A stretch of 64,000 bases of DNA, taken from NCBI GenBank assembly GCA_028689675.1, contig JAQVCS010000008.1:1-64000 (forward strand), given 5' to 3'. Shown in pieces: positions 1-64,000 of the stretch. The stretch comes from Desulfovibrionaceae bacterium (GTDB lineage Bacteria > Desulfobacterota > Desulfovibrionia > Desulfovibrionales > Desulfovibrionaceae). Positions within the stretch are counted from its first letter, which is position 1. Every line of letters starts with the position of its first letter. A program made the position numbers and the translations under genes. Below the pieces are notes generated by a model. That model was not told the origin of the DNA and did no database searches. It saw only the letters and a list, made by a program, of their open reading frames with translations.

Positions 1-10
1 TTGATATTCT

Positions 11-87
<77 letters not shown>

Positions 88-129
88 ACGAGTGTTTTTG
101 TTGCGACCGTTTCCGTATCGCGAGAAGCA

Positions 130-158
130 AAACTAGGGCAAAGAGGAGGGCTTGTCAA
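130..158 (-). promoter_or_regulatory. Probable sigma70 promoter of tRNA-fMet
   Basis: On the minus strand a perfect -35 box TTGACA (153-158) is followed by a 17-base spacer and a weak -10 box TAGTTT (130-135). It sits just upstream of the initiator tRNA and points at it. Confidence 0.6.
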
Positions 159-234
159 GCTATTTTATTTTTTTCCTTAATTTTTTATTTTGTTACAAAA
201 AAATAAGGTAAGAAGACAGTCAGTTATGGCATAG

Positions 235-315
235 TCTTCTTCTTCTTCTTCTTCTTCTTCTTCTTCTTCTTCTTCTTCTTCTTCTTCTTCTTCTTCTTCT
301 TCTTCTTCTTCTTCT
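235..315. repeat. TCT trinucleotide microsatellite, 27 uninterrupted copies
   Basis: Positions 235-315 are a pure run of 27 TCT units (AGA on the minus strand), with a C-rich/G-rich run (316-325) next to it. The tract begins 10 bases past the stop codon of the minus-strand amidohydrolase, so it would be in that mRNA's 3' untranslated region and not in the coding frame. Such a long perfect triplet run should slip during replication. Confidence 0.97.
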
Positions 316-325
316 GGTGGGGGGG

Positions 326-1690
326 CTAGACAATGCCTTGTGCGTTCAGGGTGCTGAGCGTCACGCGCGCCAGCAGCTCAAGCGCGGGGCAGAGGGCTTG
401 TTCATCAAAATCAAAATAGCTGGTATGGTGGCCTGCACTGCGCTTTGCCCCTACCTGAAGAAAAACAGCCTGTCCGCCTGTTTTTTGCACAGCATTCATG
501 AGCCATGTAAAATCTTCTGAAGCCCAGAAATGCGCTGTATGGCGAATATTGCGGAATAATCCCATACTCTTGGCTATACTTTGCACCCTGTCTGTCAGCT
601 TGGTGCTGGATGCTGCACTGGGGCATTCGCCAATGCGCCTAATACTGCATTCACAGCCCCACATCTGGGCGGCAGCATGCGCCATGCGCTCCACCTCACC
701 CATCATAAAATCATTAATAGCCGTGCTGATGCCGCGTGTCTCGCCGCACAGCCATGCTTGCGGTGGAATAATATTGGGGGCATCCCCAGAGCGCAATTGG
801 CCAATATTTATGCGTGAAACGCCATCTCCATGCCGCGTGATGGCATGGATATTCTGCACGGCTGTGGTGGCGGCAAGCAGGGCATTTTTGCCTTCTTGTG
901 GTGCCATGCCCGCATGGGCTGGGCTGCCAGTAAAGGTAATTTCAAAGGTGGTGGTAGCAAGAAAGCAGTCGGTACCGCATACCACATCACCTGTGTGCTC
1001 GGCCTGTATGCCAAGGTGCATGCCAATAAGGTAATCCACACCGTGCAGCGCTCCTGCCAGCTCCATAGGGTGCGCCCCTATGCCACCTTCTTCGGCAGGC
1101 TGAAAAATAAGGCGCACTGTGCCGCGCAACAGGGGGCGCAGCTGTGCCAGCAGGCTGGCCAACCCTAAGCCCACGGCTACATGCCCATCGTGCCCGCAGG
1201 CATGCATCAGGCCAGCACGGCATGAGGCAAAGGCCTCACGCGCGGGGCGGTGAGTTTGGCTGGCTGCTTCGGGCAATTCCAGCGCGTCCATATCAAAACG
1301 CAATGCCACAAGGGGATATTCTTCACAGCAATCAGTTCCGTCATAGTTGTCATTGGGGCAAACAAGGTCTGCCCACAGGCCTGTCAGCCCATTGCCCATG
1401 CGCTGTACAAGCGCTGGGTTTGCCCCCTGCGCCAAAGCCCATTGCCGTGCGGCTGTGCTGTGCTGTGCATCGGGCACCCACAGGCGCGCCTGACCGCGCT
1501 GCGCCTGCGCGCCCATAGTGACGGCATAGCCCAAGGTCTGCAAATGCTGGGCTATCAAGGAAGCGGTGCGGTATTCTGTAAAGCTCGATTCTGGGTGCTG
1601 GTGCAAATCTCGCCGCCATGCAATAAGCTGCGGCTCAAGTGTGCGCACAAGAGAACGAAGGTCTGCCTTACTGGTGTGGCTGTTTGCCAT
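326..1690 (-). CDS. M20D-family amidohydrolase, AbgA-like
   Basis: Zinc-dependent amidohydrolase of 454 residues, closest in feel to AbgA, one half of the p-aminobenzoyl-glutamate hydrolase of E. coli. Visible M20 features are the N-terminal W-R-R-D-L-H-x-H-P-E motif (residues 25-34), R-F-D-M-D-A-L, M-H-A-C-G-H-D-G-H (the metal ligands), F-Q-P-A-E-E-G (catalytic Glu pair) and a C-terminal A-G-H-H. The long segment between the first motif and the metal site also matches AbgA rather than short M20D hippuricases. An AGGAG ribosome site precedes the ATG. No abgB or abgT partner lies in the window, so the natural substrate (an N-acyl or aminobenzoyl amino acid) is unproven. Confidence 0.85.
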   Translation of the reverse strand: MANSHTSKADLRSLVRTLEPQLIAWRRDLHQHPESSFTEYRTASLIAQHLQTLGYAVTMGAQAQRGQARLWVPDAQHSTAARQWALAQGANPALVQRMGNGLTGLWADLVCPNDNYDGTDCCEEYPLVALRFDMDALELPEAASQTHRPAREAFASCRAGLMHACGHDGHVAVGLGLASLLAQLRPLLRGTVRLIFQPAEEGGIGAHPMELAGALHGVDYLIGMHLGIQAEHTGDVVCGTDCFLATTTFEITFTGSPAHAGMAPQEGKNALLAATTAVQNIHAITRHGDGVSRINIGQLRSGDAPNIIPPQAWLCGETRGISTAINDFMMGEVERMAHAAAQMWGCECSIRRIGECPSAASSTKLTDRVQSIAKSMGLFRNIRHTAHFWASEDFTWLMNAVQKTGGQAVFLQVGAKRSAGHHTSYFDFDEQALCPALELLARVTLSTLNAQGIV

Positions 1691-2019
1691 GGTGTGCTCC
1701 TATGCCTCAGACGCAGGGCTGTGCGGGATTTTTCGTGTATGCTTGCTTGATTGAGAGGCGAAATAAGTGTATATTCTAGCGTAGAACACAATATTTTGCC
1801 AGTCCCCAATCTGCACCATACCTGCATACACAGGGAGTGTTTGGTAAAATCGCCATAAAGAAGTGCCTTCTTTCCTTTACAATTAGGAATTATTCCTGTA
1901 AAGAGAAGGGCAGAAAACAGAGCGCATGGGACGCACGTCACAGACGAAGCCTGCACCAGCCTTTACACTGGTTTCGCCACAGCGTGTTCCCCCCCTTTCA
2001 CCCCTGTTGAGGAGATGCC
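1691..2019. other. Divergent intergenic region between the amidohydrolase and ccmE
   Basis: About 330 bases with no gene. It must hold the promoters of the minus-strand amidohydrolase and the plus-strand ccm operon, but I could not pick convincing -35/-10 pairs. Two short palindromes are visible: TTCTA-GCG-TAGAA near 1777-1789 and a larger one at 1875-1903, listed separately. Confidence 0.5.
1875..1903. promoter_or_regulatory. Inverted repeat upstream of the ccm operon
   Basis: CTTTAC (1875-1880) pairs with GTAAAG (1898-1903), and inside them AGGAAT-T-ATTCCT is a perfect palindrome; a 4-base bulge on the left arm makes the whole imperfect. It lies about 115 bases before the ccmE start and could be an operator. 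No regulator family is recognised. Confidence 0.35.
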
Positions 2020-2430
2020 ATGCCCCGCAAAAAAAATACCCCCTTGTATGTTGTTGCCCTGCTCCTTTTTTTAGGCGGCACGGGCTTTCTTGTTTATTCT
2101 GGCTTGTCAGAAAATTCTGTCTATTTTTTAAATGTGTCTGAAGCGCTGGCCTCACCTGCCGAAAAATTACACAATGTGCGCCTATTTGGTACCGTGGCCG
2201 AGCAGGATTTGCAGATGGGGCAGGCTGGCGGCGGTGTACGCTTTGTGTTGCTTGATAAAGATAACATGGGGCAGTCTTTAGTAGTAAATTATACGGGCGC
2301 TGTGCCCGATACCTTTAAGGCTGGTGCTGAAGTCATTGTTGAGGGGGGGCTGGGCACAGGTGGCCTGTTTACCGCCAAAACGCTGATGACCAAGTGTCCT
2401 TCCAAATATCAGAAAGAGAACAGGGGTTAA
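2020..2430 (+). CDS. ccmE: Cytochrome c maturation haem chaperone CcmE, Cys-type variant
   Basis: Periplasmic haem chaperone of 136 residues that carries haem from the CcmABCD machinery to CcmF. Residues 8-27 are the single membrane anchor, followed by the OB-fold domain (strongly V/G rich, residues 50-120). The haem attachment site is not the usual His-x-x-x-Tyr: here it reads C126-P-S-K-Y130. That C-x-x-x-Y form is known from archaea and Desulfovibrio, which also lack CcmH. First gene of the ccmEFABCD run; it ends 7 bases before ccmF. A GAGG site lies just ahead of the ATG. Confidence 0.94.
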   Translation: MPRKKNTPLYVVALLLFLGGTGFLVYSGLSENSVYFLNVSEALASPAEKLHNVRLFGTVAEQDLQMGQAGGGVRFVLLDKDNMGQSLVVNYTGAVPDTFKAGAEVIVEGGLGTGGLFTAKTLMTKCPSKYQKENRG

Positions 2431-2437
2431 CAGGCTT

Positions 2438-4321
2438 ATGTATATTTTTGCCTATTATATGCTGCAATTGGCGCTATTTTGTGCTGTGGGCGGCGCTGTG
2501 GTTGCTGGTGTGCAGCTGCTGCAGGGGCGTGCTCAGGCAGCCTTTTTGGCCACGGCGCAGCATGTGCTCAGCCTTGCCCTTGTGATTGCCTCGGGTATTT
2601 TACTCTATGCTTTATACACGCTTGATTTTTCTTTAGAATATGTGGCCAGCTATACAGACCATGTGCTGCCGCTCTTTTATCGTTTAACGGCTTTTTGGGC
2701 TGGGCAGGCGGGCTCTTTGCTTTTCTGGGCTTTAGGCGTGACGCTGTGCGGCTCAATTTTTGTCTTTACGCAGGCCTATGGCAAGCTGATGCCGCAAACG
2801 CGCGCTTGGTTCTGGCTCTTTTTCTTTTCCATTATGGCCTTTTTACTGCTGGTGCTCACCACATGGAGCAATCCTTTTATGGTGCAGCTGCCAGCGCCTG
2901 CCGATGGTAACGGCATGAACCCCTTGCTGCAAAACCCCGGCATGATTATTCACCCGCCCTTGCTTTTGCTGGGCTATGGTGGCTTTACTATTACCTGCTG
3001 TGCCGCTTTGGCGCAAAGCCTTGCTGGGCAGCGCGAGCAGGAAGGCAGCTGGGTGCTGCTTACCCGTCCCTTTACCCTGCTGGCATGGATAAGCCTGACC
3101 GCAGGCATTATTCTGGGCGCATGGTGGGCATATATGGAATTGGGCTGGGGCGGCTACTGGGCTTGGGACCCTGTGGAAAATGCTTCGCTTATCCCTTGGC
3201 TAATTGGCACTGCCGCCATTCACACCATGATAGTGGAAGAAAGGCGTAATAAGCTGCACCGCACCAATGTTTGCCTGATGGCTTTGACCACCGTTTCTGC
3301 CTTTTTTGCCACTTGGCTGGTGCGTAGTGGGGTTATAGATTCTGTGCATGCTTTTGGCTCTGGCGGTGTGGCCTTGCCCTTGGGCTTGTTTGTGCTTGCC
3401 GGCCTGCTCCTTGCTTTTCTTGTGCCTTTTCATCAGGCAGGCAAAGGCGGTGCACTGGAAGGCATTGAAAGCCGCGAAGGCTTTTTGGTGCTGGTGGCTT
3501 GGGTGCTGCTTGCTTTAAGCATTATTATTTTGCTGGGCACGATGTGGCCTGTTATCAGCCTGTTGTGGTCGGCACAGCCCACGGGCTTGGATGCACATTT
3601 TTACAATAAAGTATGCCTGCCCTTGGGCGCGCTGCTGATGGCCTTGCTTGCCCTGTGCCCTTGGCTGCGCTGGAGCGGCGGGCTGCGCAGTAAAAGCCGC
3701 GTGGCCTGTGTGCTGTGCATTTTTGTGGCAACGGTGGCAGGCATGTGGTACTTTGGCTATCAGCAGCCCGTTTCTTTGATTGCGGCGGCAGCCTCGCTTG
3801 GGGTTATTGGCTCTACTGTACTGCTTTTTGCCGAGAAAACAGTGCGGGCGCAGCGCAACAGCATGGCTGCCTATGGCGTGCACCTTGGCCTTGCCCTGCT
3901 GGCTTTGGGCGTGGCCTTTTCTGGCCCCTACAAAGTGGAATCGGACATGACCTTGAGCATGGGCAAGGCGCAGACCTTGGGCGGCTATACCGTCACCTTG
4001 GTGGACTTGAAAGAAGGGGCAGTTCCGGGGCATGAATTTTTAGAAGCCCGCTTAGAAATTCGCAAAGACGGGCAGCTTTTGGGCACGCTTGCCCCGCAGC
4101 GCCGTATTTATGAAAAATTTGGGGAAATGCAATTCTCTGAAGTAGACACTATCCCCAGCTTTATGCAGGAAGTCTATGCCTCTATGCTGGGCTTGCAGGA
4201 TATGCAAACGGCGGTGGTCAAGGTCAGCATTAACCCGCTGGTCAACTGGCTGTGGCTGGGGGGCACATTGATGTGCCTGTTCCCCTTCTTTGGCCTTGGC
4301 CGCAGGAGGAAGGAAGCCTAG
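2438..4321 (+). CDS. ccmF: Cytochrome c haem lyase subunit CcmF
   Basis: Polytopic inner-membrane protein of 627 residues that joins haem from CcmE to apocytochrome thiols. The tryptophan-rich WWD motif W-G-G-Y-W-A-W-D-P-V-E-N starts at residue 237, followed by S-L-I-P-W-L, as in all CcmF/CcsA/CcmC haem-handling proteins. The chain is almost wholly hydrophobic helices apart from a soluble segment near the C terminus (about residues 500-585), as in other CcmF. Because ccmH and ccmG are absent from this operon, CcmF may have to meet the apocytochrome without the usual thioredoxin-like partners. Confidence 0.95.
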   Translation: MYIFAYYMLQLALFCAVGGAVVAGVQLLQGRAQAAFLATAQHVLSLALVIASGILLYALYTLDFSLEYVASYTDHVLPLFYRLTAFWAGQAGSLLFWALGVTLCGSIFVFTQAYGKLMPQTRAWFWLFFFSIMAFLLLVLTTWSNPFMVQLPAPADGNGMNPLLQNPGMIIHPPLLLLGYGGFTITCCAALAQSLAGQREQEGSWVLLTRPFTLLAWISLTAGIILGAWWAYMELGWGGYWAWDPVENASLIPWLIGTAAIHTMIVEERRNKLHRTNVCLMALTTVSAFFATWLVRSGVIDSVHAFGSGGVALPLGLFVLAGLLLAFLVPFHQAGKGGALEGIESREGFLVLVAWVLLALSIIILLGTMWPVISLLWSAQPTGLDAHFYNKVCLPLGALLMALLALCPWLRWSGGLRSKSRVACVLCIFVATVAGMWYFGYQQPVSLIAAAASLGVIGSTVLLFAEKTVRAQRNSMAAYGVHLGLALLALGVAFSGPYKVESDMTLSMGKAQTLGGYTVTLVDLKEGAVPGHEFLEARLEIRKDGQLLGTLAPQRRIYEKFGEMQFSEVDTIPSFMQEVYASMLGLQDMQTAVVKVSINPLVNWLWLGGTLMCLFPFFGLGRRRKEA

Positions 4322-4322
4322 C

Positions 4323-4979
4323 ATGGAATGCCTGCTTGCTCTTTCCCATGCTGGCAAGTGCTACGGCACGCGCGCTATTTTTAAGGATGTTAGCTGTGCT
4401 GTGCCTGCGGGCAGCATCACCCTGCTAGCAGGGGCAAATGGCGCAGGCAAATCTACCCTGATGCGCGTGATGGCGGGGCTTTCCCGTCTGACGGCGGGCA
4501 CGGTAAGCCACCATGTGGAGGCCGCAGCCTTGGGCTATTTGGGGCATGCCACCTTTGTATACCCCACCCTGAGTGCGCTGGAAAACCTTGCCTTCTGGGC
4601 TAAGCTGTATGGCCTGAACGCCAATGAGCACAGCTTGCTGCCCTTACTGCGCAGAGTAGAGCTGGAACGCTTTGCCCGCGAGCGCAGCGGTACCTTTTCA
4701 CGCGGCATGGCACAAAGGCTTAACTTAGCGCGTGTGCTTTTGCTGCAACCCCGCCTTTTGCTGCTTGACGAGCCGGCAACAGGGCTTGATGTGCGTTCCG
4801 CGGCCTTGCTGCGGGCAGAAATTGCCGCAGCCAAGGAGCGTGGGGCTGGCATTGTGTGGATTTCGCACGATGTGGCAGGTGATGCCCCGCTGGCAGACAG
4901 TATTTTCCTTTTGCAGGATAAAAAACTGGCCTATGCTGGCAGTGCCGCAGCCTTTATGCAGGGGGGTGCTGTATGGTAG
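4323..4979 (+). CDS. ccmA: Haem exporter ATPase CcmA
   Basis: ABC ATPase of 218 residues that drives release of holo-CcmE. Walker A G-A-N-G-A-G-K-S-T is at residues 37-45; an ABC-signature region (S-R-G-M-A-Q-R) and the Walker B L-L-L-L-D-E-P-A-T-G-L-D follow. I place the start at the ATG at 4323, one base after the ccmF stop and preceded by AGGAGGA; a longer upstream start would run into ccmF. The 3' end overlaps ccmB by 7 bases, which suggests translational coupling. Confidence 0.95.
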   Translation: MECLLALSHAGKCYGTRAIFKDVSCAVPAGSITLLAGANGAGKSTLMRVMAGLSRLTAGTVSHHVEAAALGYLGHATFVYPTLSALENLAFWAKLYGLNANEHSLLPLLRRVELERFARERSGTFSRGMAQRLNLARVLLLQPRLLLLDEPATGLDVRSAALLRAEIAAAKERGAGIVWISHDVAGDAPLADSIFLLQDKKLAYAGSAAAFMQGGAVW

Positions 4980-5650
4980 CGGCCTCGTGGCATATTGCGG
5001 CTAAAGATTTGCGCTTGTGCCTTGTGCGCGGTGGCGGTCTGGTGCAGGCCTTATTGCTGGGCTTACTTTTGCTTTTTGTTTTTTCCCTTTCTCAGCAGGT
5101 GGGCGAAACCATGTCCGCGCAGGGGGCGGCGGCTATTTTTTGGCTGAGCTCTGCCTTTTGTCAGGTGCTTGTTTTTAACATGCTGTACAGTTTGGAAGAA
5201 GTGAATGCTTCCCGCCTTGGCCTGCTGCTTATGCCAGCACCTGTGCAGGCTGTATGGCTGGGCAAGGGACTGGCTGGCCTTGTGCTGCTTTTGCTGGCGC
5301 AGCTTATCTTTTTGCCTGCGTCTGTGGTTTTTTTGGGGCAGCATATTGGTGCGGCATGGCCGCAGGCTTTGTTGATGCTTTTTTTGGTGGATGTGGGCAT
5401 GGCCGCACTGGGCTCGCTCTTGGGGGCGCTTTCGCAAGGGCAGGCCGCGCGGGAATCGTTGCTGAGCATTGTGCTTTTTCCTTTGCTTGTGCCCCTGCTT
5501 TTGGCTGGCATTCGCGTGGGCTCGGCAGCCTTTGCCGCAGCCATGCCCGAGGGGGCAGCCTCGTGGATGGGTATTGCCGCCGCCTTTGACGCCCTTTTTT
5601 GCGGTGCGGGTATCGTTTTGTTCAGCTTTATTTATGCAGGAGACGACTAG
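4973..5650 (+). CDS. ccmB: Haem exporter permease CcmB
   Basis: Membrane subunit of 225 residues with about six hydrophobic helices, paired with CcmA. The segments around residues 22-43 and 95-120, and the acidic end of the protein, fit CcmB. It overlaps ccmA at its start and its stop is immediately followed by the ccmC ATG, so it is tightly embedded in the operon. Identification rests on hydrophobicity, size and fixed ccmABC order as well as on sequence. Confidence 0.92.
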   Translation: MVAASWHIAAKDLRLCLVRGGGLVQALLLGLLLLFVFSLSQQVGETMSAQGAAAIFWLSSAFCQVLVFNMLYSLEEVNASRLGLLLMPAPVQAVWLGKGLAGLVLLLLAQLIFLPASVVFLGQHIGAAWPQALLMLFLVDVGMAALGSLLGALSQGQAARESLLSIVLFPLLVPLLLAGIRVGSAAFAAAMPEGAASWMGIAAAFDALFCGAGIVLFSFIYAGDD

Positions 5651-6322
5651 ATGGCCTCGCGGTATAGCCTTGCCTTTGCTGTGTTGGGTGCGGTGCTCAT
5701 GGCTGCATGCCAGTGGTTTATTTATGTTTATGCACCAGTGGAAGCGGTAATGGGCTTGGTGCAGAAGATTTTTTATGTGCACCTGCCGCTTTCGTGGTGG
5801 GGGCTCATTTCTTTTTTTGTTATTTTTGTTTATTCCTTAGCCTATTTAAAAACGCGCAACCCCGCGCATGACCGTGTGTGCACGGCCGCGGCAGAGGTGG
5901 GCGTGCTTTTGGCCACCCTTGCCCTTGTTACAGGTTCGTTGTGGGCGCGGCATTCGTGGGGCGTGTGGTGGACGTGGGACCCGCGCTTAACCACCACGCT
6001 CATTATGTGGTTTGTGTATGCTGGCTATTTGGTGCTGCGCGGTATGGATTTGCCAGCCTCGCGCAAAGGTGTGGTCTGTGCTGTGGTGGGGGTTGCGGCA
6101 TTTATTGATGTGCCTCTGGTCTTTCTTTCGGCGCGGCTGTGGCGTTCTGTGCACCCTGCTGTCTTTGCTGCCAAGGGTGGCGGGCTCGACCCTGCCATGC
6201 TCACCACGGTTTTGCTTTGTGTGGCAAGTTTTGGCTTTATTTGGGCAGCCCTGCTGCTAACGCGCATAGGGCAGCTGGCACAGCAGGAAAGGCTGGAAGC
6301 CCTGCTGCGCATTGATGATTAA
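5651..6322 (+). CDS. ccmC: Haem-handling protein CcmC
   Basis: Inner-membrane protein of 223 residues that loads haem onto CcmE. It carries the WWD motif W-G-V-W-W-T-W-D-P-R starting near residue 103, and periplasmic-facing histidines on either side (for example H-L-P-L-S-W near residue 45). It starts on the base after the ccmB stop codon. Six hydrophobic stretches match the family topology. Confidence 0.94.
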   Translation: MASRYSLAFAVLGAVLMAACQWFIYVYAPVEAVMGLVQKIFYVHLPLSWWGLISFFVIFVYSLAYLKTRNPAHDRVCTAAAEVGVLLATLALVTGSLWARHSWGVWWTWDPRLTTTLIMWFVYAGYLVLRGMDLPASRKGVVCAVVGVAAFIDVPLVFLSARLWRSVHPAVFAAKGGGLDPAMLTTVLLCVASFGFIWAALLLTRIGQLAQQERLEALLRIDD

Positions 6323-6345
6323 GAACTGAGCAAAATGAGGCTGTA

Positions 6346-6483
6346 ATGAACGAAATAACATGGCTTTTGGCGGCAAATATTGCTGTATGGCTGGGTTTGG
6401 GTGCCTATATCGCTTTTTTGGGCTGCAAACAACGTGGCCTGAGCAAAAGGCTGCAACAAGTGGAGATGCTCAAGCATGATTGA
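6346..6483 (+). CDS. ccmD: Small haem exporter protein CcmD
   Basis: A 45-residue protein between ccmC and the TPR gene. It has one hydrophobic helix (about residues 5-25) followed by a basic, coiled-coil-like tail (K-Q-R-G-L-S-K-R-L-Q-Q-V-E-M), the usual CcmD plan. It begins 23 bases after ccmC, and its end overlaps the next gene by 8 bases. CcmD joins the CcmABC complex and is needed for release of holo-CcmE. Confidence 0.8.
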   Translation: MNEITWLLAANIAVWLGLGAYIAFLGCKQRGLSKRLQQVEMLKHD

Positions 6484-7066
6484 AACGCAAAAATTGGGTA
6501 TAGGCGCACGCATGGTGCTTTTTCTGGTGCTGGCTGGCGTGCTGACCATGCTGGGCGCATGGCTGTATGGGCGCATAACGCACCCTGAACTGGTAGTGCA
6601 CCGCCCCGTGCAGGAAGTGGGCTCTGGCGCTATGGCAGGCATGAAAATGGACAGTGCTGTGGGCAAGCTAATGGAGCAAGTGGGTAAAAACCCCAATGAT
6701 GGCAATGCCTTGTTCCACTTAGCGCAGCACTTGGGCACAGCGGGCAATTGGGCTGCGGCAGAAAGTTTTATAGAGCGCGCTGTTGCTCTTGAGCCTGCCA
6801 ACCCAGAATGGCTGCACTTCTTGGGCGTAACCAAACATGGTCTGGAAAAAAATGACGAGGCCGCTGCCGCACTAGAGCGCGTGGCCAGCATGACCAATAA
6901 ACCCGATGTGCGCTATAGCTTGGGTGTGCTGTATTTGTATTATTTGCAGCAGCCAGAAAAAGGCAAGGAACAGCTGCAAAAAGCTCTGAGCAGCCCCGAG
7001 CTGCCCGCTGATTTGAAAAAAATGATTAGCGATGAGTTAGATAAGATAAGCAAGGCAAAGCCCTAG
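6476..7066 (+). CDS. Membrane-anchored TPR protein of the ccm operon (CcmI/NrfG-like)
   Basis: 196 residues with an N-terminal membrane anchor (about residues 12-31) and tetratricopeptide repeats filling residues 60-165 (the N-A-L-F-H-L-A-Q-H-L and A-V-A-L-E-P-A-N-P-E-W type helices are typical). It overlaps ccmD and is the last gene of the operon. In other bacteria TPR proteins of the CcmI/NrfG kind present apocytochrome c to the ligation machinery; that role is inferred from position. Its TAG stop codon is part of the terminal repeat of the element that follows. Confidence 0.8.
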   Translation: MIETQKLGIGARMVLFLVLAGVLTMLGAWLYGRITHPELVVHRPVQEVGSGAMAGMKMDSAVGKLMEQVGKNPNDGNALFHLAQHLGTAGNWAAAESFIERAVALEPANPEWLHFLGVTKHGLEKNDEAAAALERVASMTNKPDVRYSLGVLYLYYLQQPEKGKEQLQKALSSPELPADLKKMISDELDKISKAKP

Positions 7067-7343
7067 GGCGTGTTCACACTCCGTTCTTTTGTCCTCTGGC
7101 GGCGTCAGACTTTGGCTTGTATTTCGGGTTAGTACCATAAGAGTACACTCCCTGCATACAGGCCTCGTCTTCCTTGCCAGCGAACAAAATTCCTGTAGTG
7201 TGAACACGCCCTACGAACACTCCGTTCTTTTGTCCTCTGGCGGCGTCAAACTTTGGCTTGTATTTCGGGTTAGTACCATAAGAGTACACTGCCTGCATAC
7301 AAGCTTCGTCTTCCTTGCCAGTGAACAAAATTCCTGTAGTGTG
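7065..7343. repeat. 141-bp tandem repeat, first copy bounded by 16-bp terminal inverted repeats
   Basis: Two near-identical copies with a period of 141 bases (7076-7202 matches 7217-7343) that differ at only a few positions. The first copy is enclosed by a perfect 16-base inverted repeat: AGGGCGTGTTCACACT at 7065-7080 and its complement at 7197-7212; the second copy lacks the outer right arm. The period is a multiple of three, so the minus strand stays open across both copies and would encode the same 47-residue unit twice. I see no ribosome site for that frame and regard the element as a non-coding dispersed repeat. Confidence 0.85.
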
Positions 7344-7393
7344 CGTACGCATCAGGCCAGCATTGTTGGTCATGCTTTGCCTGTGTGGGTGAG

Positions 7394-7429
7394 TATACAA
7401 AGAGCGCCTTGCGGGGCGCTTTTTGTATA
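7394..7429 (+). terminator. Rho-independent terminator
   Basis: AGCGCC/GGCGCT stem with a short GC loop, extended by a flanking TATACAAA...TTTTGTATA palindrome. The run of T follows directly. It can end transcription from the ccm side after the repeats. Confidence 0.75.
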
Positions 7430-7444
7430 GTATAGTGGGCTAGT

Positions 7445-7473
7445 TTGAATACAATATTTTTTTAAGTATTTAT
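7445..7473 (+). promoter_or_regulatory. Possible sigma70 promoter of the disulfide reductase gene
   Basis: TTGAAT (7445-7450), 17-base spacer, ATTTAT (7468-7473), about 135 bases before the start codon at 7608. The match is modest. Confidence 0.3.
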
Positions 7474-7607
7474 CGCCTCACTCTCTTGCAAGCATGCATA
7501 ACGGGGTATACACTTGCACAAAACAGATGCACACAGCGTGCCGCACAAAGCCAGCTTTGGGCGGTGTGCCTTTTTATTATGATCCTTTTGCCATAGAGAG
7601 GAAGAAT

Positions 7608-9317
7608 ATGTCGTATAAAGTATTGGTTATTGGCGGCGTTGCCCTTGGCCCCAAAGCCGCCAGCCGCTGCAAGCGCCTTATGCCTGAAGCAGATATTACC
7701 CTAATTGATGAGAATAATTATATTTCCTATGGCGGTTGTGGCTTGCCCTATTATATTTCTGGGGAAATAAATAATTTGGACGACTTGCGCGCTACGCCCT
7801 ATCATACCATTCGTGATCCGCAATTTTTTGCCGACATGAAGGGTGTGAAAGTGAAAAATCAAACCCGCGCTCTTGCTATTGACCGCGCGGCAAAAACTGT
7901 GCTGGTAAAAAACCTTGTGACTGGCCAGCAGGAAAATTTACCCTACGATAAGCTGGTGCTGGCAACAGGGGCAAAACCGCGCATGCCCCCTGTGCCTGGG
8001 CACGATTTGCAGGGCGTGCACAGCGTTACCCGCATGGAAGCCGCGGGCATTATTCGTCAGGCTTGCCAAGAAGGCAAGGTGGAAAAGGCAGTTATTGTTG
8101 GCGCTGGTTTTATTGGGCTGGAAGTGGCCGTTGCCCTTGCCGATATGTGGGGCGTGGAATGCTCTGTGGTGGAAATGATGCCGCAAATGCTGCCCGGCGT
8201 GCTTTCTGCCAACTTTGGCAAAATGGCCGAGCACGACTTTGCCCAGCACAAGGTTGCCCTGTATGCTGACGAAAAAGTGCTGCGCCTTGAAGGCCGCGAA
8301 GGGCATGTGTGCAAGGTTATTACCGACAAGCGTGAGCTGGATGCTCAATTAGTCATTTTTGCCGCAGGCTTTTTGCCTAATGGTCAGCTTGCCAAAGAAG
8401 CAGGCCTTGAGGTTGCGCCCTTTGGGGCTGTGGTGGTGAATGAGCATATGCAAAGCTCTGACCCCGATATTTATGCTGGCGGCGACTGCTGCGCCATCCC
8501 CAATTTGATTACGGGCAAGGTGGGCTATTTGCCGCTGGGCTCGCTGGCCAACCGCCAAGGGCGCATTATAGGCACTAACCTTGCTGGCGGCGACAGCACC
8601 TTTGCTGGCTATGTGGGTACATGGGCGGTAAAGCTCTTTGATATGTCTTTTTGCGGTGTGGGCTTAACCATTGAACGCGCCCGCAAAGAAGGCTATGACG
8701 CTGTATCTGTGGCCGTGGAGCAGCTTGACCGCGCGCATTTTTACCCAGAAAAGAATATGATGAGCCTTGAGCTGGTGGTGGAAAAGGGCACACGCCGTGT
8801 GCTGGGCATGCAGGGTGCCTGCACCGCTGGCGATGCCCTGAAAGCGCGCATTGATGCTGTAGCTGGCGTGCTGCAATACAGCAAGCCTACGCTGGATGAT
8901 ATTGCCAATTTGGAAGTGGCCTATGCCCCGCCCTTTGCCTCGGCTATGGACATAGTGAACGCTGTTGCCAATGCTGCCGATAATGTGCTGGCAGGGCGCT
9001 TCAACACAGCCACGGCAAGCGAATTTATGGAATTGTGGAAAAATCGTGCAGAAAATAAGCTCTTCTTTATTGATGCGCGCCCCAAGGCTGGCAGCAAGGC
9101 CTTGGCAGAACAATACCCCGATGCTTGGCATGGCATTTCTATGGAAGAAATTATTACAGGTGCGGTGGAAATTCCCGAACATGTGGATGTTGCCCTGATT
9201 TGCAATACTGGCCTGCGCTCGTATGAAGCAGAGCTTGTGCTGCAACGCAAGGGGCATACGGTAATTAACAGCATGGGCGGTATGCAGGCTGTGAATAAAA
9301 TTGGTGGCAGCGTGTAG
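7608..9317 (+). CDS. CoA-disulfide/persulfide reductase with C-terminal rhodanese domain
   Basis: 569-residue FAD/NAD(P)H pyridine-nucleotide disulfide reductase of the CoA-disulfide reductase class, which reduces CoA disulfide, CoA persulfide or polysulfide. The FAD Rossmann site V-I-G-G-V-A-L-G-P-K opens the protein, the single redox cysteine C44 lies in Y-G-G-C-G-L-P-Y, and a second nucleotide site V-I-V-G-A-G-F-I-G-L-E is near residue 165. The last 100 residues form a rhodanese-like domain with its active cysteine near C532 (C-N-T-G-L-R-S), implying transfer of sulfane sulfur. The ATG at 7608 has GAGAGGAAG upstream; an in-frame upstream start has no support. Monocistronic, between two terminators. 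Confidence 0.88.
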   Translation: MSYKVLVIGGVALGPKAASRCKRLMPEADITLIDENNYISYGGCGLPYYISGEINNLDDLRATPYHTIRDPQFFADMKGVKVKNQTRALAIDRAAKTVLVKNLVTGQQENLPYDKLVLATGAKPRMPPVPGHDLQGVHSVTRMEAAGIIRQACQEGKVEKAVIVGAGFIGLEVAVALADMWGVECSVVEMMPQMLPGVLSANFGKMAEHDFAQHKVALYADEKVLRLEGREGHVCKVITDKRELDAQLVIFAAGFLPNGQLAKEAGLEVAPFGAVVVNEHMQSSDPDIYAGGDCCAIPNLITGKVGYLPLGSLANRQGRIIGTNLAGGDSTFAGYVGTWAVKLFDMSFCGVGLTIERARKEGYDAVSVAVEQLDRAHFYPEKNMMSLELVVEKGTRRVLGMQGACTAGDALKARIDAVAGVLQYSKPTLDDIANLEVAYAPPFASAMDIVNAVANAADNVLAGRFNTATASEFMELWKNRAENKLFFIDARPKAGSKALAEQYPDAWHGISMEEIITGAVEIPEHVDVALICNTGLRSYEAELVLQRKGHTVINSMGGMQAVNKIGGSV

Positions 9318-9390
9318 CCTGCCTGTGCGCCAAGTGCAGACAGTGTTGCCTGAAAAGCCTGTGCCCTAAGCGCAGCAAACCTTTGCTCTC

Positions 9391-9425
9391 AAGCCCTGTG
9401 CCCTTGTGGTGCGGGGCTTTTTGTA
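9391..9425 (+). terminator. Rho-independent terminator of the disulfide reductase gene
   Basis: AAGCCC...GGGGCTT stem with TGTGC/GTGCG inner pairs, followed by TTTTT. It lies about 75 bases past the stop codon. Confidence 0.65.
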
Positions 9426-9680
9426 TGGCTCATGGCCATAACGGGCTTGGGTGGTATGCCAGCATATAAGGCTTTTATGTGCGGCGGCAAGGCAAGGGGC
9501 TTGTGAATGCAACCAGCTTTTATTCACGCCCTGTGGCTTTGTTGACGTGGGCTTTTTGCATAGCAAGAGAGCAGGGGGCTTGCTTTGGCCTGCGCTTTGC
9601 GCACAGGCAGTTTTTTGGCAAGCTCTCTGCCCTTGTGGTGGTATTTTTGGGTATGGAGGCAGGGCTTTTTTTAGCAAAAA

Positions 9681-9748
9681 AGGCCCCGCCGCACACCGCT
9701 TGGCAGGATGAGGGTTTGCAGGCGGTGTGCGGCATAGAGTGCGGGGCT
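9681..9748 (-). terminator. Large terminator hairpin of the ribF operon
   Basis: On the minus strand a perfect 12-bp stem GCCGCACACCGC/GCGGTGTGCGGC (arms 9688-9699 and 9722-9733), extended by further G:C pairs, is followed by TTTTTT. It lies 43 bases after the stop of the last small gene. Confidence 0.75.
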
Positions 9749-9790
9749 GTCTTTCATGATAAACAAAGGGCTTGCTTCCTTCTTGCGTGT

Positions 9791-10006
9791 TTACTCGTCA
9801 CGCAGCAGCTCTTCGAGGGTGATTCCGTGATGGGAAGCCACAGAATGCACTTTATTCATGAAAGCCTTTCTGCCCTGCACCTCGGGCTGATGAGCCACAA
9901 CACTGCGCATCCACCGTACCAAGTAGGCGCGCTCGCGGGCTCTGATTTCTTCAGGAGTTTCCACAGGATAACTTTCTGGATTTTCAAGATAAAATTTGTC
10001 AATCAT
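9791..10006 (-). CDS. Small protein of unknown function (71 residues)
   Basis: Last gene of the ribF operon, starting 5 bases after the stop of the preceding gene. 71 residues, soluble, charged at the start (I-R-A-R-E-R-A-Y-L-V-R-W) and ending in I-T-L-E-E-L-L-R-D-E. No signal peptide, membrane helix, cysteine pair or known motif is visible. The tight spacing, the intact frame and the strong terminator just after it argue that it is translated. I do not recognise a family. Confidence 0.65.
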   Translation of the reverse strand: MIDKFYLENPESYPVETPEEIRARERAYLVRWMRSVVAHQPEVQGRKAFMNKVHSVASHHGITLEELLRDE

Positions 10007-10011
10007 AATGC

Positions 10012-10455
10012 TTACTCCGCAGGGGAAAAAGTTTCTTCATTAATGTCTGGCAGGGCAAGGCGCAGCCAGAAGCGGCGCAGAGAGCGCATGTGCTCACTGT
10101 AAGCCCGATTTGTGTCAATATCGCCCTTAGGTAAGGTGCGATGGTAATCCAAATTTGGCGGCAAAAGGGGTGTGATATGCCCCAGTGCAGCAAGAATTTG
10201 TGCAAAAAGCTTGGTAACAGCTTCTTCCCCCGTGTAGTGAATGCCTGCAATGATGCGCTGGCAAATTAGTTCTTCTGGCTCAAGCCCAAGCTTTTCTTGT
10301 TTCCATAGAGCATAGGCCTGCGCATATTCGTGCCGAAAACGCATATTCTTGTAGAGAATCTGGTCAAAATACTGCCGATGTCGGGCAAAGATTTCGCCCC
10401 TTGTTTTGTCTGGATACCTGCCCATGCCTGCAAGGCCATCAAAATAGCTTTTCAT
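10012..10455 (-). CDS. Unknown protein of the ribF operon (147 residues)
   Basis: The ATG at 10455 overlaps the ribF stop codon and is preceded by GGAAGGAAG; a longer start would lie inside ribF. The protein is soluble and alpha-helical in look, rich in aromatic and basic residues (R-H-R-Q-Y-F-D-Q-I-L-Y-K-N-M-R-F-R-H near residues 25-42), with a Pro-rich stretch (I-T-P-L-L-P-P-N-L) near residue 95. It has no cysteine other than one near position 66 and no nucleotide-binding motif. I do not recognise a family; coupling to ribF suggests a conserved operon. Confidence 0.75.
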   Translation of the reverse strand: MKSYFDGLAGMGRYPDKTRGEIFARHRQYFDQILYKNMRFRHEYAQAYALWKQEKLGLEPEELICQRIIAGIHYTGEEAVTKLFAQILAALGHITPLLPPNLDYHRTLPKGDIDTNRAYSEHMRSLRRFWLRLALPDINEETFSPAE

Positions 10456-11387
10456 AGCGCTTCCTTCCTTTTTTCTGCCAGCAGGGCGCGTGCTGTACTG
10501 ATATGCCACGCAATATTATTACTGCTTGGCGAAGCTGAAAATAAGTTCTGAACAAAATGAATATTCAGCATATCATCAGGCATATGCGCCTCGGCATCCA
10601 GCAGCACAGCCTGCACCGCTGGCCTGCGGCAGCCCTCGGCAGTGTGTATATAGGTAAGGGCTGGCAAAAGTGTATCCCCGCAATGTGCCCATGTGGCATA
10701 CACGCCGGGGCTGGGCAGCAGCACGTCATCAGGCTCGATGCAGGCCGAAGGCAAGCCCTGCACGTTTGCAGAAACATGCAGCACCCGCCCTTTCAGGCTA
10801 TGCAGGTGGCCGTGCATACCGGGCATGTTTTCGTGCACTTCCCCATGGCTCAGGCAGCGGCGTAGGCGCGTGGAGCTGACAATAGCCCCCTGTTCTTTAA
10901 TGGCGGGCAACGCTTCTACACTAAAGCCCAGTTCCTGCCCCAAGGCTTTCAGCACGGCGGCATTCCCTTCTTTGTTCCGCCCCAGACAAAAGTCATAGCC
11001 TATTACCAAATGGTGCAGACGCAGGGGCATAAGCAGGCCGCAAATAAATTCCCGCGGGGACATGGCAGACAAAACATGCGTAAAGGGCAGCTCCAGCACG
11101 GCCTGCACAGCGCAGCCACGCAACAAAGCCATTTTTTCATCACGCCCTACCAGCAGGTCTGGCCCCTGACCGCGCAGTACAACCAGAGGGTGCGGCCAAA
11201 AGGTTACCACTAGGCTGTAGCAGCCCATGGCTGCTGCCTTGTAATGCACCCGCTGCATAAGGGCACGATGCCCAGCATGAACGCCATCAAAATTACCAAT
11301 AGTTATACAGGCCTGCTTACCAGCAAGCGGCGAATGAGGGGCGTCAAGCGCGGCCAGAAGCAATTGGGGTGAAGGGGCAACAAACAT
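10452..11387 (-). CDS. ribF: RibF-type FAD synthetase with degenerate riboflavin kinase domain
   Basis: 311 residues in the two-domain RibF layout. The N-terminal FMN adenylyltransferase domain is intact: G-N-F-D-G-V-H-A-G-H with H37-x-G-H40, G-Y-D-F-C-L-G-R-N near 130, and S-S-T-R-L-R at 171-176. The C-terminal kinase domain is recognisable (S-P-G-V-Y-A at 226-231) but has lost key residues: the G-x-P-T-A-N motif reads G-L-P-S-A-C (211-216), and the catalytic Glu of the V-E-x-H motif appears to be Q259 (V-Q-A-V). It may therefore make FAD from FMN but phosphorylate riboflavin poorly or not at all. First gene of a three-gene minus-strand operon. Confidence 0.85.
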   Translation of the reverse strand: MFVAPSPQLLLAALDAPHSPLAGKQACITIGNFDGVHAGHRALMQRVHYKAAAMGCYSLVVTFWPHPLVVLRGQGPDLLVGRDEKMALLRGCAVQAVLELPFTHVLSAMSPREFICGLLMPLRLHHLVIGYDFCLGRNKEGNAAVLKALGQELGFSVEALPAIKEQGAIVSSTRLRRCLSHGEVHENMPGMHGHLHSLKGRVLHVSANVQGLPSACIEPDDVLLPSPGVYATWAHCGDTLLPALTYIHTAEGCRRPAVQAVLLDAEAHMPDDMLNIHFVQNLFSASPSSNNIAWHISTARALLAEKRKEAL

Positions 11388-11407
11388 AGGGTAAACCTCG
11401 TTTTACT

Positions 11408-11453
11408 GCGGGGAGCCGCGGCGGAAATTCCGTAGCGCGGCCTGCCCCCGCCT
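11408..11453 (-). terminator. GC-rich hairpin after the SLC13 transporter gene
   Basis: GCGGGG...CCCCGC outer stem with an inner GGCCGCG/CGCGGC stem, between the transporter stop and ribF. There is no strong T run on the minus strand, so termination would be weak. Confidence 0.35.
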
Positions 11454-11454
11454 G

Positions 11455-12981
11455 TTACAAGGATGTAAAGAAAGTCCACTTGTTGGTCATCACTGCTCCC
11501 CAGAACAGCCATGACACGAAACAGCAGCCTACGGCGCAGCAAAAGCCATACACAGGCAAACGCCAAGAAGCCTTGCCACCCAAGGCAATGGGCAGCGCCA
11601 TAGTGCCTGTGGCGGTAGGAACCATAAAGGAGAAGTTTACCGTATAGCCCATCATGAGCAGCCAGGGCACGGGGTTTTCGCCAGCAGCAGAGGTGGCAGC
11701 AGCAATAATGGGCGCCAACATACCAGCAGCACCAGTGTCTGAAGCCACATTACCCAAGATGCCGCAAAGAATAACAAACAGGCCTACGCCCACATAAGGC
11801 GGCTGCGTCCAATACGTTCCAAGAAAGCCAGCCATAAGGCTGCCCGCGCCAGTCATATCCACTAATGTGGCAATGCTCATAGCGGTGGGCCAGATAAGGA
11901 AGGCTTGCAGGGGCAAAATTTTAATAGACTTCAGGCCAAGCAGGCGTTCGCCAGGCTCAAAGGGGAAAGGGGTAACAGCAGCACCCTTATCAGGAGCAGG
12001 CAACACAGCCAAGATACAGGTAATAGTAGCAAAAATGAGCGCTGGGTTAATGTTGATGGATTTAGGCATATAGGGCTGCCACACAGGTTGCAGGAAAGGC
12101 AGCGCAATGGCAAAAATAAAAATGACCACGCCCCAGAGTTCGGACTTGGAAAGCGGGCCCATTTCTGCAAGCTGTTCCTTAAAATATTCGACAGAGCCGC
12201 TGAAATGTGTGCTGTCCACAGGGAAAACATAGGCAAAAAGCAGTGTAGCTGGAATGGTAGAAAGCAACACAGGAAGAATCAGCGAAGCAGTAAACGAGGC
12301 CATGGGCACATCATAGCCCAAAGAGGTGCTGAGCTGCTGCCAGGTGATAACGGCCTGACCGCCAGCCATGGGTGTAAGGAAGCCGCCAAGCGAAGCCCCA
12401 ATGCCCACAGCAATGATAATAAGCATGGCCGACTTGCTGCGCAGCAGCTTAGAGGGGCTATCATAGCCAACAGATTTCAGTATTTCCAAGGCAATAGGCG
12501 TTAGGGCAATAGCAATAACCACGTTGGCCGCCACGGTGCTGATAGCCGTTGCCAGCAAAAGCCATGTTACAGCCTGTGCCCGCACCGAGGTGCCCACCTT
12601 GCTGAGGGCATACAGGGCAAGGCGGCGGGTAAAGCCCCAGCGGCTCCACATGCAGACAATAAGCGCTGGCCCCAGCAGCATGGGCAAGCCAGGGTGAACG
12701 AGTGTTTGTAAAATGGCACCAAACTTCATGCCCGGCAGAAAGGCTGTGCCAAAGATAGGCACTGCCATAACATAGCCTGTGGGCACGCAGCCCGTTGCCC
12801 AGTACCAAGCTGCCCAAACAATAATGGCCAAGCCGCCCTGTTGTGTAACTGTGCCGCCCAGTGGCAGGGCAAGCATGGCAAAATAAAGCAGAGGGCCAAT
12901 AAAAATAGCAAGCCATTCAAAGCGAGTTTTTGTAATTCCTAGTAGGTTTGTGTTTGAATTCATGTAGTTACCTGTTGACAT
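11455..12981 (-). CDS. SLC13/DASS-type anion symporter
   Basis: 508-residue integral membrane permease with about 12 hydrophobic helices. Its two-fold repeated architecture, with S-N-x-type loops such as N-V-V-I-A-I-A-L-T-P and the late M-G-Y-T-V-N-F-S-F-M-V-P-T-A-T-G-T motif, fits the divalent-anion:sodium symporter superfamily, which moves di- and tricarboxylates, sulfate or sulfonates. GGGGGG precedes the ATG. It lies downstream of the flavoprotein-ferredoxin pair but is separated from it by a terminator (13162-13197), so it may be transcribed by read-through or from a promoter I could not see. It probably imports the substrate of the AprA-like enzyme. Confidence 0.82.
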   Translation of the reverse strand: MSTGNYMNSNTNLLGITKTRFEWLAIFIGPLLYFAMLALPLGGTVTQQGGLAIIVWAAWYWATGCVPTGYVMAVPIFGTAFLPGMKFGAILQTLVHPGLPMLLGPALIVCMWSRWGFTRRLALYALSKVGTSVRAQAVTWLLLATAISTVAANVVIAIALTPIALEILKSVGYDSPSKLLRSKSAMLIIIAVGIGASLGGFLTPMAGGQAVITWQQLSTSLGYDVPMASFTASLILPVLLSTIPATLLFAYVFPVDSTHFSGSVEYFKEQLAEMGPLSKSELWGVVIFIFAIALPFLQPVWQPYMPKSININPALIFATITCILAVLPAPDKGAAVTPFPFEPGERLLGLKSIKILPLQAFLIWPTAMSIATLVDMTGAGSLMAGFLGTYWTQPPYVGVGLFVILCGILGNVASDTGAAGMLAPIIAAATSAAGENPVPWLLMMGYTVNFSFMVPTATGTMALPIALGGKASWRLPVYGFCCAVGCCFVSWLFWGAVMTNKWTFFTSL

Positions 12982-13161
12982 AGTAACCCCCCTTTTCGGG
13001 TCGCAATGTACATAGTGGTTGAACGTTCCCTTCCATGGTGTTCAGCAAAAAAAGTAGGCTTGAATGCAATGTGCGGCACTAGGGGGCGCGTTGCCTGTTC
13101 GCGCAGAGGCTGCCTGTGCAGGGAAGAAGATGCTTTGAGCTTTTTTTCACGATCCTTCCAT

Positions 13162-13197
13162 AAAAAAGGGACGGCGCACTATGCCGTACGCCGCCCC
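13162..13197 (-). terminator. Terminator between the ferredoxin and transporter genes
   Basis: On the minus strand GGGGCGGCG pairs with CGCCGTCCC (one mismatch) and is followed by TTTTTT. It begins seven bases past the ferredoxin stop and would reduce transporter expression relative to the enzyme. Confidence 0.7.
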
Positions 13198-13203
13198 AGT
13201 TGA

Positions 13204-13431
13204 TTAGCGAATGAGGTAGGGTACAGTTTCCAGTGTTATAGCTTCAGCCTTACAAACAAACCTACAGGCGTCGCAGTACCAGCAGTCGTCACGGTAGGCC
13301 ATATAGGGATGATTATCTTCACCCATGCGCAGCACGTCGCGTGGGCAATATTCCACGCAGTAGCCGCAGCTTACGCATTTATCCTTATCAACAACGACCC
13401 ATTCGTATTTGCCGCAATCAGTTCTTTCCAT
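13204..13431 (-). CDS. Two-cluster ferredoxin, AprB-like partner of the flavoprotein
   Basis: 75-residue iron-sulfur protein with two [4Fe-4S] motifs: C19-x-x-C22-x-x-C25-x-x-x-C29-P and C50-x-x-C53-x-x-C56-x-x-x-C60. It matches the N-terminal ferredoxin part of AprB (the APS reductase beta subunit) but lacks AprB's C-terminal tail. The start at 13431 is four bases after the flavoprotein stop; a longer in-frame start would overlap that gene. It very probably passes electrons between the flavoprotein's FAD and a cellular carrier. Confidence 0.88.
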   Translation of the reverse strand: MERTDCGKYEWVVVDKDKCVSCGYCVEYCPRDVLRMGEDNHPYMAYRDDCWYCDACRFVCKAEAITLETVPYLIR

Positions 13432-13435
13432 AGTA

Positions 13436-15295
13436 CTAAGCCTCCTTCTTGTTGCCCTTTTTGGGGAACAGGCGCTTGGGAATTTCCATGCCTTCACGAT
13501 CGTATTTTTCTTCCATCCACGGGTCGACGAAATCGTTCTGAGGATGGACAAAGCCAGTGCCAATATCCATGTTCATCTGCGGATATTCATATTCTAAGCG
13601 TTCGGGGTAATCCCACTTAAAGTCAGGTACGGTGCGGGCTTCACATTCCATTTCACCTGTAGAGGTGTTTTTCTTCACAACAACCTGCTTGCGATCCCAG
13701 TTCGGGTCGCGCTTGGGGTAGGCCAGTCTGAAGTGGCTGAGCCCCCAGCGGCTTTCTGTGCGGAACAGTGAAGCGCGCGTGGCCATTTCAGCACAGTCTG
13801 TAATGCTGGCCACTTCGGTGGCGCGGATGAGGTCATGGTAGTCGCACACATTGATGGCAGGCAGGTCTTCGCGGCGAATACGGTCAACCCACCACAGCAT
13901 CTTATTCATCAGCGGATCGCTCTTGGGTGGCGTAAGATACTGGCTAATCTTGGTGCGTATCTTCATTTCCACCTGCTCAATGGGCAGGCCATTGGTGGCA
14001 TTAAGCGGCTTAACGATGTCTTTCCATGCGGTTTCAGGGTCAACAGTCTTGCCGGGTTTGCCAGCCTTGGCGGCATATTCAGCAGCCATGCGGCCAGCAA
14101 TTGCGCCAAATACAAAAGCACCTGTCAGGTATTGCTGCGGCACGGCGGCGCAGTCACCTGCAGCAAAGAGGCCGGGCACGGTGGTTTCTGTGTCTTTATT
14201 GACCAAAATACCCGAGTTGCTGTGCCCGCTGCACAGGGTAATTTCTTCCATGCCCTGCTCAACAGAATCCCAGCAATGGTAATCTTCATCGCGCTGCTTA
14301 TGGAACTGCCCGCGCACGGTGCGCTCTGTGCCCCACAAGATTTTTTCCAAGCCCTTCAGGGTGGGCTCGGGCAGGTGGTCGAGCTTGAGGTACACAGGGC
14401 CGCGGCCTTCGGTAAATTCACGCCACACAGCAAGGAACATGTCGCCAGACCAGTAGCCATGTGACCAGTACTTCTGCCCCAGCGCATTCACGCCATAGCC
14501 GCCGCGGGGTATAACCACATAGCCGCAGGCAGGGCCGTTAAAGTCTTTCATCAGCAGGTTGGTTTGGAAGCATTCCATGTTCACCAGCTCAGCACCAGCA
14601 TGATAGGCCATAGAGAAGGCATCACCCGTGTTGCCGGGGAATTCATAAATGCCGCTCAGGTAGCCATCGCGCGGCATACCAAACTTGCCCACGCAGCCAG
14701 CCGTAAGGATGACGGACGGGGCTTTGATTTCATAATAATTGCCTGTGCGCAGGTTAAAGGCCAGCACACCAGCAGTTTTGCCATTTTCATCGGTGAGCAA
14801 ACGGCAGGCAGGGGTGCGGTCGAGCACAGTACAGCCCAAGCGGCGCACTTCACGAGCCAAACCACGCTTAATATCTTCACCATCCATGGCCAGATACAGC
14901 GCCTTTTTGGTGGGGTGCAGGAAGCTGCACTTGTAATTGCCGTCGCTGTCTAAGGGGAAGAGGTCGCCGGGCTTGCGGTCGGTGTACTTTTCCAAGTCTT
15001 TGATGATGGGCAGGGAATCACGCCCCAGCACATAAGCACATTCTTGGTCGATAACGCCTTCCGTCACCTTGGTAAGGGCTTCCACCACATCTTCCGGCGA
15101 GCCATAGCCGGGTACAGATACGATGTTCAAAGCATCCATGCCGCGCCCAATAGCGCCAGATGTTTCAATAGGGCCTTTGTCCAGAACCACGACCCGACAA
15201 TCGGGGTTGGTTTCTTTAGCCTTGATGGCTGCGAATGTGCCAGCGCTTCCGCCGCCAAGGACGATGACGTCCGCTTCCATTCTTGTTACGCTCAT
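13436..15295 (-). CDS. AprA/fumarate-reductase-family flavoprotein of unknown substrate
   Basis: 619-residue FAD enzyme. The dinucleotide site V-L-G-G-G-S-A-G is at residues 12-19, with S-G-A-I-G-R-G next to the flavin (in AprA the equivalent is S-G-A-V-A-Q-G), and a late F-A-A-G-D-C-A loop binds FAD. Overall it follows the adenylylsulfate reductase alpha / fumarate reductase fold, and the ferredoxin partner makes it AprBA-like. It is not beside sat, qmo or sulfur genes and is divergent enough from true AprA that APS should not be assumed. A strong AGGAGG precedes the ATG. It is driven from a sigma54 promoter at 15545-15560 with a leader of about 240 bases. Confidence 0.85.
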   Translation of the reverse strand: MSVTRMEADVIVLGGGSAGTFAAIKAKETNPDCRVVVLDKGPIETSGAIGRGMDALNIVSVPGYGSPEDVVEALTKVTEGVIDQECAYVLGRDSLPIIKDLEKYTDRKPGDLFPLDSDGNYKCSFLHPTKKALYLAMDGEDIKRGLAREVRRLGCTVLDRTPACRLLTDENGKTAGVLAFNLRTGNYYEIKAPSVILTAGCVGKFGMPRDGYLSGIYEFPGNTGDAFSMAYHAGAELVNMECFQTNLLMKDFNGPACGYVVIPRGGYGVNALGQKYWSHGYWSGDMFLAVWREFTEGRGPVYLKLDHLPEPTLKGLEKILWGTERTVRGQFHKQRDEDYHCWDSVEQGMEEITLCSGHSNSGILVNKDTETTVPGLFAAGDCAAVPQQYLTGAFVFGAIAGRMAAEYAAKAGKPGKTVDPETAWKDIVKPLNATNGLPIEQVEMKIRTKISQYLTPPKSDPLMNKMLWWVDRIRREDLPAINVCDYHDLIRATEVASITDCAEMATRASLFRTESRWGLSHFRLAYPKRDPNWDRKQVVVKKNTSTGEMECEARTVPDFKWDYPERLEYEYPQMNMDIGTGFVHPQNDFVDPWMEEKYDREGMEIPKRLFPKKGNKKEA

Positions 15296-15522
15296 GATAT
15301 CCTCCTGTTAAGGGAAGTTATTGGAGTTGTTGAAGTTATTAAAAATACCATGACAGTGGACAGGTGCCCGAGGGCAGTGCATTTTGCTTTTTTTGGGCAA
15401 AGGGGCTGACCTTTGTTGCCCAGCCCTGCACTTGTTTTTTCCCTCAGTGCTTTTTTCATTTGGGTGCTAATGCTTCTCTAAGCTGCTTCCTTGCTTTTGT
15501 GCTTTTCAGCGTTGAGTTGTGA

Positions 15523-15540
15523 ATGTGCCTTTATGCACAT
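15523..15540. promoter_or_regulatory. Palindrome over the expected sigma54 start site
   Basis: ATGTGC-CTTTAT-GCACAT, perfect 6-bp arms with a 6-base centre. It covers the expected transcription start (about 12 bases from the -12 element) and could be a repressor site or an mRNA 5' hairpin. Confidence 0.4.
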
Positions 15541-15544
15541 ATAA

Positions 15545-15560
15545 AGCAACGAGTATGCCA
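15545..15560 (-). promoter_or_regulatory. Sigma54 (-24/-12) promoter of the flavoprotein operon
   Basis: The minus strand reads TGGCATACTCGTTGCT, matching the consensus TGGCAC-N5-TTGCW with the invariant GG and GC exactly ten bases apart. The gene for a sigma54 activator is transcribed divergently from the same region, which supports the call. Confidence 0.85.
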
Positions 15561-15615
15561 AAATAATTTTATGTTGTATTTTAGATAGTTATATTTTTTA
15601 ACCAAAAACTAGGTG

Positions 15616-15645
15616 TCGACATTTATTTTAAATATGAGGTATAAT
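15616..15645 (+). promoter_or_regulatory. Sigma70 promoter of the sigma54 activator gene
   Basis: TCGACA (15616-15621), an 18-base AT-rich spacer and a perfect TATAAT (15640-15645), 39 bases upstream of the activator ATG. Confidence 0.7.
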
Positions 15646-15683
15646 CTCTCAATATTGCAAAAAACAAATGTAAGGAGAGCGCG

Positions 15684-17615
15684 ATGAAAAAAAAGAATTG
15701 CCGCATCGCTTTTGTTTCCAACTCCCGCAGCGTGGCGCATACCCTCAGCACCCTCGCTCCTTCCATGGGGCTTGAAGTGGAAATTCACTTTGCCGCCATG
15801 GAACCAGCCATAGACTCGGCGCGTGCTCTTTTTGACAGCAATGTGGATGTGGTGTTGGGCTGCGGTTCTACAGGGGCTTTGCTGGCACGCAGGCTGACAC
15901 AGCCCATCATCAATGTGCGCAACAGCCCTTTGGACTATTTGCGCGCGCTCATGAAGGCCAGTGAAAATTATTCTGTTGTGGGCATGCCTTTTTTTGAAAC
16001 AGTGCCCGAGGGCTTGGGCGTGCTGGCCGAGGTGCTGAAACTGCGCGTTATTCCTATTATTTTTCACGACAGCCCCAGTCTGGTGGCCAGCATTAGCTCC
16101 TGTGCCGATACGGGCATACGCTGCATTGTGGGCAGCTATATTGCTGTGGAAATTGCCATGGCGCAGGGCTGTGCAGGCGTGGAAGTGCCCTATAGCGAAC
16201 AAGAGGTGCAGCGCGCCTTAAACGAAGCCGCGGCTCTGGCTGTTTCGCGCAGCAAAAGCAATTTGCAGCAAAGCATAATGCTGAAAGTGGCGGATATGGT
16301 GCCAGAAAAAGGGCTGGTGGCCATGGGGGAAGACGGGGAAATTTTGCTGTGGAATACCCATGCCTCGACCATGCTTGAGCGCGCCCGCTATGAAAATAGC
16401 AAGCCAGACAAGCTTGCCGCGCTGGGCATGCGGGATACTTTGCTGCACGGTCATGGGCGGGATGTAAAGATAACAGGGCGCAATAATGAAACGCTGCGCT
16501 CGTCCACCCTGCCCATTGCCGTGGATGGTAAGGTGTGCGGGGCGCTTGCCGTGCTGCAACACCTGCCCGACAAGGCAGCCAAGGGCGGCGCACGCCAGCA
16601 GGGCTTTCATAGCCGCTATATTTTAGAAGATTTGGTGGGCAACACAGCCGCAATACGCAAGCTGCGCGAGCGCGCCAGCCTGTATGCCCAAACAGATGCC
16701 TCTTTATTGGTGCATGGCGAAACAGGCACAGGCAAGGAGCTGCTGGCACATGCTGTGCATGATGCTGGCGCACGCCGCTATGCGCCCTTTGTGGCGCTGA
16801 ACTGTGCTGCACTGACGGAATCGCTGCTGGAAAGCGAACTATTTGGCTATGAAGAGGGTGCGTTTACTGGGGCAAGGCGCGGTGGTAAGGACGGCATTTT
16901 TGTGCTGGCTCAGGGGGGTACAGTTTTTCTGGATGAAATTGCCGATATTAGCCCTGCTGTGCAGGTGCGCCTGCTGCGCGTGCTGGAAGCCAGAGAAGTG
17001 ATGCGCGTGGGCGGCAACCGCATTATCCCCATCGATGTGCGTGTTATCAGCTCGTCTTGGAAGCAACTGGCTGCCGAGGTGCAGGCAGGGCGCTTTCGTG
17101 CCGACCTGTATTATCGCCTTTCGGTACTGACATTGGAATTGCCGCCTCTGCGCCGCCGCCCTGAAGACATCCCCCTGATTACTGCAACAATATTGCAGCG
17201 GCGCAATATGCAGAGCAAGCAAATTTCCCCTGCGGCCTTTCAGGCCATGCTTGACTATAGCTGGCCAGGGAATATACGCGAATTGGATGCCCTTTTGCAG
17301 CGTTATTGCCTGCTTTCAAGCGGTGATGCGGCAGATGATGAACTATTGCTGTCTATTTTGGATGACCTCAAGGCCATATCGTGCGGGCTGCACACAGAGC
17401 CCTTGTGCAGCAGAGAAAATGAGCAAAGAGCAACACAGAAAGAGCCAGAGGCCGCGCTTACCTTGGAAGGCAACCTGAAGCAGCAACTAGACCACTGTGA
17501 ACGCGATATTATTCGGCGTGCTTTAGAGAAAAATCGCCACAATCGCGCACTCACGGCCGAGAGCTTGGGCATTAGTGTCAATACATTGTGGCGCAAAATG
17601 AAAAGTATAGAATAA
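15684..17615 (+). CDS. PrpR-type sigma54-dependent transcriptional activator
   Basis: 643 residues in three parts. Residues 1-190 form a PrpR_N-type sensor domain (family seen in propionate-catabolism activators that bind small organic acids); residues about 200-295 look like a PAS domain; residues 312-550 form the AAA+ sigma54-interaction domain with Walker A G345-E-T-G-T-G-K-E352, G-A-F-T-G-A at 392-397 and Walker [10 protein letters not shown] at 411-419. A Fis-type helix-turn-helix ends the chain ([17 protein letters not shown]). It faces the AprA-like operon across a sigma54 promoter, so it almost certainly controls it, probably with the substrate or a metabolite as ligand. AAGGAGAG precedes the ATG. 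Confidence 0.92.
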
Positions 17616-17757
17616 GCACTAGAACCACTCCCCAAAGCGCTGTGCTGATGAAAAAATCAGCCTGAGCCTTACTGAGGGGCAGGCTGTGCCCTGTTTTTGC
17701 TGCTTGCGTACAAGGCTGGGGCGTGTTGTCTTTTTCAAAAATAGCATTGAGGCTAAA

Positions 17758-17806
17758 TAAAAAAAGGCTGCCACTCCGCGAATATTCAGAGTGGCAGCCT
17801 TTTTTA
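17758..17806. terminator. Bidirectional terminator between the activator gene and alaS
   Basis: Perfect 13-bp stem AAGGCTGCCACTC (17764-17776) / GAGTGGCAGCCTT (17789-17801) with A and T runs on either side, so it can end both converging transcripts. Confidence 0.92.
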
Positions 17807-17828
17807 TTTTTGCAACAGGGGTTCAGCC

Positions 17829-20492
17829 CTAGGCCAGTTTTTCTTTCAGCAGGGCAAAGGCATCGTCTATGCCTTCCACCTTTGTGCCGCCAGCCTGAGC
17901 CTGATCGGGGCGGCCGCCGCCTGTGCCGCCCACGCAGGCGGCCACATCTTTAATAAGCGCGGGGGCGGTGAATTTGCCGTGCAGGTCTTTGGAAACGTAC
18001 AACAGCAGGCTGACCTTGCCCTCATCGGCAGCAGCCAAGCAGGCCACGCCCGAGGGCATTTTTGAGCGCACATCGTCCATGCAGTCGCGCAAAGCTTTGA
18101 CGGGCAAAGCCCCCACAAAGGCGCACAGCACGGGGATGCCGTTTACAGAGCCAAGGCCGCTCATGATGTCGCTGCCCGTGCCAGCACTGGCAGCTTTTTC
18201 CAAATCTTTACGCAGCTTTTTGATTTCGTTTTGCAAATGCTCTACCTTGGGGGCAAGCTCGCCAGCTTTACCCTTTACAAGAGCGCTGATGTGGTGCAGC
18301 TCTGCCCTTTGGTTCAGCATGTGCTGATAGGCATTCCAGCCTGTGGCAGCTTCGATGCGGCGCACACCCGCAGCCACGCCCGATTCAGAAAGGATCATAA
18401 AAGAACCAGCCTGCCCTGTGGCCTGCAAATGTGTGCCGCCGCACAGCTCGACCGATTCCTTTTCTTCAGCACCCACCGAAACGACACGCACCTTGTCACC
18501 ATATTTTTCGCCAAACAAAGCCATAGCGCCAGAGGCAATGGCTTCGTCATGGTTCATTTCGGCTGTATTGACGGGGCAGTCTGCCAAAATCATGCGGTTG
18601 ACATCGCGCTCCACGGCAGCCAGCTCTTCGGGGGTCAGGGCAGCAATGTGGCTGAAGTCAAAGCGCAGGCGGTCTGCCCCCACCAGCGAGCCTGCCTGCT
18701 TAACATGTGTGCCCAGCACACGGCGCAGGGCAGCGTGCAGCAAATGGGTGCAGGTGTGGTTGCGGGCAGAAGCAAGGCGGTCATTTACTGCCACGGTGAG
18801 CTGCACCTCTTGGTCAAGCAGCACCTCCCCTTCGTCCACGCTGATGTGCAGCACAATAAGCTGGGGTGCGGGCTTGAGGCTTTCTTGCACCGTGGCCTTG
18901 CCTGCGGGGGCACAGACAGTGCCGTGGTCGCCCATTTGCCCGCCCGATTCTCCATAAAAAGGTGTTTGCGTGCTCACAAGGTAGCCCTGTTCGCCAGCAG
19001 CCAGCTTTTCGGTGGGCAGGCCGTCGGCATCCAGCAGGGCAATAATGCGCGACTGGCATTCTAAGCGGCTGTAGCCCACAAATTCGCTGTGTATGCCTTC
19101 GTCAAGCAGGGGCTTGAACACATCTGCCGTGCTTGTGCCGTTTTGCCCCAGCAGCCCGCCTTTTTTCTGGGCAGCGCGGGCGCGGGCTTTTTGTTCGGCC
19201 ATTTCGGCGGTAAAGCCTGCTTCATCCACGCTAAAGCCGCGTTTTTCTGCTACGTCATTGACAATATCCAGCGGGAAGCCATAGGTATCATACAGCTTAA
19301 AGCAGAATGCGCCCGAAACCACGCTTTTGCCCGCAGCGGCAAGGCTTTCCAATTCTTCCTGCAGCAGGGCAAGGCCTTTATCCAGCGTTACGCTAAAGCG
19401 CTCTTCTTCTTCACGCACCACGCGGGTAATAAATTCGGCGCTTTCTTTCAGCTCGGGGTAGTCTTCGCCCATCACTTCCACTACTTTGCCAGCGCTTTTG
19501 TACAAGAAAGGTTCGTGCACACCCATTAAGGTGGCAAAGCGCAGGGCACGGCGCAGCAGGCGGCGCAGCACATAGCCGCGCCCTTCATTGGAGGGCAGGC
19601 AGCCATCGGCAATCAAGAAGGCGGCAGAGCGGCTGTGGTCGGCAATAACGCGCAGGGCTGTATCCACATCATTGGTATTGGGCGCGCTGAAAGAGTAGTG
19701 TACGCCAGCAAGCTGGGCGGCATATTGAATAATGTCTTGAAATAAATCGCAGTCAAAATTGGAATGCTTGCCCTGACACACAGCGGCAATGCGCTCCAGC
19801 CCCATGCCTGTATCAATATTGGGCTTGGCAAGGCTCAGGCGCGTGCCGTCGGGCTGCTGGTCAAATTGGGTAAAGACTAAGTTCCAGATTTCCAAAAAGC
19901 GGTCGCAGTCGCACTGGCCAATGCCGCAATGTTCGCCGCAGCTCATGTCTTCGCCCTGATCAATATAAATTTCAGAGCAGGGGCCGCAGGGGCCTGTGTC
20001 GCCCATTGTCCAAAAATTGTCTTTTTCGCCCATGCGCACAATGCGCTCAGCAGGCAGGTGGGCAATTTCTTGCCACAGGGCAAAGGCTTCGTCATCATCA
20101 CGAAAGACCGTGACCCACAATTTGTCTTTGGGCAGTTCCAGCTCTTCGGTTACAAATTGCCATGCCCAAGTAATGGCTTCGCGCTTGAAATAATTGCCAA
20201 ACGAGAAATTGCCCAGCATTTCAAAAAAAGTATGGTGGCGGGCAGTGCGCCCCACATTTTCAAGGTCATTATGCTTGCCCGAAACGCGCAGGCATTTTTG
20301 AGAGCTGGCCGCGCGGTAATAGCCGCGGTCTTCTTCACCAGTAAAGCATTTTTTAAATTGCACCATGCCCGCATTGGTAAAGAGCAAAGTAGGGTCGCCC
20401 TTGGGGATGAGTGAATCGGAAGGCACGACTTCGTGATCGTGTTTTTTAAAAAAAGCCAAATAGCGGCGACGTATTTCCTGAGCTGTCAGCAT
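17829..20492 (-). CDS. alaS: Alanyl-tRNA synthetase
   Basis: 887-residue class II synthetase charging tRNA-Ala. The catalytic core is N-terminal (motif regions T-N-A-G-M-V-Q-F-K and [17 protein letters not shown]). The editing domain has the zinc ligands H-x-x-x-H in N-H-T-C-T-H-L-L-H and the later C-G-G-T-H, and the C-terminal DHHA1-type domain contains G-G-T-G-G-G. I take the ATG at 20492 (GGAGAAGAAG upstream) rather than an earlier in-frame start with no site. It follows recA on the same strand, with a hairpin between the two. Confidence 0.96.
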
Positions 20493-20520
20493 GGTTCTTC
20501 TTCTCCATAGATATTCCAAA

Positions 20521-20555
20521 GCGCCCGCCGAGGGGTAGAGATTTTCGGCGGGCGC
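20521..20555 (-). terminator. Hairpin between recA and alaS
   Basis: GCGCCCGCCG pairs perfectly with CGGCGGGCGC around a 15-base loop. Only TTT follows on the minus strand, so it may attenuate rather than stop transcription into alaS. Confidence 0.55.
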
Positions 20556-20561
20556 AAAACC

Positions 20562-21653
20562 TTATTCGTATTCGGGCAAGGGCATGTCGCCCTCGGCCTC
20601 CATGTCCCCTTCGGCAGAGACAGGCACAAAATCTTCTGGGTGCAGGCCAAGGTGTTCCATCAGCTTTGCCTCAATGGCTGCGGCAAGCTGTGTGTTTTCG
20701 TCCAGCATAGCGCGCACTTTTTCGCGCCCCTGCCCCAGCTTTTCGCTGCCAAAGGCAAACCACGAGCCGCTTTGGTCTACCACGCCAGCCTCAATGCCAA
20801 GGTCAAGCAATTCGCCAGAGCGGGAAATGCCCGTGCCATAAATAATGTCAAACTCGGCCTTGCGGAAGGGCGGGGCAACTTTGTTTTTCACCACTTTAAC
20901 GCGGGTGCGCGAGCCAATGGATTCTTCTTTGTCTTTCAGCGTTTGGATGCGGCGAATATCCAGACGGATGGAAGAATAGAACTTGAGCGCATTGCCGCCC
21001 GTGGTGGTTTCGGGGCTGCCATAGCCTGTAACACCAATTTTCATGCGAATTTGGTTGATGAAAATAACCGAGGTGCGCGATTTATGAATAGTGCCCGTAA
21101 GCTTGCGCATGGCATGTGACATAAGGCGGGCATGGCCGCCCACTTGGCTTTCGCCCATCACACCCTCAAGCTCTGCTTGGGGAATAAGGGCGGCTACCGA
21201 GTCCACCACCACAAGGTCAACAGCATTAGAGCGCACCAGCATATCTGCAATATCAAGGGCTTGCTCGCCATAATCGGGCTGCGAGATAAGTAATTCATCA
21301 GTGTTGACGCCCAAGTTTTTGGCATAGGTCACATCAAGGGCGTGTTCAGCATCAACAAAGGCACAGGTGCCGCCCAATTTTTGGCATTGGGCAATAACGT
21401 GCAGGGTGAGGGTGGTTTTGCCCGAAGATTCAGGGCCAAAAATTTCGGTAACACGGCCACGCGGTATGCCGCCCACGCCCAAAGCCAAATCCAGCCCGAT
21501 AGACCCAGTGGGGATGACAGGAATGCGCACATGGGCATTATCCGAAAGCTTCATCACCGCGCCCTTGCCATATTTGCGTTCAATGGTGGTCAGGGCGGTG
21601 CTGAGGGCTTCAGCGCGTTGTTCTTCTGGTGTCAAAGTAGGTTTTTTTGCCAT
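20562..21653 (-). CDS. recA: Recombinase RecA
   Basis: 363-residue recombinase that coats single-stranded DNA, drives strand exchange and triggers LexA cleavage. Walker [10 protein letters not shown] lies near residue 66-74, Walker [11 protein letters not shown] near 140, loop L1 around [11 protein letters not shown] and loop L2 around [15 protein letters not shown]. The C-terminal tail is acidic as in other RecA. It is transcribed away from the PP-loop gene; an inverted repeat in the gap (21756-21779) might be an SOS site. Confidence 0.98.
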
Positions 21654-21755
21654 GCGGCATACTCCAAGGCTAAATTTTTCAGGCGCAAAAACATAGCAGA
21701 AGCCCGCTTGCGTGGCAACTGCTTATACTGTATGTTCACCCGTCAAATCCTGCCT

Positions 21756-21779
21756 ATACTGGCAGGCAAAAAGCAGTAT
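21756..21779. promoter_or_regulatory. Inverted repeat in the recA / PP-loop divergent promoter region
   Basis: ATACTG (21756-21761) and CAGTAT (21774-21779) are inverted repeats 12 bases apart. The arms equal the E. coli LexA box arms, but the spacer is two bases longer than the CTG-N10-CAG rule. A nested CCTGCC-N6-GGCAGG palindrome (21749-21766) overlaps it. Confidence 0.3.
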
Positions 21780-21853
21780 GGTACAGCGCGGCAGGCCTTG
21801 CCCCGCGCCGCAGGGCACAGCCCCCTGCTGCACAGCATAAGTATTAGGAAAAT

Positions 21854-22948
21854 ATGAAAACTGCACAAATCATTTGCCTTTTTTCTGGTGGGTTAGACAG
21901 CATTTTAGCCGCAAAGCTGCTGGAACAGCAAGGCCTGAGCGTGCACTGTGTGCACTTTGTTTCGCCTTTTTTTGGGCAGGCGCGCACTGTGCCCCATTGG
22001 CGTAACATATATAATTTATCTATAGACTGCGTGGACGTGGGGGAAGAATTTGTGGCCATGCTGCGCCGCCGCCCCACCTATGGCTTTGGCAAAGAGCTTA
22101 ACCCCTGTGTGGATTGCAAAATTTTGTTGGCCTCTCGCGCCCGTGAGCTGATGAGTTATTATGGCGCTTCGTGCATAGCCACAGGCGAGGTGCTGGGGCA
22201 GCGCCCCATGAGCCAGCGCCGTGACACCCTGAATGTGATTAAGCGCGACGCCCTGCTAAAAGGCACGCTGCTGCGCCCCCTAAGCGCCCTGCACATGGAG
22301 CCCACCGAAGCTGAACTGAGCGGGCTGGTGGACAGAAGCCGCCTGCTGGGCATAAGCGGGCGCGGGCGCAAAGACCAGCTAGCATTAGCTCAAGCTATGG
22401 GCATTACAGAAATTCCCTCGCCAGCAGGGGGCTGCCGCCTAACCGAAAAAGAAAATGCCAGCCGCTATTGGCGCGTGCTGACCAGCCTGCCCCAGCCCAC
22501 GGCAAGCGATTTTTATTTTGCCAACACAGGGCGGCAATATTGGCGCACTATAGCAGGGCAGGAATGCTGGCTGGCCATAGGGCGTAACCAATATGACAAC
22601 CTTGCCCTCGAGGCCTTTGCCACCCCAGAAAATATGAGCTTCAAGGTGGCAGATTTTTCTGGCCCCTTGGCTGTGGCGCGGCAATGGCAGGCATGGCCTG
22701 CCGAGGCTGTGCGCGAGGCGGCGGCCTTTGCGGCTTCGTTTTCACCCCGTGCGGTCAAAAGCGGGCAGCTTGTGCGTGTGCTGGTGAGCACAGGCGGGCA
22801 GCAGAGCGAGCTGAACGTGCTGCCTTGCCGTGATGCGGCTTGGGGCAATGAACCTTGGGAAGCAGCCCGCGCCGCCATTCGCGCAGAACAAAAAGAAAGG
22901 CAGCATGCCGCCCCTGCCAATAAAGCCTATAAAAATGCGGAATTTTAG
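21854..22948 (+). CDS. PP-loop ATPase with C-terminal NFACT-R-like domain (ThiI/MnmA-like)
   Basis: 364 residues. The N-terminal part is an N-type ATP pyrophosphatase with the P-loop S11-G-G-L-D-S16, resembling the thiolation domain of ThiI or MnmA; a C-V-D-C-K pair (near residue 78) is followed by an S-P-A-G-G-C-R-L segment near residue 190, cysteines that could take part in sulfur transfer or metal binding. The final 100 residues look like the small RNA-binding NFACT-R2 type domain found fused to such enzymes. The likely role is tRNA thiolation, but the modified base cannot be assigned. Divergent from recA; two genes downstream lies an NFACT protein. Confidence 0.7.
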   Translation: MKTAQIICLFSGGLDSILAAKLLEQQGLSVHCVHFVSPFFGQARTVPHWRNIYNLSIDCVDVGEEFVAMLRRRPTYGFGKELNPCVDCKILLASRARELMSYYGASCIATGEVLGQRPMSQRRDTLNVIKRDALLKGTLLRPLSALHMEPTEAELSGLVDRSRLLGISGRGRKDQLALAQAMGITEIPSPAGGCRLTEKENASRYWRVLTSLPQPTASDFYFANTGRQYWRTIAGQECWLAIGRNQYDNLALEAFATPENMSFKVADFSGPLAVARQWQAWPAEAVREAAAFAASFSPRAVKSGQLVRVLVSTGGQQSELNVLPCRDAAWGNEPWEAARAAIRAEQKERQHAAPANKAYKNAEF

Positions 22949-23105
22949 ATGGTTAGTGGAAAAGTCTGCGTCTTGTCTGTGCTTGCTGCGCCAGCCTTTA
23001 CTTTTGCAGTGAAATGCTGTATGGATACCCCTTCCCAGAAATGAACCTGTATACTGCCACGCCCTCGTGTGCGGCAGTGCATACCCTGTAAAAGGGGAGG
23101 ATTGC

Positions 23106-23468
23106 ATGGATCACAGCGACCTTGAGAATTTTCGCAAGCTGCTTGGTGATATGTTGGAAGAAGCGAAGCAGAAGGGCGATTCTACCATTGAGGAACTGAC
23201 AGACAGCAATGAACTTTTTGCTGACCCGGCAGACCGAGCCACAGCAGAATCTGACCGCTCTTTCACCCTGCGTATTCGTGACCGCGAACGCCGTTTAATC
23301 CGTAAGATTCAGAGTGCATTAAAGCGCATTGATGACGGCACCTATGGCATCTGTGAAGAATGTGGTGAAGAAATCAGCATTGCCCGCTTAAAAGCACGCC
23401 CCGTAACGCGCTTGTGCATCAATTGCAAAAGCAAACAGGAAGAGGACGAACACTTGCGCAGCGAGTAA
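23106..23468 (+). CDS. dksA: DksA/TraR-family transcription factor
   Basis: 120-residue RNA-polymerase secondary-channel factor that works with ppGpp. The coiled-coil tip carries D40-P-A-D-R-A (the D-x-x-D-x-A motif needed for function), and the C4 zinc finger has C83-x-x-C86 and C104-x-x-C107. The ATG at 23106 has AGGGGAGGA upstream. It sits between two genes of RNA metabolism but is separated from both by more than 100 bases, so it probably has its own promoter. Confidence 0.93.
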   Translation: MDHSDLENFRKLLGDMLEEAKQKGDSTIEELTDSNELFADPADRATAESDRSFTLRIRDRERRLIRKIQSALKRIDDGTYGICEECGEEISIARLKARPVTRLCINCKSKQEEDEHLRSE

Positions 23469-23570
23469 AGGCCTTTACAAAAAAGACAATGAGCGGCGTT
23501 TCTGCTTCTGTGCCCTTTGGGCATGGGCGGCAGGGCGTCGCTTTTGTTATTGATTCTTAAAGGAAAGTGT

Positions 23571-25511
23571 ATGGATGCCCATGTTTTTAGGCGGCTGTGT
23601 GATGCCCTTATTCCTGTGCTGACTGGCGCAAGGCTGGAAAAAATACAATCCCCCGCGCCCAATGTGTTTATGTTCACCTTGTTTTGCAAGGCCGAGGGCA
23701 TGGCTGGGCGCAAACGCTATTTGTATTTAAAGGCAGAGCGCAAGCAGCCTTTTTTATTTATTTCCACTGAAAAAGCCGCGGCAGGGGGGCAGCCCAGCGC
23801 GCCTATTATGCGCCTGCGCAAGTATGTGGGCGGGCATCGTGTGGCGGCCTGCGTGGCCGATTGGACTGGGCGAAAATTGGCCTTGCTGTGCGGCACAGTG
23901 CAAGAGGCAGGCGCGCGCTTTGGGCAGGAATGCTGGCTGGTGCTTGATATGCGCGAAGGTGCATCTTTGTGGATGGGCTATTCCTGCGGTATGGGCGGCG
24001 GGCAGGCAGGGCAGGAAGGGAAGTCGGCAGAATATAAGGCGCTTGAGATTTTTTACCAAGGCGAAGGCGAGGGCGGTGCTGCCCTTGTGGGGGCTTTAGA
24101 CCCCCAAGCCCCTTTTGCCCCGCAGCCTGTGCGCTGGCCTGCCCCCGAAGAACTTGACAGCGCGTGCGAGAGCTGGCGGGCATGGCCAGTGCTTACCCCT
24201 GCCCTGCGCCGCACTTTGCCCTTTCTTGACCCGCTTGAACGCCAAGCCCTGCTGGCTGATTTGGAATATGGCGGCGGTGATTTATTTTGCTATGCCCCGC
24301 TGCCCTTGCCCCAGCAAGCGCAGGCTGCGGCGGAAGATATGCCGCCAGTGCTGAACCCAGCCCCGCATCAAAGCGCGTATGAAGCGGGCATAAGCGCATG
24401 GCCTTTGCCCCCTGCGCTGCGCTGTGGGCGGCAGGAAGAGGCGCGCGAGGATGTGTGCACGGCTTTTGCCGACTATGCTGCGCCGCAGGTTTTGGGCGCG
24501 CTCACCCGCGCAAGCCGTGCCTATGCCGCTGCCCCGCTGGACAAGGAAGCCGCCCGCCTCAGCCGCATTTTAGAAAAACAAGTGGCAGAAGAAGATCGCC
24601 TGCATGCCCTGTGCGCCGAGGCGGCCAAAGGCCTTGCCTTGCAAGCCGTGCTGTGGCTTTTTGATACCGAAAGCAAGGCCGCCGCCCTTGTTTTGCCGCA
24701 GGAATATTGTGCGGGCAAGGCAGAAGAAGGCACAGCACAGGAACAAGCGGCACTGAAGTGCTTGTGTGCAGGCGCAGCCGCTTCGGGGGCAGGTGCCCCT
24801 AAGGCAAAAAATAGAGATGCATCTGCCCTCACGCCTTACCTTGCTGAAGCCCACGCGCCTGTGCCCGAGGGTATGATTCTTTTGCCCCTGAACCCGCGCC
24901 TGACCCTGCGGGAAAATATGGCGGCTTTTTTTGCTCAGGCCAAGCGCGGCAGGCGTGGGCTTGCCTTTGTTGCCCACAGGCGGCAAGAGATACTGCTGGC
25001 GCGCGATGCCGCCCTGCAAGCCGCAGCACAGGCACGCATGGGCTTAACGCCCAGCCTTGTGCCGCGCAAAAGCCATGCCCCGCAGGCAGGGGCAAGCCTA
25101 GCACGCAGCCTGCCCAAGGGTGTGCAGGGCTTTGTTTCCAGCGATGGTTTTGCCATTGTGCGCGGGCGGGATGTGAAGGGCAACCTTACTGCCCTGCGTA
25201 TGGCTGGGGCGCATGATATTTGGCTGCATGTGGGCGGGGGGCCCGGCTCGCATGCCATTATACGCCGCAGTTTTGCTGGTCAGCTCATACCCGAAAGCAC
25301 ATTGGACGAAGCAGGGGCTTTGGTGCTGTGCAAAAGCTGGCAGCGGGACAATGACCGTGCTGAAGTTATTTATGCTGAAGCCCGCCATATCAAGCCCATG
25401 AAAAACGCAGGTGCGGGCATGGTGCGCATAGATAAAGTGCTTGCCACGCGCGTCGTGGCAGCGCAGGCAGGCATTGAAGAAAAGTTGGCGCTGCCCAGCA
25501 CAGAAGCATAG
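23571..25511 (+). CDS. NFACT family protein (RqcH/FbpA type)
   Basis: 646 residues with the NFACT order: NFACT-N domain at the start (M-D-A-H-V-F-R-R-L-C), a helical middle, coiled-coil region (about residues 330-380, R-L-S-R-I-L-E-K-Q), and a C-terminal NFACT-R domain with D-I-W-L-H-V-G-G-G-P-G-S-H. In Firmicutes RqcH, this family binds obstructed large ribosomal subunits and adds alanine tails. The stretch between about residues 150 and 330 is unusually long and Ala/Pro rich. The ATG at 23571 has AAAGGAAAG upstream. Conservative function: ribosome-associated quality control. Confidence 0.82.
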   Translation: MDAHVFRRLCDALIPVLTGARLEKIQSPAPNVFMFTLFCKAEGMAGRKRYLYLKAERKQPFLFISTEKAAAGGQPSAPIMRLRKYVGGHRVAACVADWTGRKLALLCGTVQEAGARFGQECWLVLDMREGASLWMGYSCGMGGGQAGQEGKSAEYKALEIFYQGEGEGGAALVGALDPQAPFAPQPVRWPAPEELDSACESWRAWPVLTPALRRTLPFLDPLERQALLADLEYGGGDLFCYAPLPLPQQAQAAAEDMPPVLNPAPHQSAYEAGISAWPLPPALRCGRQEEAREDVCTAFADYAAPQVLGALTRASRAYAAAPLDKEAARLSRILEKQVAEEDRLHALCAEAAKGLALQAVLWLFDTESKAAALVLPQEYCAGKAEEGTAQEQAALKCLCAGAAASGAGAPKAKNRDASALTPYLAEAHAPVPEGMILLPLNPRLTLRENMAAFFAQAKRGRRGLAFVAHRRQEILLARDAALQAAAQARMGLTPSLVPRKSHAPQAGASLARSLPKGVQGFVSSDGFAIVRGRDVKGNLTALRMAGAHDIWLHVGGGPGSHAIIRRSFAGQLIPESTLDEAGALVLCKSWQRDNDRAEVIYAEARHIKPMKNAGAGMVRIDKVLATRVVAAQAGIEEKLALPSTEA

Positions 25512-25580
25512 CATGGGGCAGAGCCCTTGCCTTTTGCACAGGGGCTGGCTGGTAGCGTATGCAGCAAAGTATACAAAATA

Positions 25581-25611
25581 TGCCCCCGCAAGCCTTGAGC
25601 CTGTGGGGGCA
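25581..25611 (-). terminator. Possible terminator of the citrate operon
   Basis: TGCCCCC/GGGGGCA stem with a further AGGCT/AGCCT-like inner pairing. On the minus strand it is followed by ATATTTTGT, a weak T tract. It lies about 80 bases past the aconitase stop. Confidence 0.4.
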
Positions 25612-25693
25612 GTGTTGACAATATGTACAGCGTGGTGCGCCAATGTGCGCCTTATGCTGCCTGTGGGCTGGTTTTGCCCTTACTGTTCTCTGC

Positions 25694-27607
25694 TTAGCCT
25701 TTTACAAAGTTGAGCAAACCACCTGCCTTAATAATAGCCACTTCCTGTTCGGAAAGGTCATTGGTAACGGCAAGCGCACCTACGCCTTTAACCTGAATAT
25801 TCATGTTGGCAGAGGGCAAAAGCTTGTCTGTATCTATGCTGATGCTGGCATCTGCGGGCACTTTGTCATAGTCGGCAGGGTTCACAAAGGTGAGGGGCAC
25901 AATGCCAAAGTTCACCAAGTTGGCGCGGTGAATGCGTGCCAGAGAACAGGCAAGCACAGCGCGAATGCCCAAATGGCGGGGCGCAAGGGCAGCATGTTCA
26001 CGGCTGGAGCCCTGCCCATAATTTTCCCGCGCTACAATAATGCCATTGCCAGCGGCCTTGGCGCGCTGCACAAATTCGGCATCCACACGTTCAAAAACAT
26101 GCTCGGCAATGGCGGGTACGTTAGAGCGCAGGGCAGTAATGGTTGCGCCAGCGGGCATAATGTGGTCTGTGGTAATATTATCTTCCAGCTTGATGACCAC
26201 GGTGGCGTCCAGCTTTTTGGCAAGCGGGGGGAACTTTTCAAGCGGCACAATGTTGGGGCCGCGCATAATAGTGACTTCTTCCCCTGCTGATGCGGGCTGT
26301 ACAAAAAGGTGCTGAATGCTGGGCACATGCTTGGGCAGCGAGGGCTGCTTGGGGGCTTTGCCCCATGTGGCAGGGTCGGAAAATTCCCCGCGCAGGGCAA
26401 CCATGGCCGCGGTAAGGGGGCTTACCAAGTAGGCCTTGGCATCCTTGGTGCCACTGCGCCCTTCAAAGTTGCGGTTAAAGGTGCGCACACTCACCCCTGC
26501 CGAAACTGGCGAGCCACCCATGCCTATGCAGGGGCCGCAGGAACATTCCAGCAAGCGAATGCCTGATTGCAGAATGTGCGCCAAAGCACCCTTGTCGGCC
26601 AGCATTTGCAGCACTTGCTTGGAACCGGGGGACATGCACACATCCGTGCTTTCGCTCACGCGCTTGCCTTTGACAATTTTTGCCACCGAGCGCAAGTCGG
26701 CATAGCTGGAATTGGTGCACGAGCCAATGGCCACCTGATCTGCCTTCAGCCCTGCCAAGGCCGCCACGGGCACAACTAGGTCGGGCATGTGCGGCTGGGC
26801 AGCAAGGGGCACGAGCTCATCAAGGTTTATAATAATTTCTGCATCATAGACGGCATCGGCATCGGCCTGTAGGGGCATCCAGTCTGCTTTGCGCCCCTGT
26901 GCTTTCAAAAAGGCCTTGGTCACATCATCACTGGGAAAGATGGATGTGGTTGCGCCCAGCTCTGCGCCCATATTACAAATAGTGGCGCGGTCTGGCACGG
27001 TAAGCTTGCGCACCCCGGGCCCAGCATATTCAAAAACCTTGCCCACGCCGCCCTTTACGGTGAGCTTGCCCAGCAGGTACAAAATAATGTCTTTGGCACT
27101 TGCCCAGCCCTTCAGCTCGCCTTCCAGCCACACGCGCACCACTTGGGGCATGGGTATGGTGTAGGGCTTGCCAGCCATGGCCAGCGCCACAGAAAGCCCG
27201 CCAGCACCCATGGCCAGCGCGCCCATGCCGCCGCCCGTGGGGGTGTGGCTGTCTGAACCCACCAGCGTGACCCCGGGCTTTACAAAATTTTCCAAATGCA
27301 GCTGATGGCAAATACCTGTGCCGGGGGCAGAAAAAACAGCCCCGAATTTCTGCGCCGTGGTGCGCAAAAAGCGGTGGTCATCGGCATTGCGAAAGCCCAT
27401 TTGCAGGGTGTTGTGGTCAACATAGCTGACAGAAAGGTCTGTTTTAACCCGTGGCACGTCCATGGCCTCAAATTGCAGCCATGCCATAGTGCCTGTGGCG
27501 TCTTGGGTAAGGGTCTGGTCTATGCGCAGATCTACGGCCTCACCTGCTGTCATGCTGCCGCCCATTTGATGTGCGGCAATAATTTTTTGTGTAATGCTTT
27601 GTCCCAT
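25694..27607 (-). CDS. acn: Aconitate hydratase
   Basis: 637-residue [4Fe-4S] enzyme converting citrate to isocitrate. Cluster ligands are visible as G-S-C-T-N-S and C-S-C-G-P-C-I-G-M-G-G; the swivel domain has Q-G-S-S-R-E-H-A-A-L-A-P-R near residue 530. The early V-G-S-D-S-H-T-P-T-G-G-G motif is active-site. The length fits the shorter bacterial/mitochondrial-like aconitases rather than the ~890-residue AcnA. It is the last of three minus-strand genes that together run from oxaloacetate plus acetyl-CoA to 2-oxoglutarate. Confidence 0.95.
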   Translation of the reverse strand: MGQSITQKIIAAHQMGGSMTAGEAVDLRIDQTLTQDATGTMAWLQFEAMDVPRVKTDLSVSYVDHNTLQMGFRNADDHRFLRTTAQKFGAVFSAPGTGICHQLHLENFVKPGVTLVGSDSHTPTGGGMGALAMGAGGLSVALAMAGKPYTIPMPQVVRVWLEGELKGWASAKDIILYLLGKLTVKGGVGKVFEYAGPGVRKLTVPDRATICNMGAELGATTSIFPSDDVTKAFLKAQGRKADWMPLQADADAVYDAEIIINLDELVPLAAQPHMPDLVVPVAALAGLKADQVAIGSCTNSSYADLRSVAKIVKGKRVSESTDVCMSPGSKQVLQMLADKGALAHILQSGIRLLECSCGPCIGMGGSPVSAGVSVRTFNRNFEGRSGTKDAKAYLVSPLTAAMVALRGEFSDPATWGKAPKQPSLPKHVPSIQHLFVQPASAGEEVTIMRGPNIVPLEKFPPLAKKLDATVVIKLEDNITTDHIMPAGATITALRSNVPAIAEHVFERVDAEFVQRAKAAGNGIIVARENYGQGSSREHAALAPRHLGIRAVLACSLARIHRANLVNFGIVPLTFVNPADYDKVPADASISIDTDKLLPSANMNIQVKGVGALAVTNDLSEQEVAIIKAGGLLNFVKG

Positions 27608-27862
27608 AAGTATATTCCCTTCAAAAAATGCTGTATGTGCTGAATAGGGCAGAGTACCTGTACAAGAGAGACCTTAACGGTGAAAGCCGAAGCCTACTTT
27701 GGCAGGCAAGAGGGCAAATACCGTGCGCTATGCCTTTGTGGCGGGCATCTCTCCCCTTCCTGCCAGAGCAATTTCAAAAACAAGAGCGTTCGTGCTTGCT
27801 GTGGTCTTCGTGCTGCTAATACAAAGCGCGGCAGACCCGATACGCCTGCCACTGCCTTTTTG

Positions 27863-29005
27863 CTACAAATAGCTTTGCACAATTTCGCCAAATTCGGTGC
27901 AGCCCACTTCTTTAGAGCCAGCCAGTTGGCCAGCAAGGTCGCAGGTTACGGTTTTGGCGGCAATAGCCTGCCCAATGGCCTTGCGTATGCGCTGTGCCGC
28001 CCCATGCCAGCCAATGTGTTCCAGCATGAGCGCCCCGCACAAAATAAGGCTGCCGGGGTTGGCCTTGTTTAAGCCAGCAATGGTGGGGGCTGTGCCGTGG
28101 GTGGCTTCAAAAAAAGCAAGGGAATCAGACATATTCACACCGGGGGCAAGCCCTAAGCCGCCTACCTGCGCCGCCAAAGCATCTGAAATATAGTCGCCAT
28201 TCAGGTTGGGGGTGGCCAGCACGCTGTATTGCTCGGGGTGTAGCAGGGCTTCTTGGAACATGGCGTCGGCAATGCGGTCTTTTATCATCAGCTTGCCAGC
28301 CTGCGGCTCTTTTTCAGTGCAGGTCAGGTCGCCAAATTCCTGCGCGGCCACATCATAGCCCCACTGGCGGAACGCGCCCTCGGTGTATTTCATAATATTG
28401 CCCTTGTGCACCAGCGTGACAGAATCACGCCCCTGCGCCAAAGCATAGCGGATAGCACGGCGCACAAGGCGCTTGCTGCCCTGTTCTGTCATGGGCTTAA
28501 TGCCAATGGCGGTATTGGGGGCAAGTTTGACGCCCAGCTCATCGGTGAGCAAGTCAATAATTTTCTTCGCCTCGGGGGTGCAGGCGGCATATTCAATGCC
28601 AGCATAGACATCTTCGGTATTTTCACGGAAAATGACCATATTGACACGTTCGGGGTGCTTGACTGGTGTTTCAAGCCCTTCAAAATACTGCACAGGGCGT
28701 ATACAGGCATATAAATCAAGCCCGCGGCGCAAAGCCACATTCAGGCTGCGAATGCCCGTGCCCACAGGCGTGCCCAATGGCCCTTTAATGGCCAGCTCTG
28801 CCTTGGCAAGTGTGGCTAAGGTTTCTTCGGGCAGGGGGCTGCCTGTGGCCTTCATGGCTTTTTCGCCAGCCAGCAACTCTATCCATGTCAGAGCATGCTC
28901 TGAGCCATATTCTTTGGCTATAGCCGCGTCAATAACGGGGCGGGCGGCTGCCCAGCATTCTGCACCAATACCATCGCCTTCAATCCAATACACTGTCTTT
29001 TTCAC
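27863..29005 (-). CDS. icd: Isocitrate dehydrogenase, probably NAD-preferring
   Basis: 380-residue enzyme of the E. coli Icd type, with the substrate loop R86-S-L-N-V-A-L-R-R (the serine is the one phosphorylated in E. coli) and R-E-N-T-E-D-V-Y-A-G-I-E near 127-138. In the cofactor pocket the family motif H-G-T-A-P is followed by T308-I309 and A315, where NADP enzymes have K-Y and V; the downstream Tyr and Arg of NADP enzymes are C355 and G359. I and A at those places are the replacements found in NAD-dependent forms. Situated between Re-citrate synthase and aconitase. Confidence 0.93.
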   Translation of the reverse strand: MKKTVYWIEGDGIGAECWAAARPVIDAAIAKEYGSEHALTWIELLAGEKAMKATGSPLPEETLATLAKAELAIKGPLGTPVGTGIRSLNVALRRGLDLYACIRPVQYFEGLETPVKHPERVNMVIFRENTEDVYAGIEYAACTPEAKKIIDLLTDELGVKLAPNTAIGIKPMTEQGSKRLVRRAIRYALAQGRDSVTLVHKGNIMKYTEGAFRQWGYDVAAQEFGDLTCTEKEPQAGKLMIKDRIADAMFQEALLHPEQYSVLATPNLNGDYISDALAAQVGGLGLAPGVNMSDSLAFFEATHGTAPTIAGLNKANPGSLILCGALMLEHIGWHGAAQRIRKAIGQAIAAKTVTCDLAGQLAGSKEVGCTEFGEIVQSYL

Positions 29006-29076
29006 GCGTTTTCCCCTTGTATATAAATTTGCCGCGCTTTTTCCTTCCTTGAGCGCGGCATGAATGGAGCAATGTC

Positions 29077-30915
29077 TTATTCTTCGTCAACGTCCACAGC
29101 ATTGTGGGCGGCATCGCGCAAGGCCTTGGCACGCTTGAGCAATTGTTCAAGCTGAATATCAGCCCCTACCACGCCTACAATATTGTCTTTTTCATCGGCT
29201 ATAGAGCAGGAAACAGTAATAACCAGCTTGCCTGTAAATTGCGATTGATACACATCCATAATGTGCAGCTTGCCCGTTTTCATGGGTTCAATAAACCATT
29301 CGCGCTGCGAAAAATCATAACCCACGGGCAGGGCGTCATATTTTTCTTTATAGGCAGGGTCGGTAATGGCCGAGCAGGTGAGCTTGCCCTGCGTATTGGT
29401 CACATTGATATATTGAATAAAGGGGTAGTCGTGCACAAAGTGATCCACGCAGGAGCAGGCATCTTTGCCGCCCGTTTGCAGGCGCGGGTCTTTCACAAGG
29501 CGCAAAATCAGGTCGGCAGCCAGCTCCCCAGCAAGGCGCTTCATCTGTTCAAATTCTGTTTCCAGCAGCTCGGGCATGAATTCTTGCACAAGGGCTGTCA
29601 TTTCATCATGCGAGAAGGACGTGGTGCGCCCTGTGCTTTCATACATTTCTGTGATACGGTCATAAATTTTGCCCACAGAAGGATGCTTTTTAGAAATCTT
29701 TTGGCTGTCATCCAGCTTGAAAGTGGTGTTTAGCCAATAGGCAACGCCAGCGCGGCCAGATTTGTCGGTAATAATAATGGGCACGGGGCGACCCAGCAGG
29801 TTTTTGGTGTCGAAGATATTGTAAATTTCTTCGTTCTTGGCCAAGCCATCCACATGCACGCCTGCGCTGGTGGCGTTGAAATCGCGCCCCACAAAGGGAT
29901 AGTTGTGCGGGATGTTGTAATTAAGCTCGTTCTGGAAATATTCAGCAATTTCGCTGATAACTGTGGTATCGGCAGCGGTGTCGTCGCCAGTGAGGGAAAT
30001 ATATTCCACCACCAAAGCCTCAAGCGGGGTGTTGCCTGTGCGCTCGCCAAAGCCCAGCAACGTGCCATTGACAGCACCGCAGCCATTGAGCCATGCGGTT
30101 ACGCCATTCACCAGCACCTTGTGGAAGTCATTATGTCCATGCCATTCCAGCTGTTCCCCCGGCACGCCGCCGTCATCGGTAAAGGCACGCACCACGCGCT
30201 GCACCGAGCGCGGCAGGGCAGAGCAGGCATAGGGCACGCCATAGCCCATGGTGTCGCACAGGCGAATTTTAACGGGCATGGAATATTCTTCTGAAAGCTT
30301 CATCAGCTCTTGTGCCAGCGGCAAAGAAAAGCCATATACATCAGAGCGTGTCACATCTTCAAAGTGGCAGCGCGGCACAATGCCCCATTCCAAAGCCTGA
30401 CGCGCAAGGTCAAGGTACATTTGCATGGCCTCGGCGCGCGTTTTGCCCAGCTTTAAATAGATGTGATAGTCTGAAACGCTGGTGAGCATGCCCACTTCGG
30501 GAAATTCCATGTCATGCGCCAGCTGCAAATCATTTTTGTTGGCGCGAATCCATGCGGTAATTTGCGGAAAGCGATAGCCGCGCGAGCGGCACACTTCCAC
30601 AGCTTTGCGGTCTTTGGCGGAATAGATAAAAAATTCCGAAGCCGCAATAAGGCCGCTTTTACCACCCAGCTTGTGCATAAGGTCAAAAATTTTAGCAATT
30701 TGCTTAACGCTGTAGGGTGGGCGCGCCTGCTGGCCATCGCGAAATGTCGTGTCGGTAATACGCATTTGTTTGGCAGGGCGGGGCACAAGCATGACATCAT
30801 CAAACGAGGTGCGGCAAATGCTCGTATAGGGGAAAAGCTCACGGTAGAGCTGTGGTTTTTCAGGATTTTCCAGCGGGAGGCTGCGCGAAAACGCGTTTTT
30901 ATGTAAGAGTGGCAT
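29077..30915 (-). CDS. Re-citrate synthase (homocitrate-synthase family) with C-terminal Cache-like domain
   Basis: 612 residues. Residues about 50-330 are a DRE-TIM aldolase domain: I-T-D-T-T-F-R-D-G-Q-Q (53-63) holds the metal-binding Asp and catalytic Arg, and W-H-G-H-N-D-F-H gives the metal histidines. This is the isopropylmalate/homocitrate synthase fold, and in sulfate reducers a member replaces ordinary Si-citrate synthase. Residues about 485-600 are unrelated to the synthase and look like a Cache/PDC sensory fold (Y-D-F-S-Q-R-E-W-F, then V-I-T-V-S-C-S-I-A-D-E-K-D-N-I-V-G-V-V-G-A-D-I). The ATG at 30915 has GCAGGAG upstream. First gene of the citrate operon. Confidence 0.87.
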   Translation of the reverse strand: MPLLHKNAFSRSLPLENPEKPQLYRELFPYTSICRTSFDDVMLVPRPAKQMRITDTTFRDGQQARPPYSVKQIAKIFDLMHKLGGKSGLIAASEFFIYSAKDRKAVEVCRSRGYRFPQITAWIRANKNDLQLAHDMEFPEVGMLTSVSDYHIYLKLGKTRAEAMQMYLDLARQALEWGIVPRCHFEDVTRSDVYGFSLPLAQELMKLSEEYSMPVKIRLCDTMGYGVPYACSALPRSVQRVVRAFTDDGGVPGEQLEWHGHNDFHKVLVNGVTAWLNGCGAVNGTLLGFGERTGNTPLEALVVEYISLTGDDTAADTTVISEIAEYFQNELNYNIPHNYPFVGRDFNATSAGVHVDGLAKNEEIYNIFDTKNLLGRPVPIIITDKSGRAGVAYWLNTTFKLDDSQKISKKHPSVGKIYDRITEMYESTGRTTSFSHDEMTALVQEFMPELLETEFEQMKRLAGELAADLILRLVKDPRLQTGGKDACSCVDHFVHDYPFIQYINVTNTQGKLTCSAITDPAYKEKYDALPVGYDFSQREWFIEPMKTGKLHIMDVYQSQFTGKLVITVSCSIADEKDNIVGVVGADIQLEQLLKRAKALRDAAHNAVDVDEE

Positions 30916-31106
30916 TTCGACTCCTGCGTTATAAGTAGGCAAAATTGTCTTTTAGCATGTTCATTTCTGCTCGTCTAGTCGGCACAGGGGCAGCCCCTTG
31001 GGCTGGCGGGCGTATTTTGCTTGATTTGCTGTGAAAAATTGCCGATACTATTTGACCGCGCTATTTTGTATGCGCGCAATTTCGGCAGTGCAGAAAAGGA
31101 GTAATC

Positions 31107-33200
31107 ATGGGGGACAGGGTGCTTTTTCCCAATGCGGGTTGTCTTGTGGAATATATGGAAGGCAATGCCCCGCAAATTGCCATGGTTACCGAAGAGCAGG
31201 GCGGGCGTTTGCGCCTGTTGTTACCCAACCGCCGCGAAACAAGGCTGAACGCCAGCCGCTTGCTGCCTTGGCATGGCCCCGCCTGCGCCGCTGGGCTGGG
31301 GCGTGACGCCGCCATAAAGCTGCTGGAAGAGCACCGCGCCCGCCGCGAAAGCCTGAGCGCCGCTATAGACCCCTTGGCTTTGTGGGAAATGGCACAGGGT
31401 GAGCTTGAGCGTGCCGATGCCGCTTGGTTTGCTGAATTATTCAGCTCAGAGCCCGATATTGATACCGTGGCGGCCTATGGCCGTGCTCTGCTGGCCTGCA
31501 AAAGCCATTTCAAATTTTCCTCCCCTGATTTTGAAATTTATTCGGAAGAAATCGTAGCCCGCCGCCTTGCCGAGCAGGAAGCGGCGCGCGAGCGCGAGGC
31601 TTTGGTGCTGGGCGGGGCAGATTTCTTCCGCCTGCTGTGGGACGTGTTTACTAAAAAACGCACCTTGCCGCAGGCAGATACGGCAGAGTACCCAGCCCCT
31701 GCTATTCAAGAGCGCCTTAAAGCCCTGCTGAAGGCAAAAATTGTCAGCCCCGAAGCGCAGGGGGATGAGGTGCTGTGGAAAAGCCTGACCAAAGGCCTGC
31801 CCGATGTGCAATACCTTGCCCTGCATTTGGCCGAGGCATGGCAGCTTGTGCCCCCACATTATAATTTTTGGCTGGATAGGGCAGACTATGCCGCAGGCGA
31901 TGACTGGTGGCAGCCCTTTGAGGCCGATGTGGAAGCCGTGCTGCACAAGGTGGCCGCCCTGCACACGCAGCCCCTTGATGCAACGCCCTTTATCAGCATA
32001 GACAGCGCCACCACGCGTGATGTGGACGATGCCTTTTATATTGAGCCCCGCGCGGAAGGGGGCTTTGAGCTGACCATTGCGCTGGCCTGCCCGCCCTTGT
32101 GCTGGGATTTTGATTCTGCACTCGATAAAGCCGTTATGCGGCGGGCAACCAGTATTTATTTGCCCGAAGGCACATGCCATATGATGCCCGAGCTGCTGGG
32201 GGCAGAGGCACTTTCTTTGCTGGCTGGCGCCCTGCGGCCTGCTTTGTGCGTGCACTGCACTGTGGATGCGGCAGGGCTGCTTGTGGCCTGCCAGCCCAGC
32301 GTGCGCGTTATTTCCCTTGCGGCAAATTTGTGCTATACTGATTGCGAGGCTGTGCTTGAAGGCGAGCTGGACAGCGCCAACCCCGCCACAGCCTATGCCG
32401 CACAGCTTGCCCTTGGCGATCAATGCGCTGTGCTGCGCCAGCAGGCACGCATAGCCGATGGCGCAGTGGTGATGGACAGGCCAGACGTGCATATGGAACT
32501 GAAGGGGCAAGGCGCAGACCTGCGTGTGCTTGTGGAAGAAGATGTGCCCGCCCCCCGTGCCCAATTGTTGGTGGCAGAAATGATGATTCTTGCCAGCACA
32601 GCCATGGCGGCATGGGCTTTGGAGCGCAATATTCCCATGCTGTTCCGCACACAAGATGTGGCGCTGCCCAAAGAGCTGGCGGGGATATGGACAGAGCCAG
32701 CAGCTATGACGCGGGTAATGCGGGCGCTTATTCCTTCTTCGCTTGATGTGTGCCCCAAGCGCCACGCCGCGCTGGGTGTGACCGCCTATGCCCCGCTTAC
32801 CTCGCCATTGCGCCGTTACCCTGATTTGATCAATGCCGCGCAGGTGGCGGCCTTTGTGCAAACAGGTGCGCCGCGCTTTGCTGCCGAGTCTTTACCCGAT
32901 ATGCTTTTCAAGCTGAATATGTATTTGGAAGCCGCAGGGCAGGTGCAGCGTTTTCGCCCCCGCTATTGGAAATTACTTTATTTCCGCCAGCAGGGGGATG
33001 CTGTGTGGTGGGATGCGGTTATTACAGAAGAAAATGATCACGTTATTTCTGTTAGCCTGCCCGCGCAGCAGCTTTTTGTGCGCGGTAAGCGTGCTCTTTT
33101 TGGCGAGCGCACCAACCCCGGCACTGCCGTGCGGGTGCGCTTGGGCAAAATAAATCCGTTATACAATGATATTGCACTGGTAGAAGTGCAGGAAGCCTAG
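31107..33200 (+). CDS. RNase II/R-family 3'-5' exoribonuclease
   Basis: 697 residues. The RNB catalytic domain spans about residues 290-600, with the acidic motif F-I-S-I-D-S-A-T-T-R-D-V-D-D-A-F holding the metal-binding aspartates and a later T-S-P-L-R-R-Y-P-D segment typical of the family. The N-terminal 250 residues lack clear cold-shock domains and contain helical segments. The C-terminal S1-like part is short. AAAAGGAG precedes the ATG. Degrades single-stranded RNA; it is closer to RNase II than to RNase R in domain content. Its TAG stop lies inside a repeat end also found after the ccm operon. Confidence 0.85.
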   Translation: MGDRVLFPNAGCLVEYMEGNAPQIAMVTEEQGGRLRLLLPNRRETRLNASRLLPWHGPACAAGLGRDAAIKLLEEHRARRESLSAAIDPLALWEMAQGELERADAAWFAELFSSEPDIDTVAAYGRALLACKSHFKFSSPDFEIYSEEIVARRLAEQEAAREREALVLGGADFFRLLWDVFTKKRTLPQADTAEYPAPAIQERLKALLKAKIVSPEAQGDEVLWKSLTKGLPDVQYLALHLAEAWQLVPPHYNFWLDRADYAAGDDWWQPFEADVEAVLHKVAALHTQPLDATPFISIDSATTRDVDDAFYIEPRAEGGFELTIALACPPLCWDFDSALDKAVMRRATSIYLPEGTCHMMPELLGAEALSLLAGALRPALCVHCTVDAAGLLVACQPSVRVISLAANLCYTDCEAVLEGELDSANPATAYAAQLALGDQCAVLRQQARIADGAVVMDRPDVHMELKGQGADLRVLVEEDVPAPRAQLLVAEMMILASTAMAAWALERNIPMLFRTQDVALPKELAGIWTEPAAMTRVMRALIPSSLDVCPKRHAALGVTAYAPLTSPLRRYPDLINAAQVAAFVQTGAPRFAAESLPDMLFKLNMYLEAAGQVQRFRPRYWKLLYFRQQGDAVWWDAVITEENDHVISVSLPAQQLFVRGKRALFGERTNPGTAVRVRLGKINPLYNDIALVEVQEA

Positions 33201-33221
33201 GGCGTGTTCACACGCCTTAGG
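33196..33221. repeat. Palindrome sharing the terminal-repeat sequence of the 7.1-kb element
   Basis: CCTAGGGCGTG-TTCA-CACGCCTTAGG, arms pairing at 10 of 11 positions. Its first 18 bases (33196-33213) are identical to 7062-7079 at the left end of the 141-bp element. It looks like two element ends fused without the interior. Confidence 0.6.
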
Positions 33222-33358
33222 GCAAAGGTGGTAGGCTTTGCAACCTTTGCAAGCAGACCAGCCTTTTGGGCAACATAGGCAAGCGGGCTAAAGCACAGGC
33301 CAGCCAGCGTGGGCACGAGAGCAAGCCAGAGAGCTGGCAGCCTGCTGGCTGGGCAAAA

Positions 33359-33388
33359 TGACAGGCAGGGGCTATTGTTTGCCTGTCA
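33359..33388. other. Strong hairpin before plsY
   Basis: TGACAGGCA / TGCCTGTCA perfect 9-bp arms separated by 12 bases, with no T run after it. It lies in the 280-base gap before plsY, 95 bases from the start codon, and may act in the plsY leader. Confidence 0.45.
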
Positions 33389-33482
33389 GTCTGCCACAGA
33401 GGGGCAGTGCTTTGTCTGCCCAGAGGGCAGAGGCAGAGGTTAAAAGCTCTTGTGGGGGGCGTAACAATAAAGGAGGCGAACC

Positions 33483-34085
33483 ATGGCTGCTTTTTTGTGG
33501 ATTATTGTTGCTTATCTTTTGGGTTCTGTGCCCTATGGTTTAGTAATAGCAAAAACTTTTTGTTATTGTGACCCGCGCACGGCTGGCAGCGGCAATGTTG
33601 GGGCAACCAATGTGGCGCGCTTGTGCGGCTTTGGCTATGGTGTTGCCACCTTGGCCTGCGATGTGCTCAAGGGCGCATTGCCTGTGTGGGTGGCACTTTC
33701 CTGCCTGCATGGCGGCGCTTTTTTTGTTAGCCTTGTTGCGCTGGCGGCTGCGCTGGGGCATTTATTTTCCTGCTTTTTAGGTTTTCGCGGTGGCAAGGCT
33801 GTGGCCACCAGCATAGGTATTTTTCTGCCTCTGGTGTTTTGGCAATTGCTGCTTGCCTGCCTGCTGTGCTGCTTGGTTATTTGGCGCAGCGGCTTTGTTT
33901 CTTTGGGCTCGCTCACGCTTACGGCGGCGCTGCCCCTGCTGTTGCTGCTGACAGGCGCGTGGCACTGGCTGCCCCTTGCGCTGCTGATTATGGCGCTGGT
34001 GTATTGGAGCCACCGCGAAAATATTCTGCGCCTGCTGCGCGGTACAGAAAAACCGTGGATGAAGAAAAGCTACGAAGCAAAATAA
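33483..34085 (+). CDS. plsY: Glycerol-3-phosphate acyltransferase PlsY
   Basis: 200-residue membrane enzyme that transfers an acyl group from acyl-phosphate to glycerol-3-phosphate, the first step of phospholipid synthesis. Diagnostic motifs are all present: G-S-V-P-Y-G-L (residues 14-20), [11 protein letters not shown] near 36-46, [10 protein letters not shown] near 99-108, and H-R-E-N-I-x-R-L-L-x-G-T-E-K near the end. About five hydrophobic helices. AAAGGAGGCG precedes the ATG. Confidence 0.95.
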
Positions 34086-34260
34086 TAGTGCATTGGCGAA
34101 GTGCGCGAATATAATTTTTTGTAATACAAGCATTCTCAAGTTTATTTTTTTATATATTATACAAAAAAGTTACTTATGGGCAAAAATTGTAGAATAGGGT
34201 ACTGTTTTTTTATAACAAAGCATAGATATTAAGCTTTTTGAGGTAGATTATAAATTTTTA

Positions 34261-34289
34261 TTGACCTTTTTGTGTCTGGAATATACGGT
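34261..34289 (+). promoter_or_regulatory. Possible sigma70 promoter of the small secreted protein gene
   Basis: TTGACC (34261-34266), 17-base spacer, TACGGT (34284-34289) in a very AT-rich 260-base gap (34086-34345) that otherwise shows no gene or clear repeat. Confidence 0.35.
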
Positions 34290-34345
34290 TTATCCAGAGT
34301 TATTGTTTTTCCTGTTTTATAAAATGCTTTTTTGGAGAAATTTTC

Positions 34346-34759
34346 ATGAAGAAATTGATTTTGACACTCGCGCTGGTGTTGGGTCTGGCTTTCTCTGCTT
34401 CTGCTGCGGTGAAAGATTTTGGTGCATATACACTTGATGTTCCTGAAGATTGGAACACCAGCCAAGACGGCAGCACCACAGCTATTATTGCCAAAGATAA
34501 CAGTGCCGCTATCAGCATCACGCTGGAAACGACAGATGGTATGTCTGCCGCCGATTTGGCAAAGGCCTTCAGCGACCAGTTGAAAGGTACTGCCCCTGTC
34601 AAAATGGCCGATAATGCCTATTCCTTTACCTTCAAGCAGAATGATGTTGAATCCAAGGGCATGCTTCAGGTTGAAGGCGACAAGTATATGCTGGTTGTTA
34701 TAACGGGCGAAAATCCTAAAGTGGATACCATTATGGGCTCTTTGAAGGACAAAAAGTAA
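34346..34759 (+). CDS. Small secreted protein of unknown function
   Basis: 137 residues with a clean Sec signal peptide (M-K-K-L-I-L-T-L-A-L-V-L-G-L-A-F, cleavage likely after A-S-A at residues 18-20). The mature part, about 117 residues, is acidic and beta-rich, with no cysteine, and ends in K-D-K-K. Its pattern (Y-T-L-D-V-P-E-D-W, then a run of threonine-rich strands) recalls PsbP-like or DcrB-like small periplasmic proteins, but I cannot assign a family. It has its own AT-rich promoter region and a strong terminator directly after it, so it is expressed alone. Confidence 0.8.
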   Translation: MKKLILTLALVLGLAFSASAAVKDFGAYTLDVPEDWNTSQDGSTTAIIAKDNSAAISITLETTDGMSAADLAKAFSDQLKGTAPVKMADNAYSFTFKQNDVESKGMLQVEGDKYMLVVITGENPKVDTIMGSLKDKK

Positions 34760-34777
34760 GTTTTCTTTTTGCAATAT

Positions 34778-34805
34778 GCCCCGCCTTGTGCGGGGCTTTT
34801 TTTTT
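34778..34805 (+). terminator. Terminator of the secreted protein gene
   Basis: GCCCCGC-CTTGT-GCGGGGC stem followed by nine T. Confidence 0.92.
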
Positions 34806-34897
34806 GCCTGTGCTATCTTTTTTTCTTCTTGCAAGGCACACAGGTCTTTCGTTACAACAGAAGCGAAACATCACCATCACTTTGGGAAGGATTTGCT

Positions 34898-36343
34898 ATG
34901 AATATGACGGAATTTCCTGCATACCGCGGGGCTATGGAATATGTCTGCCTTGGCTGTGGCGCGCGCCATGCTGGTGACGAATTACTCTACACCTGCCCGC
35001 AATGCGGCGGTGTTTTTTTGCTGGAAAATACGCGCTTTAGTGCCCTGAAAGAGCATGACGGCGCGTATTGGCGGGCTATTTTTGATGAGCGTGCCGCCAC
35101 GCGCGTAACAGCGCTGCGCGGTATTTTTCGCTATTATGAATTGCTTGCCCCTATTTTGGAGCCAGAAGATATTGTCTACCTTGGGGAAGGCATTACGCCC
35201 ATTATCGAGGCTGCCCCTGCCCTGCGTGACAGCGTGGGCATTGATTTTGCCTATAAAAATGATGGCCAAAACCCCAGTGCTTCTTTTAAAGATCGCGGCA
35301 TGGCCTGTGCCTTCAGCTATTTGAAATCGCTGGTGCGTAAGCATGGCTGGAAGGATGTGCTGACTGTCTGTGCCTCTACTGGGGATACTTCAGCGGCGGC
35401 CGCGCTGTACGCTTCTTATGTGGGCGCACCCTTAAAATCTGTAGTGCTGTTGCCGCACGGCAAGGTAACCCCGCAGCAGCTTTCGCAGCCTTTGGGCAGC
35501 GGTGCAACTGTGCTGGAACTGCCGGGCGTGTTTGATGACTGCATGAAGGTAGTGGAATATCTTGCCGATAAATACCGTGTGGCCTTGCTCAATTCCAAAA
35601 ACAGCTGGCGCATTTTGGGGCAGGAATCGTATGCCTATGAAGTGGCGCAATGGTATGGCTGGGATGTGAGCAATTTGTGCATTTTTGTGCCTGTGGGCAA
35701 TGCTGGCAATATCACTGCTGTGATGTCTGGTTTTTTAAAGATGTATGATTTGGGCATTATTACCCGCCTGCCCCGCGTTTTTGGTGTGCAGTCTGAACAT
35801 GCCGACCCTGTGTACCGCTATTATGCTGCACCCAAGGCTAGCCGCCACTGGCAGCCTGTGCAGGTGAGCCCTTCTGTGGCGCAGGCCGCCATGATTGGCA
35901 ACCCTGTTTCCTTCCCCCGTGTGGCCATGCTGGCCGAGAAATTTATAGCCATTGGCGGGGAAAAAGCCTTTCAGGTAGTGCAGGTGACAGAGCAGCAAAT
36001 TATGGATGCTATGATAGCCGCCAACCGCAAAGGGCATATTGCCTGCACGCAGGGTGGGGAATGCCTTGCTGGGCTGATGAATGCCAAGGCTCTGGGGCTG
36101 ATAGCCAGCCATGAACATGCCGTGCTGGACGCCACAGCACATGCGCTGAAATTTTCTGGCTTTCAGGACATGTATTTTTCCAATACCTTCCCGCCAGAAT
36201 ATACCGTGCAGCCAGACACCAGCCTTGCCAACAGGCCAGAGTTGTTATTAAGCGCGGATAAAAAGCAAAGCTTAGATGCGCAAGCCTATACTGAATGTGC
36301 CGCCGAGGCCATTGTTGCCAAACTGGGCTTGGCAAAAAAATAA
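34898..36343 (+). CDS. thrC: Threonine synthase
   Basis: 481-residue PLP enzyme converting O-phosphohomoserine to threonine. The N terminus carries a zinc-ribbon-like pair C17-x-x-C20 / C33-x-x-C36. The PLP lysine is K131 in N-P-S-A-S-F-K-D-R. The phosphate loop P-V-G-N-A-G-N-I near 270 is also visible. I take the ATG at 34898 with GGAAGG upstream; an earlier in-frame start would lie in the terminator of the previous gene. Homoserine dehydrogenase is elsewhere in the window (52.5 kb). Confidence 0.94.
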   Translation: MNMTEFPAYRGAMEYVCLGCGARHAGDELLYTCPQCGGVFLLENTRFSALKEHDGAYWRAIFDERAATRVTALRGIFRYYELLAPILEPEDIVYLGEGITPIIEAAPALRDSVGIDFAYKNDGQNPSASFKDRGMACAFSYLKSLVRKHGWKDVLTVCASTGDTSAAAALYASYVGAPLKSVVLLPHGKVTPQQLSQPLGSGATVLELPGVFDDCMKVVEYLADKYRVALLNSKNSWRILGQESYAYEVAQWYGWDVSNLCIFVPVGNAGNITAVMSGFLKMYDLGIITRLPRVFGVQSEHADPVYRYYAAPKASRHWQPVQVSPSVAQAAMIGNPVSFPRVAMLAEKFIAIGGEKAFQVVQVTEQQIMDAMIAANRKGHIACTQGGECLAGLMNAKALGLIASHEHAVLDATAHALKFSGFQDMYFSNTFPPEYTVQPDTSLANRPELLLSADKKQSLDAQAYTECAAEAIVAKLGLAKK

Positions 36344-36368
36344 CAAAGTCTGCCCCTTCAGGTAGCAT

Positions 36369-36404
36369 AAGGCAGCTCTTGAGCCAAGGAGCTGCCTTAT
36401 TTTT
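36369..36404 (+). terminator. Terminator of thrC
   Basis: AAGGCAGCTC / GAGCTGCCTT perfect 10-bp stem with a 10-base loop, then ATTTTTAT. Confidence 0.9.
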
Positions 36405-36536
36405 ATAATAAACTGTGGTGCTTATAGTGCTGCATTTAGAACGCACCCCTGCTGTGGCACAGGCAAAAGCAGGCTTTACCTTCAGAAAAAAACAACGTAT
36501 GTAATAAAGGATTTATGTCACAGTTGAGGGTAAACA

Positions 36537-37556
36537 ATGAAAGATTCTTCCCGTCGTATACTTTGGCTTCCTCTAGTGCTTGCTTTGGTGGGCGCGCTCT
36601 TTTGCTTTTGGATAACGCTGGGTAATGAGCTGACCTTTTGCCAGACGGCAGGCTGCTCTTTATATGAAGATGCCACGCTGGGCGGTATTTCGCTGTGGTA
36701 TTATGGCATGGGCACATTTTTGGCGGCGGCGGTGATGGCTCTTTTGGGCTCGTGCCGCGTGGGTACATGGTTTTGCGGTATCTGCCTTGCTGTGGACTGC
36801 CTGCTGCTGACGCTGATGATTTTTACCGTGCCCTGCACAGCCTGCCTGACAGTGGCAGTGCTGTTTGCTGGCCTGTATGCGGCCTATCGCAAAGAAAGCC
36901 AGAGCGATGCGGGCAAAAGTTCTTTCGGGCACAGCAGCGCACATTCGCGCTCGCGCCTGCTGCTGTGCTGGGGCTTGCTGTGGCTGATGGCTATGGTGCA
37001 GGTAGCCAAGGGGGAAATGGGCTCTTGGGTCATGCAGGGCAAGGAAGACGAAGCCGCTGTGCATATTTATGTTTCGCCCTCATGCTCTTCATGTGCCAAG
37101 GCTTTGCGCGTGTTTTCTGGCAATATCGAGGTTGCTTTTTACCCTGTGGCGGAAAAGCCCGAAGATGTGGCCATGGTAGCGCGTGCTTTGGAATTACACG
37201 CGCAGGGGCAGCCCCTGCACCTAGCCATGGCACAGGCTTTCAAAGAAGCCCCCAAGGCAGGCTTTTGGGCAAATTGTAGCCCTTCGCGCTTGCTGCTGCG
37301 CTGGCGCTTGCTGCGTAATCAGGCGCATGTGCTGGGGGCAGGCTCGCAAGTAGTGCCTTTTATTGAATACCGTGGTTTGCCCTCGGCCGTGGCCAAAGAG
37401 GCAGACGCTATGGAAGTGGCAAAATTACGCAAAGAAGCAGAGGCCGCCATGCAAGACGCGCATCAAGCCAAACCCGCGCCCCATACAGACAGCCTGCTGC
37501 CCCTTAACCCGCTTATTTCAGGGGCATGCTCTGGGGCAAGCCCTTGTCCAGAATAG
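36537..37556 (+). CDS. VKOR-family protein fused to a thioredoxin-like domain
   Basis: 339 residues. The N-terminal 150 are a vitamin-K-epoxide-reductase-like membrane domain with the loop pair C35/C40 and the redox C100-x-x-C103 in a helix. After the fourth helix a thioredoxin-like periplasmic domain follows with C183-S-S-C186 near its start. In bacteria VKOR makes disulfides and passes them to a DsbA-like partner; here both halves are joined. Such a system could oxidise exported proteins using quinone. It precedes the Dsr operon but is separated from it by about 130 bases, so a functional link is not shown. GAGGG precedes the ATG. Confidence 0.82.
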   Translation: MKDSSRRILWLPLVLALVGALFCFWITLGNELTFCQTAGCSLYEDATLGGISLWYYGMGTFLAAAVMALLGSCRVGTWFCGICLAVDCLLLTLMIFTVPCTACLTVAVLFAGLYAAYRKESQSDAGKSSFGHSSAHSRSRLLLCWGLLWLMAMVQVAKGEMGSWVMQGKEDEAAVHIYVSPSCSSCAKALRVFSGNIEVAFYPVAEKPEDVAMVARALELHAQGQPLHLAMAQAFKEAPKAGFWANCSPSRLLLRWRLLRNQAHVLGAGSQVVPFIEYRGLPSAVAKEADAMEVAKLRKEAEAAMQDAHQAKPAPHTDSLLPLNPLISGACSGASPCPE

Positions 37557-37609
37557 CGGCTTGTGCTATAAAAAAATACTTTTGCAAAGCTTGTCTTTGT
37601 CGGGTGCAC

Positions 37610-37638
37610 TTGACTTGCGGCTTTTCCTTGTCTATGTA
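37610..37638 (+). promoter_or_regulatory. Possible promoter of the RsbRD-N/dsrMKJOP operon
   Basis: TTGACT (37610-37615), 17-base spacer, TATGTA (37633-37638), 48 bases before the start codon at 37686. The -35 is good but the -10 is weak. Confidence 0.35.
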
Positions 37639-37685
37639 GATACGCTTTTTTGTCGGCACTATTCAAAGGCTGGGGTGCTTTTATT

Positions 37686-38225
37686 ATGACAATGCTTGAA
37701 GTTTTTCGTGAACATAAGCAGAATGTGTGCGCTGCGTGGGTGGAGTTGGTGCTTTCAACCTATTCCCTTGATACCAAAGGTTTTTTACGCACTAAAAATG
37801 ACCCCTTTTTAAACCCTGTGGGGGATATCACCCGCCTGTGCGCTGGCTGTTTGTATGATGCCATGGCGGGTGAAGATATTGATGCAGCAAAGCTTAAGGA
37901 CGCGCTGGAGCGCTTGGTAAAACTGCGTGCTGTGCAGGTTTTTACCGCCAGCGAGGCCTTGGGTATTTTTTATGCCTTTAAGTCGGTAGTGCGTTCTACG
38001 CTGCTGCCCTTGATGGAAAAATCGGGATTGACAGCCGCATACTTAGAGGCTGAATCTCGTATTGACACGTTGGCGCTTATGGCCTTCGACATGTACGCCA
38101 AAGACCGCGAGGTCGTGCTGGAAAATCGTGTCAATGAAATAAAAAACCAGCATGCCCAGTTGTTGCGCTGGGCGCAGACGGTGGATGGTAGCCCGGTTGG
38201 AGGATCGGGAAAAACCAAACTTTAG
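37686..38225 (+). CDS. RsbRD N-terminal-domain protein ahead of dsrM
   Basis: 179 residues, helical and soluble, with a long C-terminal coiled-coil-like stretch (E-N-R-V-N-E-I-K-N-Q-H-A-Q-L-L). It resembles the RsbRD N-terminal domain, a helical sensor-like module first seen in stressosome RsbR proteins. There is no STAS or output domain. It lies only 17 bases before dsrM, so it is almost certainly co-transcribed; a protein of this kind at the head of dsrMKJOP suggests an assembly or regulatory role, but nothing in the sequence proves it. Confidence 0.75.
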   Translation: MTMLEVFREHKQNVCAAWVELVLSTYSLDTKGFLRTKNDPFLNPVGDITRLCAGCLYDAMAGEDIDAAKLKDALERLVKLRAVQVFTASEALGIFYAFKSVVRSTLLPLMEKSGLTAAYLEAESRIDTLALMAFDMYAKDREVVLENRVNEIKNQHAQLLRWAQTVDGSPVGGSGKTKL

Positions 38226-38242
38226 CCCAGTGAGGTAAGGGA

Positions 38243-39262
38243 ATGAGCACTTCGTTACTGGTGGTGCTGCTTATCGGCGTGGTCGCGTGGTTGGGGGCGA
38301 GCCTTGGGCTTGCGTCCCTTTTCGGCGTGTTCTTGCCGTATGTAGCAGTCATCATCTTCATTGCGGGTGTGGTATGGCGCATGGTGTACTGGAGCAAATC
38401 TCCAGTGCCTTTCGCTATCCCCACCACAGGTGGACAGCAGGCTTCGCTTGAATGGATCAAGCAGGCCAGCCTTGACAACCCCAGCACAAAATGGGGCGTT
38501 GTCAAACGTATGTTCTTGGAAGTTTTCTTCTTCCGCTCTTTGTTTCGCAACACCTATGCGGAAGTGCGTGAAGACGGCCCAAGAATTGTCTATTTTTCCT
38601 CTAAGTGGTTGTGGTGTTTTGCATTACTGTTCCACTATTGTTTCTTGTTGGTGTTTATTCGCCACTTCCGTTTCTTTATTGACCCTGTGCCCGCCTGCAT
38701 CACCTTTATTGAAGCAGTGGACGGTGTGCTGCAAATTGGCGCCCCGCGTTTATATTTAACAGGTGTGCTGTTGCTCACCGCCCTGTTGTTCCTGCTGGGT
38801 CGCCGCTTGTTTAATGAGCGCCTGCGCTACCTTTCGCTGATGAATGACTACTTCCCCCTGCTGCTTATCATTGCCTTGGTGCTTTCTGGCATGAGCCTGC
38901 GCTATTTCATCAAGACCGATATTGCCTCTGTTAAAGCGTTTACCATGGGCTTGGTTACCTTCCAGCCTGTGGGCGCAGAAGTAACCAAGAATATCGGCTC
39001 GTTGTTCTTTGTGCACTTAACATACCTTTCTGTGCTGCTTATGTATTTCCCCTTCTCCAAGCTTATGCATGCACCGGGTGTGTTTTTCAGCCCCACGCGT
39101 AACTTGCCCAACAATACGCGCGCTGTACATCACGAGAACCCCTGGAACGATCGCAATGCTCCGTTCACCACGTATGCGGAGTATGAAGATACCTTCCGCG
39201 ACGTCATGGTTGAAGCCGGTCTGCCGGTGGAAAAGCAGCCCGATGCTGGCGACAAGGAGTAA
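38243..39262 (+). CDS. dsrM: DsrM, cytochrome b-type subunit of the Dsr membrane complex
   Basis: 339-residue membrane protein with about six helices and a NarI-like haem b region (histidines at F-H-Y-C-F and F-I-R-H near residues 131-143 and further along). It exchanges electrons with menaquinone and passes them to DsrK. Starts 17 bases after the RsbRD-N gene and ends 3 bases before dsrK. The order M-K-J-O-P is complete in this operon. DsrMKJOP links the quinone pool and the periplasm to sulfite reduction, with DsrC as the cytoplasmic partner (not in this window). Confidence 0.93.
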   Translation: MSTSLLVVLLIGVVAWLGASLGLASLFGVFLPYVAVIIFIAGVVWRMVYWSKSPVPFAIPTTGGQQASLEWIKQASLDNPSTKWGVVKRMFLEVFFFRSLFRNTYAEVREDGPRIVYFSSKWLWCFALLFHYCFLLVFIRHFRFFIDPVPACITFIEAVDGVLQIGAPRLYLTGVLLLTALLFLLGRRLFNERLRYLSLMNDYFPLLLIIALVLSGMSLRYFIKTDIASVKAFTMGLVTFQPVGAEVTKNIGSLFFVHLTYLSVLLMYFPFSKLMHAPGVFFSPTRNLPNNTRAVHHENPWNDRNAPFTTYAEYEDTFRDVMVEAGLPVEKQPDAGDKE

Positions 39263-39265
39263 CCG

Positions 39266-40885
39266 ATGGCCACATTACCTACACCGCAACAATTGATTGC
39301 GAGCCGTCCAGCCTTCCCCAAAGAAAACTGGATGGATATTAAGCCCGATTTTAAGCCCGGCAGCTTTTGCTACCCTGCGCAAAAGCAGACCATGGAGCTT
39401 TTGCACATGCCCAACCCTCATGAGTGGAACCCCGCTGATGAAGATTGGAACTTGCCAGAAAATTGGGAACAGATTCTTATTGATGCCTTTGAAGAGCGCT
39501 TGAAAAAGCACCGTTCCTTGAAATTATTCATGGATATTTGCGTGCGCTGCGGCGCTTGCGCCGATAAGTGCCATTTCTTCTTGGGCACCAATGACCCCAA
39601 AAATATGCCTGTGATGCGTGCCGAGCTGTTGCGTTCTTTGTACCGCAAAGACCACACCATGTTGGGCAAAATTCTGGGCAAAAAAGTGGGCGCCCGTGGC
39701 TGGGACAAAGACGTTGTTAAAGAACTCTTTTCCTATGCTTACCAGTGCACCGAATGCCGCCGTTGCTCGCTGTATTGCCCCTATGGCATTGACACAGCAG
39801 AAATCACCGCCATTGTGCGCGAGCTGTTGCATGAAGTGGGCTTGGGCATTCACTGGATTATGGATCCAGTGAAAAACTGTAACATCACAGGCAACCACTT
39901 GGGCATCAAGCCGCATTCCTTTGTGGAAATTGTGGAAATGCTGGCCGATGACTGCGAAGAAGTGTGCGGCATACGCCCCAAAACCCCGTTCAATGAAAAG
40001 GGTCATGAAATCCTGTTCATTACGCCTTCGGGTGACGTCTTTGCCGACCCCGGTGTGTACACCTTTATGGGCTACCTTATGCTCTTCCATGAGCTGGGCT
40101 TAGACTATACCCTGTCTACCTATGCTTCAGAAGGCGGCAACTTCGGTTCGTTCACCACCTTTAATATGGCGAAAAAACTGAATGCCAAAATGTATGCCGA
40201 AGCCGAGCGCCTAGGCTCGAAGTGGATTTTGGGCGGCGAATGCGGCCATATGTGGCGCGTAATTAACCAGTATATGGACACCTACAATGGCCCTGCGCCT
40301 GCCCATATGATGGATGTGCCCACCTCGCCCATTACCGGCACGCAGTTCACCAATGCAAAATCTACCAAGATGGTGCATATTACCGAGTTTACGGCAGACC
40401 TTATCAAGCACAACAAGCTCAAGCTTGACCCCAGCCGTAACGATCACCTTATCACCACCTTCCACGATTCGTGCAACCCTGCCCGCGGCATGGGCTTGCT
40501 TGATGAGCCCCGCGCCGTGCTGAAGGCTGTGTGTAACAACTTTGTGGAAATGCCCGAAAAGACCATTCGTGAACATACTTTCTGCTGTGGCGCTGGTTCG
40601 GGCTTGAACACAGAAGAAATTATGGAATTGCGCATGCGCTCTGGCATGCCGCGCGGCAATGCCCTGCGCTATGTGCAGCAAAAATATGGTGTCAATCACA
40701 TGGCCTGTGTTTGCGCTATCGACCGTGCCACCCTGCCCCCCTTGGCCAATTATTGGGCACCAGGCGTCAGCGTCAGCGGCGTGCACGAGCTGGTGGCCAA
40801 CGCCCTTGTTATGACGGGCGAAAAGAAGCGCACCATGGATCTGCGGCAGGAAGACCTGCCCAATGTGGATGGAGGGGATGAATAA
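39266..40885 (+). CDS. dsrK: DsrK, heterodisulfide-reductase-like iron-sulfur subunit
   Basis: 539-residue cytoplasmic subunit. Two N-terminal [4Fe-4S] motifs lie near residues 92 (C-V-R-C-G-A-C-A-D-K-C-H) and 161 (C-T-E-C-R-R-C-S-L-Y-C-P). The C-terminal half has HdrD-like cysteine-rich elements, including D-S-C-N-P and F-C-C-G-A-G-S-G, which carry the catalytic noncubane or [4Fe-4S] site. It is proposed to reduce the DsrC trisulfide. The start is 3 bases after dsrM, and the last codon overlaps the dsrJ start. Confidence 0.95.
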   Translation: MATLPTPQQLIASRPAFPKENWMDIKPDFKPGSFCYPAQKQTMELLHMPNPHEWNPADEDWNLPENWEQILIDAFEERLKKHRSLKLFMDICVRCGACADKCHFFLGTNDPKNMPVMRAELLRSLYRKDHTMLGKILGKKVGARGWDKDVVKELFSYAYQCTECRRCSLYCPYGIDTAEITAIVRELLHEVGLGIHWIMDPVKNCNITGNHLGIKPHSFVEIVEMLADDCEEVCGIRPKTPFNEKGHEILFITPSGDVFADPGVYTFMGYLMLFHELGLDYTLSTYASEGGNFGSFTTFNMAKKLNAKMYAEAERLGSKWILGGECGHMWRVINQYMDTYNGPAPAHMMDVPTSPITGTQFTNAKSTKMVHITEFTADLIKHNKLKLDPSRNDHLITTFHDSCNPARGMGLLDEPRAVLKAVCNNFVEMPEKTIREHTFCCGAGSGLNTEEIMELRMRSGMPRGNALRYVQQKYGVNHMACVCAIDRATLPPLANYWAPGVSVSGVHELVANALVMTGEKKRTMDLRQEDLPNVDGGDE

Positions 40886-41265
40886 TGTATAACAAGACGT
40901 ATGTCCTTGCAGGGATCATCATCTTTGTGGCGTTGTTCACCACGCCTTTTTGGACTGGCATTATGAGCGGCTCGTATCAGCGCCCTGCTGTGCAGCTGCC
41001 CGCCAATGAAAAAGAGTGCGTCGAGCCTGTGGAATACATGCGCGCCGAGCACATGCAGCTCTTGAATGACTGGCGCGATCAGGCCTTGCGCAACGAAGCC
41101 CGCGTGTATGTTTCTTCCACTGGCAAAAAGTGGGAAATCAGCCTTCAAAACACCTGTTTGAAGTGCCACAACAACACCACGGAATTCTGCGATAAGTGCC
41201 ACATTTCCAATAGCGTGTATCCCTACTGCTGGACCTGCCACATCGAGCCTAAGGGGAAGAAGTAA
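40885..41265 (+). CDS. dsrJ: DsrJ, trihaem cytochrome c
   Basis: 126-residue periplasmic cytochrome with an uncleaved-looking N-terminal anchor (residues 5-23). Three C-x-x-C-H haem sites: C91-L-K-C-H95, C102-D-K-C-H106 and C115-W-T-C-H119. The Dsr trihaem subunit is known to have an unusual haem ligand. It depends on the cytochrome maturation genes at 2-7 kb. Overlaps dsrK and dsrO by one base each. Confidence 0.95.
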   Translation: MYNKTYVLAGIIIFVALFTTPFWTGIMSGSYQRPAVQLPANEKECVEPVEYMRAEHMQLLNDWRDQALRNEARVYVSSTGKKWEISLQNTCLKCHNNTTEFCDKCHISNSVYPYCWTCHIEPKGKK

Positions 41266-42035
41266 TGAACAACAGCAGAAGAACCTTCCTGAAGGTGGCG
41301 GGCGTTTCAGCTTTTGCACTGACCACGGGTGTGGCTGGTGCTGCTCAGGCTAAAATTATCGGCACCTATGAACAAGGGGATAAAGCCCTTAAAGCCAAGC
41401 GCTGGGCTATGGTGATTGATACGCGCAAGTTTACTTCCGCGGACGATTACAAGCCGCTCATTGACGCTTGCCATAAAGCACATAATGTGCCCGCCATTCC
41501 TGGCAATCAGGAAATCAAATGGATGTGGCTTGATCATTATGACCGCGTCTTTACCGACGATATGAATGCCAACCTGCCCGATAAATTCAAAAAGGGCATG
41601 TTCCCCTTGCTGTGCAACCATTGCACCAACCCGCCCTGCGTGCGTGTGTGCCCCACTGGCGCCACCTATAAAATGCATGACGGCATTATTGCTATGGATT
41701 ATCACCGCTGCATTGGCTGCCGTTTTTGCATGGCTGGCTGCCCCTACGGCGCGCGTTCGTTCAACTTTGTTGACCCGCGCAAGTTTATTGCCGACCCTGT
41801 GCCGAACCCTGAATACCCCACCCGCATGATTGGGGTGGTGGAAAAGTGCACATTCTGCGCCGAGCGCCTTGCCAAGGGGCTGCGCCCCGCTTGTGTGGAG
41901 GCTGCCAATGGCGCTGTGATGTTCGGTGATTTGGATGACCCGAACTCCGATGTGCGCAAGGCGCTGGCTGAAAACTTCAGCATTCGCCGTAAGCCTTCGC
42001 TGGGCACGCAACCCGGCGTCTACTACCTCATTTAG
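41265..42035 (+). CDS. dsrO: DsrO, periplasmic iron-sulfur protein
   Basis: 256 residues exported by the Tat pathway: the signal S-R5-R6-T-F-L-K is followed by a hydrophobic stretch and A-Q-A. Ferredoxin-type cysteine groups are visible in order: C-N-H-C-T-N-P-P-C-x-x-x-C-P, C-I-G-C-R-F-C-x-x-x-C-P and K-C-T-F-C-A-E-R-L. This is the electron-transfer partner for DsrP, of the NrfC/HybA class. Start overlaps the dsrJ end. Confidence 0.95.
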   Translation: MNNSRRTFLKVAGVSAFALTTGVAGAAQAKIIGTYEQGDKALKAKRWAMVIDTRKFTSADDYKPLIDACHKAHNVPAIPGNQEIKWMWLDHYDRVFTDDMNANLPDKFKKGMFPLLCNHCTNPPCVRVCPTGATYKMHDGIIAMDYHRCIGCRFCMAGCPYGARSFNFVDPRKFIADPVPNPEYPTRMIGVVEKCTFCAERLAKGLRPACVEAANGAVMFGDLDDPNSDVRKALAENFSIRRKPSLGTQPGVYYLI

Positions 42036-42047
42036 GGAGAACACGCC

Positions 42048-43223
42048 ATGGTAGAAAGATTGTTAACTGGCTCCAAGCGCTACTACATGTGGCTGGGCTT
42101 TTTGTGCCTGCTCATTCTTGCCTCGTTTTGTGTCTATTGGACACAGCTGACCGAAGGCTTGGGTGTGACGGGCATGAACCGCGACGTGTCGTGGGGCTTG
42201 TACATTTCGCAGTTTACGTACTTTGTTGGTGTGGCGGCCTCGGCTGTGATGCTGGTGCTGCCTGCCTATTTCCATCACTATAAAAAGTTCAAGCGCATGA
42301 TTATTTTTGGTGAATTCATGGCCATTGCCGCTGTGGTAATGTGTGCCCTGTTCATCGTGGTTGACCTTGGTCAGCCCCAGCGCGCTATGAATGTTATGCT
42401 GCACCCCACGCCCAATTCGGTGATGTTTTATGACATGATCGTGTTGATTGGCTACCTGTGCTTGAACCTTGTCATTGGCTGGGTGACGCTGGAAGCTGAA
42501 CGCTTGGATATGGACCCCCCAAAGTGGATTAAGTTCTTTATTTACTTGTCCGTTATTTGGGCTTTCTCTATTCATACCGTAACCGCCTTCCTGTATGCCG
42601 GCATTCCCGGCCGCCATTACTGGCTTACCGCCATTATGGCTGCCCGTTTCTTGTCTTCGGCATTCTGCTCTGGCCCTGCCATTTTGTTGCTTTTGATGTT
42701 TGTGCTCAAGCGCCTCACTGGCTTTAACCCCGGTGAAGAAGCGGTTAAAACGCTGACCAAGATTATCACCTATGCCATGTGCATTAACGTGTTCTTCTAT
42801 TGCCTTGAGCTGTTCACCGCTTTTTACAGCAACATTCCCGGCCATATGGAACCCCTCATCTTCTTGTTCGCTGGTCATGGCGGGCATGTGGCTTGGGTTA
42901 CTTATTGGATGTGGGCTGCTGTTATTTTGGCTTTTGCCTCGCTGGCTATGCTTATTCCGCCCAGCCTGCGCGATAATATGAAGCTGCTGCCTTACGCTCT
43001 GGGCATGCTGGTTTTGGCCAGCTGGATTGATAAGGGGCTTGGCCTGCTGGTGGGTGGTTTTACCCCCAACATGTTTGAAGCCGTTACCCCTTATGTGCCT
43101 ACCTTCCGCGAAATCATGGTTGCCCTTGGCGTGTATGCCATTGGCGCTCTGGTGCTTTCTTTGCTGTGGAAGATTGCCTTGGATGTCAAGAAAGGCTCTG
43201 GTCATTTTGGTGAAGGCGAATAA
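42048..43223 (+). CDS. dsrP: DsrP, NrfD-type quinone-interacting membrane subunit
   Basis: 391-residue polytopic membrane protein with about ten helices, of the NrfD/PsrC family, expected to exchange electrons between quinol and DsrO. Charged residues sit in the hydrophobic segments, for example E-F-M-A-I-A and S-W-I-D-K, as in NrfD proteins. It starts 12 bases after dsrO, is the last gene of the operon, and is followed 25 bases later by a strong terminator. Confidence 0.94.
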   Translation: MVERLLTGSKRYYMWLGFLCLLILASFCVYWTQLTEGLGVTGMNRDVSWGLYISQFTYFVGVAASAVMLVLPAYFHHYKKFKRMIIFGEFMAIAAVVMCALFIVVDLGQPQRAMNVMLHPTPNSVMFYDMIVLIGYLCLNLVIGWVTLEAERLDMDPPKWIKFFIYLSVIWAFSIHTVTAFLYAGIPGRHYWLTAIMAARFLSSAFCSGPAILLLLMFVLKRLTGFNPGEEAVKTLTKIITYAMCINVFFYCLELFTAFYSNIPGHMEPLIFLFAGHGGHVAWVTYWMWAAVILAFASLAMLIPPSLRDNMKLLPYALGMLVLASWIDKGLGLLVGGFTPNMFEAVTPYVPTFREIMVALGVYAIGALVLSLLWKIALDVKKGSGHFGEGE

Positions 43224-43247
43224 GCCCCAGCCAAAAGCATAAGTAAA

Positions 43248-43286
43248 AAAGCCGCCGCTCTGTTTTGTGCAGGGCGGCGGCTTTGT
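43248..43286 (+). terminator. Terminator of the dsr operon
   Basis: AAAGCCGCCGCT / AGGGCGGCGGCTTT stem with a 12-base loop, preceded by A run and followed by TTTGTGCTTTTTT. It may also serve the converging minus strand. Confidence 0.9.
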
Positions 43287-43328
43287 GCTTTTTTGAGGGA
43301 AAGGGGCGCGGTCTTTTGCTGGGGAATA

Positions 43329-43751
43329 TTATTTAATGCCGAATGCCCATCTTTTTTGAATAGGGTACATCACAATAGGTACAAGCAGCGAGGCTACAGG
43401 CATGCAAATATAATAATGCACGCCGAAATGGAGCAGAATGGCCACAAAAAGTGTGTTTAAGCCCAGCCCGCACAGATTGGTAATGAGGAATTTGGGCAAA
43501 GCCTGCGCTGTGCCCGCTGTAGACTGGGCAAAGGTGACATAGCGCTGCCCTGTATACGACACCACAAAGGCAATGCAAAAGGCCAAAGTATTGACTGCCA
43601 GCGTATCCTGCGGCCAAAGCCAGTCAAAAAAAGCCCCTGCCATCATATAAACCACGGTGGCAAGCCCGCCCACAAAGAAATATCGCACTAAGCGCGGTGC
43701 ATTCATCAAGCGCTGATGCAGTATTATTGCTACTTCTCGAGATAAAGCCAT
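43329..43751 (-). CDS. GtrA-family membrane protein
   Basis: 140 residues with four hydrophobic helices. The opening R-Y-F-F-V-G-G-L-A-T and the Y-x-x-N-R/Q-x-x-T-F segment (here S-Y-T-G-Q-R-Y-V-T-F near residue 66) are typical of GtrA proteins, which help flip undecaprenyl-phosphate-linked glucose or similar lipid-linked sugars. GGAGG precedes the ATG. It stands alone and converges on dsrP. Confidence 0.88.
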   Translation of the reverse strand: MALSREVAIILHQRLMNAPRLVRYFFVGGLATVVYMMAGAFFDWLWPQDTLAVNTLAFCIAFVVSYTGQRYVTFAQSTAGTAQALPKFLITNLCGLGLNTLFVAILLHFGVHYYICMPVASLLVPIVMYPIQKRWAFGIK

Positions 43752-43983
43752 ATACGCCGCCTCCGTGGCGGGTGGCGCAGGGGGGCTGCGCCTGCTGTGT
43801 TAGAGTATTGTAATTTTGAAAGAGACTCTGCTCTAGGCTTGCCACGCTGTAAACCTATATTTGCGCTGTATGCAGAATGTGTTTCTGTGTTTTGGTATAG
43901 CGTGCAGACAAGGGCAACAGCGTTTTTTTTCATATAAAAAATGTATTTTTCTGCCTTTTTTGGGGCTTTTTCAGGTCATGGGC

Positions 43984-45285
43984 TTATGCTTTTTTTGCTG
44001 CCTGTTCAGGTATAATGGGCTGACTGTCTTGTTCAGCTTTGCCTGTGGGCAGCCCCAGCCATGCACGCCAGCAGGGGCGTGGGCGGGGGGTAGGGCGCGG
44101 CAGGGCAAGCAGCAGCATAAACAGCGCCGCCAGCAGAGGCCACACAATAATAGACACAAAAGAAGCATGCTTGATGCCCGACTGCCCCGGAATAAGGCAC
44201 ATCCACAGCAGGGGCACAAGGGCGGGCAAAACCAGCACCCATAAACCCTCGGGAATGCGCAGGCCGCGCTTGATAAAGCGGTAGCCCAGCAGGGCAAACA
44301 GGGGCAGCCACAGCCAATACAGGCTATTCCACAAATTGTTAAAGAGGGCGTGCAGAATCATCCACAAGCCTGTGGCTGTATAGCCCTGCACAGTGTTCCC
44401 CAGCAGCCCCGTTTCTGGCGGCAGCACAAGGCTGGCAAAGCCCCATTTGGCCAGCCACAGCCACAGCAGCCCTACAGACCAGCAGGCGCAGCACACCAAG
44501 GCACTAGCAAGAATATCCTGCGCTTTGCGGCCATCAGCCCATGCGGCAAGGCAAAAGCACAGCAAAGGCAAGCCAAGGCTGAGGCTGCCCATATTTAAAA
44601 AAGAAACAAAGGCATCGGCAAGCCCAAGGCCGCAAAAAAGCAGGGCTGGGGTGGCCTTGCGGCTGAGAAAAGCGGCAATGCCCCCCACCAGCACCACCCA
44701 AAATTGCGGGGCATGTGTGCCCAGCAAAAAAACATGTAGCGTGCCCGCAAAAAGAAAGGAAGCCCCAAGGGCGGCAGCATAGGCTTCGCCCACGCGCAGG
44801 CGCGCTGTGCCATAGAGCAGCAGCAAAAGGAACAAACCTGCTAAAGCGGTAAATAAGCGCACTTCCATAAGGGGAAAGAGCGTATACAGCGGCTTAAGGG
44901 CAAGCTGATAGCCATGAATATAGCGGGCATAGGGGCTGCCCTGCCCCTGCAAGCCCTGCCCAAGCGCGGCATTGAGCCCTTGGCATTCGCCAAAATGCCG
45001 CATGGCGGCAAGGCTGTCCAGCGAGGGCTGCATTTGCGTGGCCACGCCCATGCCTATGCACTCTGTATACATATCAATTTCACGAAAGCCCAGATATTCT
45101 GGATAGTTTTCTAAATATCCATTCTGGCTGGCCTGTGCGATATGCTCGCGCAGGGGCTGCTGCGGCAGCAGGCTGAGGCCAAAAAGCAGCAACAGCACCA
45201 AAGGCAGGGCGGCAAAAAGCTCTATGCCCAAAGCGCGGACAGGCAGGCTGCGCACTGTGTGCAGCAAAGAAGCAAGCAAAGGCAT
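43984..45285 (-). CDS. Polytopic membrane protein of unknown function
   Basis: 433 residues with about ten hydrophobic helices and one larger loop after the first helix (residues 40-120) rich in aromatic and Glu residues (Y-P-E-Y-L-G-F-R-E-I-D-M-Y). This layout recalls GT-C type glycosyltransferases, but the D-x-D or E-x-D at the first loop is not clear, so I make no firm claim. GGGAGGT precedes the ATG. It starts 3 bases after the selB stop, on the same strand, and probably shares its transcript. The C-terminal tail is basic and alanine/proline rich. Confidence 0.75.
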   Translation of the reverse strand: MPLLASLLHTVRSLPVRALGIELFAALPLVLLLLFGLSLLPQQPLREHIAQASQNGYLENYPEYLGFREIDMYTECIGMGVATQMQPSLDSLAAMRHFGECQGLNAALGQGLQGQGSPYARYIHGYQLALKPLYTLFPLMEVRLFTALAGLFLLLLLYGTARLRVGEAYAAALGASFLFAGTLHVFLLGTHAPQFWVVLVGGIAAFLSRKATPALLFCGLGLADAFVSFLNMGSLSLGLPLLCFCLAAWADGRKAQDILASALVCCACWSVGLLWLWLAKWGFASLVLPPETGLLGNTVQGYTATGLWMILHALFNNLWNSLYWLWLPLFALLGYRFIKRGLRIPEGLWVLVLPALVPLLWMCLIPGQSGIKHASFVSIIVWPLLAALFMLLLALPRPTPRPRPCWRAWLGLPTGKAEQDSQPIIPEQAAKKA

Positions 45286-45288
45286 GGC

Positions 45289-47235
45289 CTACCTCCCCCT
45301 GTATTGGCGCGTGTCGCCTACGCGAACCGTAATTTTTTCTTTATCCATATATTCCATAAGCGCCACCAGATATTTGCGTGATAAGCCATGCAGCATTTCT
45401 TTAAGCCCAGCAAGGTCAAGGTCATCATGTTGCGTAAACCACAGGCGCACTTTTTCCAGCACAGCGTCCATTACTGGCGCGGCATAGTAGAGGCCATCTT
45501 TTACTTTTACAAGTTCTTTGTTGTCACACAGCAGCTTGAGCACAGGGGCGGCGTCTTTACTTGAGCATTGCAGGTTTTCTAGCACGTCTTTGAGGTTGGG
45601 CGGGCTTAGCTCTGCCTGAGCATGGGCTTTGTACAGGGCAGCTTTCAGGTCTTGCTGGCTGCCCGCTAGGGTGATTTTGTGGCTGGCAAGGCGCAGGCTG
45701 TCGCCTTCTGGCACCAGTTCCCCTGCCTTGATAGCACGCTCTATAACCATGTGCGCCAATTTGGGCGGGCAGGCCTTTGCCCAGCCTGCCAGAAGGGCGG
45801 GGCGCGCCATACCCTGTTTTAAGGGCTCTTTGCGGTGAAATTCTGCGGCCTGCTTCAGGCAGGCTTCTGTCAGGCGGGCAAAGGCTGAGCCTGCTATCCA
45901 CTGGCGGGCTTCTTTATCAAAGCACAAGGCCTTGCCCTTGGCAGAAAGGTCTTGCAAAGCCTTTTCCAGTGGGCGGGCAGCCTGATTGCTTGCTATGGTA
46001 AGCAGGGCAAAGCTTGCCCCCTGTTCCCCGCGTAAGGTAAGCAAGGCAAGCACCAGCGGGGCAGCCCCCTGTGCTAACAGGGCTTCTTCTGTACTCAGTG
46101 CGGGCAGGCTTTGCGCCAAAGCAAGCTTGCTGGCATAGAGGGGGTCTTTTTTCAGCAGGGGCAGGGCAAGGGGGTAGGCTATGCTGCCGCCTGCCACAGT
46201 GCGCAGCGGGGAATAGGCGCGAATGACGCAATGGTCGCCACTTACGCCAGCCAAAGGCTCGGCAAGGCGTAATTCCACGAGGGCAGATTCGCCGGGTTTC
46301 AGGCTTTCTCTGTCCAGCAAATGCACGCGCGCGGCACATTCGCGCGAACCGTGGTGAAAGTGAATTTCTGTGCGGTGGCGCAGGGCGCGCGGGGCAGAGG
46401 CTAGGCAGGTAAGCTGCACCAGCCAGCGTGTGGAGGGGAACAGGGTGTCGGGGTGCGCCAGCACAAAGCCGCGTTCAATGTCGTCTACATCCAAGCCCTG
46501 CACATTCACGGCACAGCGTTGCCCGCGGCCTATGCGCTCGGCACTGCTGCCATGGCTTTGTAGGCTGCGCACTTTAGAGGGGCGGTTGGCGGGCATAAAA
46601 ACTACATCATCTCCCACGCTGACACTGCCGCTGATAACCGTGCCCGTAATCACTGTACCATGCCCTTTCAGCGAAAAAACGCGGTCTACAGGCAGGCGCA
46701 GCACATGGCAATCGGGGCGGGTGCGCACTTTTTGGGCACATTCAGCTATGTGCGCGCGCAGTGCTTCCATGCCCATGCCCGTGGTGGCCGAAACAGGAAT
46801 AATGGGGGCACTGTCCAAAAATGTGCCCTGCAAAAAGGTGGCTACCTCCTCTTTGACCATGTCAAGCCATTCTGGCTCAACCATATCGGCCTTGGTTAAG
46901 GCAACAAAACCCTGCGATATACCCAACAGCGAGCAAATTTCCACATGCTCGCGTGTTTGTGGCATAATGCCTTCATCGGCAGCAATGACAAGCATAACAA
47001 AATCAATACCCGCTGCCCCTGCCACCATATTTTTTACAAAGCGCTCGTGCCCGGGCACGTCCACAATGCCCAGCCTTTCACCATTAGGCAAATCACAAAA
47101 GGCAAAACCAAGCTCAATGGTAATGCCACGTTTTTTTTCTTCATCAAGGCGGTCGCAATCAATACCAGTCAAGGCGCGCACAAGTGTTGTTTTGCCGTGA
47201 TCAATATGGCCAGCTGTGCCTAAGATAATGGGCAT
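45289..47235 (-). CDS. selB: Selenocysteine-specific elongation factor SelB
   Basis: 648 residues. The EF-Tu-like GTPase opens with G9-H-I-D-H-G-K-T-T17, then D-V-P-G-H-E-R-F and the T-K-A-D guanine motif. Unlike EF-Tu, there is a long C-terminal extension (about residues 370-648) of winged-helix repeats that bind the SECIS hairpin in mRNA, as expected of SelB. I take the ATG at 47235; a longer frame has no ribosome site. The organism therefore decodes UGA as selenocysteine in some genes, although selA, selC and selD are not in the window. Confidence 0.93.
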
Positions 47236-47497
47236 GGCGTGTTCCTGCTGCGTAGTATGGAACGGCATAAAGCCGCTCTGTGAATATAAAGGGATGTTCT
47301 TGCCAATATGCGCGCAGTATAGGCGAGACGGGCACAAGTCTCAAGAAGAGAAAAGCTGTGCAGTGGCTTTGGCCGCCTTTGTACCAACAAGATAGGAGAA
47401 AACAGCAGGCAAAGCGCAAGCCGCTGTCTGATGTTGCAAAAGCTGCCTTGAGGCTGTGCCCCAGCCAGCGCGCTGTCTATGCTGGAAAGCTCTTGGG

Positions 47498-50023
47498 CTA
47501 TGTTTTTTCTGCCTCGTGTAGCAAGGTCTGCCATTGCGCTGTGCCCGCGTGGCTGTTCAGCCAGCCTTGGGGCAGGTGTATGCGGCGCGGCTGGCGCAGG
47601 GCAGTGCCAAGCTCATGTACTGTGCTGGCATAGGGCAGCTGGGGCAAGGCTGCCAGCGGGCATAAATTGAAACCCGTGGGGGGCAGATGCACCAGCAGGG
47701 GCAGGGCAGCAAGGGCGGCATCCACTACGGCCGAGGTGGAATTGCTGCACCACACAAGGGCAGAACCCCGTGCGGCGCGGGCGGCCTTTTGCGCTTGGGC
47801 AAAAAGCTGCGGCAGGGGGCTGGTGGTAAATTCAAGCCTGCTGTGCAGGGCGGGGGGGCAGGCAGCCAGCAGCAGGGGGCGGGCATCCAGCCAAGGGTGG
47901 CTTTTGCAGATAATGCGGCAATGCTGCACAAGCCCCAAGCGCATGGCCTGCCCAAGCACAAGGCAGTGGGCTTGGCTTTCTTGCATAAAAAAGCTGGTGA
48001 GCAGCAGCAGAACGCGGGCAGGGGGCAAAGCCTGCTGTGCAGGCATGGCGGCAGGCTGGCAGGGCGCGCCTTGTTTTGCAAAAAGCTGCCCCCATGCTGG
48101 GGCTTGGGGCTGTATCCTTTCTTGTGCTTGGGCGTGTATTGCTATTGGCTCGTATATTAGGGGCTGTGCCTGTACTTGACTTTGTGCTTCCGCGCAGGGC
48201 GGTGTTCGTTTTTGGCTCTGGGCAGGGCTGGCCTGCTGTTGAAAGCGCAGGGCTTCGGCACTGGCCAGCAAGGATGCTGGCAGGCCAGCGTGCAGCAATT
48301 GCTGTACAGCATGTGCGCCATTGGTGACAAGGCTGTCTGGGGCAAGGTCGCGCGTGGCGGGGTGGGTGAAAAAACGTGGGTCATCAAAATAGCGCCAGTC
48401 TGTAGGGCGCAGAGTGGAATGCTGCGCTCCCAGAATGCGCCTGCCCGCCGCGCGGGGGGTGCTACCTTCATGGTTGGTAAAGCCTGCCTGCCCATCCTCA
48501 TTGTGTGTGTGGGCGCTTGGGGCTTGGGCTGCGCAGGGCTTTTGGGGATTTATTGTGCGCAGGGCATGAATGAGCATGCGCTCCCAAGGGCAATTTTCCA
48601 GCGGGAACAGTGCCACGGCAGGCTGCCCCAACCATGTGATATAGCGCGCGCAGGCCTCTGCTTGCAGGCAGCGCTCCAGCCCGCGCCAGCCCATGAAGGA
48701 CTGTGCATAGTCAGCCCTTGCCAAAGCCCAAAAATTGAGGCGGGAATGGGGCAAAACACAGCGCTTTGCACAATGCTTTTTCAATTGTGCCGCCCTGAAG
48801 GCAAGGCCGATAAAGCGGCGGCAGGCGGCCAGCACAGCACTTGGGGGTAAAAATTCTTCCAAGTAATGAAAACCAGAGCCTGCCTGTGCTTGCATATTCC
48901 ATTGCCGGCAGCGCTGCACGGCTTGTGCCAAGCTTTCGTGCGGGGCAGTGGCGCGAATAAAAAGGTGCTGCTGCGGGCGGCCTTGCTGGTCAAGGACGTC
49001 ATGCAATGCCCCCCAGTAAGGGGAACGAAAATGCCCTTGCGCCGCGGCTGCGGCAGAATATGCAGGAAAGTAGCTCACCAAGAGCAGGGGGCTGCTGTCT
49101 GCTGCTGTCTGTTTTTGTGCTGGCGGGGGCATAAGGGGGAAATGCCGCCGCACCTGTACCAGCCAATGGCAAAAGCGCAGCAAGGCCTGCACAGGGGCGG
49201 GCAAGCAGGCATAAATTTGCAGCAGGCCTGCCCGCAGGCGGCCACAATTCCATAAACCCTCTCGACCACGGGCAGGGGCAGGCATTGGAGCAAAGGTGGG
49301 GGCATTGGCAAGGGCAGCCTCAGAGGTAGAGACGGGGGCAGGGGCAGGCACTTTGCCCGAAGGAGAGCCAGCATTGATAGCGGTGGTAGATATATTGGCT
49401 TTGACAGCATCGGGGGCAAAAGCGCAAGCCTTGGCAGAAGCAGAGGCAAAAGCAGTGTCAGCATTCGCCGCAGGGGCTTTGCCAGCAGCAAAAGCTCCTT
49501 CAGCACAGGCTTGCTCTGATGGCTGCGGCTTTTCTTGACTGCATGGCAGCAGGGTGCAGCGCCGCCCTGTATCGTGGCAAAAGTGCAGCACAAGCCTTTG
49601 TATAGGTGCAGGCAGCGTGCCCAGCAGCACATGTTGCACAGCCTGCGCTTCCATGTACTGTTCCAGCATGCGCAGGCAGCAGAGCGTATGCAGAAAGTTT
49701 GTCATGGCGGGGTGGCGTTCATAGAGAAGCGAAGTCCACCATGCCGAAAGAGGTTCAGGCTTGCCCTTGTGCCCCTTGCCTATAAGCCATTCTGCCACTG
49801 TTTTGCTTTGCCCGTGCAGGCAAATGGGGCTGATGCCATAGGCAAAAGCCCACGCGGCCACCTCAGCCCGCAGGCTGTCATTATGGCAGTCAACCAAGGC
49901 TGGCAAAGAAAGCCAGCCCTGCGGCACAGTACGGCAGCCCCATGCACAGCACAGCGCCCCTTGGGGCAGGGCAGGGGGCAGGGGCACAGGCAGCAGGCTG
50001 AGAAAGAGCGCGGGGGGCTGCAC
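47498..50023 (-). CDS. Large surface-carbohydrate biosynthesis-type protein
   Basis: About 841 residues. The middle (S-P-L-L-L-V-S-Y-F-P-A-Y, then S-P-Y-W-G-A-L-H-D-V-L near residues 320-350) recalls the TIGR04326 family of surface carbohydrate biosynthesis proteins, and a late segment (L-V-W-C-S-N-S-T-S-A-V-V-D-A) recalls a glycosyltransferase-like donor pocket. Two low-complexity insertions are very Ala/Pro/Gln rich (about residues 165-255 and 565-640). No ATG is usable: the nearest start is GTG at 50023, 2 bases after the mtnA stop, with a TTG 24 bases upstream as the alternative. Confidence 0.65.
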   Translation of the reverse strand: MQPPALFLSLLPVPLPPALPQGALCCAWGCRTVPQGWLSLPALVDCHNDSLRAEVAAWAFAYGISPICLHGQSKTVAEWLIGKGHKGKPEPLSAWWTSLLYERHPAMTNFLHTLCCLRMLEQYMEAQAVQHVLLGTLPAPIQRLVLHFCHDTGRRCTLLPCSQEKPQPSEQACAEGAFAAGKAPAANADTAFASASAKACAFAPDAVKANISTTAINAGSPSGKVPAPAPVSTSEAALANAPTFAPMPAPARGREGLWNCGRLRAGLLQIYACLPAPVQALLRFCHWLVQVRRHFPLMPPPAQKQTAADSSPLLLVSYFPAYSAAAAAQGHFRSPYWGALHDVLDQQGRPQQHLFIRATAPHESLAQAVQRCRQWNMQAQAGSGFHYLEEFLPPSAVLAACRRFIGLAFRAAQLKKHCAKRCVLPHSRLNFWALARADYAQSFMGWRGLERCLQAEACARYITWLGQPAVALFPLENCPWERMLIHALRTINPQKPCAAQAPSAHTHNEDGQAGFTNHEGSTPRAAGRRILGAQHSTLRPTDWRYFDDPRFFTHPATRDLAPDSLVTNGAHAVQQLLHAGLPASLLASAEALRFQQQASPAQSQKRTPPCAEAQSQVQAQPLIYEPIAIHAQAQERIQPQAPAWGQLFAKQGAPCQPAAMPAQQALPPARVLLLLTSFFMQESQAHCLVLGQAMRLGLVQHCRIICKSHPWLDARPLLLAACPPALHSRLEFTTSPLPQLFAQAQKAARAARGSALVWCSNSTSAVVDAALAALPLLVHLPPTGFNLCPLAALPQLPYASTVHELGTALRQPRRIHLPQGWLNSHAGTAQWQTLLHEAEKT

Positions 50024-50024
50024 T

Positions 50025-51074
50025 TTATTTTTTGGCCTGTCGTTCAAAGGCTGCGGCTATGCTTTCGGTATAGGGCGGGCGCAGCACGCCTTCTTCGGTG
50101 ATAATGCCGGCAATGAGGCGGGCGGGGGTAACGTCAAAGGCAAAGTTAAAGACGGGCACATTGTCTGGGGTAATTTGTGTGCCGCCTATGTGGCTTACCT
50201 CTTGGGCTGGGCGTTCTTCAATGGGAATGCCTGCCCCGCTCATAATGGTGAGGTCTATGGTGGAAAGGGGTGCGGCAATATAAAAAGGAATGTGGTGCTC
50301 GTGCGCCAGCAGGGCAACGCCATAGGTGCCTATTTTATTGGCGCTGTCACCATTGGCGGCAATGCGGTCTGCCCCCACCACCACGCATTGCACCATGCCG
50401 CGCTGCATAAGCAGGGCGCAGGCATTGTCGCAGGCAACGCTTACGGGTATGCCGTCTTGTGCTAATTCATAGGCTGTCAGGCGTGCCCCCTGCAAGAAGG
50501 GGCGGGTTTCATTGGCAATAACCTTAATTTTTTTACCCGCTTCCCACGCTGCACGAATAACGCCCAAGGCCGTGCCATAGCCAGCTGTCGCCAGCGCACC
50601 AGCATTACAATGCGTCATCACGGTGTCGCCGTCCTGAATGCAGGCTGCGCCATACTGCCCCATGGTTTGGCAGGCCTTAATATCATCGGCCTGCATGGCG
50701 GCAGCTTCATATTCCCACAGGGGCAGCAGCTCGGCGGGGGGAATGTCGCCACGCCCTGCCCACAGGCCGCGCAAATGTTCCACAGCCCAGCGCAAATTTA
50801 CCGCTGTAGGGCGGGCATGGGCAAGGCGATCAAGCTTTTCATGCAGCAATACTGCCCACTGCGGCTGCTGCATAACCTCGTGCAGGGCAATAATACAGCC
50901 CCACGCGGCGGTTACGCCAATGGCAGGTGCACCGCGCACCACCATAACTTGCAGTGCTGTAATAATTTCTTCTGAAGTGCGGCAAACAAAAAATTCTTCC
51001 CTTGTGGGGAGCAGGCGCTGGTCAAGCAGGTGCAGGCTGTGATCTTTTGTTGTAAAATATATATGATTGTGCAT
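50025..51074 (-). CDS. mtnA: Methylthioribose-1-phosphate isomerase
   Basis: 349 residues. Converts 5-methylthioribose-1-phosphate to the ribulose form in methionine salvage. Diagnostic: [12 protein letters not shown] near residue 47, [10 protein letters not shown] near 154 with the catalytic Cys, and [10 protein letters not shown] near 234 with the catalytic Asp. AAGGAGC precedes the ATG. No other methionine salvage gene is visible nearby. It is the first gene of a pair with the surface-carbohydrate protein. Confidence 0.94.
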
Positions 51075-51309
51075 AAAAAGCTCCTTATAGCGTTGAGGCT
51101 TGCCGCCAGCCTACAATACAGTGCTGTGCTATGCAAGAAAGCAAGATGTTCTCCATGTTTTTTACATTTAGCGCTCTTGGGAGACTTTACAGGATTGTTA
51201 TTTTGCGATTATTATTCGTGCTCCCCGAGGTGCGCCGCCTGTGCTGTGCCGCTAAGCCTGCGGGACTTATGTTTTCGCCACTTTTGCCATTTATAGAAGG
51301 ACGTCCGCC

Positions 51310-52518
51310 ATGAGCGCTTTTCCCCGCATTGACCGCCTGCCCCCGTATGTGTTCGCGGTTGTGGGCGATCTCAAGATGAAGCTTCGCCGTCAGAACATCG
51401 ACATTGTTGACTTCAGCATGGGCAACCCCGATTCTGCCACGCCCAAGCATATTGTGGATAAATTGGTAGAGGCAGCACAAAAGCCCGTCAACCATCGTTA
51501 TTCCCTCTCGCGCGGTATTCCCAATTTGCGTAAGGCTGTGTGCGACCGCTATGCCCGCAATTACGGTGTTTATCTTGACCCAGAAACGGAATGTATTGCC
51601 ACCATGGGCTCAAAAGAAGGCTTGGCGCATCTTTCGCTGGCCATACTTTCGCCTGGCGACGTAGTGCTTGCCCCCGACCCCACCTACCCTATTCATAAAT
51701 ATGCCGCTGTGCTGGCTGGGGCGGATGTGCGCTCTGTGCCTATTGGCCCTGGGCGAGATTTTTTTGAAGACCTCACAGCGGCTGTGCGCCATGCTTGGCC
51801 CAAGCCCAAGGTGCTGTTTATCTGCTACCCGCACAACCCCACAACCGAAGTGACCACCTTGGAATTTTTCCAAAAAGTGGTTGATTTTGCTAAAGAAAAT
51901 AATATCTGGGTTATTCACGACCTTGCCTATGCCGATTTGGTTTTTGACGGCTACAAAGCCCCCAGCTTTTTAGAAGCCAAGGGCGCTAAAGACGTGGGTG
52001 TGGAATTTACTTCTTTGTCCAAGACCTATTCTATGCCCGGCTGGCGCATGGGCTTTTGCGCTGGCAACCGCGAGCTGGTGCGCGCCCTTACGCGCATTAA
52101 GAGCTACTTAGATTACGGCATTTTCCAGCCTATTCAAATTGCCTCTACCGTGGCATTGAACGGCCCGCAAGAATGCGTGAATGAGGTGGTGGAGCTGTAC
52201 CGCCAGCGCCGTGACTGCTTAATTGACGGGCTGGGGCGCATTGGCTGGGACATTACCCCGCCCAAGGCCACCATGTTTGTGTGGGCACAAATTCCTGAAG
52301 AATTCCGCAAAATGGGTTCGGTGGAATTTTCTAAATTACTGCTGAATGAAGCCCATGTGGCGGTTTCGCCAGGCCTAGGCTTTGGCTCGTATGGCGACGA
52401 CTATGTGCGTATTGCTCTGATTGAAAACGAACACCGCACAAAGCAGGCCATACGCGGCATACGCAGGGTGCTTTCGGGAACAACGGAGGCTCCTGATGAT
52501 GAAGCCCCAAGCGAATAG
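51310..52518 (+). CDS. Class I/II aminotransferase, AlaC-like
   Basis: 402-residue PLP enzyme. The Schiff-base lysine is in [15 protein letters not shown], and the substrate-binding N-P-T-T and arginine motifs are present (Y-P-H-N-P-T-T-E). The overall form is that of alanine transaminase AlaC or LL-diaminopimelate/aspartate aminotransferases in Desulfovibrio. It overlaps the start of hom by 23 bases, so it is translationally coupled and may deliver an amino-acid precursor for that pathway. A GAAGGAC site lies 10 bases before the ATG. Confidence 0.85.
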
Positions 52519-53797
52519 ACCCTTGCGCCTTGCCCTTGCTGGCTTTGGCACAGTGGGCGGCGGCCTTGTGCGTGTGCTTCAAGAAAATGGCGAGCTTATT
52601 CGCCAGCGCACTGGGCGCGATATTGAAGTGGCAAAAATTCTGGTGCGCGATGTGCACAAAGCGCGCGCTGTGGCTTTGCCTGCGGGGGCAGTGCTGACAA
52701 GCAACCCTGCTGACCTGACCGATGACCCCACTATTGATGTGCTGGTGGAGCTGATGGGGGGCATTGATGCCCCGCATGCCATCATTAGCCGAGCCTTAGA
52801 CCAAGGCAAGCATGTGGTGACGGCCAATAAGGCGCTGCTGGCAGAAAATGGCATAAGCCTGTTTCAAAAAGCAGCAGAAAAAGGGCTTATTTTACAATAC
52901 GAGGCTTCAGTAGCAGGCTGCATACCCATTATTGCCACCTTGAAAGAAAGCCTTGCTGGTAACAAGATAGAATCGTTGCTGGGCATTTTAAACGGCACCA
53001 GCAATTATATTCTTTCTGAAATGAGCTCCAATGGGCTGGATTTTGACACTGCCCTCAGGCAGGCGCAAGAGCTGGGCTTTGCCGAGGCAGACCCCACGCT
53101 GGATATTGATGGCCATGATGCAGCCCACAAGCTAGTGCTGCTTATCCGCCTTGCCTACGGGGTGGAATATCCCTATACCGCTATGCCCATTCACGGCATT
53201 CGCGGCATGAATAAGATGGATATTGAGTTTGCCCGCGAGTTTGGCTATCGCATAAAATTAATTGCGCAGGTCAACGAGCAGGCAGGCAGGCTTGAGGCAG
53301 GGGTCTTCCCCACCTTGGTGCACCATACCTTTTTGATGGCGCGTGTGGGTGGCTCATACAATGCTGTGCGCGTCAAGGGCAATGCCGTGGGTTCGCTCTT
53401 TATGCATGGGCGCGGCGCGGGGGATTTGCCCACCGCCTCAGCTGTGCTGGGAGATTTGCTGGCCGTGGCAAGACAGGTGCAGCCCAATAATACAGGCTTT
53501 GTGTCGCAGAGCTTTGAGCGGGCAGCTATTTTGCCGCCAGAAGAAGCGCGTTCCTGCTATTATGTGCGCGTTATGGTGCACGATAACCCCGGGGTGCTGC
53601 GCGATATTGCCTCTGCTATGGCAGAGGAAGGCATCAGCCTTGCGCAAATTATTCAAAAGCCCGAAACGGGCGGCGCTGTGCCCCTTGTTTTTATGACGCA
53701 TGAGTGCCCGGCCAAGGCTATGAAAAATGCCCTTGCCCGTGCAGTGAAGGCTGGCTTGCTGCGTATGCCAGCCGTGGCCTACAGGGTGCTTGCCTAA
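52496..53797 (+). CDS. hom: Homoserine dehydrogenase
   Basis: 433 residues. NAD(P)-binding G-F-G-T-V-G-G-G-L near residues 16-24; catalytic domain with [10 protein letters not shown] and the [11 protein letters not shown]-x-D-A-A-H-K segment, both diagnostic; a C-terminal ACT domain from about residue 350 ([11 protein letters not shown]) provides feedback inhibition, probably by threonine. The ATG at 52496 or the one three bases later is used; GGAGG lies upstream inside the aminotransferase. Together with thrC it accounts for most of the homoserine-to-threonine route. Confidence 0.95.
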
Positions 53798-53822
53798 ACA
53801 AGCTCCGCTTTTTGCCTATAAC

Positions 53823-53867
53823 AAGCACCGCACAGGCTTTTGCCCTCTGCGGTGCTTCCATTTTTTT
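53823..53867 (+). terminator. Terminator of the aminotransferase-hom operon
   Basis: AAGCACCGCA / TGCGGTGCTT perfect 10-bp stem with a 15-base loop, then seven T. It ends only 24 bases before the dinB start. Confidence 0.92.
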
Positions 53868-53890
53868 GCATCCCCCTGTATAGTGCGCGT

Positions 53891-55075
53891 ATGCCCCCCT
53901 GCATTGTGCATATAGATATGGATGCTTTCTATGCCTCGGTAGAGCAGCTTGACAACCCCAGCCTGCGCGGTGTGCCTGTTATTATTGGCCATGGGGCGCG
54001 GGGGGTTGTTTCCACCTGCTCGTATGAGGCGCGGCGCTTTGGTGTGCATTCTGCCATGCCCGTGGCGCAGGCGCACGCCCTGTGCCCGCAGGGGGTCTTT
54101 TTGGCAGGCAGGCGCGAGCGCTATGTGGAACTTTCTGCCGTGGTTATGAATACCCTGCGCGAATTTTCCCCCACGGTAGAGCCAGCTTCTATTGACGAGG
54201 CCTATCTTGATGCCAGCGGGCTTGAAAGGCTTTTTGGCCCAATAGCAGCCATGGCGCAGGCCATAAAAGACGCTGTGCGCCGCAATACAGGCGGCCTGAC
54301 CTGCTCTGTGGGGGCAGCGCCTATCAAATTTTTGGCAAAAATAGCTTCGGATATGCGCAAGCCAGACGGTTTGTATATTGTGCAGCCGCATGAGGTGTCA
54401 GCCTTGCTACACAGCTTGCCTGTGGGGCGGCTGCCCGGGGTGGGCAAACATATGCAGGCAGATTTAGCCTTGCTGCGTGTGCAATGCGTGGCCGATGTGC
54501 TGGCGCGCCCGTCTTTATTTTGGGAACAGCGCTACGGCAAGGCAGGCCTGCTTTTGTATGAGAGGGCACAGGGCATAGACCCGCGCCCCGTGCTGCCCTC
54601 TGTTGCCCCAAAGTCTGAAAGTGCTGAATGCACCTTTGCCGAAGACACTAAGGACAGAGCCGTGCTGCGGCATTGGCTGTATGTGCATGCCGAGCGTGTG
54701 GGGGCTTCGCTGCGCAGGCATGGGCTGCGGGGGCGCGTTATTACGCTGAAAATAAAATTTGATAATTTTCAGCAAATCAGCCGTTCCCGCACGCTGCCCC
54801 AGCCCACTGCGGCCACGCAAAGTATTTTTGATATAGCCTGTGCCCTGCTGGCTGAGCTGCCCCTTGAGCGCAAGGTGCGCCTTATTGGTGTGGGGCTGAG
54901 CGGTTTTGAAGACCGCCCCGTGCAGCTTTCCTTATTGGGCTGCCCCAGCCCTAAGGGGCTTGTGCCGCCCGAGGTGGAAGAAAAACGCCAGCGCTTGGAT
55001 GCCACGCTGGATACGCTGCGTGCCCGTTTTGGCGCATCTGCTGTGGTGCGCGGGCGGCTGTTTGAAAAACCTTGA
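53891..55075 (+). CDS. dinB: DNA polymerase IV (DinB, Y-family)
   Basis: 394-residue translesion polymerase. D9-M-D11-A-F-Y-A-S-V-E gives the first metal-binding acidic residues, and S-I-D102-E103-A-Y-L-D gives the others. The fingers, thumb and little-finger regions follow in the usual order; the tail contains a beta-clamp-binding-like hydrophobic segment (Q-L-S-L-L-G-C near 350). The start at 53891 has no ribosome site, and a -10-like TATAGT lies about 10 bases upstream, so the mRNA may be nearly leaderless. An earlier start would lie in the terminator of hom. Confidence 0.93.
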   Translation: MPPCIVHIDMDAFYASVEQLDNPSLRGVPVIIGHGARGVVSTCSYEARRFGVHSAMPVAQAHALCPQGVFLAGRRERYVELSAVVMNTLREFSPTVEPASIDEAYLDASGLERLFGPIAAMAQAIKDAVRRNTGGLTCSVGAAPIKFLAKIASDMRKPDGLYIVQPHEVSALLHSLPVGRLPGVGKHMQADLALLRVQCVADVLARPSLFWEQRYGKAGLLLYERAQGIDPRPVLPSVAPKSESAECTFAEDTKDRAVLRHWLYVHAERVGASLRRHGLRGRVITLKIKFDNFQQISRSRTLPQPTAATQSIFDIACALLAELPLERKVRLIGVGLSGFEDRPVQLSLLGCPSPKGLVPPEVEEKRQRLDATLDTLRARFGASAVVRGRLFEKP

Positions 55076-55133
55076 CTTTTCACTATCTCCTTGGGAAACT
55101 TAGGGACTACATAAAATTATCAGGAGCCTTCTG

Positions 55134-56471
55134 ATGGAAACACCCTTCAAAGAGGCAATAGCCATTTGCAAAACCCTGTTGCGCAATGGCTATGACGCGC
55201 ATATTATCAACGCCCCTCTGCAACAAAAAGCCTTGGCCGAGAGCCACGCGCTGGCTGTTGATATTGCTTGCGAACCAGAATTTGAAACCTTGCTCAAATT
55301 GTTCCCTTCAGTAAAGCCCTGCCTTGAAGAACGCGCCATGGCCGTGCTGGAACAAGAGGGCATTACTTTTCGTTTTTATGCCTTGGACGAGGCAGAATCT
55401 TCCCACCCTGAGCTGGCGCAAATTCGCATTACCCCCACAATTTTAGCCCAATTCCCCAAAGAAAAGCGCATTCATGTGGCCTTAACGGGTTTTGGCGTGG
55501 GCGATGAAGACACGAAGGACGACCCCTACAGAGGCTTTTCTAACCTTGCCACAGCTGGGGAAATTCGCCTTTTGGGCATTCCCGATGAAACGCTGCGCCA
55601 CAACTATTTGCTGGCTGTGCGCGCCCTGCGCTTTGCTGCCAACTTTGATTTGCCCGTAGAGCCAAACACATGGCTGGCCATTGTGCGTAATGCTTCGCGC
55701 GTGCTGGATTATGTTTCCACAGCAGAAATTATGGATGAATGGCGCAAAGTGGCGGCAGAATCGTTGCACCGCTTTGTGCGCCTGCTGTTTGACTGCCAAA
55801 TTTTGCACGGGCTTATACCCGAAGTGGCAGCCTTAAATTGCGTAAAGCAATTGCGCAATGACGTGGGGCCTGAAGAAACGGTGTTTGAGCACACCTTGCT
55901 GTGCATGCAGCATTACCCCGAGGGCAGCTTCCATTATGATTGGCTGGGCACTATGGCCATGCTTTTTCATAATGTGGGCAAGCTGTACACTGCAGAATAT
56001 TTTGACGGCGGGTGGACTTTTTATCAAAACCATCGTGTGGGCGCAAAGGTAACGCGGCAAATTTTGCGCCGTCTGCACTTTTTGCCAGAAGATATTGATT
56101 TGTTATGCCATTTGGTGCGCTACCATATTCGCTTCCAATTTATGCTGACAGACAGGGGCATACGCCGCTTTAAAATGCTGGATGAATACCCCCGCCTTAT
56201 TGAAATGACCCGCGCCAAAATGACAGCGCACGGGGCGGCCAGCACCTACATTAACCACAATTTGAAATATCTTGATCGTGCCGATACTCCAGAGCAAATG
56301 CTTGAGCCCCTGCTCAATGGCAAGCAAATTATGCTGGAAACGCACCTTGTGCCCGGGCCTATGGTGGGTATTATCCGCGATGCCCTGTTGCAGGCGCAAA
56401 TTGCTGGCGATGTGACCGACAAAGAATCGGCCTTGACCTTTGTTAAAGAATACGCTGCCCGCAATATTTAG
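55134..56471 (+). CDS. Poly(A) polymerase/tRNA nucleotidyltransferase-like HD protein, degenerate
   Basis: 445 residues with the order of class II nucleotidyltransferases: N-terminal catalytic-like domain, RNA-binding helical part (residues 150-240) and C-terminal HD domain. Catalytic signatures are degraded: the usual G-G-x-x-R-D is N26-A-P-L-Q-Q31 and the D-x-D is A-V-D-I-A (41-45), leaving one aspartate. In the HD domain H253 is present but the metal-binding H-D is H279-N280. Either the protein has lost activity and is an RNA-binding scaffold, or it uses a different mechanism. Expressed from a site AGGAG at 55121. It precedes rlmN by 92 bases. Confidence 0.75.
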   Translation: METPFKEAIAICKTLLRNGYDAHIINAPLQQKALAESHALAVDIACEPEFETLLKLFPSVKPCLEERAMAVLEQEGITFRFYALDEAESSHPELAQIRITPTILAQFPKEKRIHVALTGFGVGDEDTKDDPYRGFSNLATAGEIRLLGIPDETLRHNYLLAVRALRFAANFDLPVEPNTWLAIVRNASRVLDYVSTAEIMDEWRKVAAESLHRFVRLLFDCQILHGLIPEVAALNCVKQLRNDVGPEETVFEHTLLCMQHYPEGSFHYDWLGTMAMLFHNVGKLYTAEYFDGGWTFYQNHRVGAKVTRQILRRLHFLPEDIDLLCHLVRYHIRFQFMLTDRGIRRFKMLDEYPRLIEMTRAKMTAHGAASTYINHNLKYLDRADTPEQMLEPLLNGKQIMLETHLVPGPMVGIIRDALLQAQIAGDVTDKESALTFVKEYAARNI

Positions 56472-56563
56472 CGCGGGTTGAAGTATTTGCCATACCGCAG
56501 GGGAGGGCAGGCTTTTAAGCCTTTCCTCCCCTTGCTGTTGTTACCCTTGATAAGGATGCGTTG

Positions 56564-57631
56564 ATGAAAGATATTTTGAACATGACCCTGCCCGAATTGA
56601 CCCAGTGGATGGTGCAGGATTTGGGCGAACCCAAATTTAGGGCTGTGCAGGTGTGGCAATGGCTGTGGGGCAAGCTGGCGCGCGATTTTGAAAGCATGAC
56701 CAATGTTTCAAAAAACACCCGCGCCCGCCTTGCGCAAGAGGCAGAGATTGTGTGGCCAGAGGTGCAGCGCGTACAGCAAAGCAAGGACGGCACTACCAAG
56801 CTGCTGCTGCGCCTGCGTGACGGCGCTTTGGTGGAAACGGTGCTTATTCCTTCTGAAAACCGCGATGGCGGCATTAGGCTTACACAATGCCTTTCCACGC
56901 AGGTGGGCTGTGCTATGGGCTGCACCTTTTGCAGCACGGGCACCATGGGCTTTGAGCGCAATATGAGCATGGGCGAAATTATGGGGCAGGTGCTGGTGGC
57001 GCGCGAATATTTGGACGACCGCCGCCTTGACCACCCCAAATTACGCAACCTTGTGTTTATGGGCATGGGTGAGCCTTTGCTGAATTTGCGTGAGATGCTG
57101 CGCGTGCTGGAAAGCCTGAATGATGACAATGGCATGAACTTTTCCCCACGGCGCATTACGGTTTCTACCTGCGGTATTGAAAAGGGCTTGAAAGAGCTTT
57201 CAGACAGTGGTTTGGCCTATTTAGCTGTTTCGCTGCATGCCCCCACGCAGGAGCTGCGCGCCCGCATTATGCCCAAGGCCGCGCGCTGGCCGCTGCCCGA
57301 TTTGATGCGCGCTTTAGAATCGTACACACTCAAGGCGCGTGAACGCATTACCTTTGAATATTTGCTGCTGGGCGGGGTGAATGATGGCATAGAGCAGGCA
57401 AAAGAATTGGTGCGCCTTATTTCACGCGTGAAGGGCAAGCTTAATTTAATTGTCTATAATCCTTCGGCAACCGATATTTATAAAGCGCCGACGCAAGAAC
57501 GTATTTTGGCCTTTGAACAATATTTATGGAACCATAATGTGACCGCCATTTTGCGCAAAAGCAAGGGGCAGGATATTGATGCCGCTTGCGGGCAGCTAAA
57601 AGCGGCCACGCTGCGGGCAGAAGAACAATAA
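56564..57631 (+). CDS. rlmN: 23S rRNA / tRNA adenine-C2 methyltransferase RlmN
   Basis: 355-residue radical SAM enzyme that methylates A2503 of 23S rRNA and A37 of some tRNAs. The [4Fe-4S] site is C116-x-x-x-C120-x-x-C123. A further cysteine, C109, aligns with the essential C118 of the E. coli enzyme, and the conserved C-terminal cysteine is in D-I-D-A-A-C-G-Q-L. I use the ATG at 56564 (AAGGA upstream). It is followed by a strong terminator. Confidence 0.96.
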   Translation: MKDILNMTLPELTQWMVQDLGEPKFRAVQVWQWLWGKLARDFESMTNVSKNTRARLAQEAEIVWPEVQRVQQSKDGTTKLLLRLRDGALVETVLIPSENRDGGIRLTQCLSTQVGCAMGCTFCSTGTMGFERNMSMGEIMGQVLVAREYLDDRRLDHPKLRNLVFMGMGEPLLNLREMLRVLESLNDDNGMNFSPRRITVSTCGIEKGLKELSDSGLAYLAVSLHAPTQELRARIMPKAARWPLPDLMRALESYTLKARERITFEYLLLGGVNDGIEQAKELVRLISRVKGKLNLIVYNPSATDIYKAPTQERILAFEQYLWNHNVTAILRKSKGQDIDAACGQLKAATLRAEEQ

Positions 57632-57668
57632 AAATTCAGTCCACAATAGACAGTTTTTGTGAGCAAAC

Positions 57669-57712
57669 AGCGCCAGCCATACTAGCCATGGCTGGCGCTT
57701 TCGGTCTTTTTC
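57669..57712 (+). terminator. Terminator of rlmN
   Basis: AGCGCCAGCCAT / ATGGCTGGCGCT perfect 12-bp stem with a 7-base loop, then TTCGGTCTTTTTC. Confidence 0.92.
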
Positions 57713-58033
57713 TTAGGGCGTATTAATACATTCTAAGGCGGGGCAGCACCTTTTTATAAGCCTTTTTGGGGTAAATAATAAGTATTTATGTATGATGCCC
57801 TGCTTTTGGTGCTTGGCTCCGCTTAACAATACCCCTGCGTACACACAGAGAAAAACCTGTTTTTTTACGCGTTCTCCCCCTTTGACGCCTTGATAAACTT
57901 GGTATAGTGTTAGACAGTTCTTATGCATAGTGTATATGCTGCATACCCATGTGCACGGGGCGGCCATGCCCCACCCTGCACATCTTTTTTTAGCATTTTT
58001 TCGCCATTGTGTGGTGGCGGTATAGGTACTTGT

Positions 58034-58846
58034 ATGTCTCAACCTGCCAGTTCCCTTTTAACTGTTTTGGATCTTGTACCCTTTGGGCAATCCAACGGCC
58101 TTGACACCCAATTTTTCGCATTGCGCTTAGAGCGCCCTTCGTGGACGGCGTGGAAGCCTGGGCAGTTTATGATGGTGCGCCCCACATCTTTTGGGCTTGA
58201 TTTGCCTTGGGGGCGGCCTTTTGGCATTTGTCATATGACAGCGCAGCATTTGATTTGCTTTTTTCAGGTGGTGGGGCGCGGCACACAGCGCATGGCTGCC
58301 CTGAAAAGTGGTGACAAGGTGCAGGTGTGGGGGCCGCTGGGCAATGGCTTTGCCATGGAAGACAAGCCCACGTTGCTGCTGGCTGGGGGCATGGGCATTG
58401 TGCCTTTTATTGGCTATGTGCATGAGCACCACCAGCCGTGGAACTTGACCATGCTTTTTGGCCACCGTCAGCCGTTGAATTGCTACCCTGTGGACAGCAT
58501 CAATGAACGCATCACGGTGGATAGCCTGCGGGAAAGCGCCGTGGGGGACTTGGATAATTTAATCTTCTCCCTGCGCGAGCGCATGGCCGATGTGGGTGAG
58601 CAAAACGGGCTGGTGCTGGCCTGTGGCCCCTTGCCCTTTTTAAAGACGGTGCAGCAATTTGCCCTTGAGCTTAAGGTGCGCACCCAGCTTTCCTTGGAAA
58701 ATAAAATGGCCTGTGGGGTTGGCGCATGCCTTGGCTGTGTGTGCCAAAGCACAGAAAACTATCCTGTGGCAGCCAAACGCAACTGGCCAGTGCAGGTGTG
58801 CACGCATGGCCCTGTGTTTTGGGCAGACCAAATTTCTTTGGATTAG
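58034..58846 (+). CDS. pyrK: Dihydroorotate dehydrogenase electron-transfer subunit PyrK
   Basis: 270-residue FAD/[2Fe-2S] protein that carries electrons from dihydroorotate dehydrogenase to NAD. The ferredoxin-reductase-type FAD motif R-P-F-G-I-C-H (residues 61-67) and nucleotide segment L-L-L-A-G-G-M-G-I-V-P-F are clear. Four [2Fe-2S] cysteines: C227-x4-C232-x2-C235 ... C256. It precedes pyrD by 9 bases. The 200 bases before the start (57713-58033) hold no gene. PyrK with PyrD forms class 1B dihydroorotate dehydrogenase. Confidence 0.93.
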   Translation: MSQPASSLLTVLDLVPFGQSNGLDTQFFALRLERPSWTAWKPGQFMMVRPTSFGLDLPWGRPFGICHMTAQHLICFFQVVGRGTQRMAALKSGDKVQVWGPLGNGFAMEDKPTLLLAGGMGIVPFIGYVHEHHQPWNLTMLFGHRQPLNCYPVDSINERITVDSLRESAVGDLDNLIFSLRERMADVGEQNGLVLACGPLPFLKTVQQFALELKVRTQLSLENKMACGVGACLGCVCQSTENYPVAAKRNWPVQVCTHGPVFWADQISLD

Positions 58847-58855
58847 GGGGGGGCT

Positions 58856-59776
58856 ATGGATTTATCAGTTACCTTGGCGGGCGAACGCCCCTTGCATTTG
58901 AAAAACCCTGTGATTACAGCTTCGGGCACCTTTGGCTATGGGGTGGAATTTGCCCCCTATGGCGATTTAACCAGCCTTGGCGCTATTGTTGTCAAAGGGC
59001 TTTCGCTCAAGCCACGGTCAGGCAACCCCACACCGCGCATTGCCGAAACAACTTCGGGCATGCTTAATGCTGTGGGCTTGCAAAATGATGGGGTAGAAAA
59101 CTTTGTGCGGCACACCCTGCCGCGCCTGCCTTGGCAGGAGCTGCCCGTCATTGCCAATATTTATGCCACAGAGCCACAAGACTTTGCCGAACTGGGGGCA
59201 ATATTGGCCGCAGAAGAAGGCATTGCCGCGCTGGAAGTGAATATTTCCTGCCCCAATGTGAAGCAGGGCGGTATTTTATTTGGGCAGGATCCGCGCCTTG
59301 CCGCTGCCGTTACAAAAGCCGTGCGCAAAGCAGCGCCCAACAAGCACCTTATGGTCAAGCTTTCGCCCAATGTAACCGATATTGCTGCCATTGCCCGCGC
59401 TGTTGCCGATGCTGGGGCAGACAGCCTTGCCTGCATCAACACGCTTTCGGGCATGGCTGTTGATGTGCGTTCACGCCGTCCGCGCCTTGCCAATGTGATT
59501 GGGGGGCTTTCTGGGCCAGCTATCAAGCCTGTGGCGCTGCGCTGCGTGTGGCAGGTGTGCAATGCTGTCTCTATTCCTGTGGTGGGCTTGGGCGGCATTG
59601 CTTCAGCAGAAGATGCCCTTGAATTTATTTTGGTGGGGGCAAGCGCTGTGCAAGTGGGCACGGCCAATTTCTTCCGCCCCGACTTTGCTTTTGACCTTGT
59701 GCGCGAGCTGCCTAAAGCCTGTGAAAAGCTGGGTGTGCATTCGCTGGAAGAGTTGCGCGGTTCTTTGCGCGTGTAG
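58856..59776 (+). CDS. pyrD: Dihydroorotate dehydrogenase catalytic subunit PyrD (class 1B)
   Basis: 306-residue FMN enzyme of pyrimidine synthesis. It opens with the PyrDB type N-P-V-I-T-A-S-G-T-F-G-Y-G, holds N-I-S-C-P-N-V-K-Q-G-G near residue 130, and ends with V-V-G-L-G-G-I-A-S-A-E-D-A and G-A-S-A-V-Q-V-G-T-A-N-F phosphate-binding loops. GGGGGG precedes the ATG. Its transcript ends in a very long inverted repeat. Confidence 0.95.
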   Translation: MDLSVTLAGERPLHLKNPVITASGTFGYGVEFAPYGDLTSLGAIVVKGLSLKPRSGNPTPRIAETTSGMLNAVGLQNDGVENFVRHTLPRLPWQELPVIANIYATEPQDFAELGAILAAEEGIAALEVNISCPNVKQGGILFGQDPRLAAAVTKAVRKAAPNKHLMVKLSPNVTDIAAIARAVADAGADSLACINTLSGMAVDVRSRRPRLANVIGGLSGPAIKPVALRCVWQVCNAVSIPVVGLGGIASAEDALEFILVGASAVQVGTANFFRPDFAFDLVRELPKACEKLGVHSLEELRGSLRV

Positions 59777-59788
59777 GCACAGCGTTTT

Positions 59789-59845
59789 TAGCCATAAAAG
59801 AACTCCCGCACAGCATAGGTCTGCGCGGGAGTTCTTTTATGGCTA
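59789..59845. terminator. Bidirectional terminator with 21-bp perfect arms
   Basis: 59789-59809 is the exact reverse complement of 59825-59845 with a 15-base loop. The outer part is A/T-rich (TAAAAGAA / TTCTTTTA). It serves pyrD on one side and the secreted-protein gene on the other; the longest perfect stem in the window. Confidence 0.85.
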
Positions 59846-59856
59846 GGAAATTGCTT

Positions 59857-60321
59857 TTATTTCCACAAATAGCTGTATTTTACGCTCAGGCCATCGGTGC
59901 GTTCCAAAATTTTGGCGGCAAGGGCATCCACGCCTTCATCATTCAGCGTGCCTACTTCTTTGGCCAGCAAAAAGGCAAGCTGCCCTTCGCCCTGCTTATA
60001 CGTCCAGATAAGGGAATAGACCGAGCCAACAGCGGGACGGCTGGGAAATTCTGCCGCCGTGGTGAGCAGAATTTGTATTTTAGGCATATCTTTTTCTGTG
60101 AGTGTAAAAAGATTGCTGTTATTGTATTGTTCTTTCAGGCGCATAGCTAGGCGCGCGCCTGTGCTGTCATCACCATCATGCAGCACGCTCACAGGTGTTG
60201 TGCGGGCGTCTACCTTGGCGGGGCTGTCTTTGGGGCTGGAGGGGCTTTGGGGCGCGGCAAGGGCTGGTGCGGCACAGAGCAAAGCGGCGCAGCAAAGCGC
60301 GGCAAAAAAAGACCTGTACAT
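59857..60321 (-). CDS. Secreted or periplasmic protein of unknown function
   Basis: 154 residues with a Sec signal peptide (hydrophobic core F-F-A-A-L-C-C-A-A-L-L-C-A-A-P; cleavage likely after A-L-A at residues 20-22). The mature part has a proline/serine/lysine-rich linker (23-40) and then a compact domain with D-G-D-D-S-T-G-A-R-L and V-G-S-V-Y-S-L-I-W-T. No lipobox is convincing. GAGG lies ahead of the ATG at 60321. Function unknown. It has a good promoter between it and rpsB. Confidence 0.78.
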   Translation of the reverse strand: MYRSFFAALCCAALLCAAPALAAPQSPSSPKDSPAKVDARTTPVSVLHDGDDSTGARLAMRLKEQYNNSNLFTLTEKDMPKIQILLTTAAEFPSRPAVGSVYSLIWTYKQGEGQLAFLLAKEVGTLNDEGVDALAAKILERTDGLSVKYSYLWK

Positions 60322-60357
60322 GGCAAAACCTCGTGGCTGAAGTTGTTTGATTTGCAC

Positions 60358-60386
60358 AGTATACAGAGCAAACCACTGCTTGGCAA
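60358..60386 (-). promoter_or_regulatory. Sigma70 promoter of the secreted-protein gene
   Basis: Minus strand TTGCCA (60381-60386), 17-base spacer, TATACT (60358-60363), 37 bases before the start codon. Confidence 0.7.
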
Positions 60387-60569
60387 TGCGCGGCAGGCAT
60401 AAAAATGCTTGCCAATAGCGCATGAATGATTTAAGGAAGAGCCTTCCTAATAAAGCACACTTTGGCAGCGGTCTGGGGTGCTCGCATGGCAGGCGCATAC
60501 GCGCAGGGCATGGCGGGTGGAAGGATCAGGGTCAAGGTGGAAGAAGAAAACCCTTTGGAGGATTACACT

Positions 60570-61322
60570 ATGGCTTATGTCAGCATGAAGCAAATGCTGG
60601 AAACAGGCGTGCATTTTGGTCATCAGACCCGTCGTTGGAACCCCAAAATGCGTCCTTACATCTTTGGCGCTCGCAATGGTATTCATATTATCGACTTGCA
60701 GCAGACGGTAAAGTTGTTCCGCACTGCCTATGACAAAGTGGTGGACACTGTTGCCAATGGCGGCAAGGTTCTTTTTGTGGGCACAAAGCGTCAGGCTCAG
60801 GAAGCTGTGGCCGCTGAAGCTTCGCGTGCTGGTCAGTATTATGTGACCAACCGCTGGATGGGTGGCACGCTGACCAACTTTGTGACCATGCAGAAAAGCA
60901 TTGATCGCCTGAAAAAGCTGGAAAGCATGTTTGCCGACGGCACCATCAACCGCTACCAGAAAAAAGAAATTCTGGTTATGCAGCGCGAACTGGACAAGCT
61001 GCACCTTACCTTGGGCGGTATTAAAGATATGGATCGCCTGCCCCAGCTGGTGTTTATTATTGACCCCAACCGCGAAGACATTGCGGTAAAAGAATGCCGC
61101 AAGCTCGGCATTCCGATTGTGGCCGTGACCGACACCAACTGTGACCCCGACCTTATCGACTACATCATTCCCGGCAATGATGACGCTATCCGCGCTATCA
61201 AGCTGTTTGTTACCGCTTTCTCCGAAGCCTGCATTGACGGCGAAGCTATGAACAAAGAAGGCAAGGCCAACCCCGAGGAAGCCCTCAAGGCCGCTGCTGA
61301 AGCTGGCGCAGCCGCCGAATAG
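60570..61322 (+). CDS. rpsB: Ribosomal protein uS2
   Basis: 250-residue small-subunit protein. Opens with the family sequence [24 protein letters not shown] and continues [11 protein letters not shown]. The ATG at 60570 has TTGGAGGA upstream; a longer frame would include the untranslated leader. The C-terminal tail is Ala/Glu rich. It is followed by tsf, 114 bases later, the usual bacterial pair; the leader before rpsB (60387-60569) probably carries the autoregulatory site but I cannot outline it. Confidence 0.97.
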
Positions 61323-61436
61323 GTCTGCGTTTTGCGGGGCTAGCCTCGCGCATGATGATACTTTGGCAGCGTATGTGCTTTTCGCATACGCTGCCTTTTG
61401 CGACTACAAAACAATTTTTGCCGATTGGAGAATATT

Positions 61437-62285
61437 ATGGCTGCTATTACCGCCTCTATGGTTAAAGAACTGCGCGAAATGACTGGCGCGGGCATGATGG
61501 ATTGCAAAAAAGCCCTCGTTGAAGTGGAAGGCGATGTGGAAAAGGCTGTGGACTGGCTGCGCCAGAAGGGTATGTCCAAGGCTGCCAAAAAATCTGGTCG
61601 CGCTACCTCTGAAGGCTTGGTTTGCGTGGCTCGCAATGCTCAGGCCGTTGCTATGAGCGCTGTGCTGTGCGAAACCGACTTTGTTGCCCGCGGCGATCAG
61701 TTTGTTGCTCTGGCCAATAAAGTGGTGAACAGCGTGCTGGAACAAGCCCCTGCCGATGCCGAAGCCCTGCAAGGGCTGGTGGGCGAAGATTTGACCCAGC
61801 TGATTGCCTCTGTGGGCGAAAACATGACCTTGGGTCAATTTGTGCGCGTGCCCCTGAGCGAAGGTCTGCTGGTGGGTCAGTACATTCATGCCAATAACAA
61901 GATTGGCGTGCTGGTTAGCGTGGCCTGCGGCGATGCCGCCACCGCTGCCAAGCCCGAAGTGGCCGAGCTGGCCAAGAACGTGGCTATGCAGGTTGCCGCC
62001 ACCAATCCCCTTGCCCTGAACGAAGCCTGCCTTGATCAGGCCGCTGTTGAGCGTGAGCGCGAAGTATACCGCCAGAAGGCCATTGAAGAAGGCAAGCCCG
62101 CCCAGATTGTGGAAAAAATTGCCGAAGGCGCTGTAAAGAAATTTTATAAAGAAGTGTGCCTGCTTGACCAGCCCTACATCCGCGATGACAAGCAGACCAT
62201 TGCTGATGTGGTGCGCGCTGCTGGCAAGGCCTGCGGTGCAGAACTGACCGTGACTGGTTTTACCCGCATTCAGTTGGGCGCATAA
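61437..62285 (+). CDS. tsf: Elongation factor Ts
   Basis: 282-residue nucleotide-exchange factor for EF-Tu. The N-terminal UBA-like domain carries V-K-E-L-R-E-M-T-G-A-G-M-M-D-C-K-K-A-L, the T-D-F-V-A-R motif (C-E-T-D-F-V-A-R, about residues 79-86) interacts with EF-Tu, and the coiled-coil part is at about 180-230. TTGGAG precedes the ATG at 61437. A strong terminator follows. Confidence 0.97.
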   Translation: MAAITASMVKELREMTGAGMMDCKKALVEVEGDVEKAVDWLRQKGMSKAAKKSGRATSEGLVCVARNAQAVAMSAVLCETDFVARGDQFVALANKVVNSVLEQAPADAEALQGLVGEDLTQLIASVGENMTLGQFVRVPLSEGLLVGQYIHANNKIGVLVSVACGDAATAAKPEVAELAKNVAMQVAATNPLALNEACLDQAAVEREREVYRQKAIEEGKPAQIVEKIAEGAVKKFYKEVCLLDQPYIRDDKQTIADVVRAAGKACGAELTVTGFTRIQLGA

Positions 62286-62310
62286 GCTTTTTTAGCTTTT
62301 GCTGCATACA

Positions 62311-62350
62311 AAAGACCGCTGCAAGCCTGTGCTTGTGGCGGTCTTTTTTT
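62311..62350. terminator. Terminator of tsf, shared with pstA
   Basis: AAAGACCGC / GCGGTCTTT stem with an 18-base loop; eight T follow on the plus side and an A run precedes it. Confidence 0.88.
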
Positions 62351-62388
62351 GTGCTGTGTCAACAATAAATGCGTACAGATACGCTGCC

Positions 62389-63276
62389 CTAAGTGCGCGC
62401 ATTGCGCTGTTGCAGGCGGTCGCGAATGAGAATGGCCAGCACATTAATGCCCAGCACCAGCAAAATAAGCACAAGGCTGGTGCCATATTGCAGGGGGCGG
62501 GTCTTTTCAATGTCCTGCCCAGCTGTGGCCAGCACATAAATGTGATAGGGCAGCGCCATTACGGCACTGAAAGGCGAATCGGGCAGGCGCGGGGTAAAGA
62601 ACACCGCGGCTGTAAACATAATGGCGGCTGTTTCGCCAGCCGCACGTGCTACGCCCAAAATAGCACCAGTCAGCATGCCGGGCAGGGCGGCGGGCAGCAC
62701 CACGCGGGCTATGGTTTGCGGTTTGGTTGCCCCCAGCGCCAGCGATGCCTCGCGATAGGTGCGGGGAACAGCGCGCAACGATTCTTCTGCTGTGCTGATA
62801 ATAACGGGCAGGGTAAGCACGGCCAGCGTCAGTATGCCAGAAAGAATGCTCACGCCAAAGCCGCAAAAAATGACGAAAAAGGCCATGCCAAACAAGCCAA
62901 AAACTACAGAGGGCACGCCAGCAAGGTTATTTACCCCCAGCCGTATAAAGCGGGCAAAGGGTGAGCCGCCCGCATATTCATGCAAATAAACAGCCGAGGC
63001 TACCCCAAGGGGAAAGGCCACGCCCAAAGCCCCCAGTGAAAGCAATGCCGTGCCTGCTATGCAGGGCCAAATGCCCCCTTCTGTCATCATGGCACGCGGG
63101 GCTTGGCTTACAAATTCCCACGACAGAGCTGGTATGCCCTGCCATGCCAAAAAGGCACATGTACCCGCCAGAGCAAGAATATTGATTGTTGTGGCGCTGC
63201 GCAGCAATAAAAACATGCTGCCTTCTTTCCATGAACGGCGGCGGTTGCGTGCCACCGTGTCACCTTCTGTATACAT
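62389..63276 (-). CDS. pstA: Phosphate ABC transporter permease PstA
   Basis: 295-residue membrane protein with six main helices, preceded by a short basic cytoplasmic N terminus. The permease EAA motif is visible as Y-R-E-A-S-L-A-L-G-A-T-K, ahead of the conserved V-V-L-P-A-A-L-P-G-M segment; V-P-S-V-V-F-G-L-F-G is also family-typical. Lies downstream of pstC on the same strand. The gene is one of the high-affinity phosphate uptake genes, usually controlled by phosphate starvation; pstS and pstB are outside the window. Confidence 0.94.
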   Translation of the reverse strand: MYTEGDTVARNRRRSWKEGSMFLLLRSATTINILALAGTCAFLAWQGIPALSWEFVSQAPRAMMTEGGIWPCIAGTALLSLGALGVAFPLGVASAVYLHEYAGGSPFARFIRLGVNNLAGVPSVVFGLFGMAFFVIFCGFGVSILSGILTLAVLTLPVIISTAEESLRAVPRTYREASLALGATKPQTIARVVLPAALPGMLTGAILGVARAAGETAAIMFTAAVFFTPRLPDSPFSAVMALPYHIYVLATAGQDIEKTRPLQYGTSLVLILLVLGINVLAILIRDRLQQRNART

Positions 63277-63424
63277 AATTCCCCCATGCTGTGTGGCTAG
63301 TAAGTCGTGCTGAGTTCACTTTGAAAGCATCGTTCAAGGCTAAGCAAGGCTTGCCCAAGCCTCTTTTGCGGCAAAACTGTGCAGAGCAAGTACATATTTC
63401 TACTGTTTATTTGCCCTAGCAGAC

Positions 63425-64000
63425 CTAACAAGCCGAGCTGGACGTTTGATGTTTTTCAGCAATGCGCTGGGCTATCACGTTAAAGGTCAAGGTCAGCAAG
63501 AAAAGCACAATGCCTGTGGCAAACAGGGCATGATAGTGCACATCGCGGAAGGGGGCTTCGGCCATTTCTGCCGCAATGGATGCGGGCATGGGGCGCACAG
63601 GGTCAAGCAGCGAAGTGGGGCTGATAGCCGCCCCGCCTGCCACCATAAGCACCACCATAGTTTCACCAATGGCGCGGCTCATGCCCAGCATAATAGCTGT
63701 GCCTATGCCTGAAAGCGCGGCTGGCACAACCACCTGCGCCAATGTTTCCCAACGGGTAGCCCCAAGGGCAAGCGAGGCTTCGCGCAAGGAATGGGGCACG
63801 GCACGCAGGGCATCTTCTGCCACCGAGCAAATGGTGGGCACGCTCATAAAGGCCAGCATCAGGGCGGCGTTCAAAATGTTTAGCCCCGAAGCTGCCACCA
63901 GCCAGTCTTGCATAAGCGGGGCAATAAGCACCATGCCCACAAAGCCAATAACCACAGAGGGCAAAGCCGCCAGCAATTCAATAAAGGGCTTGACCACGCG
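63425..64000 (-). CDS. pstC: Phosphate ABC transporter permease PstC (partial)
   Basis: The last 191 residues of a PstC permease; the 5' end lies beyond the window. Family features seen: L-P-S-V-V-I-G-F-V-G near the edge, R-E-A-S-L-A-L-G-A-T-R (EAA loop), and the following V-V-V-P-A-A-L-S-G. It is separated from pstA by 148 bases of non-coding sequence with a small hairpin (AGGCT...AGCCT around 63339-63361). The segment after pstC does not hold another gene. Confidence 0.9.
   Translation of the reverse strand, partial: RVVKPFIELLAALPSVVIGFVGMVLIAPLMQDWLVAASGLNILNAALMLAFMSVPTICSVAEDALRAVPHSLREASLALGATRWETLAQVVVPAALSGIGTAIMLGMSRAIGETMVVLMVAGGAAISPTSLLDPVRPMPASIAAEMAEAPFRDVHYHALFATGIVLFLLTLTFNVIAQRIAEKHQTSSSAC

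Follow-up and report, generated by a model that had tools for sequence, protein, structure and literature searches.

Two tandem copies of a MITE-like hairpin element, probably related to ERIC, behind a ccm operon in a Desulfovibrionaceae bacterium

Two tandem copies behind the ccm operon

The window, the whole stretch of 64,000 nucleotides that was analysed, carries two direct repeats just after the ccm operon. As a sequence-only reading of this DNA had described, the two copies are nearly identical: they are spaced 141 bp apart and share 94% identity over 134 nt (7076-7209 versus 7217-7350). Copy 1 is 150 bp long, with a GGGCG...CGCCC core set between a TA at 7064-7065 and a TA at 7212-7213. 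The plus-strand ORF 6476-7066 of the ccm operon has the first TAG of copy 1 (7064-7066) as its stop codon. The inverted ends of copy 1, TAGGGCGTGTTCACACT at 7064-7080 and 7197-7213, are 100% complementary over 17 nt, one base longer than the perfect 16 bp first claimed for them. Copy 2 has intact loops and core; its ends have diverged and do not match those of copy 1. The features are given below, with scores from R1, a covariance model built from 14 copies from several genera.

7064..7213, minus strand: complete element, copy 1; the minus strand is the folded strand (R1, 163.3 bits)
7064..7080: left-hand terminal inverted repeat as numbered in the window; forms the base of the hairpin with 7197..7213
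7197..7213: right terminal inverted repeat, opposite side of the hairpin base
7172..7176, minus strand: 5' internal-loop motif CAAGG, nearly invariant over the phylum; (C/G)AAGG in most ERICs
7102..7106, minus strand: 3' internal-loop motif GACGC, partner of CAAGG; (A)ACGC in most ERICs
7132..7146, minus strand: apical hairpin GTAC-TCTTATG-GTAC, flanked by GGAG.. and ..AACC/GACC
7214..7350, minus strand: copy 2, tandem (R1, 114.6 bits for 7217-7342)
7074..7400, minus strand: open frame of 108 codons (108 aa) spanning both units, with a 47-residue unit twice
33196..33221: tips-only remnant CCTAGGGCGTGTTCACACGCCTTAGG, directly at the stop codon of another gene

The remnant at 33196-33221 appears to have lost the interior of its hairpin by deletion. 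Two weak R1 matches elsewhere in the window (17757-17808 and 59786-59848) are short palindromic hairpins, and we rejected them as copies of the element. Head-to-tail arrays of up to five copies were seen at L082 (1501-2259), at L050 (1352-1624) and in the window (7064-7350). The tandem arrangement is incidental; single copies are the majority.

Dispersal and insertion at TA

The sequence-only reading had suggested a dispersed family and proposed a genome search for the 141-bp unit. That search bears the suggestion out: BLAST placed the 150-bp element at ~40 sites in the 2.36-Mb source genome, at 69-97% identity, far more often than chance would give, and also found it in seven related genomes. 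R1 returned 58 matches in the source genome, nine of them the second strand of the same places, and thus ~49 places. Within the same family, R1 matched 46 of 149 genomes and 15 of 44 genera, with 89 matches in the complete genome G090. Occupancy is patchy across genera, and G002, of the same genus as the source genome, gave no match. Sampling of the whole phylum gave matches in 39 of 297 genomes, and 31 of these lie outside the family and are spread over 18 other families. The copies outside the family are mostly 148-151 nt long, and those inspected share the fold and loops. Named records carrying the exact core pattern belong to Desulfovibrionaceae or to one deltaproteobacterial MAG. Searches of phages, plasmids and viral contigs returned no match to the element, and we rejected a phage or plasmid origin on that ground. 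Rfam (release 15) held no family covering the element, either in the window or at nine further loci.

Young copies show how the element enters the chromosome. Most, if not nearly all, of those in the source genome read TA-GGGC...GCCC-TA; left flanks ending in TTA occur alongside right flanks of CTA, and the duplication is therefore limited to the dinucleotide TA. When G090 was compared with four sister species of its genus, the filled site read GGTCGGCCTA, then GGGG..CCCC, then TACCC, versus GGTCGGCCTAGCC at the empty site, and a second insertion in this genus was absent from all four sister species. The two checks that had been proposed, for target-site duplications and for empty sites in relatives, thus both gave positive results, with the TA duplication clean at only some of the empty-site comparisons and small extra changes at others. 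At some sites, a different version of the element occupies the corresponding position. A short dispersed element with terminal inverted repeats (150 bp, 17-nt ends, ~49 places) fits the description of a bacterial MITE, and the earlier comparison with a miniature transposable element stands. We conclude that the element is a dispersed, non-autonomous, MITE-like mobile repeat.

At one site with orthologous right flanks in two species (L122 and L133), the outer stems of the element are completely different, which suggests that a copy was replaced in place or inserted there again. Just outside the element, in the left flank, copies from several of the phylum's other families (L208-L215, L218) share TCCGGATGAGAAACT, which resembles the element's own 3' end.

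Genes around the copies were called by a simple codon score. In two genera, 23 right ends versus 1 left end of the element fall at stop codons (p ~1.5e-6 under a coin-toss model, with approximate gene calls). The youngest copies of the source genome show no such bias, and the bias may reflect retention, not insertion. Because the element begins with G, a TAA or TAG that receives an insertion at its TA remains a TAG.

Neither G000 nor the complete G090 contains a pair of element ends at the distance of an insertion sequence (IS). In G090 no transposase-sized stretch lies between element ends, and the analysis as a whole turned up no mobilising enzyme. Most bacterial MITEs are likewise reported to lack a recognised autonomous partner with shared ends (PMC2229807).

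The element also varies in size. G090 contains larger versions of 196, 248 and 323 bp, in which hairpin modules of ~50 nt (AGCCGTTANGCGAG...) occupy three fixed loop positions, one of them in inverse orientation (L137-L147). At one locus, three species carry none, two or three modules, respectively, and the module core is also widely scattered elsewhere in G090. The interior can be wholly lost so that only the tips remain, as at 33196-33221. Minimal versions at one site (L175, L176, L195) consist of the outer stem and a CAAG..AAGA / TGACGCCG loop; the apical half is absent.

A conserved fold of one strand

Read on the minus strand, the element folds into a hairpin of ~150 nt, of which the terminal inverted repeat is simply the base. 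In an alignment of 35 copies drawn from the whole phylum, standard pairs fill 95.9% of pair cells, two-sided changes occur in 44 of 50 pairs, and double-change cells number 484 versus 135 (sd 9) in shuffled controls and 57-123 when the partner is slid, numbers that are inflated by the fitting of this alignment to the R1 structure. RNAalifold, run on a MAFFT alignment, supported 27 of 50 pairs; given this result and the size of the effect, the fold is secure. In the same 35 copies G-U cells outnumber A-C cells by 102 to 18, an excess which indicates that selection acts on the fold of a single strand, here the window's minus strand. The outer stems are unrelated in sequence between lineages (GGGCGTGTTCACAC, GGGGCTGTTTCCAAATT, GGCAGTGTCGTTACGAG, GGTTTCCGATTCGGAAAG) yet complementary, and the internal loops CAAGG and GACGC are nearly invariant over the phylum. 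What is conserved is the fold together with its internal loops, not the peptide and not the end sequence. At one orthologous site (L129, L178), a sister species carries matched changes on both sides of a stem and has a shortened apical part.

One could view the element as a conventional cut-and-paste MITE, in which a DDE transposase (IS630- or IS5-like, with a TA target) binds the double-stranded ends and the inner fold is incidental. The TA duplication and the near-perfect inverted ends, uniform within one genome, agree with such a view, and a single transposase binding both ends would make matched ends covary. We consider it unlikely: covariation is as strong in the inner stems as at the ends, the two sides of the loop are different conserved sequences, and G-U exceeds A-C on one strand. 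Moreover, the ends are unrelated between lineages, and no IS sharing them was found in G000 or in the complete G090.

The older copies bear on a second alternative, that the element is a cis-acting RNA of the host (a stabiliser of mRNA 3' ends, an RNase III site or a terminator) kept for the sake of neighbouring genes. This would account for the position of right ends directly after stop codons (23 versus 1), and effects on transcripts have been published for ERIC and Correia (PMC10969869). A host function, however, sits poorly with the lack of a match in G002 and the patchy occupancy between genera. The 31 older copies in the source genome, moreover, are 83% paired, with 123 G-U versus 101 A-C cells: they decay after insertion almost without selection and have almost no strand bias. 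We regard a host RNA as improbable, and infer that the fold is kept for the element's spread and not for the host's use at individual sites.

A third alternative, a REP/BIME-type repeat whose mobility depends on a RAYT or another Y1 (HUH) transposase, would fit the folded-strand signal and the palindromic, extragenic nature of the element and its place near stop codons, and Y1 transposase genes are present in the source genome. We rejected this partner as very improbable, since no Y1 transposase is present in G090 and G065, both complete, nor in G059, G063, G092 and G123, all of them rich in copies; furthermore, the element has no GTAG or CGTC tag.

Least probable of all, to the point that we give it next to no credence, is a gene for a 47-residue peptide or a module of a repeat protein: the minus strand is open through both copies, the period is divisible by three and third codon positions change slightly more (rates at positions 1/2/3 of 0.17/0.18/0.23), but stops interrupt the frame in 30 of 33 copies of the source genome and 43 of 53 copies elsewhere, lengths that shift the frame occur in 17 of 38 copies, and a Pfam search of the minus-strand ORF 7074-7400 returned no family above the cut-off. 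Thus, of the in-frame repeat that had been proposed, the open minus strand and the unit read twice are real, as are the three amino-acid changes between the units (T/A, A/G, F/S); the peptide carries no meaning of its own. Among the copies compared, we found no conserved open frame under purifying selection. The sequence-only reading had set a single locus with coding conservation against its own mobile-element proposal, and the opposite was found, ~49 places with the frame broken in most copies. The GKEDE peptide is the codon reading of the conserved loop sequence GGCAAGGAAGACGAG, and we judge ORF 7074-7400 to be a by-product, not a gene.

A probable relationship to ERIC and a proposed mode of spread

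ERIC is in use for typing throughout microbiology, and we know of no account of what moves it. Elements of this kind, among them ERIC, Correia, RUP and their relatives, have TA termini, a target-site duplication, long stem-loops and open frames (PMC2229807). ERIC itself (also IRU or RU-1) is reported from Enterobacteriaceae and Vibrionaceae (PMC10969869); our sample came from Escherichia, Klebsiella, Pantoea, Kosakonia, Rahnella and Vibrio. Like the element described here, ERIC has TA termini and a TA duplication, forms an imperfect palindrome that folds into a single long hairpin, contains open frames and lies near the 3' ends of genes. A comparison of 13 ERICs with 35 elements showed the same order of helices, the same loop sizes and the same motifs: in most ERICs, CAAGG or GAAGG stands opposite ACGC, and GGAG opposite GAC flanks the apical hairpin, as in the element. 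The apical part of ERIC, GGAGC-TTAC-ATAA-GTAA-GTGAC, occupies the position of the element's GTAC-TCTTATG-GTAC. The folded strand is also the same, with covariation in 20 of 37 ERIC pairs and a G-U to A-C ratio of 40:7. The two differ in length (~150 nt versus 127), in their outer stems, which are unrelated in sequence, and in host, as the element resides in Desulfobacterota, outside the reported host range of ERIC. Some element-bearing genomes, unlike ERIC, also have the ~50-nt modules at three fixed loop positions. At the nucleotide level, blastn of the element versus a plasmid collection that holds hundreds of ERICs (127 bp) gave no match.

We built two further covariance models, R2 from this phylum's copies only, with no ERIC, and R3 from ERICs only; calibrations were short and the E-values of all these models are rough. 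Over a 4.8-Mb E. coli chromosome, R2 gave a single match (E=4.8e-4), and this was an ERIC; in 14 of 14 ERIC loci it matched ERIC on the expected strand, at 7 to 34 bits. Conversely, when R3 was run on 81 kb of Desulfobacterota loci, it detected 20 of 30 elements at E<0.05, each on the expected strand, with a best E of 8e-7; its matches at this threshold included one unrelated hairpin. On the 64-kb window, the best R3 match was copy 1 (E=0.0035). ERIC and the element are therefore recognised by each other's profile on the correct strand and in register, with modest scores for single elements (7-38 bits). Since detection of long hairpins as such would be blind to strand, the strand-specific matches reflect more than that. 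These results make a relationship of the element to ERIC likely. Common descent is the simplest reading, the alternative being convergence on a shared recognition factor. We found no literature on ERIC-like repeats in this phylum, the Geobacter papers, whose supplements may list some of these repeats, being covered at the level of the main text.

Other systems also share features with the element. Correia elements (NEMIS) of Neisseria share TA termini, a TA duplication, a length of ~100-155 bp and a long hairpin, and have an optional internal segment of 50 bp (PMC2229807). R2 gave Correia 16.9 bits on its better strand versus 12.4 on the opposite one, and thus barely preferred a strand, which leaves Correia a candidate third member. 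In one Neisseria Correia element (L238), CAAGG/AAGG and AACGCC motifs resemble the element's conserved loop. REP/BIME/REPIN repeats with RAYT are also short extragenic palindromes of high copy number; the element is much longer. In related bacteria, multicopy nucleotide sequences of Geobacter and Pelobacter form dispersed, partly palindromic, intergenic families, and some of those listed may include the element; compared at the level of their main text, not of alignments, these descriptions give no fold, link to ERIC or phylum-wide family (PMC2700814, PMC2996986, PMC3543383).

Together, we consider it probable, at roughly 0.78, that both copies at this locus represent a small, non-autonomous, ERIC-type mobile element, the fold of one strand being recognised in trans, and that the element shares a common superfamily with ERIC. 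The element inserts at TA dinucleotides, in older copies often at the TA of a gene's stop codon. Its hairpin of ~150 nt has a fixed design and runs inward from the outer stem through a TTTT-rich stem, the CAAGG/GACGC internal loop, a 3-4 bp stem, a GA/GAA loop, a further stem and the GGAG/GAC loop to the apical hairpin. No copy encodes a protein, and hence a trans-acting factor must exist. This factor would recognise the strand in its folded state, and spreading elements would for that reason keep the fold and settled copies decay. The data favour such recognition, whether of RNA or of single-stranded DNA, two forms that covariation by itself cannot separate. The element family and ERIC would descend from one ancient superfamily.

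More tentatively, and at somewhat less than even odds, ERIC and the element may belong, as separate branches, to an ancient mobile-hairpin superfamily, in which a widely conserved factor acts on one folded strand for insertion at TA, and in which mobility is signalled by the fold and not by the inverted ends. A covariance model is now at hand for a repeat family not in Rfam that is scattered through 18 more families within the phylum. Because these relatives of ERIC from a different phylum keep its loops on different outer stems, they indicate which part is recognised, and a comparison of copy-rich with copy-free genomes offers a route to the mobilising factor, possibly including that of ERIC.
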